Shown in pieces: positions 1-64,000 of a DNA stretch of 64,000 nucleotides. The stretch is taken from positions 1-64,000 of the forward strand of contig CALQIT020000009.1 of the NCBI GenBank assembly GCA_943330705.2, written 5' to 3'. How positions within the stretch are numbered: position 1 is the stretch's first letter; each line of letters starts with the position of its first letter. Origin of the DNA: Streptomyces griseus (GTDB lineage: Bacteria; Bdellovibrionota; Bdellovibrionia; Bdellovibrionales; Bdellovibrionaceae). The notes under the pieces are model-generated. The model searched no databases. It had not been told where the DNA came from and saw only the letters and a program-made list of their open reading frames with translations. Both the position numbers and the translations under genes were made by a program.

Positions 1-1
1 A

Positions 2-937
2 TTGATATTGGATATTTTTGCCCTGCGCGCACAAACCTATGAAGGAAAACTTCAGGTAGAGCTAGCCCAGATGCTCGATCAATTGCCACGCATGGTTGAT
101 GCCTGGATGGGCTCTTTATCCCGACTGGGTGGTGGCATCGGAACCAGAGGCCCTGGCGAGACCGCCCTAGAAAGTGATCGTCGGCGCATTCGCGAGCGAG
201 TCTCTCTGATCAAAAAGAAACTCGATGGCGTGCGAAAGAATCGCGCCCAGTATCGAAGCTCACGCAAACGCCACGAAATTCCAAGCTTTGCATTGATTGG
301 TTATACCAACTCTGGAAAAAGTTCTCTGTTGAATCGGCTGACTGGCGCTCAAGTGCTTTCAAAGAATCAAGTTTTTGCAACCTTGGACCCAACAACACGC
401 AAAGTATTTTTACCCGAAGGCCCACCTGCTGTGGTCACCGACACGGTTGGATTTATTCGCAAACTACCACCACAATTGATTGAAGCCTTTAAGGCAACTC
501 TTGAGGAAAGCTCCGACGCTGATGTTTTAATTCATGTTATTGATTTGTCGTCGCCGAATATGAATCGACAGATTGAGGTCGTCGAAGCCCTGATTAAAGA
601 ATTTGGCTGGGAAAGTAAAACAATAATTCATGTTTTTAACAAGGTCGATATTGCGCCGATGGAGCGTCAATTCCGCGTCAAACACTTCCCGCGGGTTTTT
701 GTATCGGCAATTACGGGCCAAGGAATGGATCAGCTAAAAAAGCAAATGGCGGACTCTGTCAACCAAATGCAAGAAGATGTCGAGCTCTATTTCCCCCACA
801 CTCAAGAATTTAAAATTTTTGATTTATCTCGTGAAACACGAATTGTCCGCAAAGAACAAGGCACCGAAGGTACGATTTGTTACGCGCAGATGACTCCAAC
901 ACTGATCTCACGCTGGAAAGACTATCTGGTTAAATAA
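2..937 (+). CDS. hflX: GTPase HflX, N-terminally truncated by the window edge
   Basis: This is the C-terminal 311 residues of HflX, a ribosome-associated GTPase that rescues stalled or stressed ribosomes in the cytoplasm. The frame is open to the first base, so the true start lies outside the window; whole HflX proteins usually exceed 400 residues. Visible are the basic helical linker with the glycine-rich GGGIGTRGPGE signature, the P-loop GYTNSGKSS near residue 100, the switch motif DTVGFIRKLP near 147, and NKVD near 215. The short C-terminal domain is present and ends normally at TAA. No partner gene is visible upstream. Confidence 0.95.
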   Translation: MILDIFALRAQTYEGKLQVELAQMLDQLPRMVDAWMGSLSRLGGGIGTRGPGETALESDRRRIRERVSLIKKKLDGVRKNRAQYRSSRKRHEIPSFALIGYTNSGKSSLLNRLTGAQVLSKNQVFATLDPTTRKVFLPEGPPAVVTDTVGFIRKLPPQLIEAFKATLEESSDADVLIHVIDLSSPNMNRQIEVVEALIKEFGWESKTIIHVFNKVDIAPMERQFRVKHFPRVFVSAITGQGMDQLKKQMADSVNQMQEDVELYFPHTQEFKIFDLSRETRIVRKEQGTEGTICYAQMTPTLISRWKDYLVK

Positions 938-1055
938 AAAGGTCATACAATGCTTTTCGATTTTTGGTATTTTTTTAAACGAAAGACACCACAAAATTTT
1001 AGGCCAGTGATTTTAGTTACCGTTAGCTACCGACGGTGGCTCAGGTCTTGGCTCA

Positions 1056-1562
1056 TCACGACCCTAGAAGCTGCTTCACCTTATGGCCCAAAGCTCTTTC
1101 ATCGCTGGGATTTCGCAAATTTCCAACTTTAATTTGCAGCAAAGCTTTGGGATCGATCACAATCCCAGACATTTCAGTCACCCACAAAACCGCCAAAACG
1201 GCCGTCCGACGGTTGGCTTCTTTGAAGAGATGCTCCCTCACTAAGTGAACATACAGATGCTGGGCCGCCTCGACCACCTGGGAATTGCCCACCATTTGTA
1301 AACTATCCCCAATAATTTCCCGGGCCCGATGAATGGGATTTGAAATCACATTAAAGTTCTGAACGTCGCCTGAAGGAATTTGCACTTGAACCGCCATCAA
1401 ACGCCAGGCTTCTTCGTTTCCAGTTAAAATTTGATTTAAATGCGCAAGTTCACTTGAACTCAAATGCTTAATCGAGCCCGCCGACTGCTTGACGTAGGAA
1501 ATAGCTTTCTCAAACTTCTCATCGTCTAAAATCAGCTTCAGCGGATTCTTCGTTTGCGGCAT
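1056..1562 (-). CDS. Doc/Fic-family protein
   Basis: A protein of 168 residues with a recognisable Fic/Doc active-site loop, HLFKEANRRTA, in the second half (family pattern HxFxxxN(G/K/R)R). Fic proteins transfer AMP or other nucleotide moieties to target proteins, and Doc phosphorylates EF-Tu; the ANRR form is closer to Doc. The N-terminal half is helical and has no second domain. There is no obvious small antitoxin gene beside it: the flanks are hflX (convergent) and a thioesterase 130 bp upstream. It could act as a regulatory Fic enzyme rather than a toxin. Family call is good, function unknown. Confidence 0.75.
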   Translation of the reverse strand: MPQTKNPLKLILDDEKFEKAISYVKQSAGSIKHLSSSELAHLNQILTGNEEAWRLMAVQVQIPSGDVQNFNVISNPIHRAREIIGDSLQMVGNSQVVEAAQHLYVHLVREHLFKEANRRTAVLAVLWVTEMSGIVIDPKALLQIKVGNLRNPSDERALGHKVKQLLGS

Positions 1563-1693
1563 AACCCATTATACTTGAGTTCAATTGCAATTGCGAAGAT
1601 CCAAAAAAAAGCTAGCCTCCGCCCTCAAGCCAAGCGGAAAAATAACAAATAGAGCTAAATTGAGTTAACTTAGATCGATTTTAGAAATGGCTT

Positions 1694-2176
1694 TCAACCA
1701 CGACGTCCTCTGCGCAGGCTTCGTCTCTCGATGGCTGCGGCATTTCTTCGCAGGTCTTCTTCGCTTTCAAGAATTAAAGGGGGAACTAAAGATTTTGAAC
1801 CGTCTGGATTCAAAGCGACAAAAGTCAGATAGGCCGAGGCCGTATGAAAAGTTGCACCCGTCTGCGGATTCTCCGCATCGACGCGGACACCAACTTCAAT
1901 TGAACTCTTACCAACGCAATTTACTCTGGAACGCAAATTAACCACCCAGCCACTTTTGACTGGAGCCACAAAGTCGAGACCATCTATTGACGCTGTAACA
2001 CATATTTTATTGGAGTGGCGTTGAGCCGCAATGGCCCCGCAGATATCGATCCATGACATTATAACTCCCCCGAAGATGCCTCCGAGGGAGTTGGTATGAC
2101 TCGGTAAAACAAGCTCCGTCATTACGACTTCTGAAGCCTTAACTGGTTTTCCATTTGGTTTTCCAGCGGCATTCAT
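1694..2176 (-). CDS. acyl-CoA thioesterase, hotdog fold (YciA/BACH-like)
   Basis: A 160-residue single-hotdog protein. The N-terminal strand and helix carry the conserved pattern HTNSLGGIFGGVIMSWIDICGAIAA, a variant of the acyl-CoA hydrolase motif (N-x-x-G-x-x-F/H-G-G-x-x-M-x-W/L-x-D) with the catalytic Asn and Asp. The central strand VGKSSIEVGVRVDAENP is typical. It should hydrolyse acyl-CoA to free fatty acid and CoA in the cytoplasm. The C-terminus is a charged, Arg-rich tail. A purine-rich ribosome site (GAGAGGTC) precedes the ATG. It lies alone, upstream of the Doc/Fic gene on the same strand. Confidence 0.85.
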   Translation of the reverse strand: MNAAGKPNGKPVKASEVVMTELVLPSHTNSLGGIFGGVIMSWIDICGAIAAQRHSNKICVTASIDGLDFVAPVKSGWVVNLRSRVNCVGKSSIEVGVRVDAENPQTGATFHTASAYLTFVALNPDGSKSLVPPLILESEEDLRRNAAAIERRSLRRGRRG

Positions 2177-2210
2177 TGTTCCGATGACCTCTCTAAAGCT
2201 TGAGACTCAA

Positions 2211-2600
2211 TTACATTCCCATCCCAACATCGCCGTTACCGCGGCCGATATCGTTACTGCGTCCAGGAATAATATTCGGTGTTCCTGAAACAGGCGCGTT
2301 CCCAGCTGGAATTGTCTGAGCAACAGAAGCACCATAGGCCGCATTGGCCGCAGGAGCTTTTGGTTCGTTGCGCGATTCGTTTTCGACAAAACCAAGATGA
2401 GGCAAGCACCAAACTATCAGCTGGGCACGAGACTTCACGTTCATTTTTTTGTAAATATTTGTGAGGTGGAACTTCACTGTTTTTTCAGTAACAAACAGCT
2501 GATTTGCGACTTCCTTGTTCGACAAACCTTTAGAAACGAGCTCCGCTACCTCTGCTTCCCTGTTCGACAGGCCTTTTTGTATTAGGACATCTCTGAGCAT
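2211..2600 (-). CDS. small LuxR-family DNA-binding regulator
   Basis: A protein of 129 residues whose first half is a complete LuxR/GerE helix-turn-helix (L-S-N-R-E-x-E-V ... GLSNKEVANQLFVTEKTVKFHLTNIYKKM). There is no receiver or autoinducer domain, so it is a stand-alone DNA-binding module. The C-terminal half is low-complexity, rich in Ala, Pro, Asn and Gly, and ends in GRGNGDVGMGM. A strong ribosome site (GGGGAGGAGC) sits just upstream of the ATG. The long untranscribed-looking stretch upstream probably holds its promoter. Target genes cannot be inferred. Confidence 0.85.
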   Translation of the reverse strand: MLRDVLIQKGLSNREAEVAELVSKGLSNKEVANQLFVTEKTVKFHLTNIYKKMNVKSRAQLIVWCLPHLGFVENESRNEPKAPAANAAYGASVAQTIPAGNAPVSGTPNIIPGRSNDIGRGNGDVGMGM

Positions 2601-3071
2601 CCTTGCTCCTCCCCTTTTTATTGTTTGACAGTCGCTATTAGGTTTTCGGTTAATTACCGTAGACCCTCACTAACTTCTGCCTGGTTTAACCTTAAAAAAT
2701 TCTAAAACCCGAAATATTCTAACTGTGCGTCGGACAAATGGTGCAAATCTATTCCCTGATTCACACAAACCTAGCACAAAGTCATTTTACATGAGGCACT
2801 TTTTAATCCTGGTCTTTTTCTAGCTTTAAGTCCTGCAGCTTTTCGTTTGAAAACCTGTTATCAGTTCTTTTAGCAAGCCTTTGATCAGCATCATGAAGCC
2901 AACTTTAGTCAAACAACCCTTGATTAAAGTCTGTCAGGAATCGAATTTGAAATCAATAGCTTTGGATTTTAGTTTCGAAAACTAGACCGATGGCATCATC
3001 GGCTCGGCAACACTCTAAAAACACTAAGATTTCAAAGCTCGCGTTGCTAGTCCTCGGGATACCTCGACCAG
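2601..3071. other. long intergenic region upstream of the LuxR-type gene
   Basis: About 470 bases without a convincing gene. Short open frames here have no ribosome site or family signature. The part next to position 2600 carries the ribosome site and presumably the promoter of the LuxR-type gene. The other end abuts the stop codon of the cyclic-nucleotide-binding gene. I saw no RNA gene or strong hairpin. Confidence 0.5.
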
Positions 3072-3596
3072 TTAGCCACGGATTTCATCCATCAAAGCTT
3101 TGTGCAAAAGCATCAAATCCCCGCTGGTCTGCCGCAGCCTTATCATCAAGGTTAAGGCAATCTTCTGTAAAATCGGAACGGCCCACTCCGGATTCTTTTC
3201 AGTAAATAGCAAAAAGGACTCACGAGTTAGGACTAGGCATTTGCAATTGGTGTCGCAGGTGATTGTCGCGGACCTCGGTTCTGCCTCAATCAATCCGCCT
3301 TCACCCAATGCTGGAGTGATACTTGAATTCAAAATTACAACTTTATAAGAATCACCTTCTGGTGTGTTTTTTGTAATGCTGACCTGCCCATTGATCAGAA
3401 TAAAAAGCTCATCGCCCATTTGCCCCTCTACGGTCAGCTTATGCCCAAGGGAAAAATCTTTAATCTGCATGATTTCAGCAAGGCCCGCAAACGCACCGAC
3501 CTTGTCTTTAAGTCCCGCGAAAAGCCCGACCTTAGAAAGAAGCAATGATGGACTCTCTTTTTGCAATCCCGAAGTCTCAACCATCTTTTTCCCCAT
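3072..3596 (-). CDS. cyclic nucleotide-binding domain protein
   Basis: About 174 residues forming one cNMP-binding (CAP/CNBD) beta-roll. Visible landmarks are FSLGHKLTVEGQMGDELFILINGQVSI and the phosphate-binding-cassette-like stretch ALGEGGLIEAEPRSATI. There is no HTH, so it is a sensor or regulatory subunit rather than a CRP-type factor. Its start overlaps the 3' end of the potassium channel gene, so the two are translationally coupled. The probable role is ligand gating or regulation of that channel in trans. The ATG at 3596 is preferred over an upstream TTG at 3611. Confidence 0.8.
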   Translation of the reverse strand: MGKKMVETSGLQKESPSLLLSKVGLFAGLKDKVGAFAGLAEIMQIKDFSLGHKLTVEGQMGDELFILINGQVSITKNTPEGDSYKVVILNSSITPALGEGGLIEAEPRSATITCDTNCKCLVLTRESFLLFTEKNPEWAVPILQKIALTLMIRLRQTSGDLMLLHKALMDEIRG

Positions 3597-4800
3597 GTCT
3601 TTCAATAACAATGGCCATCGACCCTTCGCGGATCACATAGTCACCCGAAGGGCCAAATAGGGGCCGATTAAAGCGCAGAGCCTTTACCGACTGAAGATTC
3701 TGCACCAGCTGGGAAATATTTGCCGTTTGCTGGGCTAAGCGCAGAGCTTTCTCTTTGGCAAAATGGCTGTTCCCAGAATTTTCAAGAATTCCGAGAAGAA
3801 CCTCGCTGCCACGACTTTTTTCAAAAACTTCTTTCAGTTGCGAGTAAGTTTTGTCCAAAAGCCCCTCGGGAATTTCTTTTGTTTTCAAAAAAAATGGGCT
3901 GTGGGGATCCAAGAGATCATGAAAAATATTGGTGACGCCGGTACCGGTCGAGGCCATTGCCAAAAGCAACCGCGAATAGTCCCGGCTGTAAATAATTTCA
4001 TTCACGTGGGCAATGCGCAGATACTGATCCATTCCCGAATCCAGAATTTCAGCCACCACCGAAACTCCTTTTGCAATATTACTTAAAGTCATCGCTGTCA
4101 TAATTGTTCGGGCATCAGCTTCTGTAATCGTCGGAATTCGACCTTGGGCATTGGGGGTCGCATCGGCTAAGATCAAAATCTTTTGCGCCCGCTCCGGCGC
4201 GCCTCTGCGCAAGTTCACTTCAATAAAAAAGTCGCCGCGGATCACCTTTACTTTTTTTAACCGAGGAATTTCCAGCAGACTTTCCAAATCCGAGTCTGGG
4301 GCGTTATTGATGAGGACAATCTCCTCATCCCGAATTTTTGGATTACTTTCTAAAATGGCCAATAAAAAAGTTGCCATTTCAGGCTTCCAGCCACAGATCA
4401 CAAAGTGATTTTTCAGGAGACTGCTATCCACAATACCCCTCCTCTCGCGTAAAGCTCTTTCTAAAAAATAGGAAGAAATTTTTGCCGTGACAATCGCGAT
4501 GCCGACCACGCCAGAGACAATTAAAAACGTAGCTAAGATTCGCCCCGTCGTCGTTATCGGAAATTTGTCACCGTAGCCAACAGTGGCAAGGGTCACGATG
4601 CCCCACCAAATCCCATCTTCAAAGGTGGCAATGTTTTTGCCTTCAACATTTCGCTCGAGAAAATACAGGGCTGTGCCGATGGCCCACCAAGTAATAAATA
4701 TAAAGATCAAAGCCGTCTGAAACGGATTGGCAAGAAGCCAGGACTTCAAGCTCTGAAAACGACTGCGGATTTTTTGAAACTTAAGGCGTAAATTATTCAC
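3577..4800 (-). CDS. two-TM potassium channel with RCK (TrkA-N-like) domain
   Basis: A 407-residue inner-membrane channel. A first membrane helix (about residues 28-48) is followed by a pore loop with the selectivity filter TVGYGDKFP, then a second helix (ILATFLIVSGVVGIAIV). The cytoplasmic part is an RCK/TrkA-N-type regulator (FVICGWKPEMATFLLAIL... VIRGDFF...), in which VICGW replaces the usual GxGxxG. This is the MthK/Kch architecture. The start codon is GTG. The last codons overlap the cNMP-binding gene, which suggests a two-gene unit in which potassium flux responds to a nucleotide signal. Confidence 0.9.
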   Translation of the reverse strand: MNNLRLKFQKIRSRFQSLKSWLLANPFQTALIFIFITWWAIGTALYFLERNVEGKNIATFEDGIWWGIVTLATVGYGDKFPITTTGRILATFLIVSGVVGIAIVTAKISSYFLERALRERRGIVDSSLLKNHFVICGWKPEMATFLLAILESNPKIRDEEIVLINNAPDSDLESLLEIPRLKKVKVIRGDFFIEVNLRRGAPERAQKILILADATPNAQGRIPTITEADARTIMTAMTLSNIAKGVSVVAEILDSGMDQYLRIAHVNEIIYSRDYSRLLLAMASTGTGVTNIFHDLLDPHSPFFLKTKEIPEGLLDKTYSQLKEVFEKSRGSEVLLGILENSGNSHFAKEKALRLAQQTANISQLVQNLQSVKALRFNRPLFGPSGDYVIREGSMAIVIERHGEKDG

Positions 4801-4838
4801 ACTCTGATTGTGACCAATCAGAATCGATTCGCTCAGTC

Positions 4839-5417
4839 CTAACGATTTGCGTTATGCGTACTCAAGACCACCAAGACCCCATTTTTATAGTCTATTCGTC
4901 GAAATAAAAAGTAAGCCTGACTCCAACCCGACTGCAATAGAAAGATAAAACCAAGACTAGCCACTAGGATTCGCCGACGAGGGATCCTTTTGCGGGGCCA
5001 GTCCTGCACCACGCGGGTCTCGGCAACCCAATCCGAAACATGTGTTCGATCAAAGCGAAACCAAGCCAGTATTCTCAGCGCATCGCCAAAAAATAGACTT
5101 AAGTGATCAGCAAGGACTCGCAAAAAACTTTGCGTAAGTCCCAAGGGTGATTCCGGCTCATGGGCGTTCACAACTCGTAAGCCAAACAAAAGTTTGCCTG
5201 GGCTGGCTGCTAGAAAATAAAGAACCATCCAGCGAAAACAAAATTGCAAAGCAAAACAAAGCAACAGCAAACTCAGCGAAAGGGTATGCTGAGTTGTTGG
5301 ACCCAGCAAAAACCCGAGCTGGACCCAAATCGGCAGATAAAACAGACTTGATAGACTCGAATCAATCACCCATGCGAAAACGCGTCGCCAACCCTCGGCC
5401 GTGTAGACTTTAATCAT
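4839..5417 (-). CDS. RDD-family membrane protein
   Basis: An RDD-domain integral membrane protein of about 192 residues. The N-terminal GWRRVFAWVIDSSL is the RDD signature (R-x-x-A-x-x-I-D), and the second conserved block ASPGKLLFGLRVVNAHE follows the second or third membrane segment. A C-terminal hydrophobic helix is also present. RDD proteins are thought to transport small solutes or ions; the substrate is unknown here. The ATG at 5417 has CAGGAG upstream and overlaps the stop of cca, so the two genes are coupled. Confidence 0.8.
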   Translation of the reverse strand: MIKVYTAEGWRRVFAWVIDSSLSSLFYLPIWVQLGFLLGPTTQHTLSLSLLLLCFALQFCFRWMVLYFLAASPGKLLFGLRVVNAHEPESPLGLTQSFLRVLADHLSLFFGDALRILAWFRFDRTHVSDWVAETRVVQDWPRKRIPRRRILVASLGFIFLLQSGWSQAYFLFRRIDYKNGVLVVLSTHNANR

Positions 5418-6633
5418 CTTTAGACTCCTGCGCAATCCAGTCCAAGGCGGCTGTCCGATCAGAAAAAAGACCCTCTAGCTGCAGCCAGTAGCACTCTTGC
5501 AAAATCTTACCAATCTCAACCCCCCGTAAGCGGCTTGGCAAGTCATTACCTGTCACCAAGCGCAGCGGCTTGGTTGACCCCAAAGTTTGCTGTCCTTTTA
5601 GGGCACTGGCAAGAACCTGCTTTAAGCGTGGGTTTCTTTTGGCTGCATACGACAACCCCAGCCACCAGTTTGAATCATAGGATTTCTCAAGAAGTCGCCC
5701 TGGTCGCAAATTTTCAAGCTCTTGTTCTTGAAGCAAAACCGGATAGGCGGTCTCTAGACAACGTTTTTCTTGATTTGAAAATTTCAAGCGTTTTAAAGTT
5801 CCCGCTAGATCGAATTCCTTGGCGCCATTTTCTCTGGGCTGCATTGCGGCCAGCCAATGAAAAAAAGCAAGCCACCTTTCAATACCGGTGTCGGTCTCTG
5901 AGAAAAAAAACTGTGGCTCTCGATAGCCAGTAAGGCCAGGGAAAAGGGCCGCCAGCAATCCAGAGTCTGCCAAGACACGAAGCCCCCTGAGATCCATAGA
6001 GCGATTTAAAAGCTTTTCCAGTTCTTCGCGGATGCGCTCGACTGAAACTTGATTGACGTCGCTGGCGCAGGCCTGCAGCTGTGTCCAAGTTTCTTCTTCG
6101 ATCGCAAATCCTAATTGACCAGCAAAACGCACCACCCGCAAGAGTCGCAAGTGATCCTCGCTAAATCGTTGTCGTGGATCACCTACCGCACGAATCAGCT
6201 TTTTTTGCAGATCCGCAAGCCCTTCAACATAATCAATGAGTTGCGCTTTGATCGGATCCCAGAACAAGGCATTGATTGTAAAGTCCCGGCGTTGTGCGTC
6301 CTCCAGTGGCGTCGACAAGCGAATCGAAGAGGGGTGACGCCCGTCCACATACTGACCATCGCTGCGAAAACTAGCGACCTCGGTCTGCAGTCCCTCCTGA
6401 ATCACAACGATCACTCCAAAACTTCGACCAACACCAACGGTTTTTGCAAAAAGCTGTTCGATTTGTTCCGGCGAGGCACTGGTCGCAATATCAAAGTCAC
6501 GGGGCTGCTGACCCATAAGGGCATCCCGCACGCAGCCGCCAGCAAATAACGCCAAGAAACCCTGGCCCTGCAATTTTTTGCAGATAGACAGAGCCACCAG
6601 GTATTCTTGGGTTTCACTGAATTTCGCTAGCAT
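5410..6633 (-). CDS. cca: CCA tRNA nucleotidyltransferase / poly(A) polymerase family
   Basis: Class II nucleotidyltransferase that adds CCA to tRNA 3' ends (or a poly(A) polymerase paralogue). The nucleotidyltransferase head shows GGCVRDALMGQQPRDFDIATSA with the catalytic DxD, followed by RRDFTINALFWDP and the helical neck motif EDHLRLLRVVRFAGQLGF. About 407 residues from the ATG at 6633; an ATG further upstream would add 14 residues without conservation. It is divergent from queG and translationally coupled to the RDD gene. CCA-adding versus poly(A) specificity cannot be settled by eye. Confidence 0.88.
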   Translation of the reverse strand: MLAKFSETQEYLVALSICKKLQGQGFLALFAGGCVRDALMGQQPRDFDIATSASPEQIEQLFAKTVGVGRSFGVIVVIQEGLQTEVASFRSDGQYVDGRHPSSIRLSTPLEDAQRRDFTINALFWDPIKAQLIDYVEGLADLQKKLIRAVGDPRQRFSEDHLRLLRVVRFAGQLGFAIEEETWTQLQACASDVNQVSVERIREELEKLLNRSMDLRGLRVLADSGLLAALFPGLTGYREPQFFFSETDTGIERWLAFFHWLAAMQPRENGAKEFDLAGTLKRLKFSNQEKRCLETAYPVLLQEQELENLRPGRLLEKSYDSNWWLGLSYAAKRNPRLKQVLASALKGQQTLGSTKPLRLVTGNDLPSRLRGVEIGKILQECYWLQLEGLFSDRTAALDWIAQESKDD

Positions 6634-6800
6634 AAGCTTTGTATTTTGCACATAGAAATCCAAAAAACGCATCACTTGACCGCATCATATCTAATTTTTC
6701 CATGCTGTTTACTGATTCTTTGTGGCCATTGAGCTGGCTTTTGCTTGGCTATCCTAGGTTTTCCAAAGTAATTACAAGAATACAGAAAGAATCCGAATTA

Positions 6801-7913
6801 ATGTCGCAAACACTTCAAACCTCACTGCAAAAAATCCTTGAAAGGCATCAAGCCCAGCTTGGTTACTCCCATTTTGGCTGGGCCGAGCTAACGACGCCCA
6901 TCAGTTTCCCCGTCTACCAAGAGTGGATTCAACAAGGCCTGCATGGCGAGATGAATTACCTCAAAGATCACCTGGCAAAAAAGCAAAGCCCTAAAACCCA
7001 CTGGCCCATGGCCCGCAGCTCTTTCGCTTTTGCTTTTCCCTATTTTCCGGTCGGCACCCCGGCGACTCAGGGCTCGACGGCAGTGGCCTTTCCGATTGCA
7101 TCACCTCGAGTTAGTCTTTACGCTCAAGGGGCCGATTATCACTTCTGGCTGCGGGAAAAACTTGAGTCCCTTGCCAGCGAATTACAAACTATTTTTCCCA
7201 GCGAAAGCTTCACTTGTGCAACTGATAGCATACCCCTGATGGAGCGCGACCTGGCCTACCGCGCAGGCCTGGGCTGGATCGGTAAAAACACCTGTCTGAT
7301 TCATCCCCAAAAAGGCAGCCTCTTTTTGCTTGGTGAAATCATTACTAGCCTAGAATTAAGCAACCCCAACCCGATGCTGCCCGACTTCTGCGGATCCTGC
7401 AATCGCTGCATCCAAGCTTGCCCGACACAAGCGATTGTTGCAGACAAAAAACTTGATGCCCGCAAATGCATTTCCTATTTGACCATTGAGTCCCGCAAAG
7501 TACCAGATATTGAGCTGCGCGTAAAAATGGGCGATTGGTTTTTTGGCTGCGATATCTGCCAAACTGTATGCCCGTGGAATCAAAAAATATTTAAGGCTTT
7601 CGCCTACCCTGCTTCCCACGAGGCTCTACCCCAGCGTCCGCTACTGGCCGACCAAAGGCAAAAGCTAGTCCAGGATCTGAGCTTTTTTCTTAAGGCCTCG
7701 GGAAAGCAAATTCAAAAAAAAGTGCGTTCAACACCCCTGGCAAGAGCCGGCGCATTTGGACTGCGGCGAAATGCAATGGTGGTCGCTGGAAATCAAAACC
7801 TGACTGAACTTCGCGGCGAAATTGAAAGCTATTTGCAAAATGAAAAGCTAAGCGATCTCGCAAAATGGACCCTGGCCCGATGGCAAGATCTAGAGCTTGA
7901 GGATAGAAATTAG
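6801..7913 (+). CDS. queG: epoxyqueuosine reductase QueG
   Basis: This enzyme performs the last step of queuosine synthesis, reducing epoxyqueuosine in tRNA, using cobalamin and two 4Fe-4S clusters. The 370-residue protein has the expected order: N-terminal MNYLKDH, cobalamin region with MERDLAYRAGLGWIGKNTCLIHP, then two ferredoxin-type cysteine sets (CGSCNRCIQACPTQAI and CDICQTVCPWN). The ATG at 6801 is preferred; the open frame extends 54 codons upstream but that part overlaps the cca promoter region and has no conserved sequence. tRNA modification is the shared theme with the neighbouring cca. Confidence 0.95.
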   Translation: MSQTLQTSLQKILERHQAQLGYSHFGWAELTTPISFPVYQEWIQQGLHGEMNYLKDHLAKKQSPKTHWPMARSSFAFAFPYFPVGTPATQGSTAVAFPIASPRVSLYAQGADYHFWLREKLESLASELQTIFPSESFTCATDSIPLMERDLAYRAGLGWIGKNTCLIHPQKGSLFLLGEIITSLELSNPNPMLPDFCGSCNRCIQACPTQAIVADKKLDARKCISYLTIESRKVPDIELRVKMGDWFFGCDICQTVCPWNQKIFKAFAYPASHEALPQRPLLADQRQKLVQDLSFFLKASGKQIQKKVRSTPLARAGAFGLRRNAMVVAGNQNLTELRGEIESYLQNEKLSDLAKWTLARWQDLELEDRN

Positions 7914-7925
7914 AAACTGCTCTGC

Positions 7926-8459
7926 TTAACCCAATCCCAGCTTCTGTATCAATGAATCGATCTGTTCCTGCGACATTTTTTGATCCAGACCTTTATTGAT
8001 GTCAACCGAGGCCCGAACGCCTTCGCCAAACTGGTTTGAAACCCACTTTAAGCGTTCAATAAAAGTTGCCGAGATAAAGTCCTTTAACTCCGCTTCTGGG
8101 CGACCGCTTATTCCGTCGACTAACTCACTAAGGACCGCCGTCGAATCTAAAAGAAAAGCGACACAGATATTATAAAACTCCAGGTTGCCGCTAATCTGTG
8201 ACGCCTTGTAGCCGACAGCCTTGCAGACAGCTGCGTAATCGCCCAGCTGCTGAATCAACTGACTTCCACCCGCAATTTGTCCCGACACACTGCGAGCCCC
8301 ACCCATTATCCGGTCCACCGTCTGCCCATAACTTTCTAGACGTAGGACCTGAGAAAAATCACCCTCACAGTTTTCCAAAGTATTCATTAACTGATCGATC
8401 AAGTTCCTTGATTCTATTTGGAATTCCTCTATAATTTCTTTATCGACATCATTGGACAT
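7926..8459 (-). CDS. HPt-like signalling protein with FliM-type C-terminal motif
   Basis: A 177-residue all-helical soluble protein. The first 30 residues (EEFQIESRNLIDQLMNTLEN) resemble the opening helix of HPt/CheA-P1 domains, but no clear HxxKG phosphorylation motif is visible. The last 16 residues, MSQEQIDSLIQKLG, look like the CheY-binding peptide found at the N-terminus of FliM (LSQDEIDALL). This suggests a scaffold or adaptor in chemotaxis-type or second-messenger signalling. It is divergent from an HD-GYP-like gene, which supports a regulatory pairing. The family call is tentative. Confidence 0.5.
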   Translation of the reverse strand: MSNDVDKEIIEEFQIESRNLIDQLMNTLENCEGDFSQVLRLESYGQTVDRIMGGARSVSGQIAGGSQLIQQLGDYAAVCKAVGYKASQISGNLEFYNICVAFLLDSTAVLSELVDGISGRPEAELKDFISATFIERLKWVSNQFGEGVRASVDINKGLDQKMSQEQIDSLIQKLGLG

Positions 8460-8547
8460 CTTTTAATTGTAAGTTATAAAAAAACATGTGCGCAAGCTAA
8501 AAAAGTCGATTAAAGGCGCAGAAAATGGAACAAAACATGGTTCAGCG

Positions 8548-9492
8548 ATGAGTGAAAAACAGTTTGTTCCCATTCGGGTCAGTACCCTTAGGGGTGACCA
8601 AAAAATCGACTTTGATTCGTATGTTAAGATTAACGACAAGCATCTCCTTTACTTAAAAAAAGGCGATAGCTTTGAAGGCGAGCGCCTGACAAGGCTAAAA
8701 GCTAAAAATTTAAAAAAGCTGTTTATTTCTATCGATGAAGAAACCCTTTATCGAACCTACTTGTCGCGCAATATTGAACTTGCCTATGACTCAAAATCTG
8801 GAAAAGATCTGCAGACCCGCTCTGATATTGCCCAAGGCGCGCAGCAAAGCAACAGTGAAGCCATTATGGAAGATCCGACAAATGAGTCCCTCTACAAACA
8901 AGCCAAAGAAGACGTCGGGCGATTTGCTGAATTTTTGCAAAATGAAGGCGGCGCTTTTGCCCATATTATGGCCATGGAAAATAATGACAAAAATATTCCG
9001 CACCATTGCGCCGCCGTATCCACCCTTGCCATTGCCCTTTCGAAAAAACTTGGCAACGCGGACGCTAGTCACGTGCAGCTGCTGGCTCTTGGCTGCCTCT
9101 TGCACGATATTGAACATCTTTATTCTGGAATTAATATTGCTAGGCCAATCAAACTGTTTACAGAGGTTGAACTTAAGGCTTACCGCAAGCATCCGATCGA
9201 CAGCGTAACAAGAGTCAAGGATAAAAAGCATTTTGATCCAATTGTGCTTAATATCATTGCCCAACATGAAGAATTCGTCGACGGCCAAGGTTTTCCACAA
9301 AAATTACCTGAGTCTAAACTTGATCCAATGTCGGTTATTGCAAGCTCATGCAATGCGCTGGATCGCCTCATTTCTTTCGAAGGCGTACCCAAAAAATCCG
9401 CGCCACGTCAGTTGATCATCAGCGCAGTGGGTAGATTTCCTTTGCAACATTTGCAACATCTAAGCGATTTAATGAACTCTCTGAAGACTTAG
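8548..9492 (+). CDS. HD-GYP-like phosphohydrolase
   Basis: About 314 residues from the ATG at 8548 (a GTG at 8488 would add 20). The N-terminal domain (FVPIRVSTL...KLFISIDEE) resembles the regulatory module seen in front of many HD-GYP proteins. The C-terminal half carries degenerate HD-GYP motifs: HHCAAVSTLA, LLHDIEH in place of HDIGK, RKHP, AQHEEFVDGQGFP (GFP instead of GYP). Canonical members hydrolyse cyclic-di-GMP. The HDIE change and GFP suggest altered or lost activity. It is divergent from the HPt-like gene, and its 3' end overlaps the convergent next gene by 74 bp. Confidence 0.8.
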   Translation: MSEKQFVPIRVSTLRGDQKIDFDSYVKINDKHLLYLKKGDSFEGERLTRLKAKNLKKLFISIDEETLYRTYLSRNIELAYDSKSGKDLQTRSDIAQGAQQSNSEAIMEDPTNESLYKQAKEDVGRFAEFLQNEGGAFAHIMAMENNDKNIPHHCAAVSTLAIALSKKLGNADASHVQLLALGCLLHDIEHLYSGINIARPIKLFTEVELKAYRKHPIDSVTRVKDKKHFDPIVLNIIAQHEEFVDGQGFPQKLPESKLDPMSVIASSCNALDRLISFEGVPKKSAPRQLIISAVGRFPLQHLQHLSDLMNSLKT

Positions 9493-10117
9493 GCAATCGC
9501 AAAAAACCAGCCAGCTGAAGGTTGAGAATATTTTGTCTGAGCTCGGACTCTGATTTATTGCTGCAGATTTTTTCTATGGCAGCACTGGATAAAAGCTGTG
9601 CTAAGCTATACTTTCGTTCTTCCCCGAGCAGATCGATAAGCACCGCTTGAATAGAATTCAGTCGGTACAATTTGATGGGCCCAGTGGCGGATTCAGTTAC
9701 GGATTCAGTTACGGGCTCAATCAGATAAAGACCAGCTGAAACACCTAACCACGAAGCGGCCAGATCGATTGCGACAGGATTTACATGCGCCGACAGTGTC
9801 ACTTGATTTTCATCGTGCTTCACTGTCAAATTCCACATCGAGCGGGCGGCGATGATTGCGGTTTCAAGCTTGAGTATTTCAGTTAGAATTTCGGACTGCA
9901 GTGAATCCTTTGCTTTGCCATAAAGAAACAGGGGCAGCATCAACTCTTGCTGGTCCTCAGCAACCTGATCCACATAGAATTCAACTTCTTGGATCAAAGA
10001 AGAATGGCCCTGATCCCTCAGCCAATTGAAAGTTCGTGAATAATTTTTCTTCCATGCCTGCATCAGTGCCCCACAATTTTTATTTTGATACGAGGTCCCG
10101 TCTTTGGGAAGGATCAT
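9419..10117 (-). CDS. uncharacterised soluble protein
   Basis: I do not recognise a family in these 232 residues. There is no signal peptide or membrane helix. The protein is helix-rich at both ends. The central section has a short in-frame duplication, VTESVTES, produced by a 12-bp tandem DNA repeat near 9690-9715. The C-terminal 80 residues (YSLAQLLSSAAIEKICSN...) could be a winged-helix or helical regulatory fold, but this is only an impression. Its 3' end overlaps the HD-GYP-like gene convergently by 74 bp. Confidence 0.6.
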   Translation of the reverse strand: MILPKDGTSYQNKNCGALMQAWKKNYSRTFNWLRDQGHSSLIQEVEFYVDQVAEDQQELMLPLFLYGKAKDSLQSEILTEILKLETAIIAARSMWNLTVKHDENQVTLSAHVNPVAIDLAASWLGVSAGLYLIEPVTESVTESATGPIKLYRLNSIQAVLIDLLGEERKYSLAQLLSSAAIEKICSNKSESELRQNILNLQLAGFLRLPKSSESSLNRLDVANVAKEIYPLR

Positions 10118-10204
10118 GCCGGGCTTCTAATCTAGTTAACGCCACAAGTTACTTTGCCAATTATTATTTTGACCCTAGGTTTGATGTAATGAGACATACA
10201 GCCC

Positions 10205-10765
10205 ATGAATCGTCTTTTGCTTGCCATTATCATCTTTGTTGCGTCGTCGGTAGCGATCGAAGTCAATGCCCAGTCCGCTCAGGTCTCGGGGATTGTTCTA
10301 CAAGAAAATGATGGTCACATCTTGCTGCGAACCAACGATAACCGGCGTTTTCCCTTGAGAGCAGCCACAGAAGAAGCCGCTGCGGCACTTAATAAGCTGC
10401 ACGCAAGAGACTATCTTTTTGGCACTGGCGAGTTCACAGATCACGGCGAAGTCCTGCTGACAACGGTTGATTACGTTGGCCTTCAAGGATTGGTAGGTCG
10501 CTGGAAAGATCAATCCGGCGCTATTCTTGATTTTTCCAATTTCAAAAAAGTTCAAATTCGAGCGGCCACGAGCTCTCAACAAATTGCCTTTAATTATTCA
10601 ATCAGCCCAGCGGATGCCGACGGCTGGAAGGTCTTTTTTTCCAATAACTCTGTGGCCTCTCTTGCCAATCTGACTTTGCGCGAACGCAAGGCACAATTGC
10701 AGTTTTTTGATTCCAATACAGGTCAACCAAATGCAAAAATTCAGATGAACAAACTGGATCCATGA
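10205..10765 (+). CDS. exported protein of unknown function
   Basis: A 186-residue protein with a clear Sec signal peptide (MNRLLLAIIIFVASSVAIEVNA, cleavage after VNA). The mature part is beta-rich and begins with an OB-like stretch (VSGIVLQENDGHILLRTNDNRRFPLRA). No domain family is recognised. Its stop codon overlaps the ATG of the arginase-like gene (ATGA), so it is translated as part of that operon, even though it is exported and the others are cytoplasmic enzymes. Likely periplasmic. Confidence 0.7.
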   Translation: MNRLLLAIIIFVASSVAIEVNAQSAQVSGIVLQENDGHILLRTNDNRRFPLRAATEEAAAALNKLHARDYLFGTGEFTDHGEVLLTTVDYVGLQGLVGRWKDQSGAILDFSNFKKVQIRAATSSQQIAFNYSISPADADGWKVFFSNNSVASLANLTLRERKAQLQFFDSNTGQPNAKIQMNKLDP

Positions 10766-11733
10766 TTGCACTGAAGCCGCCGGATCAGAAACTTTTCTTT
10801 GCAAAAAATGATCCTTTGGATTTACGTCTTGGCGATTTAGCAAGCTTTCAGGCTGCTGTAGCTGGAGCGAAGGCTAAAGACCTTTTTAACAATGATTTTG
10901 CCTTGCAGCTTTGGGGCTATCCTGACGATGAGGGAATTCTTCTCAATGGCGGGCGCCTGGGTGCAAAGGAAGCCCCCTTTTGGATACGAAACTATTTATA
11001 TCGAATGACTCCGGATTTGTTTTCGCGCTCAGTTGCAAAAATTGCCGATTTTGGTGACCTTGCAACCGATGAGAAATTAGAAACTAGGCACCAGCAGGCG
11101 CGAGATTTAGCTTACTCTGCAACCCAGCAAGAAAAATCTTGGGTCAGCCTTGGTGGTGGCCATGACTATGGATTTCCCGATAGTGCTGGATTCTGCCAAG
11201 CGATGATCGAACAGGGAAAAACGCCTATCGTTATTAATTTTGATGCTCACCTGGATGTTCGACCTAGCGACAAAGGCTTCAATTCGGGGACACCTTTTTA
11301 TCGATTGCTGGCAGAGTTTGAAAGAAAAATCCATTTCTTTGAAGTTGGAATTCAAGCTCAATGCAACTCACGGCATCACCTGCAGTGGGCCCAAGAAAAA
11401 GGTGCGCAAATTATTTCTTTGCTAGAGATCGCTGACAAGGGGCTACTTCCAGCTTTAAAAAATCGCTTGAATTCGTTTTTGCAGTCCCCCGTGTTTGTCA
11501 GCTTAGATCTGGATTGTTTTACGTCCAACGAAGCACCTGGGTGCTCGCAGTCCTGGACCAGCGGTCTTAACTTCCGCGAATTCTCAGGCGCACTTAAATG
11601 GCTTACTGACAGTTTTTCAGTCCGTGGCCTTGGACTTTACGAGGTCTCGCCACCCTTGGATTTCGATCATCAGACTTCAAAGCTGGCCGCACTTATCGTG
11701 CATCAATACCTGAGCTCACTTCGCAATACCTAA
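10762..11733 (+). CDS. arginase/agmatinase/formiminoglutamase-family hydrolase
   Basis: A 323-residue ureohydrolase. The manganese-binding motifs are all present in order: GGGHDYGF (His), NFDAHLDVRP (Asp-His-Asp) and SLDLDCFTSNEAPG (Asp-Asp). This set supports a di-manganese enzyme hydrolysing a guanidino or formimino compound. The overall pattern is nearer to formimidoylglutamase (HutG) than to agmatinase. It sits between an exported protein and threonine aldolase and upstream of tryptophan dioxygenase, so amino-acid catabolism is the likely context. The exact substrate is not determinable. Confidence 0.85.
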   Translation: MIALKPPDQKLFFAKNDPLDLRLGDLASFQAAVAGAKAKDLFNNDFALQLWGYPDDEGILLNGGRLGAKEAPFWIRNYLYRMTPDLFSRSVAKIADFGDLATDEKLETRHQQARDLAYSATQQEKSWVSLGGGHDYGFPDSAGFCQAMIEQGKTPIVINFDAHLDVRPSDKGFNSGTPFYRLLAEFERKIHFFEVGIQAQCNSRHHLQWAQEKGAQIISLLEIADKGLLPALKNRLNSFLQSPVFVSLDLDCFTSNEAPGCSQSWTSGLNFREFSGALKWLTDSFSVRGLGLYEVSPPLDFDHQTSKLAALIVHQYLSSLRNT

Positions 11734-11745
11734 AGGAGTCCGCCC

Positions 11746-12801
11746 ATGAAAGGCTTCGGCAGCGACAATCATTCAGGAATTCATCCGCAATTACTTGTCG
11801 CCATCAGCGCCGCAAATCTTGACCACGCACCTGCCTACGGCACAGATTCATGGTCAGAGAATAGCTTAACTATTTTTAAACGAATTTTTGGCGCCGAGGC
11901 ACAGGTGCATTTCGTTTTCAATGGCACGGCTGCCAATGTTTTAGCCTTAAAAACCGTTTCTCAGTCCTTTAATAGCGTCTTTTGCTCGGACATCAGCCAC
12001 CTCAATCAAGATGAATGTGCCGCCCCCGAAATTATGGGGGGCTTCAAACTTTTGCCCCTACCCTCGAAAGATGGCAAAATTTCAATTGAAGCTTTACAAA
12101 AAGCCTTGATCCGAAGGGGCGACCAGCACTATCCGCAGGCCAGCGCGGTCAGCCTTACCCAACCGACTGAACTTGGGAATTGTTACTCAAGGGAAGAACT
12201 AAAGGCGATTATTGAGTGGGCCCACAAAGAGAACTTATTCGTACATCTGGATGGGGCCCGCCTGGTCAATGCTTGTGTTTATCTGGATATGACACTTGCA
12301 CAGATGACAACAGAGCTTGGTGTTGACGTCGTTTCATTTGGTGGCACCAAGAATGGTCTTCTGTTCGGCGAGGCCGTCATTGTCTTGAATAAAAAACTTG
12401 GCGAAAATTTTAAGTATCAACGCAAGCAATTGGGTCAATTGCCCTCGAAAACCCGTTTCATTGCGGCCCAGTTTTCGGAATACTTGGGCACCCCTTTGTG
12501 GCAGGATATTGCGACACACTCGCTGAAAATGTCCCAGTTACTTTATCAGGAAACCAAAAGTATTCCGGGTGTTGAAATCCGCTGCGAACCCCAGTCCAAT
12601 GCAGTTTTTGCAAAAATTCCCCAGGCTTGGGTAAAACCACTTCGCGAAAAATTTTTCTTTTACGTTTGGGATGAAAATACCTTCGAGTGCCGGTGGATGA
12701 CCTCTTGGGATTCCACACCGCACGAAATTTATGAGTTTGCAAATTTGCTGCGACAGCTTTCACAAAATCACTTCCTACCATTCCCCAAGGGGTTACAATG
12801 A
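11746..12801 (+). CDS. low-specificity threonine/phenylserine aldolase family PLP enzyme
   Basis: A 351-residue fold-type I PLP enzyme of the beta-eliminating lyase/threonine aldolase group. It starts with the family opening FGSDNHSGIHP, then shows FNGTAANVLAL, the cofactor Asp segment VHLDGARLVNA, and the Schiff-base lysine in SFGGTKNGLL. Threonine aldolases split threonine or beta-hydroxy amino acids to glycine and an aldehyde. AGGAG precedes the ATG, and the stop codon overlaps the kynA start, so co-translation with tryptophan dioxygenase is expected. A kynureninase-like role has been considered but the motifs fit the aldolase. Confidence 0.85.
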   Translation: MKGFGSDNHSGIHPQLLVAISAANLDHAPAYGTDSWSENSLTIFKRIFGAEAQVHFVFNGTAANVLALKTVSQSFNSVFCSDISHLNQDECAAPEIMGGFKLLPLPSKDGKISIEALQKALIRRGDQHYPQASAVSLTQPTELGNCYSREELKAIIEWAHKENLFVHLDGARLVNACVYLDMTLAQMTTELGVDVVSFGGTKNGLLFGEAVIVLNKKLGENFKYQRKQLGQLPSKTRFIAAQFSEYLGTPLWQDIATHSLKMSQLLYQETKSIPGVEIRCEPQSNAVFAKIPQAWVKPLREKFFFYVWDENTFECRWMTSWDSTPHEIYEFANLLRQLSQNHFLPFPKGLQ

Positions 12802-13904
12802 AATATCCTCCGGTTCAATATCATGACTATCTTCAATTGGATAAAATTCTAGAGGCTCAATCCCGGCGCAGCTTAGAGCTTGGACAAGGGGCAGGTGCCC
12901 ATGATGAAATGCTCTTTATCATTGTCCATCAAACCTATGAGCTTTGGTTCAAACAAATGATTTTCGAGCTAGACTCTGTCATGACAAGCTTTGGCCAATC
13001 CAATGTTGACGAAAGCCAAATGGGCACAGCGGTTGCCCGTTTAGAACGAATTGTTGAAATTCAAAAATTTATTAATGGCCAGATCGATATTCTGGAGACC
13101 ATGACCCCCTTAGACTTTTTGGATTTCCGCGACTTTCTTTTCCCGGCCAGTGGCTTTCAAAGTTTATCGTGGCGGGTCCTAGAGACAAAACTTGGCCTTA
13201 AGATTGAGCAACGGTTGGCGTTTAGCCAAGGGCCGTTCTATTCCTATTTAAAACCAGCCCAACAAGAAACTATCCAGCAAGCCCTTGCCGCGCCCTCGCT
13301 TTTTGATCTTACTGAAAAGTGGCTCGAGCGAACTCCTTTTTTACAAACAGACAGTTTTGACTTCTGGAAATCCTATCAACAAGCTGTCGATAAACTTTTG
13401 GCACATGATCGAAAAATTCTTGAGCAGAACCCCCGCCTCTCGGCGGCGGAGCTAGAAAAAAATCTGCAGCAGCTTGATGGAACAAAGAAAACCTTTGAGG
13501 CCTTGTTCAGCGAAAGCGAATACAAAAACCTGCAAAAAGAAAATTACTTTCGCCTATCGCAGAAGGCAATTCGCGCCGCACTTTTGATTCAGCTTTACCG
13601 TGACGAGCCCATATTACAAATGCCATATCGTTTGATCAAAGCACTCACGGACCTGGACGAGCACATGACCCAATGGCGGTATCGACACTCGATGATGGCC
13701 CACCGAATGTTGGGCAAAAAAATCGGCACTGGCGGAAGTTCTGGCACCGACTATTTAAAATCAGCTACGGAAAAGCATAAAATCTTTACTGATTTTTTCA
13801 ACCTGACAACATTTCTAATTCCCAGATCGATGATCCCGACCTTACCCAAAGAGCTGCGACGAAGCATGAGTTACGTCGGCGGGTCGTCGGCTTCTGATCG
13901 CTAA
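12798..13904 (+). CDS. kynA: tryptophan 2,3-dioxygenase
   Basis: Haem enzyme that opens the indole ring of tryptophan to N-formylkynurenine, the first step of the kynurenine pathway. Family signatures are clear: HQTYELWFKQ with the substrate-contacting His and Phe, RHSMMAHRMLG with the proximal haem His region, and GTGGSSGTDYL near the C-terminus. The 368 residues are longer than many bacterial enzymes (about 280), mainly through inserted helical segments in the middle, as in eukaryote-like members. It is last in the operon; kynB, the next pathway enzyme, faces it on the other strand. Confidence 0.95.
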   Translation: MKYPPVQYHDYLQLDKILEAQSRRSLELGQGAGAHDEMLFIIVHQTYELWFKQMIFELDSVMTSFGQSNVDESQMGTAVARLERIVEIQKFINGQIDILETMTPLDFLDFRDFLFPASGFQSLSWRVLETKLGLKIEQRLAFSQGPFYSYLKPAQQETIQQALAAPSLFDLTEKWLERTPFLQTDSFDFWKSYQQAVDKLLAHDRKILEQNPRLSAAELEKNLQQLDGTKKTFEALFSESEYKNLQKENYFRLSQKAIRAALLIQLYRDEPILQMPYRLIKALTDLDEHMTQWRYRHSMMAHRMLGKKIGTGGSSGTDYLKSATEKHKIFTDFFNLTTFLIPRSMIPTLPKELRRSMSYVGGSSASDR

Positions 13905-13918
13905 GCCAACGCCAAGCC

Positions 13919-14554
13919 TTAGATTAGTCCACTTTTTGCCAATAGAATTGCCCGCACTGGGGATGCGTCACCGTCTTCGATACGCAAAGGCAGCGCCACT
14001 AACGTGTAAAGCCCCTCGGGGACGAGGCTAAGATCAAGTCCCTCCAGCACCGCCATGCCACAAGTATATAAGGCTTGGTGCGATTCTAACTTTTTAGAAT
14101 CAAAGGGATCTACACTGGGCGTATCAATACCCACCAATTTGACCCCCTGACCATGCAAGTGATGGATCAACTCCGGGGATAGGGACATAAAATCGTCATT
14201 CCACTTTTCCGGATTGGGAAAAGAATTCGTCGCAATAAGAACCCGGGTCGCAACGATTTTTTTATCAGAAATATCCTGTGGGGAAACCCGGCTACCCGCT
14301 CGACACCCGACACGAATTACCTGGCAATCCCCCAGATAGGCTTCCAATTGACGGCGCTCGACCCCTTGCCCAGCTTGATGATAATGCGAAGTCGAATCGG
14401 CATGGGCCCCAAGATGTAAGGTCGTCTGCACGGAAGATAGGGTCAGATGCTGCCCCAGCTTAGCATCCAAAGAAATTTGCCTAGAAAAAGCGACGTCACC
14501 CGGAAATACGGCCAATCGGGGGGAGATAAGCGGAGAGATTTCAAAGTATTTCAC
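13919..14554 (-). CDS. kynB: kynurenine formamidase (cyclase family)
   Basis: A 211-residue metal-dependent hydrolase that removes formate from N-formylkynurenine. The zinc-binding signature HLGAHADSTSHYH is present, in the form typical of the KynB/cyclase family (H-x-G-T/A-H-x-D-x-P/S-x-H). A second conserved block, VGIDTPSVDPFDS, follows. It is convergent with kynA with only 14 bp between stops. Together the two genes convert tryptophan to kynurenine; no kynureninase is visible in the window. Confidence 0.92.
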   Translation of the reverse strand: MKYFEISPLISPRLAVFPGDVAFSRQISLDAKLGQHLTLSSVQTTLHLGAHADSTSHYHQAGQGVERRQLEAYLGDCQVIRVGCRAGSRVSPQDISDKKIVATRVLIATNSFPNPEKWNDDFMSLSPELIHHLHGQGVKLVGIDTPSVDPFDSKKLESHQALYTCGMAVLEGLDLSLVPEGLYTLVALPLRIEDGDASPVRAILLAKSGLI

Positions 14555-14572
14555 GCGCCCCCCCGTTAGAAA

Positions 14573-14593
14573 CCTGAGCCCTATTGGCTCAGG
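14573..14593 (-). terminator. intrinsic terminator after the peroxiredoxin gene
   Basis: A perfect 8-bp stem (CCTGAGCC/GGCTCAGG) with a 5-base loop overlaps the stop codon of the peroxiredoxin gene. On the minus strand it is followed by TTTCT. It ends the peroxiredoxin transcript before kynB. Confidence 0.6.
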
Positions 14594-15288
14594 GATTTTA
14601 TTTTTTCTAAAACTAGTTTGGCGTGGCCTTCCGCTTTAACCTGGCGCCACTCTGCCGCAAGCTTACCGTCTTCATCGACGACAAAAGTACTGCGTTCAAT
14701 ACCCATCACCTTGCGGCCGTACATGTTTTTCTCTTTGATCACATCGAAAAGTTGACAAGCTGTCTCGCTTTGATCACTGAGTAACTCAAAGTGAAAATTC
14801 ATTTTACATTTAAAATTATCATGAGACTTCAAGCTATCCCGGGAAATCCCAAAGACCTCCGCACCAAGACTTTTAAACTCACTAATATGGTCAGAGAATT
14901 CCTTGCCTTCAATCGTGCAACCAGGGGTTGAATCTTTGGGATAGAAATAAAGTATTACTTTTTTACCACGCAATGCTGACAGATCAAAATCTCCGGCCGT
15001 CGAAGGCAATTTAAAACTAGGAACAGTTTCCCCCAAAATGGGCGCGGTATTCTTGAGTTTCTCTTTCATTGAGCTTACCACTTTGGGAATTTTTTTGGCT
15101 TTGGTCTTAACTGCAGCCTTGGCTGCGCTACTAACTGCAGCCTTGGCTGCGCTACTAACTGCAGCCTTGGCTGCGCTCTTAATAACGGCTTTGGCCTTGG
15201 GTTTGCCTTTGACCTGAGTTATTGCCTTTAAAACCGTTTTCGATTTTGTCTTTAATCGGACAGATGAATTTTTCCGTGCCTTTGCCAT
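14581..15288 (-). CDS. bcp: peroxiredoxin (Bcp/PrxQ) with Lys/Ala-rich N-terminal extension
   Basis: The C-terminal 150 residues are a Bcp/PrxQ-type thiol peroxidase: ETVPSFKLPS, YFYPKDSTPGCTIEGKEF with the peroxidatic Cys in TPGCT, then a resolving-type Cys region (FKCKM). It detoxifies hydrogen and lipid peroxides. Unusually, the first 80 residues are a basic low-complexity segment of Lys and Ala with three repeats of SSAAKAAV, resembling a histone H1 tail and suggesting nucleic-acid association. The repeats are encoded by a 24-bp tandem duplication. ATG at 15288 follows GGAGGAGG. Confidence 0.92.
   Translation of the reverse strand: MAKARKNSSVRLKTKSKTVLKAITQVKGKPKAKAVIKSAAKAAVSSAAKAAVSSAAKAAVKTKAKKIPKVVSSMKEKLKNTAPILGETVPSFKLPSTAGDFDLSALRGKKVILYFYPKDSTPGCTIEGKEFSDHISEFKSLGAEVFGISRDSLKSHDNFKCKMNFHFELLSDQSETACQLFDVIKEKNMYGRKVMGIERSTFVVDEDGKLAAEWRQVKAEGHAKLVLEKIKSLSQ
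15109..15180. repeat. 24-bp tandem repeat, three copies, inside the peroxiredoxin gene
   Basis: Three consecutive 24-bp units (AACTGCAGCCTTGGCTGCGC followed by four bases), identical except for the last bases of the third. Each encodes eight residues of the Ala/Lys tail, so copy-number changes keep the reading frame. Confidence 0.95.
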
Positions 15289-15342
15289 ATCCAAGATCCT
15301 CCTCCGTGAAAGCGCTAAGCTACCTGAAACAAAGGATCTTGG

Positions 15343-16719
15343 TCACCTTGAATCTGACGGCGCTTCCGCTTGAGTAGGCAAAGACTCCAAGGGATTGGCC
15401 ACAGTGTCCGATTCAGGGCTTTGAACCCCTGATTGGTTGGGTAACGTCGGCGGCTGAAAAGGCGCATTTTCTGTTTGGTAATGCAAAGCCTCCGGCGGCT
15501 GCGCGGGCAGGGTCTCAATGCCAAGGTCGGACTGCTTAACTTGCGCCGCCAGCTCTGGATGCTGCGCTGCTGCCGGTGGCATCGCATCTTGGGCTAAGTC
15601 TCCGGCTAACTCCCCGTGCCCAGTGTTGGTTGAGGCTGGAGCTTCAGGAAGGACACCATTATTTACCCAACCCGCTGGCAATGGCGCTGCGGGCATATTC
15701 GGGTTGGAGTCTTGACCTTGGCTCTGATTGGGCTCACTGCCAGGCAATGCAACCGCAGGCAAGGCAATAGCCCGATTGGTCTCTTGTTGAGTTTCTGGAA
15801 AAGCTTCAATTGCTACTTTAATATCTCCGATCAAAGGCACATCGAGGGTCTGCTTTTCTTTAACCTCGTCAAAGTTTTTTCGGCGAGAACCTTTGACCAC
15901 TAAAACTTTCGGTCCAGCCTTTTGAAAATGAAAGGCCTCAAACTCAACGAAGGTTTCCCGGTCTGCATTCTGGCCCAAACCCGGGCAGTCTAACTCAGTT
16001 AGAATTTCATCTTTATGCTGCATTCTGCAGGATTTTAAAACTTTGGTTGAATCCGTAACCAGGCTTGCCAAAAAGACGCCAAATCCTCGGGGCAATTCCG
16101 CCTTTACCAATTGGGTATTAATTCGGTCTGCCGACATAAATTCAAATTTGGCGACCAAACGAGAACCTCCACCGTCTTCACATTTTACAAAATTGACTTC
16201 CTTCGCCGCAGCACCAGGATTTCCGGCGAAGACAAATTGATAATCGCCGGCTCGGCACTCGGCCAGCGACAAGGGGACGCCGTCCGCATCATAGCGCGCG
16301 CGAATTCGCCATAAAATTTCTTTAAATGGCGAATCCACTGAATGCAAATGAATTGGCTTACGATCAAGAACTGCATTGAAAGCCTGTTGGAAAAGATTAT
16401 GCGATTGGGCCACAAGCTTGTTGATCAAAACAATTTGCCCGCTCCAGTGAACCCAGCTTTCCTGAGTGGCAAGCTCTGTGGCATTACTTTCGCTGCCACC
16501 ATTTTCAGCAGCGGCTGCACCAAGTTGCATATTGCTTATTTTCTTTCGTATTCGCTGACTAGTATTTAAAAGCGGACTCGGGTTTTCCCTCAGCATGCTT
16601 CCACGGGACGCCCCTGACTTTAGTCTTGGCGTCTTTTCACCTGAGGTATCCCAATGGGCAAGGAAAAGGCCAATCAAGACCGAGGCCAGAATCATTGATA
16701 CCATCGTCTTAAAGACCAT
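15343..16719 (-). CDS. membrane-anchored or exported protein with Pro-rich C-terminus, unknown
   Basis: About 458 residues from the ATG at 16719, which has GAGGTGG upstream. An N-terminal hydrophobic segment (MVSMILASVLIGLFLAHW) anchors or exports it. The central 220 residues contain a folded domain with paired cysteines (ECRAGDYQFVF, NFVKCEDGG, LKSCRMQHK, ELDCPGLG). The last 150 residues are rich in Pro, Ala, Gln and Glu and look unstructured. I recognise no family. It is likely a periplasmic or envelope protein. Confidence 0.65.
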   Translation of the reverse strand: MVFKTMVSMILASVLIGLFLAHWDTSGEKTPRLKSGASRGSMLRENPSPLLNTSQRIRKKISNMQLGAAAAENGGSESNATELATQESWVHWSGQIVLINKLVAQSHNLFQQAFNAVLDRKPIHLHSVDSPFKEILWRIRARYDADGVPLSLAECRAGDYQFVFAGNPGAAAKEVNFVKCEDGGGSRLVAKFEFMSADRINTQLVKAELPRGFGVFLASLVTDSTKVLKSCRMQHKDEILTELDCPGLGQNADRETFVEFEAFHFQKAGPKVLVVKGSRRKNFDEVKEKQTLDVPLIGDIKVAIEAFPETQQETNRAIALPAVALPGSEPNQSQGQDSNPNMPAAPLPAGWVNNGVLPEAPASTNTGHGELAGDLAQDAMPPAAAQHPELAAQVKQSDLGIETLPAQPPEALHYQTENAPFQPPTLPNQSGVQSPESDTVANPLESLPTQAEAPSDSR

Positions 16720-16997
16720 AACCACCTCACCCCTAAAAGAGAAGCAAAACGAGGGCCTCGCCGAGTTCAAAGCTACCCCTTAAGTATCTGTATTTACGCG
16801 GATAAAATGAATTTATAAAGTCTCAGGGTGAGACACATCTAAATCACTGCCCAATTGGCAGACAACTGTTCACTACCTAGCCGCATTTAATTGCGAACTA
16901 CCTTGCTCAACTATCAGATTCCGTTAGACTTTTCCTAAGACAACTTTTTCTTCAAGCCATCGCAGAATCGATACGACGTTGGCATTTCGGAGGCAGT

Positions 16998-18662
16998 ATG
17001 GAAATGGCTCGGCCGTGGAAAAAAAGCTACCCACCACAGGTAGCGCATGAAATTGATCTTACTAAATTTACTTCGATCATGGATATTTTTGATCAGTCGG
17101 TTCGTCGCTTTCGCACCAAGAAAAGCTTCACAAATATGGGGGCCTCTTTAACTTTTGAACGCCTGGATCAGATGGTCGGACAGCTTGCGTCCTTTTTCCA
17201 GAATGAGCTAAAATTAAAAAAGGGTGATCGCATTGCGATACAAATGCCCAACCTGCTGCAATACCCGGTTGTGATGTTTGCCGCCCTTCGGGTCGGCCTT
17301 ATTGTTGTGAATACCAATCCATTATATACAGCAACAGAAATGCGTTATCAGTTTAAGGATTCGGGGGCAAAGGCCATCGTTATCCTAGCGAACTTCGCCC
17401 ATCTCCTTGAAGAAGTCATTAAAGACACGGACATCCGATCTGTTATCGTTACCGAAGTTGGCGATTTTTTGCCGTTTCCCAAAAACTTTGTCGTGAACTC
17501 GGTGATAAAATATTTGAAAAAAATGGTGCCCGCTTATCATTTGCCCCAGGCCTACCGACTGCAGCAATGCCTGGAGATAGGCAGCCGAAATACCTATTCC
17601 GACGTACCCTTGAGTCTGGACGACATCGCATTTTTGCAATACACCGGCGGCACAACGGGGGTCTCCAAAGGAGCCATTCTTACCCACAAAAACATTGTTG
17701 GTAATATGCAACAAATCGTTGAATGGATGAAACCTGTTTTGCAGGAAGGTGAAGAAATTATTATCACTGCGCTGCCTCTCTATCATATTTTTTCTCTGAC
17801 TGTGAATTGCCTTACCTTCATGACCTATGGTGGGGAAAATATTCTAATTACCAACCCTAGGGACATTGCTGGTTTTATAAAAACTTTAAACTCTGTTCAA
17901 TTTACTGTCTTGACTGGGGTAAATACTCTTTTCAATGCCCTGATGAATCATCGTGATTTTTCAACCATTAATTTTTCGCATCTGCGTCTTACAATTGCTG
18001 GCGCCATGGCGCTGCAAAAGCCCGTGTCAGACCGCTGGAAAGAACTTACAAAAAATCAAATATTTGAGGCCTATGGCTTAACCGAAGCCAGCCCAGGAGT
18101 CTGCTGCAATCCGATCACTGGTGGCGATATTGTCGGCACGATTGGCCTACCCTTGCCCTCGACGGATATTGAACTTTGGGATGACTTTGATCAGCCAGTA
18201 AAGCAAGGCGAGGCCGGCGAGCTCTGTATTCGTGGCCCACAGGTCATGCAAGGCTATTGGAATCGATCGGATGAAACAGTTAAAGTTCTTAAAGATGGAT
18301 GGCTTAGAACCGGCGATGTTGCCATTATGCTTCCTAACGGTTTTTTTAAAATCGTCGACCGAAAAAAAGATATGATCTTAGTTTCCGGATTTAACGTTTA
18401 CCCAAATGAAGTTGAAGAAGCCATTGCCAGCCATCCAGGCGTTGCCGAAGTGGCCGTTGTCGGAATCCCCGACAACCATTCAGGCGAAGCCGTAAAGGCC
18501 TTTATCGTGAAAAAAGATTTTTCCATAACGGAACAAGACATTATTGATCACGCAAAAAAAAGTCTAACCAACTACAAAGTACCAAAGTCAGTTGAATTCA
18601 GAACCGAACTTCCGAAAACCAATGTCGGAAAAATTTTACGCCGAGCCTTGAGAACCTCCTAG
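16998..18662 (+). CDS. fadD: long-chain fatty acid--CoA ligase
   Basis: AMP-forming acyl-CoA synthetase of 554 residues, the usual FadD length. Motifs: LQYTGGTTGVSKGA (P-loop of the ANL family), FEAYGLTEASPG, GWLRTGDVA, DRKKDMILVSGFNVYP and the C-terminal lysine region PKTNVGKILRR. It activates long-chain fatty acids with ATP and CoA at the inner membrane for beta-oxidation or lipid synthesis. CGGAGG precedes the ATG. Its stop codon overlaps the GTG start of the next gene, so the two form a unit. Confidence 0.95.
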   Translation: MEMARPWKKSYPPQVAHEIDLTKFTSIMDIFDQSVRRFRTKKSFTNMGASLTFERLDQMVGQLASFFQNELKLKKGDRIAIQMPNLLQYPVVMFAALRVGLIVVNTNPLYTATEMRYQFKDSGAKAIVILANFAHLLEEVIKDTDIRSVIVTEVGDFLPFPKNFVVNSVIKYLKKMVPAYHLPQAYRLQQCLEIGSRNTYSDVPLSLDDIAFLQYTGGTTGVSKGAILTHKNIVGNMQQIVEWMKPVLQEGEEIIITALPLYHIFSLTVNCLTFMTYGGENILITNPRDIAGFIKTLNSVQFTVLTGVNTLFNALMNHRDFSTINFSHLRLTIAGAMALQKPVSDRWKELTKNQIFEAYGLTEASPGVCCNPITGGDIVGTIGLPLPSTDIELWDDFDQPVKQGEAGELCIRGPQVMQGYWNRSDETVKVLKDGWLRTGDVAIMLPNGFFKIVDRKKDMILVSGFNVYPNEVEEAIASHPGVAEVAVVGIPDNHSGEAVKAFIVKKDFSITEQDIIDHAKKSLTNYKVPKSVEFRTELPKTNVGKILRRALRTS

Positions 18663-19651
18663 TGGATACCTTCCGGGCGATTTGCAACCTGCTACTTTTT
18701 GTTGTTTGTGTTTGCTTCGCGCTTGGGGACGCGGCCCCGAATGTCTGGTACTTCGATATCCTTTCTAACTTTCGTCCGTTCTATTTTTTGGCTATCGGAA
18801 TTTTTGGCTTGCCGCATTTCTTGGGCGAAAAAAGAAAGTTCTTTATGTACATTGCCGGGGCGATTGCTGCAGTAATGGGCTTAAGCAAATTTAGCCAAAA
18901 ATATTACTATCAATATGTGCCCGACGCCAAGCCCCTAACAGCTATCACCAGCACTACCGCAAAAGGTCCTTTGCAGGTGATCTCTTTCAATTTGCATATT
19001 AAGAATACCGAAACTTTTTCAATTGTTGAATACCTAAAAAATTCTCTTGAGCCCGACATGCCTCATATTATTTTTACTCCGGAAGTAACTACGACTGCCG
19101 CTGAGGAACTTGAGGTTTTAAAAGAATTCCTTCCCCACTCTTTGGTCTTACCCAGTGATTCCATCGATGGTATGGCCTTTTTCACCGACTTAGAACCGAT
19201 TGAATTGAAAGAAGTAAAAATGGATTTTCTTGATTCACGGGCGATTGTCGGTGTCTTTAATTTTAATGGCGAAGAAATTTTAGTCATTGCTGTTCACCCA
19301 CCCGCCCCACTAAGCGAAAGGCAGTTTCTAGCCCGCAACGAATATTTTAAAAATATTCGGGCCATCATGAGTCAAGGTAAAAGGCCGACTCTGGTCATCG
19401 GCGACTTTAATAGTACGCCATGGTCAGACCACTTTAAAAATCTGTTGAAGCCAAAACTTGGGGGAGGTTCGTTACCGGAACTGATTGACCCCGGCGAAAA
19501 GTTTGCCCGCCCCTTTACTTGGTTTTCACCGATTCCTAGATTGGGTTTGCCCATCGACTTCATATTGCATTCACTTGAATTTAAAGTATTACGATACGAG
19601 ATCGGCCCCCGCCTGGGTTCCGATCACCGACCCGTCATCGCATTTTTTTAA
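18662..19651 (+). CDS. membrane-anchored endonuclease/exonuclease/phosphatase (EEP) family protein
   Basis: A 329-residue protein with three hydrophobic helices in the first 80 residues, followed by an EEP (DNase I-like) domain: ISFNLHIKNT, VIGDFNSTPWS with the catalytic Asp-Asn, and GSDHRPVIAFF with the catalytic Asp-His. This resembles the YafD/EEP membrane subgroup. The substrate may be a phospholipid headgroup, phosphodiester or nucleic acid. The start is GTG overlapping the fadD stop, so it is probably co-expressed with fatty-acid activation. Confidence 0.85.
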   Translation: MDTFRAICNLLLFVVCVCFALGDAAPNVWYFDILSNFRPFYFLAIGIFGLPHFLGEKRKFFMYIAGAIAAVMGLSKFSQKYYYQYVPDAKPLTAITSTTAKGPLQVISFNLHIKNTETFSIVEYLKNSLEPDMPHIIFTPEVTTTAAEELEVLKEFLPHSLVLPSDSIDGMAFFTDLEPIELKEVKMDFLDSRAIVGVFNFNGEEILVIAVHPPAPLSERQFLARNEYFKNIRAIMSQGKRPTLVIGDFNSTPWSDHFKNLLKPKLGGGSLPELIDPGEKFARPFTWFSPIPRLGLPIDFILHSLEFKVLRYEIGPRLGSDHRPVIAFF

Positions 19652-19679
19652 CAATGACGTTTTTTTGCACCAAGATAAG

Positions 19680-20069
19680 CTAGGCCTTTTTTGCCCAACT
19701 TGCACACCAGGCAGAACCCTTTACAAGTTTTCCTGCAAAGATGCTGCATTTTCCAACCTCTGCGCCGCCCTTGTCGCCAGATTTAGTGTAGAGCATGCAA
19801 TTGCTACACATTTGCTTGTCCCAGGTAACACCTTGGCGATCGGCCTTTAACGCCGCATCCTTGATGTTGGATTTCTTTTCCTGATAGTTCATGGCTGCGG
19901 CCATTTCTTTTCCAGGCTCAACGAAGGGAAGGGCCATATCCCCACGACCACCTTCAGCCGCCTTACCACCACGCCGTTTTTCTTCAGCATTAGCGATGAA
20001 AGGAAAAACAATGCCAGCCCCAGCTGCCAGGGCACAAGTCTTTACAAACGCACGACGAGAAACTGCCAT
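19680..20069 (-). CDS. high-potential iron-sulfur protein (HiPIP)
   Basis: About 129 residues. The N-terminus carries a twin-arginine signal (SRRAFVKTCALAAGAGIVFPF), so the folded protein goes to the periplasm. The C-terminal half has the HiPIP cluster pattern CSNCMLY...GKCSIF...WCASW, four cysteines binding one 4Fe-4S cluster. HiPIPs carry electrons between respiratory complexes. The ATG at 20069 is chosen because AGGAG sits seven bases upstream. It lies alone between the EEP gene and a MerC-like gene. Confidence 0.9.
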   Translation of the reverse strand: MAVSRRAFVKTCALAAGAGIVFPFIANAEEKRRGGKAAEGGRGDMALPFVEPGKEMAAAMNYQEKKSNIKDAALKADRQGVTWDKQMCSNCMLYTKSGDKGGAEVGKCSIFAGKLVKGSAWCASWAKKA

Positions 20070-20183
20070 AAGCGACTCCTTCAACTGTTGAGATTTACAG
20101 GAATAGTACGCCCCACGGTAATGAAAGTGAAATGAAAACGAATTGAGACCAGGCCAGTGAGTCAGCGTCAGTCTCTGTGGGAA

Positions 20184-20597
20184 TTAGTGGTGATGGTGGG
20201 ATTCACATGCGCAAGAGCGACGATTGATCCAATGGGCTATGATCACCAACATACTACCTGCCAACATCCAAACGGGCTCGTTCAACGAAAAGCGTAAGCT
20301 GTGATTTAAATAGGGAATCAAAGTAATGATAAATAATCCCGGAGTTCCCAGTAGAAAAACTCTTATGTTGCGGTGATGCCGATAGCCCTTCATAAAAGCC
20401 AAGGAACCAATCGGAATAATAACCAAAGCCAACAGAACATGAAACCAAGGATGAGCTATGTAGTAGCGCCCCATAATCGGCAAAGACATCATCAAAAAAG
20501 GTGTCACTAAACAATGAATCGCGCACAGCAGGGATAGTCCCATGCCCAATTTATCCAAATTAATAATATTGTTTATTTTCCCAGCAAAAGCCTTCAT
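20184..20597 (-). CDS. MerC-domain membrane protein
   Basis: A 137-residue protein with four predicted membrane helices. The first contains LLCAIHCLVTPF, the cysteine pair typical of the MerC mercury-transport family. The C-terminus is a metal-binding-like tail, RRSCACESHHHH. There are no other mer genes near, so this is a generic member of the MerC domain family, possibly for metal uptake. It is divergent from selO with about 50 bp between starts. Confidence 0.8.
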   Translation of the reverse strand: MKAFAGKINNIINLDKLGMGLSLLCAIHCLVTPFLMMSLPIMGRYYIAHPWFHVLLALVIIPIGSLAFMKGYRHHRNIRVFLLGTPGLFIITLIPYLNHSLRFSLNEPVWMLAGSMLVIIAHWINRRSCACESHHHH

Positions 20598-20645
20598 ATG
20601 AGTGTAGATCTATGCCCACAAGGTTTTTTGCTGTCAAGGAAGTCG

Positions 20646-22064
20646 ATGAAATACACGCCCAATCCTATTATATTCAGCTTAGGCGAAGACTTTTATGACA
20701 AAGTTACTGCCGCCCACTTTTTGAAAGATTTACCTCGCTATCTGAACAAAGCCGAAATGCAAAATCTTGGTCTTGATTTGATCCTCAATGACGAACAAGC
20801 CTGGTCCCGCCACTTTGTAAAATTCCAAGCCCTTCCCCAGAATATCGATTCGCCCTTGGCGCTTCGCTACCATGGGCATCAGTTTCGCACCTACAACCCT
20901 GACCTTGGCGATGGTCGCGGTTTCTTGTTTGCGCAATTGCAAGATACGACGGGTAGAACTTTAGACCTTGGCACAAAAGGCAGCGGCAAAACGCCCTATT
21001 CACGAAGCGGTGATGGCTGCTTAACCTTGAAAGGGGCCTTTCGTGAAGCCCTAGCAACCGAGCTTTTAGAAAGCCTGGGCGTAAACACCAGCAAGACATT
21101 CTGTTTTTTCGAGACCGGCGCACAGCTGATCCGTCACGACGAACCCTCACCAACCCGCTCGGCAGTTCTTACAAGACTTAGCCACAGTCATATTCGTTTT
21201 GGAACGTTTCAAAGACTTGCCTTTCTTGGGCAATCTAAAAATATCGAAAAGCTAGTTGGCTACTCGGTAGAAAATTACTTTCCGCAACTAAAAGATCTGG
21301 CCGCTGCAGGATCTGCAGACCAAGCAATATTATTTTTACAGGAAGTCACCCAGCGATCAGCAAAACTATGCGCCCAGTGGATGATTTCTGGATTTGTCCA
21401 TGGGGTTTTAAATACCGACAATATGAATATTACCGGAGAAAGTTTTGATTACGGCCCCTTTCGCTTTCTTGCCAGTTATGACCCCGCTTTTACGGCTGCC
21501 TACTTTGACCATCGTGGGCTGTATTGTTATGGTCGCCAGCCAACCGCCGTTCATTGGAATTTATTTCAACTTGCAGAGTCCCTTCGGGCCGCTTACCCAG
21601 ATCTTGATCCAAGCCCAATCTTGGCCAAGTTTTCAATTGCCTTCACTGAAAATTTTGAAAAATTCTTCTTTCGCCGCTTGAATTTGAAACCCAAAGAGAA
21701 TGCCACTGAAAATCAGAATCTTATTGCTGCTTTTTTTAATTTTCTTGAAAGACCGGACGTTCAATTCGAGCAAAGTTTTTTTGACTGCTGGAGTCTGGCC
21801 CCTGAGACGCGAAGAAAGGCCTCCCCTCAAGGGGAAGCTTACCTCAGCAGCGAATTTCTCGAATTTCAAAAACATCTGGAACAGTACACTTTAGACGCGC
21901 CGGAAAAAGCAGAACACGCCTACTTTGCTGCGGGCCAGGCCTGCACGCTATTGATTGAGGAAGTCGAAAGTCTTTGGCTTTCCATTTCAGAAAATGATGA
22001 TTGGAAACCGTTCTACAATAAGATCGACCAAATTCGCTCTTTCCGCGGCCTGTATCAACTTTAA
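20646..22064 (+). CDS. selO: protein adenylyltransferase SelO (YdiU/UPF0061)
   Basis: Pseudokinase-fold enzyme that transfers AMP to proteins, linked to redox stress. Diagnostic blocks: YHGHQF, NPDLGDGRGFLFAQLQDTTGR, DLGTKGSGKTPYSRSGDG, and GFVHGVLNTDNMNITGESFDYGPF. About 472 residues, the normal size. The ATG at 20646 has AGGAAG upstream, while an earlier in-frame ATG at 20598 lies in the merC promoter region. Its stop codon overlaps that of the convergent RND gene by four bases. Confidence 0.95.
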   Translation: MKYTPNPIIFSLGEDFYDKVTAAHFLKDLPRYLNKAEMQNLGLDLILNDEQAWSRHFVKFQALPQNIDSPLALRYHGHQFRTYNPDLGDGRGFLFAQLQDTTGRTLDLGTKGSGKTPYSRSGDGCLTLKGAFREALATELLESLGVNTSKTFCFFETGAQLIRHDEPSPTRSAVLTRLSHSHIRFGTFQRLAFLGQSKNIEKLVGYSVENYFPQLKDLAAAGSADQAILFLQEVTQRSAKLCAQWMISGFVHGVLNTDNMNITGESFDYGPFRFLASYDPAFTAAYFDHRGLYCYGRQPTAVHWNLFQLAESLRAAYPDLDPSPILAKFSIAFTENFEKFFFRRLNLKPKENATENQNLIAAFFNFLERPDVQFEQSFFDCWSLAPETRRKASPQGEAYLSSEFLEFQKHLEQYTLDAPEKAEHAYFAAGQACTLLIEEVESLWLSISENDDWKPFYNKIDQIRSFRGLYQL

Positions 22065-25000
22065 GGCTTTGCTTTGATTTCTTGATCCACGGTCCGAGTC
22101 CCCGCCATCTGTCGGGCCCTTTTCAGTAAAAACATTCTAAAGTCATCAACGTAACCGAAGGCTGCAGGAACAACGACTAAAGTTAAGACCGTTGAACTGA
22201 TCAATCCACCGATGATTGCTATCCCCATGGAGGTTCGCTGGGCCGAAGCCTCATTCAGTCCAATCGCAATCGGAATAGTTCCAGCAATCAAGGCAAAGCT
22301 GGTCATCAAAATGGGTCGCAATCGAGTCCGACAGGCCTTAATCAAAGCTTCAGTTCTTTGCAGACCGGCCGCCATTTGCTGGTTTGCATAGTCGACTAAC
22401 AGAATCGAGTTCTTTGCCACAACCCCCAATAGCATTATGATCCCGATCATTGAAAACAGATCGAAACTTTTTCCTGTAACAAATAGTGCAATCATTGCAC
22501 CCACTATGGCCAAGGGCAGGGCCAGCAATATTGTCAATGGGATGATAAAACTTTCATACAATGAAGCTAAAACTAAATAGATCAAAAGCACGCCCAAACC
22601 CATCGCTTGTAACATATTCCGGAAAAGGTCCTTCATGTCCTCGGCCTGGCCCTCGTATCCGTACGTCACACCCACAGGAAGTTTAAACTCTGGATCCTGC
22701 GTCAGTAGTCGATCTACTTCGTTGGTGATCTCGCCCAGATTTCCGGTTCGTCCGACATTGGCCGAGATATTGATAAATCGAGCCTTATTGCGGCGGTTAA
22801 TTTGCGAAAACCCGCTGGCCTCGCGCCCTGTCGCAACTCGCGATAGTGGAATCATATCAAAATTGACATTGGGCACCAGTGTCGCCGCAAAGTTTTTTCT
22901 TAAGTCCCGATCTGCTTCGCTCATGCGAATACGAATATTATACTCGGCCGCATTTTCGCGGTACACACCGGCGGCCGTGCCTTCGACCCGCGCCCGAAGC
23001 TCGGCGCCGGCGGTCACTGTTGAAATACCCAGGGTTTCTGATTTTTGTCTGTTGAAATCAATATGGAATTCAGGCTTACCACTGCGGAAGTTGGTATCGA
23101 CATCCACCAATCCCGGAATAGTGCTTAATCGAGCGGTCAGCCTTTCTGCATATTTACTGACCACTTGCAAATCTTCGCTGGTTAAATTTAAATTGAAAAT
23201 TTTCTGATTTCCTCCGGTAATGTCGACGTCAGAAACTGCAATCTTAGCTTGGCTTTCAAAACTTTTCAGGCGATTGCGAATATCGTCTTTAACTTCGCTG
23301 GTGACCTGCTTGCGTTCTTTACGGGGCACCAGTCGCATATAAAGCTCGGCACGATTGGCTTCCGCTTGCCCTCCTGAACTTCCAGTTGTCGTTGCAATCA
23401 ATTCAATTGCTGGATGTGCTTGCACCACTTTTTCAATTTCACGGGCCAAGCGACGGGAACCTTCTAAAGAGGTCCCCACTGGGGTTTCCAGTCCAACAAT
23501 AAAGTCACCGTTGTCACCGGCCGGCAAAAAGTTTTTTGGAATATATTTTGCCAACATCATGCTGGCCACAAATATCAATGCAGCACCGACCAAGGCCAAC
23601 ATTGGATTTTTTAATACGGGACGCATCAACGCCACATATTTTTCTTCCAACCAGTTTTGCATGCGATCAAAGGCATTGAGCATCCGGCGAAGGGGCCCAG
23701 TTCCGGATTTATCGTGCTCGGCCGGAGCCGCCAGGTAGGTCGAAAGCATCGGAGCCACAGTAAAGGCATCAAACAAAGAGATCAACATCGTAAAAACAAC
23801 AGTGAGCCCAAATTGTTTAAAAAATTGACCGACGATACCCTGTAAAAAAGCCACCGGGCCAAATACGGAAATCACCACTAAGGTCGTGGCAATAACGGCC
23901 AAGGCAACTTCTTTTGTGCCTTCGATGGCCGCCGTCCTTGGATCTTTACCCATCTCTAAATGGCGATAGATATTTTCGCGAACGACAATCGCATCATCAA
24001 TCAACAGACCGACAGCCAAACTCAAGGCCAACAAGGTCAAAATGTTGATCGTAAAACCACTGTAATACATGATTATAAATCCGCCCAACAAAGAGTTAGG
24101 CAATGCCATCCCGGTAATGAACGTCGAGCGAAACGAACCCAAAAATAAAAATACGACTAAAATACACAGTCCAATGCCGATCAAAATACTTTCACGCACG
24201 TCTTGAATATTTAGTCGCACCGGGCGGGCTAGCTCGCGCTCTAGAAACAACTCAGTGCCAGGATTACTGTCTTTCAAGATCAAATTCACTTTTTTCATTT
24301 TCTCAAGAACCGTATCGACAACATTAACTGTGTTTGACCCGGACTGCTTAAAAACGGCAAGCTCCAACGACGGCTTTCTTGCAAAGCCCTCTGATTTTAC
24401 CATGACCGAGGTTTCGGTGCGCAAATCTTCAAGGCCTTCTTTGACCTCGGCCAATTCAGACAACTTAACAACCCGGTCGGAACCAACAAAATTGACATTC
24501 ACACTCTTTAAATCTTTGAGGTCTACAAATTCTCCTGAAGCACGAAGTACTGTTTCTCGGTCCCCCGCTTCAATCTTGCCCACAGGAACATCTTTCGAAG
24601 TCGCCCTAATTCGATCAGCGATCTGCAATAAAGAAAGCTTTCGCTCCTGCAAGGCGCGCATATCGATGTTCACTTGGATTTCTCGCTTGCGACCACCGAT
24701 CACTTGCACGAGGCCCACGCCTTGAATCGAGTCAAACTGCGATTTTATTTTCTGATCGACTAAATCGTACAGCTTTCCGGGATCCAGATCAGAACGCACG
24801 GCGATCTTTGCAATCGGTTGATCAGCTGGATCAATCCGGCGAATTGCGGGCTCCTCAATATCGCTGGGTAATTTTCGTCGCACATTTCCCAAACGCTGAC
24901 GGATTTGCTGTTCTGCATCCTTGATGTCCGTTGAAATTTTAAACTTTAAAATGACGTATGAAATGGATTCGTAATTCAGGGACTTGATGTCTTCTAAGCC

Positions 25001-25225
25001 CGACATTGTCCCAAGCTCATCTTCGATCGGCTTGGAAATTGATCTTTCGATGTCAATCGGCGATGCCCCTCGGTAAATCGTCTGCACCGTGACAATAGGA
25101 AACGTAACATCGGGGAACATATCGACACTCATTTTTGAAATCGATATAAATCCCATGACCAGCATTAAAGCGACGATGCAAGTGATAAATATAGGGCGTT
25201 TAATCGACATTTCAACAATATTCAT
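22061..25225 (-). CDS. RND-family multidrug efflux transporter (HAE-1/AcrB type)
   Basis: A 1,054-residue inner-membrane proton antiporter. It opens with IVEMSIKRPIFITCIVALMLVMG, has large periplasmic loops, and shows the TM4 proton-relay pair in AVGLLIDDAIVVRENIYRH. Duplicated halves are evident, each with a membrane helix followed by a pore domain. It should work with an outer membrane channel: tolC lies directly upstream, with 13 bp between genes. A periplasmic adaptor gene, normally between them, is absent. GAGGAAAAT precedes the ATG at 25225. Confidence 0.95.
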   Translation of the reverse strand: MNIVEMSIKRPIFITCIVALMLVMGFISISKMSVDMFPDVTFPIVTVQTIYRGASPIDIERSISKPIEDELGTMSGLEDIKSLNYESISYVILKFKISTDIKDAEQQIRQRLGNVRRKLPSDIEEPAIRRIDPADQPIAKIAVRSDLDPGKLYDLVDQKIKSQFDSIQGVGLVQVIGGRKREIQVNIDMRALQERKLSLLQIADRIRATSKDVPVGKIEAGDRETVLRASGEFVDLKDLKSVNVNFVGSDRVVKLSELAEVKEGLEDLRTETSVMVKSEGFARKPSLELAVFKQSGSNTVNVVDTVLEKMKKVNLILKDSNPGTELFLERELARPVRLNIQDVRESILIGIGLCILVVFLFLGSFRSTFITGMALPNSLLGGFIIMYYSGFTINILTLLALSLAVGLLIDDAIVVRENIYRHLEMGKDPRTAAIEGTKEVALAVIATTLVVISVFGPVAFLQGIVGQFFKQFGLTVVFTMLISLFDAFTVAPMLSTYLAAPAEHDKSGTGPLRRMLNAFDRMQNWLEEKYVALMRPVLKNPMLALVGAALIFVASMMLAKYIPKNFLPAGDNGDFIVGLETPVGTSLEGSRRLAREIEKVVQAHPAIELIATTTGSSGGQAEANRAELYMRLVPRKERKQVTSEVKDDIRNRLKSFESQAKIAVSDVDITGGNQKIFNLNLTSEDLQVVSKYAERLTARLSTIPGLVDVDTNFRSGKPEFHIDFNRQKSETLGISTVTAGAELRARVEGTAAGVYRENAAEYNIRIRMSEADRDLRKNFAATLVPNVNFDMIPLSRVATGREASGFSQINRRNKARFINISANVGRTGNLGEITNEVDRLLTQDPEFKLPVGVTYGYEGQAEDMKDLFRNMLQAMGLGVLLIYLVLASLYESFIIPLTILLALPLAIVGAMIALFVTGKSFDLFSMIGIIMLLGVVAKNSILLVDYANQQMAAGLQRTEALIKACRTRLRPILMTSFALIAGTIPIAIGLNEASAQRTSMGIAIIGGLISSTVLTLVVVPAAFGYVDDFRMFLLKRARQMAGTRTVDQEIKAKP

Positions 25226-25238
25226 ATTTTCCTCAATG

Positions 25239-26672
25239 CTACTCTGGAAGGGTTTCAATTTTCATAAACAGCCGGGCCTGAGTTTCTAATTTTCTTTGTT
25301 CGGCTTTCATTTTCGTTACTAGCAAGTCGGCCTCGGCCGCATCTTGCTCTGCGGAAACAACCTGCGAAGTCACCGTCCGCCCGCGCATTAATCGATCCCT
25401 TTCGGCCTTGGCTTTTTCATTTTGCACCCGGCTTAGCTTTTCTGCGGCTTCAATTTTTTTACTAAGCTCGGCATGTCGGCGTTGGATTTCTTCCCAACTG
25501 GATTCGCCTTCAAAAATTTTCTGATCGCGCTTTAGCCTGGCTGATAGGGCATCGGCGCCGGCGGCCCGGCGAGTAGCTTCTTTACTTGTCCCATCCAACA
25601 GCAAAGTTAGCTTGACCGAAATACCTGCCGTGGGCTTGTCCGAATCGCTTAGATGATTTCGCGCCGAAGCTGCATCCGTTTGGTAGGTGTTGGTCCGATA
25701 GCCTGCTTCAACAACCAGATCAGGTCGTAAGCTATCTTCGACTTCTTGTGCGCCAACTTGCTTTGTCCTGGCTTCCAATGCAGCCAGATAGGTATCCAGG
25801 CGAATCACTCGACCATTGGATTGATAATTTTCAACCATCGACAGAAGTGGTCTTTGCACACCCAATGGCGCTTCTAGTTTTATGATTTGTGTGCTTCCCG
25901 AGGCCTCTAAAGTATCAACTATCTTTTTGTGTGCGGCTGCTAACTCATCCCTTGTCGTTAAAAGCTGTAGCTCTCGGGTTGCAACCAACCCCTGTGCATT
26001 TAACAGATCTGGTCTTTCGCCAATTCCGTTACTGACCCGTCCGCTGATCCAGCTGGCAATCTTTTTTGCACGCTCGAGGGAACTCTCTCGTTGCTTGCTT
26101 TCGTCCTCTAAATAGACCAAATCCCAAAACGCAGCTTCGGCCTCGATCAAAACTTGTTTTGCTTGTAAGTCATAGCTTTTTATTTCAAGCTTTTTCTGAC
26201 TTTCTTCACGCTGCCAGCGCAGCCGGGTCGAGCTTCCGAATCCATCTTTCCACAGGGACTGCGAGACCGTGAACCCCATGGTGCCGATCGCGCGCTGATC
26301 ACTAATGGTGGCTGGAGTTAAGGCATCGAAAAATACTTCTGTCGTAGCAACATTTACCTGTGCTGATGTTCCGGTCGAAAAACGCTTGCCTAAACCAAGC
26401 CCGTATTCGCGAATTTTCTGATGAAAAATAACGAAGGTCGGAACATTTTGCTGCAACGACTTATCATCAAGATAGCTGCCCTTTAAAGTTAGAACTGGCG
26501 ACAGGGCAAGGTCCCCTTGCTGGTAACGATCGCCAGCAGCCTGTTGGCTGATTTCAAAGGATTGATACAACCGATGCTTCTGCTTAACCTGCGCCAAGTA
26601 TTCATCCAAAGTCATCGCTTGCACCGCCAGTGGCAGGCACAATATTGTCAAAAGACCTAACCCGTTTCTCAT
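25239..26672 (-). CDS. TolC-family outer membrane efflux channel
   Basis: A 477-residue outer membrane factor with a Sec signal peptide (MRNGLGLLTILCLPLAVQA). The rest is the long alternating helix and strand pattern of TolC, with coiled-coil stretches such as EESQKKLEIKSYDLQAKQVLIEAEAAFWDLVYLEDE. It forms a trimeric tunnel for RND export. It is the first gene of the tolC-RND pair. Its ribosome site GAGAAGGTG overlaps the end of a truncated TetR reading frame, implying former co-transcription with a regulator. Confidence 0.92.
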   Translation of the reverse strand: MRNGLGLLTILCLPLAVQAMTLDEYLAQVKQKHRLYQSFEISQQAAGDRYQQGDLALSPVLTLKGSYLDDKSLQQNVPTFVIFHQKIREYGLGLGKRFSTGTSAQVNVATTEVFFDALTPATISDQRAIGTMGFTVSQSLWKDGFGSSTRLRWQREESQKKLEIKSYDLQAKQVLIEAEAAFWDLVYLEDESKQRESSLERAKKIASWISGRVSNGIGERPDLLNAQGLVATRELQLLTTRDELAAAHKKIVDTLEASGSTQIIKLEAPLGVQRPLLSMVENYQSNGRVIRLDTYLAALEARTKQVGAQEVEDSLRPDLVVEAGYRTNTYQTDAASARNHLSDSDKPTAGISVKLTLLLDGTSKEATRRAAGADALSARLKRDQKIFEGESSWEEIQRRHAELSKKIEAAEKLSRVQNEKAKAERDRLMRGRTVTSQVVSAEQDAAEADLLVTKMKAEQRKLETQARLFMKIETLPE

Positions 26673-26676
26673 AACA

Positions 26677-26847
26677 TTACACCTTCTCTGAAAATCTTAA
26701 AAAATAAACGTGGGAATTGATATCCGAGGCCTTTGCGATGCCGCGAGTACTGGCGCCATCAAGACCATCCTTGGCAAACAAAACTGTCGCTACCCGCGTG
26801 ATTCTTTCGCGGGCATCATTTTCATCGTTTAGTTTGTGTTGAAGCAT
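26677..26847 (-). pseudogene. truncated TetR-family regulator (HTH domain only)
   Basis: A 56-codon reading frame ending five bases before tolC. It encodes a nearly complete TetR N-terminal HTH: ARERITRVATVLFAKDGLDG followed by ASTRGIAKASDINSHVYF, matching the family pattern ARERIL-AA-LFAE-G-ASTR-IA-AAGVN-..-YYHF. The frame stops at the end of the HTH, so the ligand-binding domain (about 130 residues) is missing. TetR repressors commonly control the adjacent RND/TolC genes. This may be a deletion scar or a DNA-binding stub still expressed. Confidence 0.75.
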
Positions 26848-26993
26848 TAGATAAAACTAAAACAGTTGATTGAACATTCCAATATTTTTTCAATGTCGAG
26901 TTTGATTTTCGAGTTGCGGATAGATCTTTAAAACAATTATGGAACAGATCCCTGGATCTTTGTCCTGCTTGTCCTTTTATCCGCCCCATTAGT

Positions 26994-28097
26994 TCAAATC
27001 GATAAACTAAAGGCAAATCGTTCCTGCGGTTTGCCATTTAGCTGCAAACTCCAATACTGTCGGCCTGGATAATAGGTCCTGGTTGTGACTGCCACCAAGG
27101 GCACGCTAAGCTCTAGCACTTTCTTTTCACCGGCCAATATTTTCAAGCGTCGTCCTTTAAAAATTTTTTTTCCATGCTTTCCGTTGGCCTTGAGAAACTC
27201 AAAGCTGTGGTCCAAAATAACTTCGGCTGGTTTTTTCCCCTGATTATGCAGCTCCACCATCGCTCGGAATTGCGAACCCAAACGAATCCGCAGAGTTTTC
27301 ACTTTTATTTTTGCGACTTTAACTTCAGAAGCCACGATACCATGCAGGGCAAAGGCCTGGGAATTTCCCAATTTTATCAAACTTCGGGTGGCGTGACGAA
27401 CCAGGCGATCAAGATCTGGCGAATTCGGATTCTGCTTCTTCCAGCGTCGCAAATTACGAAGTACAAAATCCGGATGATTCTTCGAGTGGTCATTAATATG
27501 ATTTGCCACAGATTTTCGAACGTACTCGGAGTTGTCTAAATGCAAGGCCTCAAGCAAGGACCAAGTCAATTTGGGATTCTTCGCAAAGTCTGGCAGATGG
27601 GCACCCCAAGGAAGACGCGGCCGAGCTCCTTCCGATACCAGTCTACGAACATGGGGGTTGGGATCATTTGTCCATTTCGCAAACAGCTTCAGTGTCTGCT
27701 GCTGATGCAACTTCAGAAAAGACCGAACTGCAAATTCGCTAGTAAAAACTTTTGTCATTTCTTTAAGTGCCGTCATCGAAAGTGAAAAGTCGCTTAGACC
27801 CTGGTCTTCCACGAATTGCGTCAAAGGCCAAACTAGAAAACCAGAAAGTCCAGACGGATTGCTCGGGCTTTTTAAACTTGCAATTAAAATTGGAAAACTT
27901 TGTGTTGCTGACTTTGGCAATGCCAAAATCAATCGATCTTTAATCAGATGCACTCGGGCCTTCATCTCTAAAGGTTCAAGGCTTGCCTCTATGCCCAGCA
28001 AAAAGCGCTTTGCATTAAAGTCCGGGTAGGCCAACTTAAAGGTCTTGGCCATTTTCTTTAGGGAATCAAAATTAAAAATATTTTTAAAGGGCTCCAT
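26994..28097 (-). CDS. DNA alkylation repair (AlkD-like HEAT-repeat) protein
   Basis: A 367-residue protein made of alpha-helical HEAT-like repeats in the first 240 residues. The block NPHVRRLVSEGARPRLPWG is the signature of a large AlkD-related family of DNA alkylation repair proteins. The C-terminal 110 residues are beta-rich (KVKTLRIRLGSQFRAMVELHNQG...) and may be an added immunoglobulin-like domain. AlkD glycosylases excise bulky alkylated bases without base flipping. This group's activity is largely untested. Confidence 0.8.
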   Translation of the reverse strand: MEPFKNIFNFDSLKKMAKTFKLAYPDFNAKRFLLGIEASLEPLEMKARVHLIKDRLILALPKSATQSFPILIASLKSPSNPSGLSGFLVWPLTQFVEDQGLSDFSLSMTALKEMTKVFTSEFAVRSFLKLHQQQTLKLFAKWTNDPNPHVRRLVSEGARPRLPWGAHLPDFAKNPKLTWSLLEALHLDNSEYVRKSVANHINDHSKNHPDFVLRNLRRWKKQNPNSPDLDRLVRHATRSLIKLGNSQAFALHGIVASEVKVAKIKVKTLRIRLGSQFRAMVELHNQGKKPAEVILDHSFEFLKANGKHGKKIFKGRRLKILAGEKKVLELSVPLVAVTTRTYYPGRQYWSLQLNGKPQERFAFSLSI

Positions 28098-28122
28098 AGA
28101 TATTAATAGATCCTATAGCGGA

Positions 28123-28935
28123 TCAAACCTGAGTCAGACACTGAACAAGGTACTCCATGTCTAATGGTCGTGAAACAGTGATAGTTCCGATGGGCTGATC
28201 TTTTTGGTCATGCAATGCGCGCGACATCAGTTCAACTTCAACTTTGCTGCCATTCTTATGCAGCATCGAGCTTTTTACGACCTTATGAAAACCTTTAGCA
28301 AAGATTGTCTTTATGCCTTTTTCCGCAAGCTCGTGGACCTCTTTTGGATAGAGGTCAAAAATTGTTCGGCCGATCAGCTCTCCGTAGGGATACCCAAGCA
28401 TTGCGTGTAGCATTTCATTGGCCATCAGAATATTTCCTTTATGATCCACCGAATGCATCATAAAAGGACTTTTTTCAAAAAAGGACTCGTAAAGATAAAG
28501 CTCAGAGCGCAGCTCCTCAGTCGCGGAAGTGGGGTGTTTTGATTTTCCAAATTTGGAAAACATCGGAAGAATATCTTTTGCTGTAATATGGCCAATGGCC
28601 TTACCTGAGTCATCGATTACGAACACTCGATTGCCCACAGCCGTCATAATCTTCTTTACAATTTCAGGAAAAATTTCGTTTTGCTGGATCAACTGCGCCG
28701 GCTCTAGCAAATCCCGATAATGGATCAAGACATCCCGAGCGGGCTTGCTTTGATAACGTAAATAAGTGCGAACCATTCCGGCCTCGGTCAGAACCCCATG
28801 ATAGCGGTCTTCACTTGCCATGACTGCAGCAAAATGATGCGGATTGGACTTCATGAATTCGACGGCATCTTCAACCGAAGTATCAAAAGGCAAAGTAGGT
28901 GTTGCATGAATCATTATTTCTTTCGCCGTAATCAC
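28123..28935 (-). CDS. CBS-pair and PAS-domain signalling protein
   Basis: About 270 residues. The N-terminal 140 form a CBS pair (AKEIMIHATPTLPFDTSVEDAVEFM... and NRVFVIDDSGKAIGHITAKDIL), which binds adenine nucleotides. The C-terminal 120 form a PAS sensor domain (FMMHSVDHKGNILMANEMLHAMLGYPYGELIGRTIFDLYP) ending in a strand pair. There is no output domain, so the protein probably signals by protein contact. GTG at 28935, with GGGGGC just upstream, is preferred over a TTG at 28947. It lies next to the element-bearing tRNA. Confidence 0.82.
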   Translation of the reverse strand: MITAKEIMIHATPTLPFDTSVEDAVEFMKSNPHHFAAVMASEDRYHGVLTEAGMVRTYLRYQSKPARDVLIHYRDLLEPAQLIQQNEIFPEIVKKIMTAVGNRVFVIDDSGKAIGHITAKDILPMFSKFGKSKHPTSATEELRSELYLYESFFEKSPFMMHSVDHKGNILMANEMLHAMLGYPYGELIGRTIFDLYPKEVHELAEKGIKTIFAKGFHKVVKSSMLHKNGSKVEVELMSRALHDQKDQPIGTITVSRPLDMEYLVQCLTQV

Positions 28936-29244
28936 AAAAGCCCCCAAGCATTTGCTTTAGCGTAAAATCTTTTATTTATGCTGTCACTGATGTTTGCACT
29001 CGAAGGCAGCCAAGAAAAGCCAAGGTCTGGATTTGCCTGTAAGGATTGGCCAGGGCAATCAAACCCCGTCCTCCAAGGACCTAGACCGTCGTCCGAGAAA
29101 ACGATTCCAAGCAGCAAATACCCGAACATTTCGCTTCAATTATAAGCATATTGGGCGGATTTATTACTTATTTTAAAGTCCTTTTTTCTACAATGCTTGA
29201 ACTTCTCCGGAAATGATGGTTTCCTCATCCCCTATTTTTAGCCT

Positions 29245-29337
29245 GCCCCGGTGGCGAAATTGGTAGACGCACAGGACTTAAAATCCTGGGATACGATAAT
29301 ATCGGTCGTGCCGGTTCAAGTCCGGCCCGGGGCACCA
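29245..29337 (+). tRNA. tRNA-Leu (UAA)
   Basis: A cloverleaf with acceptor stem GCCCCGG/CCGGGGC, D-loop with TGGTAGACGC, anticodon loop CTTAAAA giving UAA, a long class II variable arm (residues around 29289-29310) and T-arm GGTTCAAGTCC. The CCA is encoded. The 3' end is the boundary of the integrated element, and the integrase reads antisense into it. Confidence 0.97.
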
Positions 29338-30876
29338 GTTCTCTTTTTCAGTGTTTTTTTTAAATTCTAAAACCTTCGCAAACGGAATATTCAAATCAAA
29401 TTCAAGACTTACACCATTGAGTCGAAAGTTCGAGCAGAGTCGCTTGATCAAAGCGAGGCGCTCCTCTGCACTCCCTTTTTTCCAAGCTGATTCCGCACGC
29501 TTACAAAGTTCGAGCAAAACTTTTGCTCTCCGTTCAATGTCCACTTCATTCGTGTTCTCAACTGCGGCAAGCCTTCGCTCTATCTCACTTCTCTCCGCCG
29601 CAATCTTTTCCAAATGCTTTTTATACCCCTCTCTCGTTAAAAGTTGCTCAGTCCAATGCTCGTATAACTCTTCTTCCTTTGTGGCCAATTGCAGCAAGCG
29701 AGCTCGCGTTCTTAACCTGGCCTCTTCCGTCGCCTCTTTGGATTTCTTATTGGCCTCAAGCAGATAGCTCATGATGACGTCCGCAACTTCTTCAGAAATT
29801 GAAATCTGTTGAACTACTTGCTCAAAATTGTCCCACAGCTTTGCCTCACTTACGTTGACCTGAGAAATGTTATTCAATTTGTGAAATCGACTGCCGTCCG
29901 CACAGTGATAATAGTGATAAATTCGAGATTCACCCGTAGTTCTATTGGACTTGGTCTTTGGATCATAGATGACAATACTTTCACATCCAGGTACTCCACA
30001 CCGAACTAAATGACTGAACGGTCCCACAAAAGTATTTGTATTCGGGGTGCCTCGTCTTCCTTCTGTCCGGCGAATCCACTCTAATGGAACAAAGACCTCA
30101 TGCTTACCTTGGCACCACTCGCCATCCCAAAAAAATCGACCTTCATAGAAGGGATTTTGCAAAATACATTCAATCGAACTTTTCGACAATCTTCGAGCTC
30201 GACAATCCGGTAGAAGTCTTTCTGATAAGATCTGGTCCCGGATCGCGTAGTAGGAATATCCATGCATTGCCCGAAGCTCGAAAATTCGTAAAACGGCTCT
30301 TTTCGTTTCATCATCAATAACTATTTTTGCTTCCTTTCGGCCATGCTTATTCTGACTGCCTTCCCGAATGTTCTTATACCCAAGTGGGGCATGACCTGGG
30401 TACCAGCCAATCCTTGCTTTCTCATTCATTCCTTTTCTGGTTTCTCGAGCGATGTTAAGAGCGATATACTTATTTACAGATGTCATCACATCGTCGGTAA
30501 AAATATCCGTTGGGCTGCAATTGCGGTCGAGGATCCGACGATCTTTATAAAAATGAATAACAAGCTTACCTGTCATCACAAACAATTGCAGCTGCTCACG
30601 GTTCGTGAAGTTACGGGTAAGGCGATCTGGTTTTTCTACAATCAACTGCAAAGACTTTTCTTTACTTCTTTCCACATAGTCTCGAATATAATCCATCATC
30701 CCATCGAACTTTTCGCGCTTATGAGATTTACTGCCGGTTTCAACAAAGCGAAATATTTTATTGATTTCGAAAGAGCGATTTTTACAGTACTCAATGCCAA
30801 CTCTTTCCTGGGCATCTAAAGAATAGCCATCGTCCTGTTTTAGATCTGAAATCCGGCAAAGTAAAATTGCATCCAT
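29278..30876 (-). CDS. large serine integrase
   Basis: A 532-residue large serine recombinase that catalyses integration of the element. The N-terminal catalytic domain begins LLCRISDLKQDD (nucleophile Ser at residue 10) and has VEKPDRLTRN. A recombinase domain, a zinc-ribbon-like section (CGVPGCE...YYHCADGS) and a long coiled coil (about 370-460) follow. The final 20 residues are encoded inside tRNA-Leu on the antisense strand and look like read-through, not a natural domain. The gene therefore crosses the attachment junction. AAAGGAAG precedes the ATG. Confidence 0.93.
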   Translation of the reverse strand: MDAILLCRISDLKQDDGYSLDAQERVGIEYCKNRSFEINKIFRFVETGSKSHKREKFDGMMDYIRDYVERSKEKSLQLIVEKPDRLTRNFTNREQLQLFVMTGKLVIHFYKDRRILDRNCSPTDIFTDDVMTSVNKYIALNIARETRKGMNEKARIGWYPGHAPLGYKNIREGSQNKHGRKEAKIVIDDETKRAVLRIFELRAMHGYSYYAIRDQILSERLLPDCRARRLSKSSIECILQNPFYEGRFFWDGEWCQGKHEVFVPLEWIRRTEGRRGTPNTNTFVGPFSHLVRCGVPGCESIVIYDPKTKSNRTTGESRIYHYYHCADGSRFHKLNNISQVNVSEAKLWDNFEQVVQQISISEEVADVIMSYLLEANKKSKEATEEARLRTRARLLQLATKEEELYEHWTEQLLTREGYKKHLEKIAAERSEIERRLAAVENTNEVDIERRAKVLLELCKRAESAWKKGSAEERLALIKRLCSNFRLNGVSLEFDLNIPFAKVLEFKKNTEKENWCPGPDLNRHDRYYRIPGF

Positions 30877-30879
30877 ATT

Positions 30880-31224
30880 TCATCTTCCTTTCTGATCAAG
30901 TCTCATGAGCTCTTTGAAGAACTCGACCACTTCCATAAATTCATTCTTCGTTAAACCCAGATCCTCATACGTCTTGGGTTTCCCCTTAGGGGAAATTTCA
31001 CCGGTCACAGGAACATACCCGGCTGAAGTTTGCGAAAATTTTTGTACTTCGAAACTTTCTTGGTGGCGCCCTTTCCGCGCGTGCTTTTTGCAGTCTTTGC
31101 AGAGAGATTCATAACGGCCGCCTTGTTTATAAAACAGGTTGACGGACTTGAACTCTTTGCAGCGAGTGCACTCCTTCCTTGTCTGCTCCACATCTAACTC
31201 CACTGATTGCGAAGTCCAGTTCAT
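30880..31224 (-). CDS. zinc-ribbon protein next to the integrase
   Basis: A 114-residue protein with a CxxC...CxxC ribbon (ECTRCKEF...SLCKDCKKHARKG) in the first half and a helical C-terminus (TYEDLGLTKNEFMEVVEFFKELMRL). The family is not recognised. It lies immediately before the integrase on the same strand, three bases between stop and start. It may be an accessory DNA-binding or directionality factor for the integrase. That role is inferred from position only. Confidence 0.65.
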   Translation of the reverse strand: MNWTSQSVELDVEQTRKECTRCKEFKSVNLFYKQGGRYESLCKDCKKHARKGRHQESFEVQKFSQTSAGYVPVTGEISPKGKPKTYEDLGLTKNEFMEVVEFFKELMRLDQKGR

Positions 31225-31335
31225 CTTGAATTTTTAAGCGAAAATTCGACGTGCATTTGCACATAACATTTCATTGGACTTCCCGAGGGAAGGAAGTCTG
31301 CCTAGGGTCGATTTTCTAGAAGAAAGGTATCGGTC

Positions 31336-31615
31336 ATGGACAAAAATCAGAAGGAAAATATTGATATCCTTGGAGTGAAATGGCTGCTCGCCCCGGGAGG
31401 AAAAGAGATCATCGACCGTTGTCAGAATCAAGACCTGGCAGATAAATTTGGAGCTTCGCGGGTTCAGCGCCCTGTTTCGAAATACGACCGATTGCGAGCT
31501 CACGAATGAGGAAATCTACGGAGTAAGTCTCTCCCTAGAAGAAATTGGCAAACGGCTAAAAAAAATTTCTGAGCAGATTGGTAACGCGGCAACTCGAGAA
31601 GAAAATATCCTTTGA
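31336..31615 (+). pseudogene. frameshifted small gene, unknown
   Basis: A 57-codon frame starting at ATG 31336 (with AGAAAGG upstream) stops early. From about 31453 a different frame continues with coding-like sequence (NEEIYGVSLSLEEIGKRLKK) to a TGA at 31613-31615. The 280-bp span is one base longer than a multiple of three. A single-base shift near 31455 would join them into one protein of about 92 residues. No family is recognised. It could also be a sequencing error. Confidence 0.5.
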
Positions 31616-31660
31616 GATAAGGTGACCAATGCCTCGCGTCCTTACTTTCGAATTCTTTGG

Positions 31661-31846
31661 CTAAAAATCCCTCATATAATGAAACCGACGGAACTCTCCA
31701 CGCATAGGCTCCGACAAATTTTCCACCTCCTTTTTATTGTCGGATTTCTGACCTTCATTTTCCAACAGATTTGCTTTATTTGTATGGGCACATGCTGCCG
31801 TCAATAGTGCAAAAGCCATCATGCCTACAAAAAAATACATTTTCAT
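31661..31846 (-). CDS. small lipoprotein
   Basis: A 61-residue lipoprotein: MKMYFFVGMMAFALLTAACA, with a lipobox LTAAC. The mature part is short and charged. AAAGGATAG upstream of the ATG supports expression. In conjugative elements small lipoproteins in this position are often entry-exclusion or VirB7-like factors; the sequence alone does not prove either. Confidence 0.65.
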   Translation of the reverse strand: MKMYFFVGMMAFALLTAACAHTNKANLLENEGQKSDNKKEVENLSEPMRGEFRRFHYMRDF

Positions 31847-31898
31847 ATTCTATCCTTTGCTCCGAGATGACTCGGCAATTCAATTGTTATTTGTGCGA

Positions 31899-32279
31899 CT
31901 ATTTATTTTTCGGCATTTCTTCCGCATGACCTTCCGGCGACGGCTCCTTAGAGAAAGCTTTTTTTGGTCTGACCAACACTTCCAAAGCCAAATTTGTTTG
32001 CCCGTCCTTTTTCGCCTGCTTTACATCTCTAAGAATTTGCCGTAAAAAAGCTTCCTCGTCATAAAATGTATTAATCAGAGAATTGATTTCCCCGTTTGCT
32101 AACGTATCTGCACGGCCTTCGATCAACCAATTTAAAATATCCTTCCGAGAAAGATTTATCTTTTTCTTAGCATTGACCTGATCGATCCATCCATCAATTT
32201 TTTGAGACGATTTTTCCGTGATAGCCACGAGTTCTTTCTTGATTTTCTTTTTATCAGGGATGGGATTTTCATCTGTCAT
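31899..32279 (-). CDS. small charged protein, possible DNA-processing accessory
   Basis: A 126-residue hydrophilic helical protein, rich in Lys and Glu. The part KINLSRKDILNWLIEGRADTL resembles the ribbon-helix-helix or helix region of plasmid mobilisation accessory proteins (MobC/TraY-like), but this is a weak similarity. The ATG overlaps the methyltransferase gene by 11 bases and has AAAGGAATAC upstream, so it is co-translated with it. Confidence 0.55.
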   Translation of the reverse strand: MTDENPIPDKKKIKKELVAITEKSSQKIDGWIDQVNAKKKINLSRKDILNWLIEGRADTLANGEINSLINTFYDEEAFLRQILRDVKQAKKDGQTNLALEVLVRPKKAFSKEPSPEGHAEEMPKNK

Positions 32280-33564
32280 TTTGTATTCCTTTCAAGCGCG
32301 CATCGGCTATTTGGTAATAACTTTCGTTGCACTCAATGCCGATAAACTGAAATTTTTCAAAAAGGCTTGCAACTCCCGTGGAACCCGATCCCATAAATGG
32401 ATCTAGTACGGTCCCATTTGGAGGGGTGACCATCGAAACAAAGTAGCGCATCAAATTTAATGGTTTTACAGTTGGGTGTGTATTGCCGGGACCTCGGTCC
32501 CTTCGCCCTGCTTTTTTTGAATAAATGAAGGGCAACTCCAGTTTGAAGTTTTTGAAGTACTCTGCAACATCGGCCTCCCGATCGCTTTGTTGATTCATAA
32601 TGATGGCTGGGCAAGATTCATTATTTGCTCTTGTGAGAAGAAGGTTTGCTGGATATCGACCTTTTTCGTGCTGCTGGTATATCGAATCTGTGCTTCTTTT
32701 GGAATTATCCCAAAGAAAACCTTTGTCCTTAAAATTTAAGTTGGAAGTTGATGGTATTTTTTCGCGAACTGGAATTCGGGACGAATCAATATTAAGTCCT
32801 CCAACTCCATACTTTTTGATGTTGGCCACGATATTATGTTCTGAAATCGGCTTTTGGAGTAGAATCCAGTGTTCGCTGGCGGGCTTTAGAGCGGTTCCCC
32901 AACCTTTCCAATTATTTGATCCGTCGGCGATGACCGTCATTTCGGAGTCTGGATTACCGAGCTGCCTCGAGGGGCGAATGACCGCCATCATCCAATCCGG
33001 CGCGGGGCCTAGAATTGTTTCAAGTTTTTCCCATCTTTCCTGTGTGGGAATATGGGGTTGCCCATTCGGAGGTAGAACGGTCCAATGGCAGGCACCACCT
33101 CGAATGCCGGCGACGGTGTCGAGGTCCTTATTGGTAAGACTCAGCTCATCACGCCGAGATCTGATCCAAGTTGTCACCCGGTAAACAAGGTCTGTATCAG
33201 TGTACTTGACCTGATCAATTGCTTTGTGGATAGCAACACTCTTCGGAAACCCACTTCCAAAAACATGAGTGACAATGTCTTTAACCTGAAATCCAGCGCT
33301 TTCAATAGCCATACCGGTCCAATGAGATGTTCTAGGCAGAGCCCAAACAAAACCATGAGCACCAGGTTTTAAAACTCGGTTGCATTCCTTTAAGATGGAG
33401 GATAGCCAAGATATCCACTGATCTCGTCCTCCCTTATTGTGATCCCACGCCAGACCGAATAGCCCAATGCCTGCCGGAGGGTCCGTGACAAGTGAGTCTA
33501 CCGAATTCGAAGGCAATGATTTTAAAACTTCAAGGGAGTCGCCAAGAAAAATTTGGTAGTTCAC
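32269..33564 (-). CDS. orphan site-specific DNA methyltransferase
   Basis: A 431-residue beta-class (N4-cytosine or N6-adenine) methyltransferase. Motif IV appears as TDPPAG near residue 27, and motif I at the C-terminus as LDPFMGSGSTG (about 395), with TVKPLNLMRYF between. The order IV then I defines the class. No restriction endonuclease is adjacent, so it is orphan and may protect the element from host restriction. It starts with GTG after GAGGACC. Its stop overlaps the next gene. Confidence 0.88.
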   Translation of the reverse strand: MNYQIFLGDSLEVLKSLPSNSVDSLVTDPPAGIGLFGLAWDHNKGGRDQWISWLSSILKECNRVLKPGAHGFVWALPRTSHWTGMAIESAGFQVKDIVTHVFGSGFPKSVAIHKAIDQVKYTDTDLVYRVTTWIRSRRDELSLTNKDLDTVAGIRGGACHWTVLPPNGQPHIPTQERWEKLETILGPAPDWMMAVIRPSRQLGNPDSEMTVIADGSNNWKGWGTALKPASEHWILLQKPISEHNIVANIKKYGVGGLNIDSSRIPVREKIPSTSNLNFKDKGFLWDNSKRSTDSIYQQHEKGRYPANLLLTRANNESCPAIIMNQQSDREADVAEYFKNFKLELPFIYSKKAGRRDRGPGNTHPTVKPLNLMRYFVSMVTPPNGTVLDPFMGSGSTGVASLFEKFQFIGIECNESYYQIADARLKGIQNDR

Positions 33565-33615
33565 GTTCGGTCCTCAGATAAATGGACTTCGTGGCTCTTG
33601 TTTTCAAACGGAAAA

Positions 33616-34008
33616 TTAGTCTTTGCTCCAGGAGCCTGCGTCTTCCAAAATGAAAACTCGATGGGATTTGATGTACTTATTGCCTTCAATGGTATCAGGA
33701 ACCAGGAGGGACCGAATCTTTGGCCTGGTAAGAAATGGCAGGTCCTCGCCATCAAGTTTCACTTTTTCGTCCTTAGCCATTTTCGCCACCTTGTCCTTAT
33801 AGGCAAGATAGCCAATGAGGCTTCCAATGCCCGCACCAACGGCCATTCCGCTGGCTGTGCCTTGCTGGCTTTGCGATTGAAACTGTCCAATCGTACCACC
33901 AGCAAGCCCGCCTATAGCGGCACCGAGCAAAGTAGATTTTGTCGCGGTTGTGCATCCGTTTAAAATTGTCGCCAGTGATAAAAGGCAAACTTTTATTTTC
34001 AAATCCAT
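33616..34008 (-). CDS. glycine-zipper lipoprotein
   Basis: About 130 residues from the ATG at 34008, which has AAGGATAGG upstream. A lipobox-like ILNGC follows a hydrophobic segment, so it is probably an outer-membrane-targeted lipoprotein. The next 60 residues form a glycine zipper (GAAIGGLAGGTIG...GMAVGAGIGSLIGYL). The remaining part is beta-like. Glycine-zipper lipoproteins occur in type IV systems as VirB7/TraV-type or surface-exclusion factors; I cannot assign one. Confidence 0.65.
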   Translation of the reverse strand: MDLKIKVCLLSLATILNGCTTATKSTLLGAAIGGLAGGTIGQFQSQSQQGTASGMAVGAGIGSLIGYLAYKDKVAKMAKDEKVKLDGEDLPFLTRPKIRSLLVPDTIEGNKYIKSHRVFILEDAGSWSKD

Positions 34009-34127
34009 ACCTATCCTTTTGTTTGAAGTTAATGGTGTTTTCTTTTTTGACGTGAATGGTAGCGAGGAGGGCACGCGGAGATGACGTATGAGAGGAGGTG
34101 GAGCATGCAGACGTAAGGATGCATGGG

Positions 34128-35027
34128 TCAGTCAGTGTTTTGAGGTGTTTTAGATTTCTTGGAAGGTATTGAGACTACAGGTTTTTTGGCCAGATTTAAA
34201 AATGTCAGGGTCACACCTTTGTGTGCCTCCAGTGTGGCCCTAGTGTGGGGCAAGTGCGAAAGAAAATGCCACGGACTATTCCCTTTAAACCGGCCTTCAA
34301 CAAAAGCAGCTGACCAGCCATTGGTTTGAAAGTCTGATAGCAATACAAAGTGGTGTTTTGACCATTCTCGTACATGAAACTTTTCAAAGGCTATCTTGAT
34401 GCGGTTCAATGCCTTATGGGATTCGACAAGCCAGAACACCAGTTGTATAGAATTTTGAGCGTCATAGAAGGCAACTATTTCAGCATACCGTTGCCTGGTT
34501 TTCACTGAAAGTTCCACCTCGACAGCCACAACAACTTTCTTCTCATCTTTAAAATAGAGAGAGTATCCGTCTGGTCGGTGTCGATCTGATTGGGGAATCC
34601 AGTCAGGCCATAAATCCGTCGGAACTCGGCGAAGCTGTTGTTCACTGTAAGTTTGCGTGTACTCCGGCTGGTGAATCAACCATTCACCGAGGTGGAAGGC
34701 CGTTACGAGATGATCATGATGAGGGTTTTCCGACTTGAAGCCTTCGACCGCAAGTTCTGGAAGATGAGGCCGAATGTACTTATACCCTTTTTGAGTCAGC
34801 GACCAGCATTCTTGCCATCTTGGCTTAATATAAATTGATGTTATCAGGCCGGCGCCACTCAGAGATAAAATTCTTCGATAAGCAGTCTGCAGAGTTGCGT
34901 CTGGAAAGAATTTAAGTGCTAACGAGCTGGTCGAGACTAATTTCCATTTCCACAATAGCCTTAGAACAAGCAGATCGCGATCAGTTATCTGGATGCGCAT
35001 TTTATTCTGATTTGAGGTGGTCTTCAT
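34128..35027 (-). CDS. replication-relaxation (MobC-like) family protein
   Basis: A 299-residue protein beginning with a winged helix (ITDRDLLVLRLLWKWKLVSTSSLALKFFPD...) followed by a nuclease-like fold with DRHRPDGYSLYFKDEKKVVVAVEVELSVK. This matches the replication-relaxation family, proteins carried by plasmids and ICEs and required for processing or replication at transfer. It probably binds the element's origin of transfer. It lies next to the FtsK-like translocase, a pairing common in conjugative elements. Confidence 0.8.
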   Translation of the reverse strand: MKTTSNQNKMRIQITDRDLLVLRLLWKWKLVSTSSLALKFFPDATLQTAYRRILSLSGAGLITSIYIKPRWQECWSLTQKGYKYIRPHLPELAVEGFKSENPHHDHLVTAFHLGEWLIHQPEYTQTYSEQQLRRVPTDLWPDWIPQSDRHRPDGYSLYFKDEKKVVVAVEVELSVKTRQRYAEIVAFYDAQNSIQLVFWLVESHKALNRIKIAFEKFHVREWSKHHFVLLSDFQTNGWSAAFVEGRFKGNSPWHFLSHLPHTRATLEAHKGVTLTFLNLAKKPVVSIPSKKSKTPQNTD

Positions 35028-35056
35028 ATATTATAAGTCCTTAAGAAAATGAAAGG

Positions 35057-36514
35057 TCATTCTTGGGGGGACCGGTAGTCTTCTTTCTTGCTCTTCATAT
35101 CCGCTGTAAAAGAAGATTCTGGATCGATGGCCGATGATAATCCGTTTTTCTTTGGTTTTTCGCTTGGTCCTAAAAATCTTTCAGCCTCTTCGACAGTGAG
35201 GATCGGTGTTTGCACCTCGAGCATCTCAATTCCATTTTTCCAAATTGCTCGGCCCGGAATTTTAGGCAAATCGGTAGCACGTCCATTGCCGAGCACTGCA
35301 ATACTGGAGGCATCGTTCATCATTTGAAAGCAAAGAACGCCGGTGAGATTGGCCTTTACTTGAGGATCCAGAGATCTGCTATCTGGTCGCTGAGTTGCGA
35401 TGACTAGATGCACACCAACTGCTCGGCCTTGTCTTGCAATTCGACTCAAAATACCGCGAGCAATTTGCACGTCCTTAGATTTCGCGTGGTGACCGGCAAG
35501 AAACATTTCAGCGGCCTCATCGACTACAATCATTTGTCGATCGAGATAAACTGCCTTGGCAGCTTCATTTTTTCTATTATAACTTTCAAGATCCTTGCAT
35601 TGATGCGCCTTTAGTAAGGTCATTCGTTCGTCGAGAATCTTGTCAATTGATTTTAACTCTTCAACTGCCGCCAGCACGCTCGGGACCACAACAAACTGCT
35701 TTCGATTTTCAAACAACGAAAACTCAAGGCCTCCCTTTAGATCGATCAAAAGGAATTTCGTTGATTTGCTATTCAGATGAATATTTAAAATTAACTGACG
35801 GAGAAATGTCGATTTACCGCCTCCAGTTTGACCGGCAACCAACAGATGAGGAGTATCACGAAAGTTTGTAGTTAAGGTATAGGCTCTGGTCCTTCCGACT
35901 ATATACTCCAAAGACTTGGATGCTTCGTCTGGCACATACGGCACTTCGTTTGCCATCGGAAAATGTGAATAGATAATATCGATTGTTCGTGCTTCACGAT
36001 CTTCTTTGATAAGGTCGATGTAGATTCCAAGCTCCGCGTCCAAATACTTTGCCTGCTCTTGAAATTTCGACAACGGAAATCCTGCATTGGTCACACGCAT
36101 TTTTCGAATAATTGGATCCAATGAAAAATCTGAAATCAGATTGGGAAGTCTGCCAATTTTTGATTCCAGCCCGGCATTTTTGAAGGCTGCCGTCAGTTTC
36201 GAAAGTTTCTCTTTTCTCTTTTTGACCTGCACCCAGGCCCACGTCCAGAAACCTAGCGTTGCGAAACTAAATGCGTATAACTTATAAAGAGGCGAATAGT
36301 AAGGGTACAGTGATTTAAAGCGAGAATGAGAAATTAAGAAATGATCTATTCTTAAAAGTAAAATAAAGGACGATGCCGCCATCCAACAAGCACAATATTG
36401 CCAAGGGATAGTATTGCTCTTTATCCCGTAGAAGAGCTCCTTGATGGGCGCTAATAGAAAACTGATATTTTTTAGTATTATTTCTATCCGGATAACAATA
36501 GGCTGCTTGTTCAT
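35057..36514 (-). CDS. FtsK/SpoIIIE-type DNA translocase (candidate coupling protein)
   Basis: A 485-residue membrane ATPase. Two hydrophobic helices (about 40-60 and 80-97) anchor it, followed by the FtsK/HerA motor: Walker A AGQTGGGKST (about 227-236), Walker B MIVVDEAAEMF, and the arginine-finger region IARQGRAVGVHLVIATQRP. It lacks VirD4/TraD-specific features, so it may be the coupling protein that feeds DNA to the secretion channel. It could alternatively move double-stranded DNA as Streptomyces TraB does. Confidence 0.88.
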   Translation of the reverse strand: MNKQPIVIRIEIILKNISFLLAPIKELFYGIKSNTIPWQYCACWMAASSFILLLRIDHFLISHSRFKSLYPYYSPLYKLYAFSFATLGFWTWAWVQVKKRKEKLSKLTAAFKNAGLESKIGRLPNLISDFSLDPIIRKMRVTNAGFPLSKFQEQAKYLDAELGIYIDLIKEDREARTIDIIYSHFPMANEVPYVPDEASKSLEYIVGRTRAYTLTTNFRDTPHLLVAGQTGGGKSTFLRQLILNIHLNSKSTKFLLIDLKGGLEFSLFENRKQFVVVPSVLAAVEELKSIDKILDERMTLLKAHQCKDLESYNRKNEAAKAVYLDRQMIVVDEAAEMFLAGHHAKSKDVQIARGILSRIARQGRAVGVHLVIATQRPDSRSLDPQVKANLTGVLCFQMMNDASSIAVLGNGRATDLPKIPGRAIWKNGIEMLEVQTPILTVEEAERFLGPSEKPKKNGLSSAIDPESSFTADMKSKKEDYRSPQE

Positions 36515-36553
36515 TTAAATACCTCTGTGTCGAAGACTAAGCCAAATCAGGTA

Positions 36554-37456
36554 TCAGTCAAAAATCACAATAATTTCTTGGCCAGCCTCAATTGCAATTG
36601 GAGGAGGCTGATTGTGGATATTCGTCATGGTATCATTGGCCATTTCTAGAGCCGCGCGGCTTGCTCCATTGAGGAGAGCATTTTTTGCCGTTGGACTTGC
36701 CACCGTCTGCGTACCAACCGCTGTTTTATCCTGAAGAACTTCTGCCATTCCACCTACAAAATTAAGGCCGACGGCCGCCCCATATTTCATGGCATATCTG
36801 GAAAATTGAGGACCCTTAAGGCCTGCCGTTTTATCTTCAGCATCAACGGCTTGAGCCTGGACTGTTTCAGTACTGCCGTCTCCATGAACAATTGAAGAAA
36901 ATCTAATAAATAGACGATCTTCCGTTGATTGCCCCTGACCGACCAGGGTTTCGCCGGCCTTGATAAAAGTTTCTCCGCGAATTTGTAGGGACTCAAGAGT
37001 TTCGGCTCTAATAAAACCATTTGAAGCTCCAGTTATGAGCCGAGCCTTCACCTGACTGCCTGGCGGAATTTTGCCGGCCTGTTTTCGATCAATCTTTTGC
37101 GAGCCTGGCAATTTTATTGAAATTTTGGAAGTCCTCTTTTTGCCTTTCTCCTTAAGTTGGTTACTTTCTTGCTCAGCTGAATAGCCTTCAATGCTTACTT
37201 GTTGACTAGCTTTTGCACCGACTTCCGAGGCCTCCGGCGGCGTGATCCCGTCGCTTGGACCTTCAGCTCTATCAGGAGTTTTTATCCACAGGACTGTTCC
37301 AAGTAAAAGGCAGGTTGCGATGATACAGATCTTAATCGTACGATTTGAGGGGCGATTTTTGGGTTTTTGAAAACCAAATCGGCTATCAATTTTTGGTTCA
37401 TAGACGATTTCGACCTGATTATTTTCGTTTTGCACTCTGGTTTCCCGGTTTGACAA
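36554..37456 (-). CDS. TrbI/VirB10-type secretion-channel protein
   Basis: A 300-residue core-complex protein with one N-terminal membrane helix (ICIIATCLLLGTVLWI), a linker, and a C-terminal beta-barrel domain (IKLPGSQKIDRKQAGKIPPGSQVKARLITG... and PPPIAIEAGQEIIVIFD). VirB10 spans from inner to outer membrane and gates the channel. Start at TTG 37456 overlaps the previous gene by 38 bases; a GTG at 37435 is an alternative. It is shorter than many VirB10 proteins. Confidence 0.82.
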   Translation of the reverse strand: MSNRETRVQNENNQVEIVYEPKIDSRFGFQKPKNRPSNRTIKICIIATCLLLGTVLWIKTPDRAEGPSDGITPPEASEVGAKASQQVSIEGYSAEQESNQLKEKGKKRTSKISIKLPGSQKIDRKQAGKIPPGSQVKARLITGASNGFIRAETLESLQIRGETFIKAGETLVGQGQSTEDRLFIRFSSIVHGDGSTETVQAQAVDAEDKTAGLKGPQFSRYAMKYGAAVGLNFVGGMAEVLQDKTAVGTQTVASPTAKNALLNGASRAALEMANDTMTNIHNQPPPIAIEAGQEIIVIFD

Positions 37457-37799
37457 GGTCAGTTTCGCAGTCTTTTATAAAATAGAGGCTCGCGGCATTT
37501 GTAGTCGAGGTGATTAGATCGAGAACAAATCTACGCCCCTGAAGATAAACGAAAAGATTGGATCTTGAGTTCAAAGTCATCGGCGAAATGACAAGGTCAC
37601 TTCGAACGTAGTCGATTGAAAAAGTACTTTTCGTTCCTAAAAACACTTTTTCCGGCTCTGTCGGAAATCCAAGAACAGATCCCCTGGGGGAAATATAGGC
37701 CGACGCGACACTTTTCTCGCAAAGCTTAATAGTTTTCACATTTTCAGCATAAATCTTTGGTACGAGAGACAAGAATAGAAGAACGAATTTTCCCATCAT
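37419..37799 (-). CDS. short TraK/VirB9-like outer-membrane channel component
   Basis: A 126-residue exported protein (signal peptide MMGKFVLLFLSLVPKIYA). The remaining part has the N-terminal VirB9/TraK pattern (PEKVFLGTKSTFSIDYVRSDLVISPM...NLFVYLQGRRFVLDL). The normal C-terminal half, which binds VirB7 and the barrel, is not present, so it is either a shortened relative or a different channel protein. ATGA overlap with the preceding TraE-like gene and a 38-bp overlap with trbI place it in the T4SS operon. Confidence 0.55.
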   Translation of the reverse strand: MMGKFVLLFLSLVPKIYAENVKTIKLCEKSVASAYISPRGSVLGFPTEPEKVFLGTKSTFSIDYVRSDLVISPMTLNSRSNLFVYLQGRRFVLDLITSTTNAASLYFIKDCETDLVKPGNQSAKRK

Positions 37800-38335
37800 T
37801 TTTTATCTTCCTTTTCCTCAATTTGAGAAACTGAGCTGACGATGAGACCATAAGGATTCCCATCAGTTCTATTACTCTGTTGAATGGCTACTTTGAGATG
37901 TAAAGGCAGAGCGGATTTTATTTTTCCAATGGAAACTAAACGATCGGCAAAAATATGAATATCCTTATCATCGAACTTGAATTCAGAAATTATCAACTTT
38001 TGAGCCATTTGCCGGGCCTTCAGGGTTGCAAGTTCTCTTTCACGGGAAATTGTTTCCTCAATGGCAAGAAATCCATCTTTTATATATCCATTGGTATCGA
38101 AGCGCATAGGGAGGGCTTCATTCAAAAACCCAATAATTTCATCCTGAGTTGGATTTCCAGATTTTGTGACAGCCGTCCGCGAATAGCAGCCTCGATCAAT
38201 AACAAGAGGATCTTTCATCGCAAGTCCCGCGATGACTGATAGTTGAAAAATAGATATAATGCCTAAAAGAACGGTGGCAATTTTCAAAGTCACATTTTGT
38301 GCGGCGGTTTTAGCCCATGCTGTTGAAAATCTCAT
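37796..38335 (-). CDS. TraE/VirB8-like inner membrane protein
   Basis: A 179-residue protein with one N-terminal membrane helix (ATVLLGIISIFQLSVIAGLAM) and a periplasmic domain, matching the TraE/VirB8 layout. VirB8 nucleates the secretion channel. Sequence similarity is limited and the call rests largely on topology and position between TrbL-like and TraK-like genes. Start ATG 38335 has AAGGAATAA upstream. Confidence 0.6.
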   Translation of the reverse strand: MRFSTAWAKTAAQNVTLKIATVLLGIISIFQLSVIAGLAMKDPLVIDRGCYSRTAVTKSGNPTQDEIIGFLNEALPMRFDTNGYIKDGFLAIEETISRERELATLKARQMAQKLIISEFKFDDKDIHIFADRLVSIGKIKSALPLHLKVAIQQSNRTDGNPYGLIVSSVSQIEEKEDKK

Positions 38336-38337
38336 TG

Positions 38338-39321
38338 TTATTCCTTACTAATTGGTTTTTTTGGTCCTGAAATTGGCGTGTTCGTTTGCGATTGATCACT
38401 CTGCTGTGCCTTAAAGCTTCGCAAAACCTTGTTACCAACTATTTTTGCATTGGACCTCGAGCTGCTATACGCTTTCGAGGCCACTGCCCCTGTTTTTTTG
38501 AGAGTCCAGGCTCCAGCTTTTTTTGCGCCGGCGCTTGAAAGCCCGGCCAAAGCTGCTGGACTTAGAAACCCAGCCGACAATCCAACCGCGGCCAGGCCTG
38601 CAGTTTGCGAAGCAATGCCGGATAGTGATCCTGATATCAAGCTTCGAACGACCAGCGGAGTTAATACTATAGAAAATGCCAGCATCATCGTTAGAGCCAG
38701 AAGGGTGATGAAATTTCCATGACCAGAGTTTTTAAAATTATTGAGGGCTGTGCTCCACAGAAGGGTGCCAAGAACAGCCCAGACAATCTTCCATGCCGCA
38801 ATTTCAAAAAGTGTTCGAAATAGCCCGGAGGTCATGGCCGCAGTCTGCGGTAAGACATAGAATGCAATTAAAAGTGGAGAAAATACATAAAGCAGTATTA
38901 GGCAGTAGACGATTGCAGCATTGAAAAAATAAACCGTAAGGTAAAGGATCAGGTAGGCTGCATAAGAAACAACAGATAAAAGAGTATCACCAATAGAAGT
39001 CCAAGACCATGAATGCTCTTTGAGAGCAGCACCTGCACTTTCCAAAACATGACGATAGCTGTTGAGATCTCCTATTCTCTCAGCAATGCTGTCGGCCACA
39101 GCGGCGACTGCGTTGGATATCTCGGGGTAGGCGGCAAGCAATACTGCTGCAACCAAAGCTCGTCCAATGAGCTGCGAAAATGCAGGAACACCGCCAATCG
39201 GCATTTTAAAGTATTCGATTAAAACACCAATTAAAATTAAAATGGTCATCAGTATATAAAAAATAGAGACGAAAAATGAGTGAAGGGTCTTTGCTTCAGC
39301 CGAGATCCAAGACATATCCAT
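38338..39321 (-). CDS. TrbL/VirB6-type polytopic membrane protein
   Basis: A 327-residue inner-membrane protein with at least five to six helices (for example ILMTILILIGVLIEYF, VVSYAAYLILYLTVYFFNAAI, MMLAFSIVLTPLVV), preceded by a soluble start and ended by a Lys/Ser-rich tail. This is the VirB6/TrbL architecture, the translocation pore component. Start ATG 39321 overlaps the stop of trbJ. Confidence 0.78.
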   Translation of the reverse strand: MDMSWISAEAKTLHSFFVSIFYILMTILILIGVLIEYFKMPIGGVPAFSQLIGRALVAAVLLAAYPEISNAVAAVADSIAERIGDLNSYRHVLESAGAALKEHSWSWTSIGDTLLSVVSYAAYLILYLTVYFFNAAIVYCLILLYVFSPLLIAFYVLPQTAAMTSGLFRTLFEIAAWKIVWAVLGTLLWSTALNNFKNSGHGNFITLLALTMMLAFSIVLTPLVVRSLISGSLSGIASQTAGLAAVGLSAGFLSPAALAGLSSAGAKKAGAWTLKKTGAVASKAYSSSRSNAKIVGNKVLRSFKAQQSDQSQTNTPISGPKKPISKE

Positions 39322-40007
39322 TATTCGAACCTCGGGAGTTCAAATTTTGGGGACTGTGCGGCCAGGGCATTAGTGAGCTTTTCAGTTCCATCCACCATTT
39401 GCCTCGTCCGTTCCTTATCTTTTCGATTTTGTAAGGCCAGCGTTTGGGCCTGCAACTTAAGACCTGTGGCTTGTGTACGAAGCATCTCATTTTGAAGGTT
39501 TAGCATGACTCCCAAAGACTGGGCCGTCAATTTGGCGGCGCCACCTGGTGAGGTCTGATGACTTTGGACTTTTATAAGCTCGCCGATTTCATCAATCGTC
39601 TTCGTATATTTGTAGACGGAATTATTGTGTGCAACCGCTTCTGCCACACTTTGATCTGTATCGTTTTGAACTTTTAGATCTCTGGATTCAATTGCAACGC
39701 CATAAATGGTTTCAAGCTTACTCAGGGCCTCCGAGACCTTTTGCCAATCTCTGTAAAGGCCTGGGTCTGAGTTTGGACTGATGGTACGGATAAGATTTAG
39801 CGAGTCATTGATGCCGCGATTGATGTCTTGAAGTAAATTGAGGCTGTCCTTGCCATTGTCGAGAAGATTTTTAAGCTGTATCAACTGTTGGACGGCATTG
39901 GCCAAAATCTGCGCTAGGACGACAGTTTCTTCACCAAACATACTCGCTTTTGCTGAGGGAGGACATAAAAGCAGGGAGCTCAACATCAAAATCTTAATTC
40001 TTTTCAT
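39321..40007 (-). CDS. TrbJ/VirB5-type exported protein
   Basis: About 228 residues with a signal peptide (MKRIKILMLSSLLLCPPSAKAS). The mature part is helical and coiled-coil rich, containing the TrbJ pattern VVLAQILANAVQQLIQLKNLLDNGKD. VirB5/TrbJ sits at the pilus tip or in the periplasm and helps pilus assembly. The ATG at 40007 overlaps the end of virB4. Confidence 0.8.
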   Translation of the reverse strand: MKRIKILMLSSLLLCPPSAKASMFGEETVVLAQILANAVQQLIQLKNLLDNGKDSLNLLQDINRGINDSLNLIRTISPNSDPGLYRDWQKVSEALSKLETIYGVAIESRDLKVQNDTDQSVAEAVAHNNSVYKYTKTIDEIGELIKVQSHQTSPGGAAKLTAQSLGVMLNLQNEMLRTQATGLKLQAQTLALQNRKDKERTRQMVDGTEKLTNALAAQSPKFELPRFE

Positions 40008-42420
40008 TTTTTCTTCTTTCAAACGCAGAAATGCCATAAGGATACTTTTCTGCCAGGAATTTTAAGGCTTCCAGCTGCGACAACTCAGATTGGTCCCGGC
40101 GAACTCTTTCGATCATCGAAAGATCCCTTGGGTCGGTAGTGGCAATCCATAATTCTAAAGGTGTCGGTTCAATCACTGCGACGGTATGCCGCTCTGATCC
40201 AGCGATCAGAAAAGCCTCTGAGTATTGACCTTTTTTTTGGTGCAAAGACTGAATGAGAGAGACCTCATTGTCATTGAGTCCCAAAGCTTCTTTCATCTTC
40301 GAGAAATCACTTTGGTTTTGCATAAGGACCCATTTTACCGGGCAGTTGGGTAAAAGAGCCGAAGAAATTTTTGAACTTAAAAAGTCATTGAGATCTTGGC
40401 TGATTGCGATGGCGGAAGCATAATACTTTCGGAAGGTCCGGAATACCTCTTCCATAAATCCAAGACCCGCTTCATCTTTCAATAGCTTCCAGCACTCATC
40501 AAAAACAAGAAATTTCATTTGAGAGCGATCTTTTTGAACCTCACGCCAAACCAAGTCAGTAATAATATAAAGGCAGATTCCTTGAAGGTCCGGATAATTT
40601 TCAAGACCCTTCAAATCAAAAGCGATAATATCATTTTGAAGCTCTACGGTCGTTTGCCGATCAATGAATTTCCCATACGGAGTATCACCGCACCAAGGGT
40701 TTAAAATTTTTCCATAGATTTGAATTTCTGGACTTGGATGCGTAAGTAAAATCTCTTTCAAATCGGAAAGTTTTGGGACCTTTGCTGTCTGATATGTTTT
40801 CTGAATTGCGGCTTCAATTTCAGCTCGGGCTAACCTTGGTAACCGGTCGGCACCCTCTTCTTTTGTCATTAGCTCCACGAGACCCAATAGAAATTTGACC
40901 TTGTGGGAGGACGGCGTCGTTTCGCCTGGAAGTAAATCAAAGGGGTTGACTGAAAGTGCATCATTGACACCCAGTTCGACATATTGGCCCCCTAGGTTTT
41001 CGCAAAGTTTCTTATAAGAACCGCCGATGTCCACAAAGAAGACCTTCGGATTTTCCTTAAGCATTTGCAGAAGCAAAATATTCGTCATAAAGGACTTACC
41101 TGATCCAGAGCCACCACTAACCAGCTGATTTGCCGAACTTAGCGATCCATCAAACGGATTAAAACTCAAGAGGCTTCCTTGTCGAGATTTAAGCAGAATA
41201 CTTGGGCGTTCATGACCGGGCCAAGGCCCATAAAGTGGGATGAGGTCACATAGATTTGAGGTTTTGACTTTTTTGATTCGTTCTTTGCATCGGGCATTGG
41301 GAAGAGCTGCTTGAGAAAAGATATCGAATGCCGCTAGAGTCTCGACCATTGCCTCCGCACCGCCAGGCTCACGAAATTTTGCCAGCGTCAGATCAACTTG
41401 ATTTTCAAGCTCCTCTTCATTCTTACTTTGCAATAGAGCGGTAACCGAAACATGAAAAACCTTCTGTCCCTGCGCAATCATTTGTTCTAAAAGAGTTTCC
41501 AGGTCTTGAAATTTAGCCGTGCTCTCAATATCAGAGACCCCTGTTTTCTTGCCGACGGCCATTGAATAGGCAATTCGACGTTGAGTCTGCAGGCTTTCAA
41601 TTTCCTTCATTTGGTCAGGACAGTGAACTGTCACAAGCAGACGAGATTTGAACGGAAGATCGCGCAGTGAGGCGGCCATACAGGAATAAGTCTGATCCGG
41701 AAGGGCTTTTAAAGATAATACGCGAAAATGAGTTTCTCCAATGGCAAACCCACTGAGGGATACTCCAACATCTGAAAATAATAGACTTTGCCGAACCTCT
41801 TCGGGATCGTAAGTTTTAAATGCCACTCTTCGGGATGGATTCCATTGATGATACAAAATTTTTGCGATTTCATCGGAGGCGAGGGCGCGTGTTTGAATTC
41901 CAAGACCTAGTAGGCCATTCGCAACATTCTCCTGCAAACGCTCGGTAATCTTGATTTCCCTCAGCAATCTTTCATCGGAAATTGATTGAAACAATTTCTC
42001 CTTCGAAAAAAGTCTAGGTTTTTCTAAAAGATTTTGCGCGAGTGGCCGCCGCACAAACACTCTAAGGCCATGTCTTGGAAGCCGTCCCTCTTGATCCTCA
42101 GCTCTTAAGGCCTCCGATCGAAAATTACTTAGAGCTTTCGCTGTCTCATTCTTTGAATGTTCAGACAATTTTAAGTGACCTTGAATAATCTGGTCATTTC
42201 CTGGCTCAATATCTTGGACAAACTGAATGTCTGTTTTTGCCGGTAGGCTATTTAAAAATTGTCCTACTTGGCCTGAGAATTCATTGATCCGTTCATCGCT
42301 TAGGCAACTCAGGTCAACTGGCACGCAGTCGATACCAAACCCCAAAGATCCATCTGAAAATATAATATAGTCGCCTTCAAATCCCCATATTTGGAGTTGA
42401 TCGGCTAGTACATCGCTCAT
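39994..42420 (-). CDS. VirB4/TraC conjugation ATPase
   Basis: The 808-residue motor ATPase of the secretion channel. The N-terminal half carries the TraC/VirB4 domain. The ATPase half has Walker A SGGSGSGKSFMTN (about 437) with VFFVDIGGSYKKL, Walker B FLVFDECWKLL, and downstream motifs AIAISQDLNDF. It powers pilus assembly and substrate transfer. ATGA overlap with the gene before it. It is the most reliable marker that this is a type IV secretion system. Confidence 0.95.
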   Translation of the reverse strand: MSDVLADQLQIWGFEGDYIIFSDGSLGFGIDCVPVDLSCLSDERINEFSGQVGQFLNSLPAKTDIQFVQDIEPGNDQIIQGHLKLSEHSKNETAKALSNFRSEALRAEDQEGRLPRHGLRVFVRRPLAQNLLEKPRLFSKEKLFQSISDERLLREIKITERLQENVANGLLGLGIQTRALASDEIAKILYHQWNPSRRVAFKTYDPEEVRQSLLFSDVGVSLSGFAIGETHFRVLSLKALPDQTYSCMAASLRDLPFKSRLLVTVHCPDQMKEIESLQTQRRIAYSMAVGKKTGVSDIESTAKFQDLETLLEQMIAQGQKVFHVSVTALLQSKNEEELENQVDLTLAKFREPGGAEAMVETLAAFDIFSQAALPNARCKERIKKVKTSNLCDLIPLYGPWPGHERPSILLKSRQGSLLSFNPFDGSLSSANQLVSGGSGSGKSFMTNILLLQMLKENPKVFFVDIGGSYKKLCENLGGQYVELGVNDALSVNPFDLLPGETTPSSHKVKFLLGLVELMTKEEGADRLPRLARAEIEAAIQKTYQTAKVPKLSDLKEILLTHPSPEIQIYGKILNPWCGDTPYGKFIDRQTTVELQNDIIAFDLKGLENYPDLQGICLYIITDLVWREVQKDRSQMKFLVFDECWKLLKDEAGLGFMEEVFRTFRKYYASAIAISQDLNDFLSSKISSALLPNCPVKWVLMQNQSDFSKMKEALGLNDNEVSLIQSLHQKKGQYSEAFLIAGSERHTVAVIEPTPLELWIATTDPRDLSMIERVRRDQSELSQLEALKFLAEKYPYGISAFERRKNEKN

Positions 42421-42734
42421 ACATTTATCTTTCGATTTGGAGGAAGGGCATCTATCGAGGGATTAGCGAAGGCGGACAAATATTTAGCTCTCATATGAAA
42501 TTTGGCGAGATGAACAAGATAATTGTCGGGCTTTCCGCGTTTTCCCACTCTCAAGATCAGGGCTATAAATAGAATAGGAAGCCAAACAAGAAAAAGCTTA
42601 TGATTTGTCTGACCAAATAGAAAATTTAAAATCGACAATAGTAAAAAAATGGCGAGCACATCTGGGACCTCAAAGCCAAGGATGAGAAGCTTCTTTTCTA
42701 GACTTTGACTTGTGGGTTCAGAGCGAAGAGACAT
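42417..42734 (-). CDS. VirB3/TraL-like small membrane protein
   Basis: A 105-residue protein with two membrane helices (VLAIFLLLSILNFLFG and LFLVWLPILFIALILRVG) and a soluble C-terminal tail. This is the TraL/VirB3 size and topology, and its place directly before virB4 is the conserved order. It helps pilus assembly. GGGAAG precedes the ATG, and its stop overlaps the virB4 start. Confidence 0.7.
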   Translation of the reverse strand: MSLRSEPTSQSLEKKLLILGFEVPDVLAIFLLLSILNFLFGQTNHKLFLVWLPILFIALILRVGKRGKPDNYLVHLAKFHMRAKYLSAFANPSIDALPPNRKINV

Positions 42735-42788
42735 ATGGACTTCCCGTTGAAGATTTAAGAGGAGACTTTTGATAATCCGAGGAGTTGG

Positions 42789-43073
42789 TTAGTTTACAAG
42801 ACCGCGCACAAAGGAAATAATGCTAGGCGCTCCAAAACCGACACAAGCTCCAATTATTGCTAGCCATAAGTGAGACCGAGCATTGGGATTTCCAGTGAAG
42901 AACGAGAATGCAGAAGCAACAAGGCCCAGGACAGCGGCCAGGGGTAAGATTACGTTGATTAATTTTGATTGAATGGCACCGAGGGTTGACTCGACACTAC
43001 AGTAACCGACAAGGGGCACCAGCATGACTGACAATGCGATAAGCGCGAAAACTGCTGATCTAGACATTTTCAT
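42789..43073 (-). CDS. VirB2/TrbC-type pilin
   Basis: A 94-residue prepilin: a signal peptide ending VGYCS, then two hydrophobic helices (NVILPLAAVLGLVASAFSFF and SHLWLAIIGACVGFGAPSIISFV) joined by a short polar loop (TGNPNARS), as in TrbC/VirB2. The ATG at 43073 is chosen because AAAGGAAG sits just upstream; the open frame extends further without support. It is the first gene of the leftward T4SS operon. Confidence 0.8.
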   Translation of the reverse strand: MKMSRSAVFALIALSVMLVPLVGYCSVESTLGAIQSKLINVILPLAAVLGLVASAFSFFTGNPNARSHLWLAIIGACVGFGAPSIISFVRGLVN

Positions 43074-43109
43074 AGAACTTCCTTTGTGATATTTTGTTGA
43101 GATACTGAA

Positions 43110-43126
43110 TTTGGCAAGATGCCAAA
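43110..43126. promoter_or_regulatory. palindrome upstream of the pilin gene, candidate operator
   Basis: Perfect 7-bp arms, TTTGGCA-AGA-TGCCAAA, 37 bp before the pilin start; a related half site (ATGGCAAGAT) lies about 30 bp further upstream. It sits where a regulator of the secretion operon would bind. No binding protein is identified. Confidence 0.45.
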
Positions 43127-43251
43127 AATGACTGCGCGCTGTTGGGGTCAAAAAAATGGCAAGATTCGGTAAAAAATATATGTCAAAAAGTTCGTCAAAC
43201 GTTGAGGGTCGTAAGGCGTGAGGTTATTCACACTGAAAGAAGGAAATCCCA

Positions 43252-43557
43252 ATGAAAAATACTATTATCTTTTCTGCAATCTGCAGTTCGGTTTTTTCTC
43301 TCCCAGTAGGTGCCGCGGAAACCAATGCAAGATTTGATGCCAGCGCAAAAGAACTCAAGGCAATTCTCGACGTGCCGGCCTTAGGAGACCTTCTAAACGG
43401 CGCGGCCATCGAAAGTATTCAAATGGTCCAAGGCACAACCGATACTTTTGAAGTCGATGCTGGATTTTGCAAGGCTAGGGTTCGAGTTGTAAAGGCTGAT
43501 TCAAAGGCAGCAGCCAATCCTCATGCCGAGTCATTGGGCGCAGAGTGCGGTCCCTAA
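43252..43557 (+). CDS. small exported protein of unknown function
   Basis: A 101-residue protein with a Sec signal peptide (MKNTIIFSAICSSVFSLPVGAA). The mature 79 residues are soluble, with two cysteines that could pair (GFCKAR and AECGP). It is divergent from the secretion operon. AAGGAAAT precedes the ATG. It is likely periplasmic; no family is recognised. Confidence 0.65.
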   Translation: MKNTIIFSAICSSVFSLPVGAAETNARFDASAKELKAILDVPALGDLLNGAAIESIQMVQGTTDTFEVDAGFCKARVRVVKADSKAAANPHAESLGAECGP

Positions 43558-43582
43558 GAGATAATTTTCCAAGCTATCTCTT
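43556..43582. terminator. probable bidirectional terminator between convergent genes
   Basis: An 8-bp perfect stem (AAGAGATA/TATCTCTT) with an 11-base loop lies between the convergent gene ends at 43557 and 43574. The following T-tract is short, so strength is uncertain. Confidence 0.5.
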
Positions 43583-43906
43583 TCGGTCTGGAAGTGGCAG
43601 GCCGGCCATTTGAATGGCCGCTTTGCATTCTTCATTACTCCAGCCCCACTCCTGAAGCGGACTGGAAAGAATCAGCTCCAGTTGTTCGTATGAGAGGTAG
43701 GGGTGGATCACGCTGAGGGGCTGACCCTTTCCCTTTAGCCAAGAATTGACGAGCCTGAGGTAGTCCATTTTCTCTTTGTCAATGGGTCCTGTATACGCAA
43801 TTACACCAATCGGAACTCGAGACTGAACCAGCCCAACTAAAATCGCAGTGTCTAAAAGATCGCCGCGAAAGAGCACCGTTACCGGCGCTTGAGTTTTGAC
43901 TTCCAT
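43574..43906 (-). CDS. uncharacterised protein in the element
   Basis: A 110-residue soluble protein. It starts VTVLFRGDLLDTAILVGLVQSRVPIG, faintly like the P-loop of PP-loop ATPases/PAPS reductases (SGGKDS), but the key glycines and serine are not conserved, so this is not a firm call. TGATG overlap with the preceding gene means translational coupling, and ATG 43906 is chosen for that reason. Confidence 0.5.
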   Translation of the reverse strand: MEVKTQAPVTVLFRGDLLDTAILVGLVQSRVPIGVIAYTGPIDKEKMDYLRLVNSWLKGKGQPLSVIHPYLSYEQLELILSSPLQEWGWSNEECKAAIQMAGLPLPDRKR

Positions 43907-44301
43907 CACGCTACACCGCCGGTTGGGCTTATTAAGCTGTCAATGGTCACTTTGTCCGGAAACAGACTCATGAAGACTCGTTGCCGTGGAAAAGTAAACT
44001 GAATTTCCAAGTGCTTTTTCAAGTCCTTGGATATAAACCCGAAGCCAATAGGCCTGCGAAATGTAGGATCAATGTTATCACCGACTTTTTTGGCAAAAAG
44101 TGTAAAGTTTCCGTCCTCATTCCTATTCGGTGAAAGATAAAAGACCTCACGAGGGAATGTCCACATCTTAATGATGTAGTAAGAACGCCTAACCCCGTCG
44201 ACTTCATATCCTTCACCGGCTTGCAGTTCATGACTAATCGAAGAGCCCTGGCGATATCCGGTATAAATATGAAATCGTGATTTAATTTGAGAGATTTCCA
44301 T
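43906..44301 (-). CDS. uncharacterised protein in the element
   Basis: A 131-residue soluble protein, beta-rich, with no signal peptide. It contains YYIIKMWTFPREVFYLSPN and FGFISKDLKKHLEIQFTFP. No family recognised. AGGGG precedes the ATG. Coupled to the gene after it by a TGATG overlap. Element backbone context only. Confidence 0.55.
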   Translation of the reverse strand: MEISQIKSRFHIYTGYRQGSSISHELQAGEGYEVDGVRRSYYIIKMWTFPREVFYLSPNRNEDGNFTLFAKKVGDNIDPTFRRPIGFGFISKDLKKHLEIQFTFPRQRVFMSLFPDKVTIDSLISPTGGVA

Positions 44302-44337
44302 GTCGACCCCTGTTTTTAAATGGTGTTTTAGAAATGG

Positions 44338-44496
44338 CTACTTATAGAAAGACCCATTGGTCATATATTTGATATAAGCCGCATCCTTTTGGGCCGCGAT
44401 ACTGCGGTAGATCTGGTCACTTCGCTCCAATTCACTTGCTAGGTATTTAATTCCGCAAAAAAACGACTCTTTTATTTTAATCCACAAATTTATCAT
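44338..44496 (-). CDS. 52-residue small protein
   Basis: A short reading frame that conventional length cut-offs miss: MINLWIKIKESFFCGIKYLA at its start and ending KYMTNGSFYK. A good ribosome site (AAGGGTG, about six bases before the ATG) and its position between two minus-strand genes, with 36 and 12 bp on the sides, support it. It is helical and has one cysteine. No family recognised. Confidence 0.6.
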   Translation of the reverse strand: MINLWIKIKESFFCGIKYLASELERSDQIYRSIAAQKDAAYIKYMTNGSFYK

Positions 44497-44508
44497 ATGA
44501 TTCACCCT

Positions 44509-44766
44509 TCATTTCTTGTGATTGATGTTTGTCTTCTGACTTGAACCACCAGATATTTTCTGTGAGTTCTTCGATTCCAACTTTTTCAGAATTTTTTCTG
44601 CCGCGATTGCATCCGCGAGCCCCGTGTCCTCAAAGTTTGGCTCGTAGTAGAGGCAGTTGACACAGTGACGGTGGGTAGCGAGATGTTCAAATGAGTGCCA
44701 ACCACAGCGGGGGCATGAAGCAAAACAGCCTGCTCTAGTTTGTCTTTTTATAGATCTGCTATTCAT
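44509..44766 (-). CDS. small zinc-ribbon protein
   Basis: An 85-residue protein with a CPRC...HCVNC zinc ribbon in its first half and a lysine-rich tail. AGGAGA precedes the ATG. It is the outermost minus-strand gene of the element backbone, probably first in a short operon with the two or three small genes after it. Possibly a DNA- or RNA-binding regulator. Confidence 0.6.
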   Translation of the reverse strand: MNSRSIKRQTRAGCFASCPRCGWHSFEHLATHRHCVNCLYYEPNFEDTGLADAIAAEKILKKLESKNSQKISGGSSQKTNINHKK

Positions 44767-44891
44767 CGGATTTTTCTCCTCTCACCATTTTTAAATTGCA
44801 AGCGTGCCAACGATGAGTGGCTTTTCCTCTTAAGAGTCCGAAGGAACTTGTATTTTTGAAAAAATGCGTGAGAGCAAAATTGTTGGAAATG

Positions 44892-44961
44892 CAAAAATAC
44901 TGAATAAGGTGGAGTTCATTCCGAAGGAAAACGAGGGCTTAGAAAAGTCAAAAATACTGAA
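44892..44961. repeat. pair of 13-bp direct repeats
   Basis: CAAAAATACTGAA occurs at 44892-44904 and again at 44949-44961, 57 bp apart, that is about 5.5 helical turns. The second copy lies four bases before the inverted repeat. Could be additional protein-binding sites. Confidence 0.7.
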
Positions 44962-44964
44962 GCA

Positions 44965-45018
44965 ATTCAAATATTTTGCATGGGAAATTTTTTCAGGGTG
45001 TGTTCAAAATATTTGAAT
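44965..45018. promoter_or_regulatory. 14-bp inverted repeat, candidate upstream activating sequence
   Basis: Arms ATTCAAATATTTTG (44965-44978) and CAAAATATTTGAAT (45005-45018) are exact inverse copies separated by 26 bp. Each arm is itself nearly palindromic (TTCAAAATATTTGAA). Two dyads about 160-215 bp ahead of a -24/-12 promoter is the usual arrangement for NtrC-type enhancer sites. The likely binder is the response regulator of the operon. Confidence 0.65.
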
Positions 45019-45178
45019 GTGATGATTTTCCCTGTGAATTCAACAGACTAGAAGATAAATTATTGTGCTTTAACTATTTCTTATTCAAATTCACTGAATA
45101 TCTTCATAGTAACGACGACCGACAGTCGCAATAAAAGGGCTCAAATCAAAATAAATGTACACCGGTTTTTAAATCCCG

Positions 45179-45195
45179 TTGGCCCCGGCTTTGCT
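45179..45195 (+). promoter_or_regulatory. sigma-54 (-24/-12) promoter of the YcaO operon
   Basis: TTGGCCCCGGCTTTGCT fits the sigma-54 consensus YTGGCACGRNNNTTGCW at 10 of the 11 strongly expected positions counted loosely: GG at -24 and GC at -12 are present with the correct 10-base spacing. Start of transcription is expected near 45206. Only a few bases separate it from the ribosome site at 45208. Confidence 0.75.
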
Positions 45196-45220
45196 CTTTA
45201 GCGAGTTGGAAGGAGCGTTC

Positions 45221-46231
45221 ATGCAATTCACAAGTGATCTCGCACAGGAAATTCTACATGCAAAAGATATTTCTTTGGCTCCTATTAATAAAATTATCGA
45301 GATTTCCAGTATCACAAGGACATCTCGTCCCGAGGGCTTTCGCCTGGCTCAACATAGTTTCAACGCCATTGCAAATTGTGACGGACTCGAAGTTTTAGGC
45401 TGCGGCGAAGACGCCCTTGACGAGAGCTTGGCTCAGATGAAGGCGGTGTCAGAGGCGATCGAGCGAGCGGTAATGAAAGTGATCGCTAGGAAATGTGAAA
45501 AAAAGATTTCTAGTAACGGTTGGGCTGCTCATACGTCGCTAGAGAAAGCTGCTACGGCCGCAATTTTTGAGTTGGCCGAACGGGATTCCGCCCTTATGCA
45601 TTGGTTTACCAAAACCCCGATGCGTCAGATTCACAATGACATTCCAGTGCCAAATAAATTCATTAAAGAACTCCGACAGACAGAATTTCCTGAGCTCACC
45701 CTGTTGATATCAGTCGAGTTCTCAGGTCCAGTTGTCACAGCATTGCTTTCAAATGACAAAGGCCGCGCAATTTCAGGACACTCCTCCGGTCCCGACTTGG
45801 AAGAGGCCATTAGGTCAGCAGTGATAGAGGCCTGTCGAGCAGCACATCATTTTCAAAGATTTTCTTACTATGACGGAACGAGAGCACTTTTGAAAGGGAA
45901 AGCACCTGCAGAGACTCAGCCAGGAATGCATTCGCTTATGTATGCCTATCATGAACCTCTTCCGCTTTGGATTCGGGGATGTAAAATTGACTACCAGGCA
46001 GCTTCTAGTCTCTGGCTGCAGGGAACAAATTCAATCGTCAAAGTAATGGAGGAATCAAAATTTTCTGCTTATACAACAGAAAAGCACGTCGTCGTCCGAG
46101 CCGAAAATGAAAAACTCCAAAGCATTTTTTGGGGCAGTACAGAAACGGCCCTCGAACAGCAGGTAGTAAATTGGGGTCGACTGAGCCCTTACACATCACA
46201 TATTAACCTCCGCCCTCATATGGTCGGTTGA
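45221..46231 (+). CDS. stand-alone YcaO-family protein
   Basis: A 336-residue YcaO-domain enzyme. The metal-ATP motifs are visible in order: GCGEDALDESLAQMKAVSEA then IER (about 60-82), SSNGWAAH (97-104), ELAERD (117-122), and later GHSSGPDLEEAIRSAVIEAC (about 183-202). YcaO enzymes use ATP to activate a peptide backbone amide and form azolines, thioamides or macroamidines. Partner genes E1-like, ocin-ThiF or TfuA are absent, and the C-terminal PxPxP of azoline-forming members is missing. ATG 45221 is fixed by GGAAGGAG five bases upstream; the open frame upstream contains the promoter. First gene of the operon. Confidence 0.88.
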   Translation: MQFTSDLAQEILHAKDISLAPINKIIEISSITRTSRPEGFRLAQHSFNAIANCDGLEVLGCGEDALDESLAQMKAVSEAIERAVMKVIARKCEKKISSNGWAAHTSLEKAATAAIFELAERDSALMHWFTKTPMRQIHNDIPVPNKFIKELRQTEFPELTLLISVEFSGPVVTALLSNDKGRAISGHSSGPDLEEAIRSAVIEACRAAHHFQRFSYYDGTRALLKGKAPAETQPGMHSLMYAYHEPLPLWIRGCKIDYQAASSLWLQGTNSIVKVMEESKFSAYTTEKHVVVRAENEKLQSIFWGSTETALEQQVVNWGRLSPYTSHINLRPHMVG

Positions 46232-46242
46232 AAGGAATGAAA

Positions 46243-46560
46243 ATGACTAAAACCCCAGAGATCAACTTTGTAGTATTGGCAGCTAGCCTCGCTGGCGTGC
46301 TTGCCATTGGATCGTCGGCAATGGCTGATGACTCTTTAGTTCATATACACAAATTGCGGGCGCTTGAGTCCATTCCGCCAGGTCAACGAATACTAGCGCG
46401 AGAACAAATTAATGTATTCCTAGAAAAACATCCCAATATAGAAGTTAGTAAATACCAGTTTGCGGTAGCAAAAAATGGAGATATTTATGTGTTGGACAAG
46501 AACCAAGATAATCAACATTCTTCTCGCGATCCTGTTGCTCAGCCTAGCTGTATTGAGTGA
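46243..46560 (+). CDS. small exported protein, candidate substrate of the YcaO enzyme
   Basis: 105 residues. A hydrophobic signal-like stretch (VVLAASLAGVLAIGSSAMA) is followed by an acidic, helical section and a C-terminus rich in Ser, Asp and Gln, ending QPSCIE. It lies twelve bases after the YcaO stop and overlaps the next gene by 74 bases in another frame. A small peptide gene beside a YcaO gene may be the precursor, but the signal peptide makes this uncertain. ATG 46243 is preferred (AAAGGA six bases upstream). Confidence 0.6.
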   Translation: MTKTPEINFVVLAASLAGVLAIGSSAMADDSLVHIHKLRALESIPPGQRILAREQINVFLEKHPNIEVSKYQFAVAKNGDIYVLDKNQDNQHSSRDPVAQPSCIE

Positions 46561-48010
46561 GAATAATCTTATAGGACTCAATTTAGCGGAAGCAAAGGAA
46601 GCCAAGATGATACCAGAGCCGAAGATCATTCGCACTTATATGTCCCTGCCAAAGCAGATCGACCCAGCTCATATTTTAACGATGGCCGATCTTGATCTTT
46701 CCTTTGCTCTCGCAAGTACGCTGGTAGAATGGGATGACTCCCGGCAGCCTGTAGGTGCTCTCAGTGATAAATGGGACTTTCCCAAATCCAATGTCATTCG
46801 ATTCCATATCCGAGGCGGAGTGAAATGGTCCAATGGAGATCAGATCTTCGCCAAGGAGGTATTGGCGTCGTTTGAAAGAGCCAAAAAGAAATATCCCGAT
46901 GAACTGCAATCGCTTTTCGATATTATCGTTCAGATCCGATGCCCCAATGATGAGACGATTGAGTTTGAAACTAAAAACAGCATCGGCGAGAGTAATATCC
47001 TAAGGAAATTAACCGAGCCCATGTATGGTCTAGTTGATACGGAAAAAGGCGGTAATATCAGCCTAAGTCGTTCGTCTGGCCCCTTTATTGTCAACCAGCT
47101 GACATCTTCAGAGTTAACTCTTACAAAAAATAAAAACTGGTTTAAAGGCAGTGACAAGCTAGCTGATCGTATCGAACTAAGGCCACCTTCTCCAGATGCA
47201 GACCTTGTCACGCAATTTGCCAAAGATTCTTGGGCAAATATGGTCTCATCAAACTCACTTCAGTCAGCTCAATTGTTAAATGAATTCAAAGCTCAAAATT
47301 TCGAGATATGGCAAAGAAGCCACGATAAAGTATTTTTCTTATCCCCCAGTCCAAATTTTATTAAAGATTTTGGTACCAGAGCCCTCAAATCTATTGGGCA
47401 ACAGATTCAGGTTAAAAAAATTCTGCCAAATATTGGCGGATATACGGTGACGGATCAATTTTTTCCCAACGGATATGTCCTTCATAACTTGATCTTTAAA
47501 AATGAATTGGAAAAAGAAGTCTCAAAATTCGGACGAGCCTTAACGGTTCTACTACCAGCAACCCCGTCGGGAATCCTAGTAAAAGAAGATTTACCGAAAG
47601 AGATCGAGCGTATCACTGGAAGAAAACCAAATGTGATCTTAGTAAAACCAAATGAGGTCGCGGAGGCCAAAGCAAAAGGAAATTACGACATCTTAGCCGT
47701 CAATGTTGCTGTTGATGATCCAAATTTTGAAGGGGCAATGACATTTTTCTTTGCCGGCAATGCGCCCTTGATCCCCTCTGGGGCGGGAGAGAACAACTTT
47801 ATTCAGAAGATTTCCGCCGTAAAGTCATTGAAGAAAGATGAAGAAAAAATTGTTTCTATGCGATCAGTTATTTCAAAGGCGACTCAGGAGGGCTTTGTGG
47901 CACCGCTCTTTCACTTTTCCAGTCTGACCTTGGCAAAAAATGGAATTGACCTATCGCTGGTGCCGTTAACTAAAGAAACAATTCCTTTTTCACAAATTCG
48001 TTTTAAATAG
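46487..48010 (+). CDS. peptide-type extracellular solute-binding protein (SBP family 5) without permease
   Basis: A 507-residue periplasmic-binding protein with a hydrophobic N-terminus (IINILLAILLLSLAVLSEN) that could be a signal peptide or anchor. The body matches the OppA/DppA family: IDPAHILTMADLDLSFALASTLVEWD, WKWSNGD-like HIRGGVKWSNGDQIFAKEV, and the long second lobe. SBPs of this family bind peptides, nickel or sugars. No ABC permease or ATPase genes are nearby. It is immediately followed by a sensor kinase, so it probably presents a ligand to the sensor. Start at 46487 overlaps the previous gene. Confidence 0.85.
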   Translation: MCWTRTKIINILLAILLLSLAVLSENNLIGLNLAEAKEAKMIPEPKIIRTYMSLPKQIDPAHILTMADLDLSFALASTLVEWDDSRQPVGALSDKWDFPKSNVIRFHIRGGVKWSNGDQIFAKEVLASFERAKKKYPDELQSLFDIIVQIRCPNDETIEFETKNSIGESNILRKLTEPMYGLVDTEKGGNISLSRSSGPFIVNQLTSSELTLTKNKNWFKGSDKLADRIELRPPSPDADLVTQFAKDSWANMVSSNSLQSAQLLNEFKAQNFEIWQRSHDKVFFLSPSPNFIKDFGTRALKSIGQQIQVKKILPNIGGYTVTDQFFPNGYVLHNLIFKNELEKEVSKFGRALTVLLPATPSGILVKEDLPKEIERITGRKPNVILVKPNEVAEAKAKGNYDILAVNVAVDDPNFEGAMTFFFAGNAPLIPSGAGENNFIQKISAVKSLKKDEEKIVSMRSVISKATQEGFVAPLFHFSSLTLAKNGIDLSLVPLTKETIPFSQIRFK

Positions 48011-48018
48011 GAAGACTC

Positions 48019-49431
48019 ATGAAGCAAACGAAGCCGTCTTTATCAATGCTGTTTCAGTCCAAAGTTCGCGCCTGGACTGCTGCTTCATTTGTGGTGGCAG
48101 TCCTATTTTCATTTTTGATTCTGTATTGGATTTCAATGCGTGAAAGTGAAAAGAGAGCTCAAGAAATAGCACAGACGACTGCCGAAGCATTTAGATCGGC
48201 AATCCTGAGTGGCGATATTTTGGGAGCAGAAACTCAAGCCAAGAAGTCATTTCAACTATCAGAAACTGAGGACATTGTCATTCTTGATGCGGAATTGAAT
48301 CCGATGATTTCAGGAAGGATCTGGAGCAAAACGGCCTCATGTCCTCGTATCGATGAACTATGTACTGATTTTTTTTCAAAAAAGATCAGCTTGGCAGTTC
48401 CTATCTATTTTGACAACACGAAGACCAACATACATGGATATGTGTTTGCTTCTGTTCGAGAAAGAATCAATTGGTCTTATATGATATCAATAACTGCGGC
48501 AGTGTTAGCTGCACTCCTGATTCTGTCCCTTGGACTTATTGCAAGTATGTCTTCGGCCTTTGGAACAATTTCTAACGATCTTACCTTGTGGGCCGAGAAA
48601 CTGAAAAATGATCCCAAGAAATTAAGTTTTTCAGGGGGAGCTCCGTTTCGGGAACTCGACCCCATCCAGCTGGCACTTTCAAACTTAAGGACAGAAATTA
48701 TTAGGCTCGAAAAAGAAGCCAGGAGTGAGGGAAAACTCATGGTTCTTCGAGGGATTGCTCATGACGTTATGACTCCAGTAAGTCAGCTCAAAAAAATGCT
48801 CGGGGTCTTTAAAATTCAGATTAAGAACGAAGGTAAGCCCACTGACGAGGCCATTTTCAAATTCGATCAATATCTTAAGAAAATTGAGCGGATCGCTGCC
48901 CAAGTCCTGGTGTTGAAGGAAAATCAAATTGGAAGGGACACCCAAGAGGAGATCACCAATTTATTTGAAGCCACGAATGCGATTGCTTGTGATTTACGCG
49001 AAGAAGAAGTTTTTCAGACAGGAAAACTGACCCTGGAAGTTCAGGGATTCTCCGATAGAACGGCAAAAGTTTCGAAGCTAGACTTGGAAAGAGTTCTTTC
49101 AAACCTTATTCGGAATGCCGCCTTTGCTTCAAATGAAGGACAAAAAATTTTGGTTTCAGTGTCGGATTCTGAGGGCGTTACAGATATTTTAATTAAAGAC
49201 TTCGGTGCAGGTATTCTTCCGGAAAATCAGGAGAGTATTTTTGAAGTTGATTTTTCAACCCGGCCCTCCGTGGGCACAGGTCTTGGCCTTCCTATTGTAA
49301 AAGCAATATGTGATAAATACGGAGCCAAAGTGTTATTTTCTTCAACTGTTAACCAAGGTACCGAGTTTCGAGTGTCAATTCCTTCAACCAGAGGATTTTC
49401 ATATGAAGTACAAAATTCTGCTTGTCGATGA
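48019..49431 (+). CDS. sensor histidine kinase
   Basis: A 470-residue membrane kinase. Two membrane helices (about 17-39 and 154-177) flank a periplasmic sensor region of 115 residues. The cytoplasmic part has a dimerisation helix with His248 in GIAHDVMTPVSQLKK and an HATPase domain with LIRNAAFAS (N box), DFGAGI (G1) and GTGLGLPIVKAI (G2). It should autophosphorylate in response to the solute-binding protein and pass phosphate to the following regulator, whose gene starts inside its last 29 bases. Confidence 0.93.
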   Translation: MKQTKPSLSMLFQSKVRAWTAASFVVAVLFSFLILYWISMRESEKRAQEIAQTTAEAFRSAILSGDILGAETQAKKSFQLSETEDIVILDAELNPMISGRIWSKTASCPRIDELCTDFFSKKISLAVPIYFDNTKTNIHGYVFASVRERINWSYMISITAAVLAALLILSLGLIASMSSAFGTISNDLTLWAEKLKNDPKKLSFSGGAPFRELDPIQLALSNLRTEIIRLEKEARSEGKLMVLRGIAHDVMTPVSQLKKMLGVFKIQIKNEGKPTDEAIFKFDQYLKKIERIAAQVLVLKENQIGRDTQEEITNLFEATNAIACDLREEEVFQTGKLTLEVQGFSDRTAKVSKLDLERVLSNLIRNAAFASNEGQKILVSVSDSEGVTDILIKDFGAGILPENQESIFEVDFSTRPSVGTGLGLPIVKAICDKYGAKVLFSSTVNQGTEFRVSIPSTRGFSYEVQNSACR

Positions 49432-50809
49432 TGATAAAGACAATCTGGAGTCGACGAAGATGCTACTTGATCTTCACGGATACGATGTCAAAACGGTCGG
49501 TAGCGGCAAGCAGGCCATTGATTTGGCAAAAAAGAGTCATCAATTTGAGTTTGCTTTGATTTTGATGGACTATCATATGCCAGAAATGAATGGAGCGGCA
49601 GTCATCTCCGAGATTAAAAAGCTGAAGCCTCGGCAGCAAATTTTGTCATACACCATGGATGATTCTAAGGACACAGCGGTTGAGAACTTTAGAGCTGGCG
49701 CCGTCGATTTTCTGGAGAAAAGTGCTGACAATGAAGTTTTACTTGAGAAGGTGAAGCTTTATTGCGACAAATTTGAGGCCGTTTATAGAACAATTTCGTC
49801 AGATTCCTTAGGGGAGCAGGAAGTCTTGAAACGCAATGCTGAGTTCGGATTTGTAGCTCGCTCTAGCTCCATTGAAAAAATTGTAAAAGAAATCGAAATG
49901 TATGCCTCGGTCAACAGCACGGTTCTGATTCAGGGAGAGACCGGAAGCGGCAAGGAACTCATCGCACAGGCCATTCATAAAAAAGGCCCCAGAGCACAAC
50001 ATAGATTTGTCGCGGTCAACTGCGCCGCCATTCCCCAAGGACTTGTCGAGTCAACTCTCTTTGGTCATGTAAAAGGATCATTTACAGGTGCCGTCAATGA
50101 TCAGGACGGAAAATTTAAATTGGCTAGCGGGGGTACAATTTTCTTAGATGAAATCGGCGAGCTAGCGTCGGATGTTCAGGCGAAACTTCTTCGCGTTCTT
50201 CAGGAGCGTACGGTTGATCCGGTGGGTGCAAGGTCCGGCGTTAAGGTCGATGTCCGCGTGATTGCGGCCACCCACAGGAATTTGGAAAAAATGGTTAAGG
50301 AGGGGAAATTTCGCGAGGACTTGTTATATCGGCTCAACACCCTTGTTATTAAGAACCCGCCTCTTCGCGAACGTCCAGAAGACATTGAGCCACTCGTTGA
50401 TTTTTTTTCCAAAAAAGTCAGTGAGAAGATTGGAGTCCAGAAAAGGTTTCAGCGGGCGGTGCTTAAGCATTTAGAAAGATATCCTTGGCCTGGAAATATT
50501 CGAGAGCTTGAAAACATGGTGGAGGGCCATCTGCTGAGATCCGAGGACGGGATTGTGATGGTTGAGCAATTGGATCCAAAATTCTTTGCCAAATCTGAGC
50601 CGACCAATTCCTTAAGGACGTTAAAGGAATTTGAAGAAAATCTGGAGGCCATGAAGCTTGGTTATGTACTTGAAGTCATTGGTTCATCTGTAAGCAAAGC
50701 TGAGGCTGCAAAGAAACTCGATATCTCTCCGACAAACCTGCAGTATGTTCTTTCAAAACGAAACAAGGTTAAAAATGTGGACACTGGCGAGGTGGAGTCA
50801 TTGCCATAA
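49403..50809 (+). CDS. sigma-54-dependent response regulator (NtrC family)
   Basis: 468 residues: a receiver (acidic D9-D11, phospho-acceptor D56 in LMDYHMPEMNG), a AAA+ domain (Walker A GETGSGKE 178-185, GSFTGA 225-230 in place of GAFTGA, FLDEIGEL 247-254), and a Fis-type HTH at the C-terminus (SKAEAAKKLDISPTNLQYVLSKR). It activates sigma-54 RNA polymerase. The GSFTGA loop is a one-residue variant of the contact motif. ATG 49403 is chosen (AGAGGA upstream); the upstream frame belongs to the kinase gene. Last gene of the operon before a hairpin. Confidence 0.95.
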   Translation: MKYKILLVDDDKDNLESTKMLLDLHGYDVKTVGSGKQAIDLAKKSHQFEFALILMDYHMPEMNGAAVISEIKKLKPRQQILSYTMDDSKDTAVENFRAGAVDFLEKSADNEVLLEKVKLYCDKFEAVYRTISSDSLGEQEVLKRNAEFGFVARSSSIEKIVKEIEMYASVNSTVLIQGETGSGKELIAQAIHKKGPRAQHRFVAVNCAAIPQGLVESTLFGHVKGSFTGAVNDQDGKFKLASGGTIFLDEIGELASDVQAKLLRVLQERTVDPVGARSGVKVDVRVIAATHRNLEKMVKEGKFREDLLYRLNTLVIKNPPLRERPEDIEPLVDFFSKKVSEKIGVQKRFQRAVLKHLERYPWPGNIRELENMVEGHLLRSEDGIVMVEQLDPKFFAKSEPTNSLRTLKEFEENLEAMKLGYVLEVIGSSVSKAEAAKKLDISPTNLQYVLSKRNKVKNVDTGEVESLP

Positions 50810-50879
50810 TTGCCCTGTACCTAAAGCCTCACCATTGACATCTAAAGTCGACGGCATTGGCAGTCGCCTGTTGAAACTG

Positions 50880-50910
50880 GACTTCCTTAGAAAAGGAAGG
50901 TCTTCTTTTC
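50880..50910 (+). terminator. probable intrinsic terminator after the YcaO operon
   Basis: Hairpin CTTCCTT-AGAA-AAGGAAG (50882-50899) followed by the T-rich GTCTTCTTTTCT. It ends the operon about 70 bp after the response-regulator stop. Confidence 0.6.
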
Positions 50911-50928
50911 TGGCACAAGGAGACATTT

Positions 50929-51123
50929 ATGGAATCCTTAACCTTAAAGGCATTTGTGATCCTGTTCAGAGCGATCGGTATTTTGCTGATGACTGGCGCT
51001 ATTGTTGCGGTCCTGGCGGACCTTCAAAATGACGCTCTTAACAGCCGTCGGCATGGGTTGGTCAGCATGCTGTTTGTCAATCAGCAGCTGGTTGGGAAAA
51101 CTCAGTGGTTGCCAAAAAGATGA
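50929..51123 (+). CDS. small one-helix membrane protein
   Basis: A 64-residue protein: MESLTLKAFVILFRAIGILL then MTGAIVAVLADLQND, one hydrophobic helix, then a polar tail ending WLPKR. AAGGAG lies six bases before the ATG. Position just after the YcaO operon terminator, on the same strand, suggests a role in the same system (leaderless peptide, immunity or helper), but nothing in the sequence proves it. Confidence 0.5.
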   Translation: MESLTLKAFVILFRAIGILLMTGAIVAVLADLQNDALNSRRHGLVSMLFVNQQLVGKTQWLPKR

Positions 51124-51128
51124 AGAAT

Positions 51129-51338
51129 TCAATGTACTATTTGTTTTTGTAGACGTCCTTGAGGCAATTGGGACTGAATTTTTGGCACATTTTCCTGACT
51201 GCCGTGGACACGGTACGGCACTTCAACTCTACTCTCTTTGGCATTACCAATACCTTGGTATGTTTTACGATCCGCACAATCGATTTTGCAGAAACTCATT
51301 TCATACGGCATAACAATCCAACCTGTGTTTGAAAGCAT
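51129..51338 (-). CDS. possible small minus-strand gene
   Basis: A 69-codon frame, convergent with the small membrane-protein gene. The translation (MPYEMSFCKIDCADRKTYQG...) has ordinary soluble-protein composition and natural-looking codon use, but there is no ribosome site, family or neighbour in support. It may be a gene remnant. Confidence 0.25.
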   Translation of the reverse strand: MLSNTGWIVMPYEMSFCKIDCADRKTYQGIGNAKESRVEVPYRVHGSQENVPKIQSQLPQGRLQKQIVH

Positions 51339-51498
51339 ATTTAATTGTCGGATGAGTTTTTATCCATGGACAGGGAGAATTGAAAGTTGCAGCTAGACTA
51401 AAATCATGGGCTAGCCGCAAGAATCGCTAATGGCAGTGACAAAAACGGTAATTCCATTCAAACTTATAGCGATTCCAACAACCCAAATAGGAGGTATC

Positions 51499-51792
51499 AT
51501 GAAATTATCTTTAGGTAAAAAATCCAGGGCACTTTTACTCTTTGCTGTAAGCGGCTTATCGTCAACCCTGGCAGTAGTCTCTGATGCAAATGCGGCAGGC
51601 AGCCACATATGTGCATGCGCGTATCCAGGAAACTCTTTTCCAATCTGCATGGAACAAGCGGACGGCAGCAGTTGCAGTGCTGTGGATAAATGCACTCTCA
51701 CGGGGCAAGCGCTTAGCGGTTGTTCGGAACAGTCCACAAGTGCTGGATGCCATGGTTTTTTCAGTTCGTCAGACATCACATGCAACCCGTAG
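51499..51792 (+). CDS. exported cysteine-rich peptide
   Basis: A 97-residue precursor-like protein. AGGAGGT lies directly upstream of the ATG, a very strong ribosome site. A Sec signal peptide (KSRALLLFAVSGLSSTLAVV then SDANA) is followed by a mature part of about 64 residues with eight cysteines and many Ser, Thr and Gly (ICACAYPG...ICMEQADGSSCSAVDKCTLTG...GCHGFFSSSDITCNP). Likely disulfide-bonded and secreted. It could also be a target of the nearby YcaO, since Cys/Ser/Thr are the residues that enzyme modifies. No family recognised. Confidence 0.75.
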   Translation: MKLSLGKKSRALLLFAVSGLSSTLAVVSDANAAGSHICACAYPGNSFPICMEQADGSSCSAVDKCTLTGQALSGCSEQSTSAGCHGFFSSSDITCNP

Positions 51793-51815
51793 CGGGACCA
51801 TTTATTAGATCGTTT

Positions 51816-51844
51816 AACAAGAGGTAGCACTCCTACCTCTTGTT
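51816..51844. terminator. strong bidirectional terminator
   Basis: A perfect 12-bp stem AACAAGAGGTAG/CTACCTCTTGTT with a 5-base loop, followed by T-rich DNA on both strands. It lies between the cysteine-rich peptide gene and the convergent 621-residue gene and overlaps that gene's stop codon. Confidence 0.9.
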
Positions 51845-53698
51845 TTTAATCTGAAATCCTAAGCCCTCTCCTTGAGAGCGCAACCCCTTCGCAATTTGAC
51901 ACATCTGAGGCCAGTATTTTAATAGGCGCGCATAAAGAAACAACTGTCTCTTTAAATGATCAAGAGCCAAGCCTTCAGTCATTTTCTCAACCGGTTCTTG
52001 GTACACCCGATATGACTTGCTTTGCAAAAGATTACGATTTGCCATGAGCTGCTCTTGCACGAATCTTTTGAAAAATGAGGGCGCTTTCTCTTCGAGAGCC
52101 GCTTCGAGAGTCTGTATTGACTCGACAGTTCTTCGCCGGCCGGTCCGCAACAAGATATCATTTAGCTCGTGGTCCGGATACTGAGAAACAGAATTTAAAT
52201 TCTCAGAAAAAATGGATATCTTAGAAATGGTATCTTGACCCGGTAAAAATGCTGACGAAGATCTTTTCAAAATTTGAAAGATAATTTCCTCCATATAGAC
52301 CAGAGAAGTCGTTCTAAGCGTTGTCGTTGTATTGCGCGTTTCCATTGGGGCATGAACGAGCGCCCATGGTAATTGGGCGAAAGAGGCTTGGCTGCAACAT
52401 GCCGACAGCATTCGCCCAAAGAGGGCATCCTCATTTCTGTGAATAGGAAAAAATGGTGGAAGAAGCTCTCGGTGATCTAAGCCAAAGAAGGTGGACATCA
52501 TCCCAGTGGCCGGATGTATCGTAAGCTCTTTCACCGATTTCAGTACATTTCGGCTCGACCTCATTTCATTGAAATGATTTTCGGAGCTAAGTAGGCGCGC
52601 TCGCCCTTCTCCAGTTAACCCCCAGATGGCCGAGTTCACTGCAGATCCGCTGTCGCCAACTAAGGAGTTCATGGAAACCGTCACTCTCGAGTCGCCCGCA
52701 GAAATTGAGCTCGACCATCGTAAACCAAGGTCATCAAAATTCACAGAGTCACCATGCCTCAGATGATTTTGAATAACCGCACTGACTTGCTTGCCAAGCA
52801 CTTCTTCATGAAGACCCAAAACATCCCTATCTTCAAATTCGATACTATCGACCGCAGACTCCTGATCCGGGAAATATCTGATCTCATGCAAGTTGCCTTG
52901 GACATCAACTTTAAGTGAGTTCCGACTTTGGGGACACTTGCCTGTACGGCAAATTACATCGTCGTCCGCACTGAAGGCGAGCTTCCCCACTGTGTCTAAC
53001 AGAAAAGCGTTTCGGTTGGCACCGTAGGTTTTCGCCCCCTCCGTCCCAAAAAGGCAAAAATCAACGATATCTGAAGGGATTCCTGCCAAAACAATTTTTT
53101 CAGCAAACTTCCTTTTTTCCTGCCTTCCCACGTATTTAATCGAGGCCCGATTGCAGTCGATATTTGCATAAATCTGATTCGGGATGTCAGACTTTTGCGA
53201 ATCGTCATAAACCACAAACTCTACACTTTTATTGTGCTTTTGTGCGTTAGCTACAAAACTCTGAAGCCCCCTGATAAGGCTTTGGCTGCGGCTAAGAGTT
53301 GGAATGCCAACGACGCTAATTTTACCAGACTGCGGATCTGACTCATTTTGAAGTGACCCGACGAATTCGGACTGTTCTTCTAGTAATCCTTTCTTAAATA
53401 AAATTTTAAGAACGTCAGAAACCACTCCGCATACTGGATTTTTCCGGATGTGAAAATCGGAACTGTTTTTTAAGTAAAAGCTCATTATGTCCAAAATGAA
53501 AAGGTGTCTCTCAACACCTCTCAATTTCGACAAATAATCTTGAGTATGGGACTCGGCCGATCTGAAGTACTGACAATTTACCAGAAAGTCGGCCAGGCGA
53601 TTCGGGAGAAACTCCATTAACTGTGAGTGCCTTACAGAAATCAATTTTTCATTCCTACTGGCTGGTTCCTGATAAATATCTTTACATCTGTACAACAT
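51833..53698 (-). CDS. large soluble protein with glycosyltransferase-like (GT-A) motifs
   Basis: 621 residues. The middle contains ISVVGIPTLSRSQSLIRGLQ (like the opening strand of GT2 enzymes), VEFVVYDDSQKS and GANRNAFLLDTVGKLAFSADDDVICR, whose DDD is a likely nucleotide-sugar metal site. N-terminal 120 residues and C-terminal 250 are unassigned. I infer a nucleotide-sugar glycosyltransferase or related transferase. It is convergent with the cysteine-rich peptide gene and next to the YcaO operon, consistent with peptide tailoring. Family assignment is tentative. Confidence 0.5.
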   Translation of the reverse strand: MLYRCKDIYQEPASRNEKLISVRHSQLMEFLPNRLADFLVNCQYFRSAESHTQDYLSKLRGVERHLFILDIMSFYLKNSSDFHIRKNPVCGVVSDVLKILFKKGLLEEQSEFVGSLQNESDPQSGKISVVGIPTLSRSQSLIRGLQSFVANAQKHNKSVEFVVYDDSQKSDIPNQIYANIDCNRASIKYVGRQEKRKFAEKIVLAGIPSDIVDFCLFGTEGAKTYGANRNAFLLDTVGKLAFSADDDVICRTGKCPQSRNSLKVDVQGNLHEIRYFPDQESAVDSIEFEDRDVLGLHEEVLGKQVSAVIQNHLRHGDSVNFDDLGLRWSSSISAGDSRVTVSMNSLVGDSGSAVNSAIWGLTGEGRARLLSSENHFNEMRSSRNVLKSVKELTIHPATGMMSTFFGLDHRELLPPFFPIHRNEDALFGRMLSACCSQASFAQLPWALVHAPMETRNTTTTLRTTSLVYMEEIIFQILKRSSSAFLPGQDTISKISIFSENLNSVSQYPDHELNDILLRTGRRRTVESIQTLEAALEEKAPSFFKRFVQEQLMANRNLLQSKSYRVYQEPVEKMTEGLALDHLKRQLFLYARLLKYWPQMCQIAKGLRSQGEGLGFQIKNKR

Positions 53699-53797
53699 CT
53701 ATTTCCCTCTTCACTATTGCAAAGCCTACTCAACCCGCCTGAGTTTCTCCACCAATTGCCAAATGCGCAATTTAAGCGTGGCATGGGGGCAATTTGA

Positions 53798-54547
53798 ACA
53801 TCGCGCAACCTTGCTTGGCGTCAAGATTTGATTAGCTGTGGTCCTTCTCGGCTCATGGCGCAATGCTTAATGTCAACTAATGATGTGACGTCGATACGTC
53901 ACGCTTACGCCAACGTCTCAACACTTATGATTTATCGTGATAAGGAGCGAGATACTCAAGGTAAGGTCGCTAGCCTAGTTGCCAATTCAGTAAATGACCG
54001 ATTGGCTGCCAAAATTGGCCACAAAACCTACTTAACCGCTGCTCATTGTTTAGCAAGGTCAAGTTGGAATTCGAACTGCCAAGAGTTGATTTCGGAGTCT
54101 AAAAAAATATTCCTAAGAACCTACAAGGGAATCGAAACTCCACGAATATCTAGAATGTGAATCCATCCCAGCTGGAGCGAAAAAATTGATTTTACAAAAA
54201 ATATTAACCTACAGGTTCAACAGAATGGACTCTTCGACCTTGCATTGTTCGAGCTTGAAGACTCAACAGATGCAGAAATTGCCGAAATTTCCAAAAATGC
54301 TGTCGAAGACGGAGAGTTCATTTTTTTTGGTGGAAATGGGCGTAAGGAAGAAAATACGGAAGGCGGCGCTTCCGTTGGCATCAGCCTGACGATGGCTACG
54401 GGCCAGTCTTTGCCTTGGCCAGAATTGCCACAACTTTTAACTATTCCATCTAGCAACAACGACGCCCATTTAGATTTTGGTGATTCTGGAGGACCGGCAA
54501 CTAAAAAAACTTCAAGCCGCCTATCGGACCTAGGTGTCCGTAGATGA
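53798..54547 (+). pseudogene. trypsin-like serine protease, broken by an in-frame stop
   Basis: An S1 protease reading frame in which all three catalytic elements are in the same frame: TAAHC (His, about 54035-54049), FDLALFEL (Asp, about 54236) and GDSGGP (Ser, 54479-54496). A TGA at 54158-54160 interrupts it. Upstream, a LISCGPS lipobox-like sequence has no hydrophobic signal in frame, so the N-terminus is damaged too, and the frame ends about 17 residues after GDSGGP, so the C-terminal strands are missing. It is a decayed secreted protease. Confidence 0.75.
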
Positions 54548-54561
54548 AATAGAGAAAAGGC

Positions 54562-55137
54562 CTATGGCATCCACATTTTATAGAAATAGCCTGCAATAAA
54601 TATCAGAAAAGCACTGCGTGCGACATTGAGGCGAAGACCCGTTGGGATTTTTTGGGCCGTCCCTCCAAAGACAAACCACTTAATCAAATAAGTGAATATC
54701 AAAAATAGCAATCCTGCCGTCAGCGTCTGCAGTTTTCCCAAGTGAATAGTCCGTGGAAAAAATATGCAAGCCCAAAAGAAATAAGGATTCGGGTTCACCA
54801 ATTGAATTACAAATCCCTTGGCATAAGAGGCCCCTCGGTTTTCGGGAGGGGCCAGTAAAGGCTGTCGAATACAGGAGCGGCGAATGAACAACCGATAAGC
54901 GATAATGAAAAGAAATCCATTACCAACCATCGTGATTTCGTGGGCCCAAGCTTGAATCGCTCCCGCTAACATCAGGGCGGATATTTGAATGATCAAAATA
55001 TCTGCCAGGACTCCTCCGATCAAAACCTTCAATCCTTCCCGGCGATCTTGCAGACTTACGTGGGTAAGATAGAAGCTGTGAGGCGAAGGAGAAATTCCAG
55101 CGACAATCCCCATACTCAGCGCGACTAACGGATCCAT
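54562..55137 (-). CDS. LysE/RhtB-family amino-acid exporter
   Basis: A 191-residue membrane protein with five to six helices: VALSMGIVAGISPSPHSFYL (the family's G-x-x-P-x-P loop), a central helix pair, and the tail SAFLIFIAGYFYKMW. LysE-type carriers export amino acids or their analogues. ATG 55137 is preferred, with AGGGAG upstream. It is divergent-oriented relative to the protease remnant and lies beside a LysR-regulated gene. Confidence 0.85.
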   Translation of the reverse strand: MDPLVALSMGIVAGISPSPHSFYLTHVSLQDRREGLKVLIGGVLADILIIQISALMLAGAIQAWAHEITMVGNGFLFIIAYRLFIRRSCIRQPLLAPPENRGASYAKGFVIQLVNPNPYFFWACIFFPRTIHLGKLQTLTAGLLFLIFTYLIKWFVFGGTAQKIPTGLRLNVARSAFLIFIAGYFYKMWMP

Positions 55138-55188
55138 AACTAACTCCCTACCAAACAAAAGGCATCGGACACAAAAATATAGGCGGAA

Positions 55189-55620
55189 CTAATTCAACTT
55201 AATGATGTGCCAAACTCCACCCAGGCCATCGCCTTTGATATCGCCAGGAACTCGGTCCAGAAAAAAAGTGTAGACGGGACGCCCTTGGTAAGTGACTTGA
55301 TTAAGCCCGTTGTCACGAGCGACAACCGCATAGGGAGCCCGCAGTGTTTTACCTTCGGCGTCGCTGAGAATAAGCGGTGGCCACTTTTCTGCGCAAGTTC
55401 CAGCACAACTGGGTTTTGCAGCGGCTTGATCCGGATCGAACACGTAAAGTGTCTGGGCAAACGAACTTGCCAAAAGGGCTTGTCCTTGAACAATCACCGA
55501 TTTCAATAGTGCGACTGGTTTTTGCGGGGGCTGAGAGAGAGCTGGGTAGGGATTCGCTGCGGCCACAGAGGTTGCCAGCCAAATCAAAGTTGTAGTTAAT
55601 AAAATTTTTCCATTAGTCAT
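55189..55620 (-). CDS. secreted COG4315-type protein
   Basis: A 143-residue exported protein (signal MTNGKILLTTTLIWLATSVAAA). It carries the repeat pattern of COG4315 proteins: TLYVFDPDQAAAKPSC then AGTCAEKWPPLIL, and VTYQGRPVYTFFLDRVPGDIKGDGLGGVWHII. Function in the family is unknown; two cysteines may bind metal or pair. GGAGG lies before the ATG. It faces a LysR gene across a 112-bp intergenic region, and is a likely target of it. Confidence 0.78.
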   Translation of the reverse strand: MTNGKILLTTTLIWLATSVAAANPYPALSQPPQKPVALLKSVIVQGQALLASSFAQTLYVFDPDQAAAKPSCAGTCAEKWPPLILSDAEGKTLRAPYAVVARDNGLNQVTYQGRPVYTFFLDRVPGDIKGDGLGGVWHIIKLN

Positions 55621-55659
55621 AAAAACCTCCTTCAAGGTGAGGTCGTTATAGCTTTTTTT

Positions 55660-55673
55660 TATATTCCAATATA
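55660..55673. promoter_or_regulatory. dyad in the divergent LysR promoter, candidate operator
   Basis: TATATTCCAATATA, 6-bp arms with a two-base spacer. It lies between the divergent starts (55620 and 55733), in a very AT-rich intergenic stretch, as expected for a LysR-type binding site. Confidence 0.4.
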
Positions 55674-55732
55674 ATATTATGAATGTATAATGGATATATC
55701 AAAATAGAATATCAATAATGAAAGTCAAATAA

Positions 55733-56560
55733 ATGGATCTGATTACCGTAGAATGGAAATGCTTTATCGAGATCGCCCGAACTGGAAGCCTTTCCAAAGC
55801 TGCTTCCGCGTTGCGGCTGCCCCAACCCAGTGTGACTAAGTATTTGCAAAGACTTGAACGCAACCTGGATGTGCGCCTATCCCAGCGCAGCAATAGGGGG
55901 GTCAAGCTAACGCAAACGGGGGAGTTGCTGTTTCGGAATCTTTCTCACGCGCAAGCTCAGTTGTCCGAGAAAGTGCATCAAGCCCTGCAACAGCAAGAGG
56001 AAGTCAGCGGACGTGTGCAACTAGGAGCTCACAGGATTCTGGCGCTGAATTATCTGCCACCCGTTATTTCTAGCCTCTATAACAAGTATCCGGCGCTCAG
56101 CATGGATCTTACTTTTGCGACCTCCTTAGAGATTTCTCGCATGGTCGCTTCAGGAAATCTGGACTATGGATTTGTTGCCAATCCTCTGCCTTTAAATGGA
56201 CTGGTGATTCATTCCTGCCTGGAAGAAGATGTGGGGCTATTCACAAGTAGCAAGATTTCGTTGAGCTCGCTGAAACGAGTTTTTTATAACCCAGAAATGC
56301 AGCTTCTAAATCGGATTCTCAGAAAGCTAAGGCACTGCAGTCTAGAGTCTATTGCCGATTACGAGGTATTAGCAGAGCTTTCGGGGCGAATGGCGCAGTC
56401 GGCAGCGTTGCTGCCAAGGCCCATTGCTCATCGCTATAAATTAAACCACCAAATAAGCCCCAATTACTACCGAGCTAAAATTGCTTTAATATTTCGCAGC
56501 GAAATTCAAAGATCAACTCGGCACCGGGCTATCATAGAAATGTTCAATCAGCTAAGGTAA
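55733..56560 (+). CDS. LysR-family transcriptional regulator
   Basis: A 275-residue regulator. HTH: WKCFIEIARTGSLSKAASAL then RLPQPSVTKYLQRLERNLDV, the normal LysR N-terminus. The co-inducer domain follows (HRILALNYLPPVISSLYNKYPA... NLDYGFVANP). It is a little shorter than typical (about 300). It is divergent from the COG4315-type gene and likely regulates it and the LysE exporter. Confidence 0.9.
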   Translation: MDLITVEWKCFIEIARTGSLSKAASALRLPQPSVTKYLQRLERNLDVRLSQRSNRGVKLTQTGELLFRNLSHAQAQLSEKVHQALQQQEEVSGRVQLGAHRILALNYLPPVISSLYNKYPALSMDLTFATSLEISRMVASGNLDYGFVANPLPLNGLVIHSCLEEDVGLFTSSKISLSSLKRVFYNPEMQLLNRILRKLRHCSLESIADYEVLAELSGRMAQSAALLPRPIAHRYKLNHQISPNYYRAKIALIFRSEIQRSTRHRAIIEMFNQLR

Positions 56561-56633
56561 CTTTCTCTGCTTATAATGCCGCACAGTGTGAAAGAACTCA
56601 CTGGTCAGCGCTTTACCTGCGTACTCAGCTAGA

Positions 56634-56880
56634 TAGGCTGTCGAATTTCCTTACCGTTGTTGTTAAAATTGTTGAACTTTATTTCGAAGTGCTGCTGGAA
56701 GTATTTATCTTCGAAATGATGTTTATGCTTTGGTGGGCCACGGACTGGATGCAGTGGCGGAGGCTTTGTTGATAGCCCCATGTGCTCCAAGATTTTTCTT
56801 AATCACTTTTGGGTCCTCGATGGCTGCAATAGACGCTCGCTCAAATCTGGGGCTCATTCCATAAACCTTGCCTTGCAAAC
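56634..56880 (-). pseudogene. IS91-like transposase C-terminal remnant
   Basis: Minus-strand fragments in two frames fit one degraded transposase tail: FERASIAAIEDPKVIKKNLG followed after a frameshift by LSTKPPPLHPVRGPP and HFEDKYFQQHFE. IS91-family (Y2) transposases end with ...IEDP-VIKKIL-HLGL-.. and a Pro/His-rich tail. The N-terminal catalytic part is not present. This region holds no other gene, and a further minus frame (56560-56640, EFFHTVRHYKQRKLP) may belong to it. Confidence 0.5.
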
Positions 56881-56899
56881 TGATTCATATAAAACAGCC

Positions 56900-57460
56900 T
56901 CAAAGCGGTACAATCTGACTGAATCCCGCCTTCATTGATGGGATAACTTTTCCATTCCTAGGCTCAGGGAGCTGCCTCAAAAGGTCCTCACTCAATTCGC
57001 AACCGCTGAACCAAGTATCTAACTCCGATGGATAATCCCCACCGTAAAAACTGAGGCCAATTCGCCATTGCCCGTCTTGCTTGTACAAGATGACTTCTAC
57101 AACCGGCGGGTCAATGGTTAGGAACTCGAGCGGTTGATTCCACTGGCTTTCGGGAAATCGGTAATATCCATGAAATCGAAGCATCCTTGAGCCAGCTGCA
57201 AACTCGGACACTGAACTGATTTCCTCGTGGTACGGAACGCTAAGCGCTATGCCAAGAGTTGCATCAGAGACTCGAAATGACTTGCCGCCTTTGCCTTCAG
57301 CGGATCGCTGAAATGCCAATTCAAATCTTGAATCTCCCGTCGATTGCCTGTTCAAACATTTCGCTAAAATCTCCGCTCGGGCGAAAGATGAAAAAATGAG
57401 GCCAGTGATCAGGCCAGTGATCAGGCCGATCTTCCTAAGATTTCTAATTGAAATGCTCAT
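56900..57460 (-). CDS. small exported protein of unknown function
   Basis: A 186-residue protein with a signal peptide whose core contains a 12-bp tandem duplication (GLITGLITGL). The mature part is soluble, with FHGYYRFPESQWNQPLEFLT and a few cysteines. It is expressed with, or after, the gene upstream of it on the same strand (37 bp gap). AGGAGA lies before the ATG. No family recognised. Confidence 0.6.
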   Translation of the reverse strand: MSISIRNLRKIGLITGLITGLIFSSFARAEILAKCLNRQSTGDSRFELAFQRSAEGKGGKSFRVSDATLGIALSVPYHEEISSVSEFAAGSRMLRFHGYYRFPESQWNQPLEFLTIDPPVVEVILYKQDGQWRIGLSFYGGDYPSELDTWFSGCELSEDLLRQLPEPRNGKVIPSMKAGFSQIVPL

Positions 57461-57497
57461 AGCGAGTCTCCTAATAAGCTCACAAAAGTGGTGTTTC

Positions 57498-58367
57498 TCA
57501 ACGGGATATGCGCTTGTAGTGGCAGACGAGGGTTACTTGTCCGGATACCTTCTTCGTATAGGTAACAATACCTGAGCTTGCGATCTTAAAGTCGTCTTCG
57601 GTAACAACTATTGGTGCCTTTTCATCATGGCCGTTTCCGGACAGCTGTGAGGCTCGGTAGCGAAATTCAGTAGCAGACAAGTACCGGCCATCCACGCCTT
57701 TCGTTGTAGGAGACACTGTTCCAATCGTACCTACTGCAAAGTACTTTTGATTGTGACCTGCGTGCGTCCAGCCCAGATAGATCCTAAAGTTCTCAGTTGA
57801 AGGCTGAATGGTTGCGATGCTATTCAACGCAATGGCGTTGCCGAGTTCACTCGGCTTGAAGTCGCCATAGCCACATTCTCGAGTTTTTTCTAGAATTTCG
57901 TATTGACTGTTTCCAAAACGATCTCCGAAAGCCCTTCCCTCTTCTTTAAGATCGGCAAAAGCATTTGAGGTTAGGGGTTTTTGGCTCCCTAGGAAGCGAA
58001 TTGTTTTCCCATTAAGGGTCAGAACATCCAATAAATCCCTCTTGGAAAGAGGTCTGCTGTAATGGCTCAGCACGGGAACATTTTCTCCTTTTGCAATAGC
58101 TATCAATCGTCCGCTTTCCATTCCATCCCTAGTGGTTCCACGACCACCAATGGTTGTTGCTACAACCTGGTACTCACCCATAACATATTTTACTACCGGC
58201 TTGACTGGACGAATTTCCAGAACCTGCTGATTCAAACCCTGCCTTTTAATCTCAATCTGATAGCGGACTTGCCCATCTTGCGAACTCGCCTCGTATATCC
58301 CACTGAATAGAGCCATGGCCTGAGCCGACATCATTACGCAGCCTATTACTATCATTAACTTGTTCAT
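57498..58367 (-). CDS. exported protein of unknown function
   Basis: A 289-residue protein with a Sec signal peptide (MNKLMIVIGCVMMSAQAMALF). The mature part is beta-rich: ASSQDGQVRYQIEIKRQ, then YQVVATTIGGRGTTRDGMES, with two cysteines (RECGYG, LVCHYK) that could pair. First gene after the divergent LysR-type gene, from which it is separated by an operator-like dyad. GGAGGTT precedes the ATG. No family recognised. Confidence 0.65.
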   Translation of the reverse strand: MNKLMIVIGCVMMSAQAMALFSGIYEASSQDGQVRYQIEIKRQGLNQQVLEIRPVKPVVKYVMGEYQVVATTIGGRGTTRDGMESGRLIAIAKGENVPVLSHYSRPLSKRDLLDVLTLNGKTIRFLGSQKPLTSNAFADLKEEGRAFGDRFGNSQYEILEKTRECGYGDFKPSELGNAIALNSIATIQPSTENFRIYLGWTHAGHNQKYFAVGTIGTVSPTTKGVDGRYLSATEFRYRASQLSGNGHDEKAPIVVTEDDFKIASSGIVTYTKKVSGQVTLVCHYKRISR

Positions 58368-58419
58368 TAGAACCTCCTAGTTGTGACGGATCCTACAAGC
58401 CAGTATGTATTTAGTAAAC

Positions 58420-58437
58420 TGCATATAACGCTATGCA
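58420..58437. promoter_or_regulatory. dyad operator between divergent genes
   Basis: TGCATA-TAACGC-TATGCA, perfect 6-bp arms; another TATGCAT half site follows at about 58449. It lies between the starts at 58367 and 58470, the classic place for a LysR-type regulator binding site. Confidence 0.6.
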
Positions 58438-58469
58438 ACTTGTTAAACTATGCATCTATTGCCTAACTT

Positions 58470-59333
58470 ATGATTATGGAAAAGTTGCTCTTAAGTGATA
58501 CGGATATCCATTTACTGATGGAGTTTGAAAAGAACCCCTCTATTGAGCTGCTAGCGAGAACCTTGGCTAAGGATGGCACTGTTATCTCGAGGCAACTCAA
58601 GAAAATATCAGCGAAAGCCGACGTCCTGGTCAAAGCCTCGGGACGTTGGAAGCTTAGCCCGTCCGGGGTTAAGATTCTTCAGCTATCGCGAGATTTCATT
58701 AGGGTACAAAATTCGATTCTTAATCGCGAAAAGCAGTTGAGAATTGGCACCAATCGCGAATTTGCCTCTAAAGTCGTTGCCCAGAAAATTCCCCAACTGC
58801 AAAAACTATTGGGACCCTGTGCTTTATCCCTAACAACCTATGAGAACGGTGTTGAAGACGCCCTGTTAGCTGGGGAAATTGAAATTGGTTTGGATTGTGG
58901 AAGGCCTTGGAGTCCCGATATTCAGTTCAGGCACTGCTACAATGAAGAAATTTCTGCGGTGGCCTCTCCGGTATTTTTTAAAACGCATTCCATCCTAGCC
59001 ATAGATCGAAAAGCCTTGGCAAATTTACCGCATATATACTGCCACCGCTTGAGTCCTCATCGAATTATTGCAGTAGACTTCAAAACTAGCTACACGACTC
59101 TGGCAACTAACGACATCGCCTCGGCCCGTGCCGCCTGCGTTGCTAGCGTCGGCTGGGCCTTGCTGCCGAACTATGCTATTCAGGATGAGCTATCCACCGG
59201 AAAACTTAGGATCATTGACGGGCTTCGCTTCACACAAGAGAAATACGGTGTTTGGATGGTACGCTTGCGACAGCACCTGCAAAATGAATTTCAAATCCTT
59301 GAGTCTTGGCTGAAAGAACAATCGCCTATATAG
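58470..59333 (+). CDS. LysR-type transcriptional regulator, divergent N-terminus
   Basis: 287 residues. The N-terminal part is a winged-helix-like HTH (LLMEFEKNPSIELLARTLAK then DGTVISRQLKKIS) not of the standard LysR sequence but in its position, and the rest resembles the LysR co-inducer domain (LSLTTYENGVEDALLAGEIE then IGLDCGRPW; ARAACVASVGWALLPNYAIQ). It probably controls the exported-protein genes opposite through the dyad at 58420. Confidence 0.7.
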   Translation: MIMEKLLLSDTDIHLLMEFEKNPSIELLARTLAKDGTVISRQLKKISAKADVLVKASGRWKLSPSGVKILQLSRDFIRVQNSILNREKQLRIGTNREFASKVVAQKIPQLQKLLGPCALSLTTYENGVEDALLAGEIEIGLDCGRPWSPDIQFRHCYNEEISAVASPVFFKTHSILAIDRKALANLPHIYCHRLSPHRIIAVDFKTSYTTLATNDIASARAACVASVGWALLPNYAIQDELSTGKLRIIDGLRFTQEKYGVWMVRLRQHLQNEFQILESWLKEQSPI

Positions 59334-59337
59334 ACGT

Positions 59338-59835
59338 TTATTTTGCTCCGGCTGGAGCTTTGCTATAGCCCGCAGTAAAATGTGAACTGAGTTTTTCGCT
59401 GATTTTCTTTCTCTTGGAGTCTTCTGACTCGCCGGAGTGGAAAATTTCACTGATGTCGTTCACGGTTTTTTCACACGATGACTGGCTTGATTGGGTAGAA
59501 ACAGTTAGGCTTTCTTTTAGTTTTTTTGCCATGTCTAAGGGCATGCCGCTAGAAAATTGATTCAATTTGTTAAGATCAATGGTAACTTTTTTCCCTTGCT
59601 GCTTGGCCGACAAAATTACTTGATTAATAATCGGCCCAAATTCACTTTCAGGATTTCCATTGTCTTCTCGACTGAGCACAGTGTATCCATCAGACTTAAT
59701 TATCATTTGAGTCGTACCCCTAAGGCCGGAATTTTTTTTGTAACTAACTTCGATGTTGTTAGGTTCTACATTGAGAGTTTGAGCCAAGCTCTCAGTCGAT
59801 ATAAAAACGAAAAATAAAGTCATCACATTTAACAT
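59338..59835 (-). CDS. small exported protein of unknown function
   Basis: A 165-residue protein with a signal peptide (MLNVMTLFFVFISTESLAQ). The mature part contains NIEVSKYK-like NNIEVSYKKNSGLRGTTQMI and a Lys/Ser-rich C-terminal half. Possibly a surface or periplasmic protein. No family recognised. Convergent with the LysR-type gene, four bases between stops. Confidence 0.6.
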   Translation of the reverse strand: MLNVMTLFFVFISTESLAQTLNVEPNNIEVSYKKNSGLRGTTQMIIKSDGYTVLSREDNGNPESEFGPIINQVILSAKQQGKKVTIDLNKLNQFSSGMPLDMAKKLKESLTVSTQSSQSSCEKTVNDISEIFHSGESEDSKRKKISEKLSSHFTAGYSKAPAGAK

Positions 59836-59907
59836 GATCTTTAATCGTCATAGCATTTGATGAGCTGAATGGACTTAGGGCTGGATCTGCTCAATTGGAT
59901 TATTCAA

Positions 59908-61671
59908 TTAAAATATGGCTTTGCACTCTATGGGCAATAAGGGCATACGAACTTCGGAAGCCCAGGAATCTCTGAGAAGCTCTTTAAGAAAGTTATTGTT
60001 CTTGAGCTGTGGTGTCTGTCTGATCAATTGTGTTAAGCCTTTTCTTGGTGAGTTTGGATCCAGATCTTTGGCTTTACGGAAAATTTCAATAGCACTCCCG
60101 ACAAATGTATTCAGATTTATTTCTTTTTTGAGCGTCTTGACTATAGTTCCGAATACTTTATTTAACTGATTCTTTAAATTTATAAGTCGAACCAAATCAC
60201 TATAACAGGAAACTGAGGCTGCCAGATTCATGAATTCCTGAACTAAAACGCCTGATCCGGGTTCAACTTTTTCACCAATTTCAGAAACCTTTTCAGATAA
60301 ACGCCCGACAAACTCAGAATGATAGTCTCTTTCTACAATCAAGGGAAACATGCCTACCGAAAAAGCATCAGTCAGCGTGCCAAATCCACCGATCTCAACA
60401 AACAAGGCATCATTCTTTGGCGAAAAAAAACTTCTAAGCTCTTTGGTAGATAAAGATTTTTTTCCAGGATGAAGAAATAGTGCTTTCTGTCCTATGAATA
60501 CGCGCCATTGCTTTTTCAACGATTCAACCTGACCCTCGTGAAGGTTTTTAAAGGACTTACTCAGAGATATCAGCAGTGCCTCTTCGGCCTCTCGAGCGTT
60601 AAAAGCTTCGCCATTAGTAAAAACAACATATCCACGATCAGATTTATGGCCAAGTTCTAACCAATGATAAAAAGCCATCAACAAAGGAACTGATGCCGTC
60701 AATTTAGGTTTTAATAGATCGTCAATTCTATTGGTTCGACTGACCACAAAGTAAGGATCTGTGTTCATAATTCCATTGACGTCAGGTGCCGCTCCCCAGT
60801 TAAAAACAGTGAATCTTCCCTGCTCGTAAATGAGATCTTTTTTTATCAGCTGTAAAAGCTCACTTTTATCTAAGACTTCATTTTGTAAATCAAAAATAAT
60901 TCCTTGTGCCTCAGGTCCCGTTTCGACGGAAGCATCGATAGTTTTTGGTGTAAATTGACTTTCACTTTGCCACTCCATGACTGTCATTCCATTTCGATAG
61001 GTACGCCGGTAGTCCTCATTGCCATAACTATACTCAAGAAGGCGAATCACATTCATATTTTCACCAATCCATGTTGGAAGATGATAGCGAGAATCCTGCG
61101 GAACAGTCCTCGAGGCTTCTGAAGCCATAAAACCAAGATCCATTTGCCCAGGGTTAAGCTCAATGAATTTATGAAATTGCTTTTCACTCCAAAAATACAG
61201 ATTTTCTTTGATATTAAAGATGGTTTTACCTTTGTTCGCATCTAGCGCCTTAAGCGCTGTGGAAAAGACAGGCTCTGTATATAGAACCTTTACAGCCTCA
61301 CGTTCTTTAAATGGGGTCGAATGATCGCCCTTAGGCTCGTTAAGAAAAACAATATGAACTTCAATGCGATTTCCATAACGCTTTTGAAGAAGTTTTATCT
61401 GCTGTTGAATCAGGTATTTATTTAAAGTCAGATCGCCCAGCCCGTCAGCAAACCTCACCCCGGAGAAGAAGACGACACGAAATATCCCATTTCCTCCTCT
61501 TGTAACTTCAATATTCACTAAATCTTGTGAGCTAACAGTGTCTTTACCAGCATTGAGTATTGCAGGCAGGATTAGAAGCAAAAAGAAAATGGCTTTCCGC
61601 TTGTCTAAAGCTTGGACAGTGCATTTATGCCATAGCCGCTTCAAATTCAATAGGGCATTAAATATCTCCAT
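59908..61671 (-). CDS. large exported protein of unknown function
   Basis: About 587 residues with an N-terminal hydrophobic helix (AIFFLLLILPAILNA), so it is secreted or anchored. The remainder is a soluble mixed alpha/beta protein with EVTRGGNGIFRVVFFSGVRF, HIVFLNEPKGDHSTPFKER and a helical C-terminal third. No catalytic signature seen. ATG 61671 has GAGGAG upstream. It stands upstream of a smaller exported gene in the same orientation and may be co-expressed. Confidence 0.6.
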   Translation of the reverse strand: MEIFNALLNLKRLWHKCTVQALDKRKAIFFLLLILPAILNAGKDTVSSQDLVNIEVTRGGNGIFRVVFFSGVRFADGLGDLTLNKYLIQQQIKLLQKRYGNRIEVHIVFLNEPKGDHSTPFKEREAVKVLYTEPVFSTALKALDANKGKTIFNIKENLYFWSEKQFHKFIELNPGQMDLGFMASEASRTVPQDSRYHLPTWIGENMNVIRLLEYSYGNEDYRRTYRNGMTVMEWQSESQFTPKTIDASVETGPEAQGIIFDLQNEVLDKSELLQLIKKDLIYEQGRFTVFNWGAAPDVNGIMNTDPYFVVSRTNRIDDLLKPKLTASVPLLMAFYHWLELGHKSDRGYVVFTNGEAFNAREAEEALLISLSKSFKNLHEGQVESLKKQWRVFIGQKALFLHPGKKSLSTKELRSFFSPKNDALFVEIGGFGTLTDAFSVGMFPLIVERDYHSEFVGRLSEKVSEIGEKVEPGSGVLVQEFMNLAASVSCYSDLVRLINLKNQLNKVFGTIVKTLKKEINLNTFVGSAIEIFRKAKDLDPNSPRKGLTQLIRQTPQLKNNNFLKELLRDSWASEVRMPLLPIECKAIF

Positions 61672-61760
61672 AAGTTTCAACTCCTCAACTGTATATGCTT
61701 GAGGCGTTCCAGCCGGTGGAACGTTTAGAGAGTATTACCGCCCAAGCTGTCCAAAGTCAG

Positions 61761-62336
61761 TTACTGCTGATCTACCCAAACCCATCGATCAACAACAAAT
61801 TTATTAATAGCGACGTTGACATCGCTAAGCGAGACGGTGCTTCTGAGAGGGCCTTGAATAGCCATTAGGGTCAGTTTATTTACAAGATCCTGTTGCTCAT
61901 TGAAGTCTAAATCGATGCGAAGTTTTTGGAAGGAATTCGCCACGTCTTCACGGATTCTTTGTTGCACATAAGTCCCTTCATATTCCCAAGGTACTATTGG
62001 ACTTATTCCACTCGTATCCGTAACACGACTTTGCGCATATGTAATTACCTGACGAGAATAACGAGCTACTTTCAATGCCAATTGATGCAAGGTTTTATCG
62101 ATTGCACGTAGTCTTGGTGCGCTTAATGGTTGGACGCTTTGAGGGTAATCTCGTCCGCTCCTGAGGGCCGGCCTACTATTTAACTTTTGCGCTGCGTGAT
62201 AAGCATTCGTAAATATTTCTAATTTTAAAGGAGAAAATATCTCAATACAGTTTTTAGAAATTGCATCGACTCTCCCGCCAAAAAATACTATAACTAAAAG
62301 AGTAGTAAGCACATGGATTCCGCTTATGTTTTTCAC
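61761..62336 (-). CDS. small exported protein of unknown function
   Basis: A 191-residue protein with a signal peptide (MKNISGIHVLTTLLVIVFFGGRVDA). The rest is mostly helical, with LKLEIFTNAYHAAQKLNSRPALRSG and SDVNVAINKFVVDRWVWVDQQ at the end. It starts GTG after AAGGAAGG. No family recognised; it could be an effector or a periplasmic protein in a pair with the gene downstream. Confidence 0.55.
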   Translation of the reverse strand: MKNISGIHVLTTLLVIVFFGGRVDAISKNCIEIFSPLKLEIFTNAYHAAQKLNSRPALRSGRDYPQSVQPLSAPRLRAIDKTLHQLALKVARYSRQVITYAQSRVTDTSGISPIVPWEYEGTYVQQRIREDVANSFQKLRIDLDFNEQQDLVNKLTLMAIQGPLRSTVSLSDVNVAINKFVVDRWVWVDQQ

Positions 62337-62932
62337 AATATTCCCTTCCTTTGAATTTCATTCGTTTATACAAATCTTTCCATATTTAAAAGTCAGTAAC
62401 GAACGTGATTGTCTGCTTTTTAAAAAACACTGCTAAATCTGTGCCAGCTACTGAAAAATTTTCGTGCTTCAACTTTATTTGGAATCAGCACTGTATGAGA
62501 TAAGACAGTGCTAAAAGTTTCAGGAAAAACGAAAACTGGGACCTGTTGAATGATGTCTAAATTTTTTACAGTGATACTTTCTGGACATTCTTTGCTAACT
62601 ATTGTCAAAAAGCTATCCAGTCAATAGATTGAAGTCGGACAGGTTGGAAATGATCTATTATTAAAACGTTTCTGCTCAATCGTTTTGAAAAAGCGCAGTG
62701 AAGCCGCGGCCTTTGATCCTTTAAGGAAGACAACAAAAGACCAAATTCACTTTTTTGATCGGAACAAGTGTTGAAAAATATAGTTCGCAAGGCACGATCA
62801 TAAAATAGGATTTTTCAATTGCTAGTTAGAGATTCTTGTATTTGCATTTTTTCAAAGAGTCCGCTTCTTGATCTCGCGGATTTACCGCGTCGAAATCAAA
62901 TTCTTGGCACAGTTGGTGCAGGGATCTTAGTT
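62337..62932. other. long intergenic region, probably with decayed coding sequence
   Basis: About 600 bases between divergent genes. The parts next to 62336 and 62932 should contain both promoters. A plus-strand frame of about 50 codons around 62630-62775 (VGNDLLLKRFCSIVLKKRSE) and a minus-strand frame at 62420-62608 have coding-like composition but no start with a ribosome site. They look like relics. No RNA gene seen. Confidence 0.4.
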
Positions 62933-64000
62933 ATGGTTATGAAAATTCGACACGGCCTCCTCGCATTTTTAATCGTCTTCGGTCTTCACTCTTTTGTTTT
63001 CGCGCAAAACTGCAAGGTCGTATTTTCTGGACAGAGCCCGCATGACAAATTCGATATTACCGAAAAACTCAAAGAATTTTTAAGTGCATCCAACAATAAT
63101 TTTAAGACAGACCGCGATCTTTTAAACTATAAGCAGCACTTGGACAGCTCGTTTACACAGGCAATACAGTCGCTGACCAAAGACCAATACTGGCTCGATG
63201 GCGGAGGGGGACAAGCTTACGCACTTCAAGACTACATTCGGCAAGGCGGAAGCGGAAGGGTTGTCAATCTTGCTTATGAAGGGCCGTCTTTGGCACGGCA
63301 AATCGAACTTGAAAAATATAGTCCTCAATATTCGTCACACTTTGGTCGTTTTTTTGAAGAGTACCGAGCCAATGAATTACCAAAAGCCGCTGTCATCACT
63401 GATGTTATGGGAGCTTTTAGCTACTCCTCTAGGCCAGATATCGTCATTTTAAAATACCTAGAGTTGTTATCAGACGGTGGTTCTATTTTTATCTATACTG
63501 GACATCCCAGATGGGGCGAAGCGCCTTCCTTCATCGTCAACGAACATGGAAAATTCTATATTGCTGATTGGCTAAATTCAATATCAGGCATCGTTTTCAG
63601 CGAAGTTCAACCAGGTCAGTTTCTTATTCAGCGAAACTCGGGAGAATCGGAAGTTCTTATCCCTGAGCTTGAATTGATAGATTTTAAGCGAACCTTTCCG
63701 CCAGCAAGAGTATTTAATATCAAAGAAAGTAAGCTTAAGATTCAGGCCAATGAGCATGCCGAACTTGCGGCGCTACGTGCGCTTGAAGATGTGCGAAAAA
63801 GACCTACTTTTTCTGTTTTCGAAAGTGAACCAAGCTATAAAAGCTTTTTGAAGCATATAAACAAAACCGATGCGGACATACCCACACTGACCAAAGCTAT
63901 CGTGCACATTTACTACCGTTGGTTTGCTGAAAACTATAGTGCCCTTGCTCAGGCAGCTATGCGCAAAAAAGGTATTTCGATTCCAACTCAAGAAAGAGCG
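62933..64000 (+). CDS. exported methyltransferase-like protein, cut by window end
   Basis: 356 codons are visible and the frame is open at the edge. A signal peptide (KIRHGLLAFLIVFGLHSFVF) implies export. The mature part then shows WLDGGGGQAYALQDYIRQG, like the SAM-binding motif I, and ITDVMGAFSYSSRPDIVILK followed by YLELLSDGGSIFIYTG, like motifs IV-VI of class I methyltransferases. A secreted methyltransferase would be unusual, because SAM is cytoplasmic. Alternative starts: ATG at 62933 or 62939. Confidence 0.65.
   Translation, partial: MVMKIRHGLLAFLIVFGLHSFVFAQNCKVVFSGQSPHDKFDITEKLKEFLSASNNNFKTDRDLLNYKQHLDSSFTQAIQSLTKDQYWLDGGGGQAYALQDYIRQGGSGRVVNLAYEGPSLARQIELEKYSPQYSSHFGRFFEEYRANELPKAAVITDVMGAFSYSSRPDIVILKYLELLSDGGSIFIYTGHPRWGEAPSFIVNEHGKFYIADWLNSISGIVFSEVQPGQFLIQRNSGESEVLIPELELIDFKRTFPPARVFNIKESKLKIQANEHAELAALRALEDVRKRPTFSVFESEPSYKSFLKHINKTDADIPTLTKAIVHIYYRWFAENYSALAQAAMRKKGISIPTQERA

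Follow-up and report, generated by a model that had tools for sequence, protein, structure and literature searches.

An orphan gene for a putative exported eight-cysteine protein downstream of a conserved YcaO operon in a relative of Bdellovibrio

Does a small gene for a Cys-rich, apparently exported protein belong to the peptide-modifying YcaO operon that precedes it, or does it stand on its own? The question arises in a stretch of 64,000 nt of DNA, hereafter called the window, in which the sequence-only reading had placed the gene beside YcaO and a glycosyltransferase-like gene and had proposed a bioactive or signalling peptide. The gene and its expression signals are as follows.

51499..51792, + strand: eight-cysteine gene for an orphan 97-aa predicted exported protein, with a strong Shine-Dalgarno sequence, a Sec-type signal (about residues 1-32), eight Cys and no homologue
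51489..51498, + strand: ribosome-binding site region of the eight-cysteine gene (AGGAGGT and spacer), AATAGGAGGTATC-ATG, near-perfect
51816..51844, + strand: strong intrinsic terminator of the eight-cysteine gene, a 12-bp stem and then a T-run, 24 nt past the stop codon

The frame runs from an ATG start to a TAG stop and encodes 97 aa, namely MKLSLGKKSRALLLFAVSGLSSTLAVVSDANA followed by AGSHICACAYPG and ending in DITCNP. In a rule-based check, MKLSLGKKSRALLLFAVSGLSSTLAVVSDANA showed the features of a Sec-type signal with a positive n-region, a hydrophobic core and ANA-A; its classification as a cleavable signal follows from rules only, without SignalP. All eight Cys fall within the last 64 residues with the spacing C-1-C-9-C-8-C-5-C-9-C-8-C-10-C. 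These 64 residues also contain about 12 Ser and 4 Thr, so that a Cys/Ser/Thr-rich core is present, and the mature part is high in Cys, Ser, Thr and Gly. The strong ribosome site, the signal peptide and the eight cysteines in about 64 residues claimed earlier for positions 51499-51792 were thus confirmed, and together they support a small exported Cys-rich protein.

In the whole window, this frame alone combines a strict Shine-Dalgarno sequence and an ATG start with a length of 80 aa or more and an N-terminus that resembles a signal. In 6.4 Mb of DNA simulated with a third-order Markov model, one frame with these four features was found (about 0.01 per 64 kb), and none of this kind with at least six Cys. 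A spurious frame or a non-functional remnant would nevertheless account for the atypical codon use (a codon log-odds of -13, lower than the 5th percentile for chunks of 97 codons from resident genes), for the antisense frame, which is longer and has a better codon score, and for the lack of a homologue in any search. Against this explanation, which we regard as unlikely, a Shine-Dalgarno sequence, a signal peptide and a terminator are jointly very improbable by chance, and the antisense frame starts with GTG and has a ribosome site that, as read from the sequence, is badly placed. The codon use points either to a gene that is young or of foreign origin or, less probably, to a spurious frame; we take the gene as real and compositionally odd, and as probably young or imported. 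No promoter better than chance was detected upstream of it. An AlphaFold model computed from the single sequence reached a pLDDT of 54.7, which is too poor for a fold search.

Relatives of the eight-cysteine protein were found neither in its own genome nor in 141 genomes of the order and 369 of the phylum, nor among GTDB genome contigs, viral contigs, plasmids and phages. There was no match in Pfam, NCBIfam, PDB sequences or PADLOC, and nothing rose above noise in Pfam, NCBIfam, PDB and PHROG families. The motif CxCxYPGx(3)PxC matched solely the gene itself in the 141 genomes. Since short Cys-rich queries search insensitively, “orphan” denotes here that no relative appears at these sensitivities. 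Weak matches with E 0.001-0.1 in genomes of the order and phylum were taken as chance after inspection: the one in locus L002 is an ATP synthase c subunit, and the others were rejected for stops or for cysteines that do not match. A PDB match to avidin (E 0.05) is noise, a PHROG match (E 0.011) depends in part on the signal region, and Rfam yielded nothing beyond a sub-threshold match. A relative encodes another small Cys-rich exported protein, which is unrelated and has an equally good ribosome site (L048:10775-11152), so that proteins of this kind are not exceptional in the group.

The relation to YcaO has to be judged from the genes that surround the eight-cysteine gene.

45180..45194, + strand: conserved sigma54 (-24/-12) promoter of the YcaO operon, TGGCCCCGGCTTTGC
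45218..46231, + strand: stand-alone YcaO, heading the operon (Pfam PF02624, E 5.8e-21)
46234..46560, + strand: conserved exported peptide of about 108 aa ending in AQPSCIE, candidate YcaO substrate
46475..48010, + strand: SBP_bac_5 oligopeptide-binding-like protein (E 2.1e-19)
48019..49431, + strand: sensor histidine kinase, two hydrophobic segments at the N-terminus (topology read from sequence)
49400..50809, + strand: NtrC-type sigma54 response regulator (PF00158, PF00072; start approximate, ATG after CAGAGGATTTTCAT)
50929..51123, + strand: gene for a 64-aa membrane mini-protein, placed between operon and eight-cysteine gene, conserved in genomes G001 and G063
51833..53698, - strand: 621-aa protein, convergent, with GT-A-like features (PTLSR..., SADDDVIC) and no library match

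The wording “beside YcaO” proved loose. The end of YcaO, at 46231, is 5.3 kb upstream of the eight-cysteine gene, and four operon genes and the 64-aa gene separate the two. The order of YcaO, exported peptide, SBP_bac_5 protein, histidine kinase and NtrC-type regulator recurs at ten loci, distributed over eight genomes of the order, and this genome holds the operon twice, in the window and at L038. The search for orthologues and for YcaO linkage that had been suggested as a check returned no orthologue of the eight-cysteine gene, and none of the nine other operon loci, including the second copy in the same genome, carries it. Membership in the operon, or a role as its substrate, is accordingly unsupported; the operon has a conserved exported candidate substrate and a sigma54 promoter of its own. 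The eight-cysteine protein might still be a second, accessory substrate whose Cys, Ser and Thr would be converted to azolines before export. In favour of this, its mature part resembles linear azol(in)e peptides in its high content of Cys, Ser, Thr and Gly, the same strand carries a stand-alone YcaO at the distance given, and a Sec-type signal is also found on the operon's own candidate substrate. We consider this highly improbable, as the gene is a separate unit with its own terminator and lacks a sigma54 promoter, and as its protein has no motif in common with the peptide family of the operon (A1). In addition, TfuA was not found in this genome, and the nitroreductase homologues are on other contigs.

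A different link would be regulatory, with the eight-cysteine protein as an output of the two-component circuit that is activated by the NtrC-type regulator and not modified by YcaO. On the same strand, the gene is the second one downstream of the response-regulator gene, and a sigma54-like site with one core mismatch occurs at 50994 inside the 64-aa gene. This site is, however, 490 bases away from the start codon, and it is one of 12 such sites in the window, the 250 bases upstream of the gene contain no sigma54-like site (the best has four mismatches), and the gene is not conserved with the operon; an output of the circuit therefore appears doubtful. Relatives of the 64-aa gene occur in G001 and G063 with no eight-cysteine gene after them. 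This family of membrane mini-proteins (59-64 aa) has a C-terminal NQQLVGK/S tail (L111:7884-8063, L112:7965-8144), and its genes are found near histidine-kinase genes in other genomes. As to the glycosyltransferase-like neighbour, the DDD motif of the 621-aa protein may be read in a GT-A-like context; the gene lies on the other strand in convergent orientation, matches no Pfam family and shows no YcaO link elsewhere. Its relatives are very sparse and distant (G039 and a Trichormus plasmid), no annotated YcaO was present near the plasmid relative, and an AlphaFold model (pLDDT 34) likewise fell short of what a fold search needs.

Taking these observations together, we think it fairly probable that 51499-51792 is a real, monocistronic and strain-restricted orphan gene whose product is exported by Sec, disulfide-paired and extracytoplasmic, and is no substrate of the upstream YcaO. 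The protein would cross the inner membrane via Sec, and its signal would be cut after about residue 32, between ANA and AGS. In the oxidising periplasm, the eight cysteines could then pair into up to four disulfides, yielding a compact, protease-resistant mini-protein of about 65 residues that would act outside the cytoplasm. The protein is probably stabilised by disulfides; its Cys-, Ser-, Thr- and Gly-rich mature part would also suit a heterocyclised peptide. For a strain-restricted secreted mini-protein, the most likely role is that of a secreted effector, competition or surface-protection peptide. Taken alone, it is an ordinary-looking orphan secreted mini-protein of a general kind also present elsewhere in the group. 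The analysis removes a tempting and probably wrong YcaO substrate and points to a better one, the co-encoded conserved exported peptide.

Peptide-modifying YcaO enzymes activate backbone amides adjoining Cys, Ser or Thr. The small exported proteins of the operon share a Sec-type signal, a middle part E-x-L-x-x-E-x-R ... G-V-D/N-x-x-G and a C-terminal end of P-S-C, P-T-C, F-S-C or P-S-S; given this chemistry, the conserved tail is a natural candidate for modification. A profile of the peptide family matched in the genomes with the YcaO operon and in G114, which also has YcaO, with one weak extra match in G003. YcaO itself is invariant across the ten loci at E79/E82/R83, E118/E121/R122 and E204/R207. 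G132 contains a divergent operon copy with a different short peptide. The small gene of a divergent YcaO operon (L047:9658-9876) encodes a different short peptide (...GASGASCG). The - strand of the window holds a gene set (36554-43151) that comprises, among others, a TraC/TraG-type ATPase (type IV secretion) at 39994-42420; in several genomes (L040, L041, L043-L047), relatives of this set adjoin the YcaO operon. In 7 of 10 loci, a -24/-12 site for sigma54 with no more than one mismatch was found upstream of the operon (mean of 0.06 in shuffles); together with the operon-encoded sigma54 activator, this suggests autoregulation of the operon. No description of this operon was found in the literature searched.

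We tentatively propose, at somewhat less than even chances, that the YcaO operon is a RiPP-type circuit for cell-cell (or self) signalling in Bdellovibrio relatives. The stand-alone YcaO would modify the C-terminal P-S/T-C (or P-S-S) of the Sec-exported peptide of about 100 aa, and the SBP_bac_5 protein would capture the exported peptide or its released tail. The histidine kinase would sense the captured peptide, and the NtrC-type regulator would switch the operon on again at the sigma54 promoter. The eight-cysteine protein would be a strain-specific bystander of such a circuit or its output. If confirmed, it would show signalling by a modified peptide in a Gram-negative group that has predatory bacteria among its relatives; compared with the eight-cysteine gene, the operon is the larger prize and merits a separate study.

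Small secreted disulfide-rich proteins resemble the eight-cysteine protein in the Sec-type signal, the even number of Cys and a mature part of less than 70 residues, whereas its Cys spacing was not recognised as a known pattern. With the precursors of YcaO-modified peptides (LAP/TOMM) it shares the Cys/Ser/Thr/Gly-rich C-terminal part and a YcaO in the wider neighbourhood. It differs from them in that its gene neither adjoins YcaO nor is co-conserved with it, that it has a Sec-type signal and not a typical leader, and that the YcaO is stand-alone here. The two bottromycin YcaOs act without a partner protein (PMC8442711). As in the stand-alone YcaO RiPP clusters for bottromycin and streptamidine (PMC8442711), the YcaO of the operon is unfused and co-encoded with a conserved short peptide. 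In contrast to these clusters, the eight-cysteine gene lies outside the operon, the operon's peptide carries a Sec-type signal, and a binding protein, a histidine kinase and a sigma54 activator are co-encoded with it.
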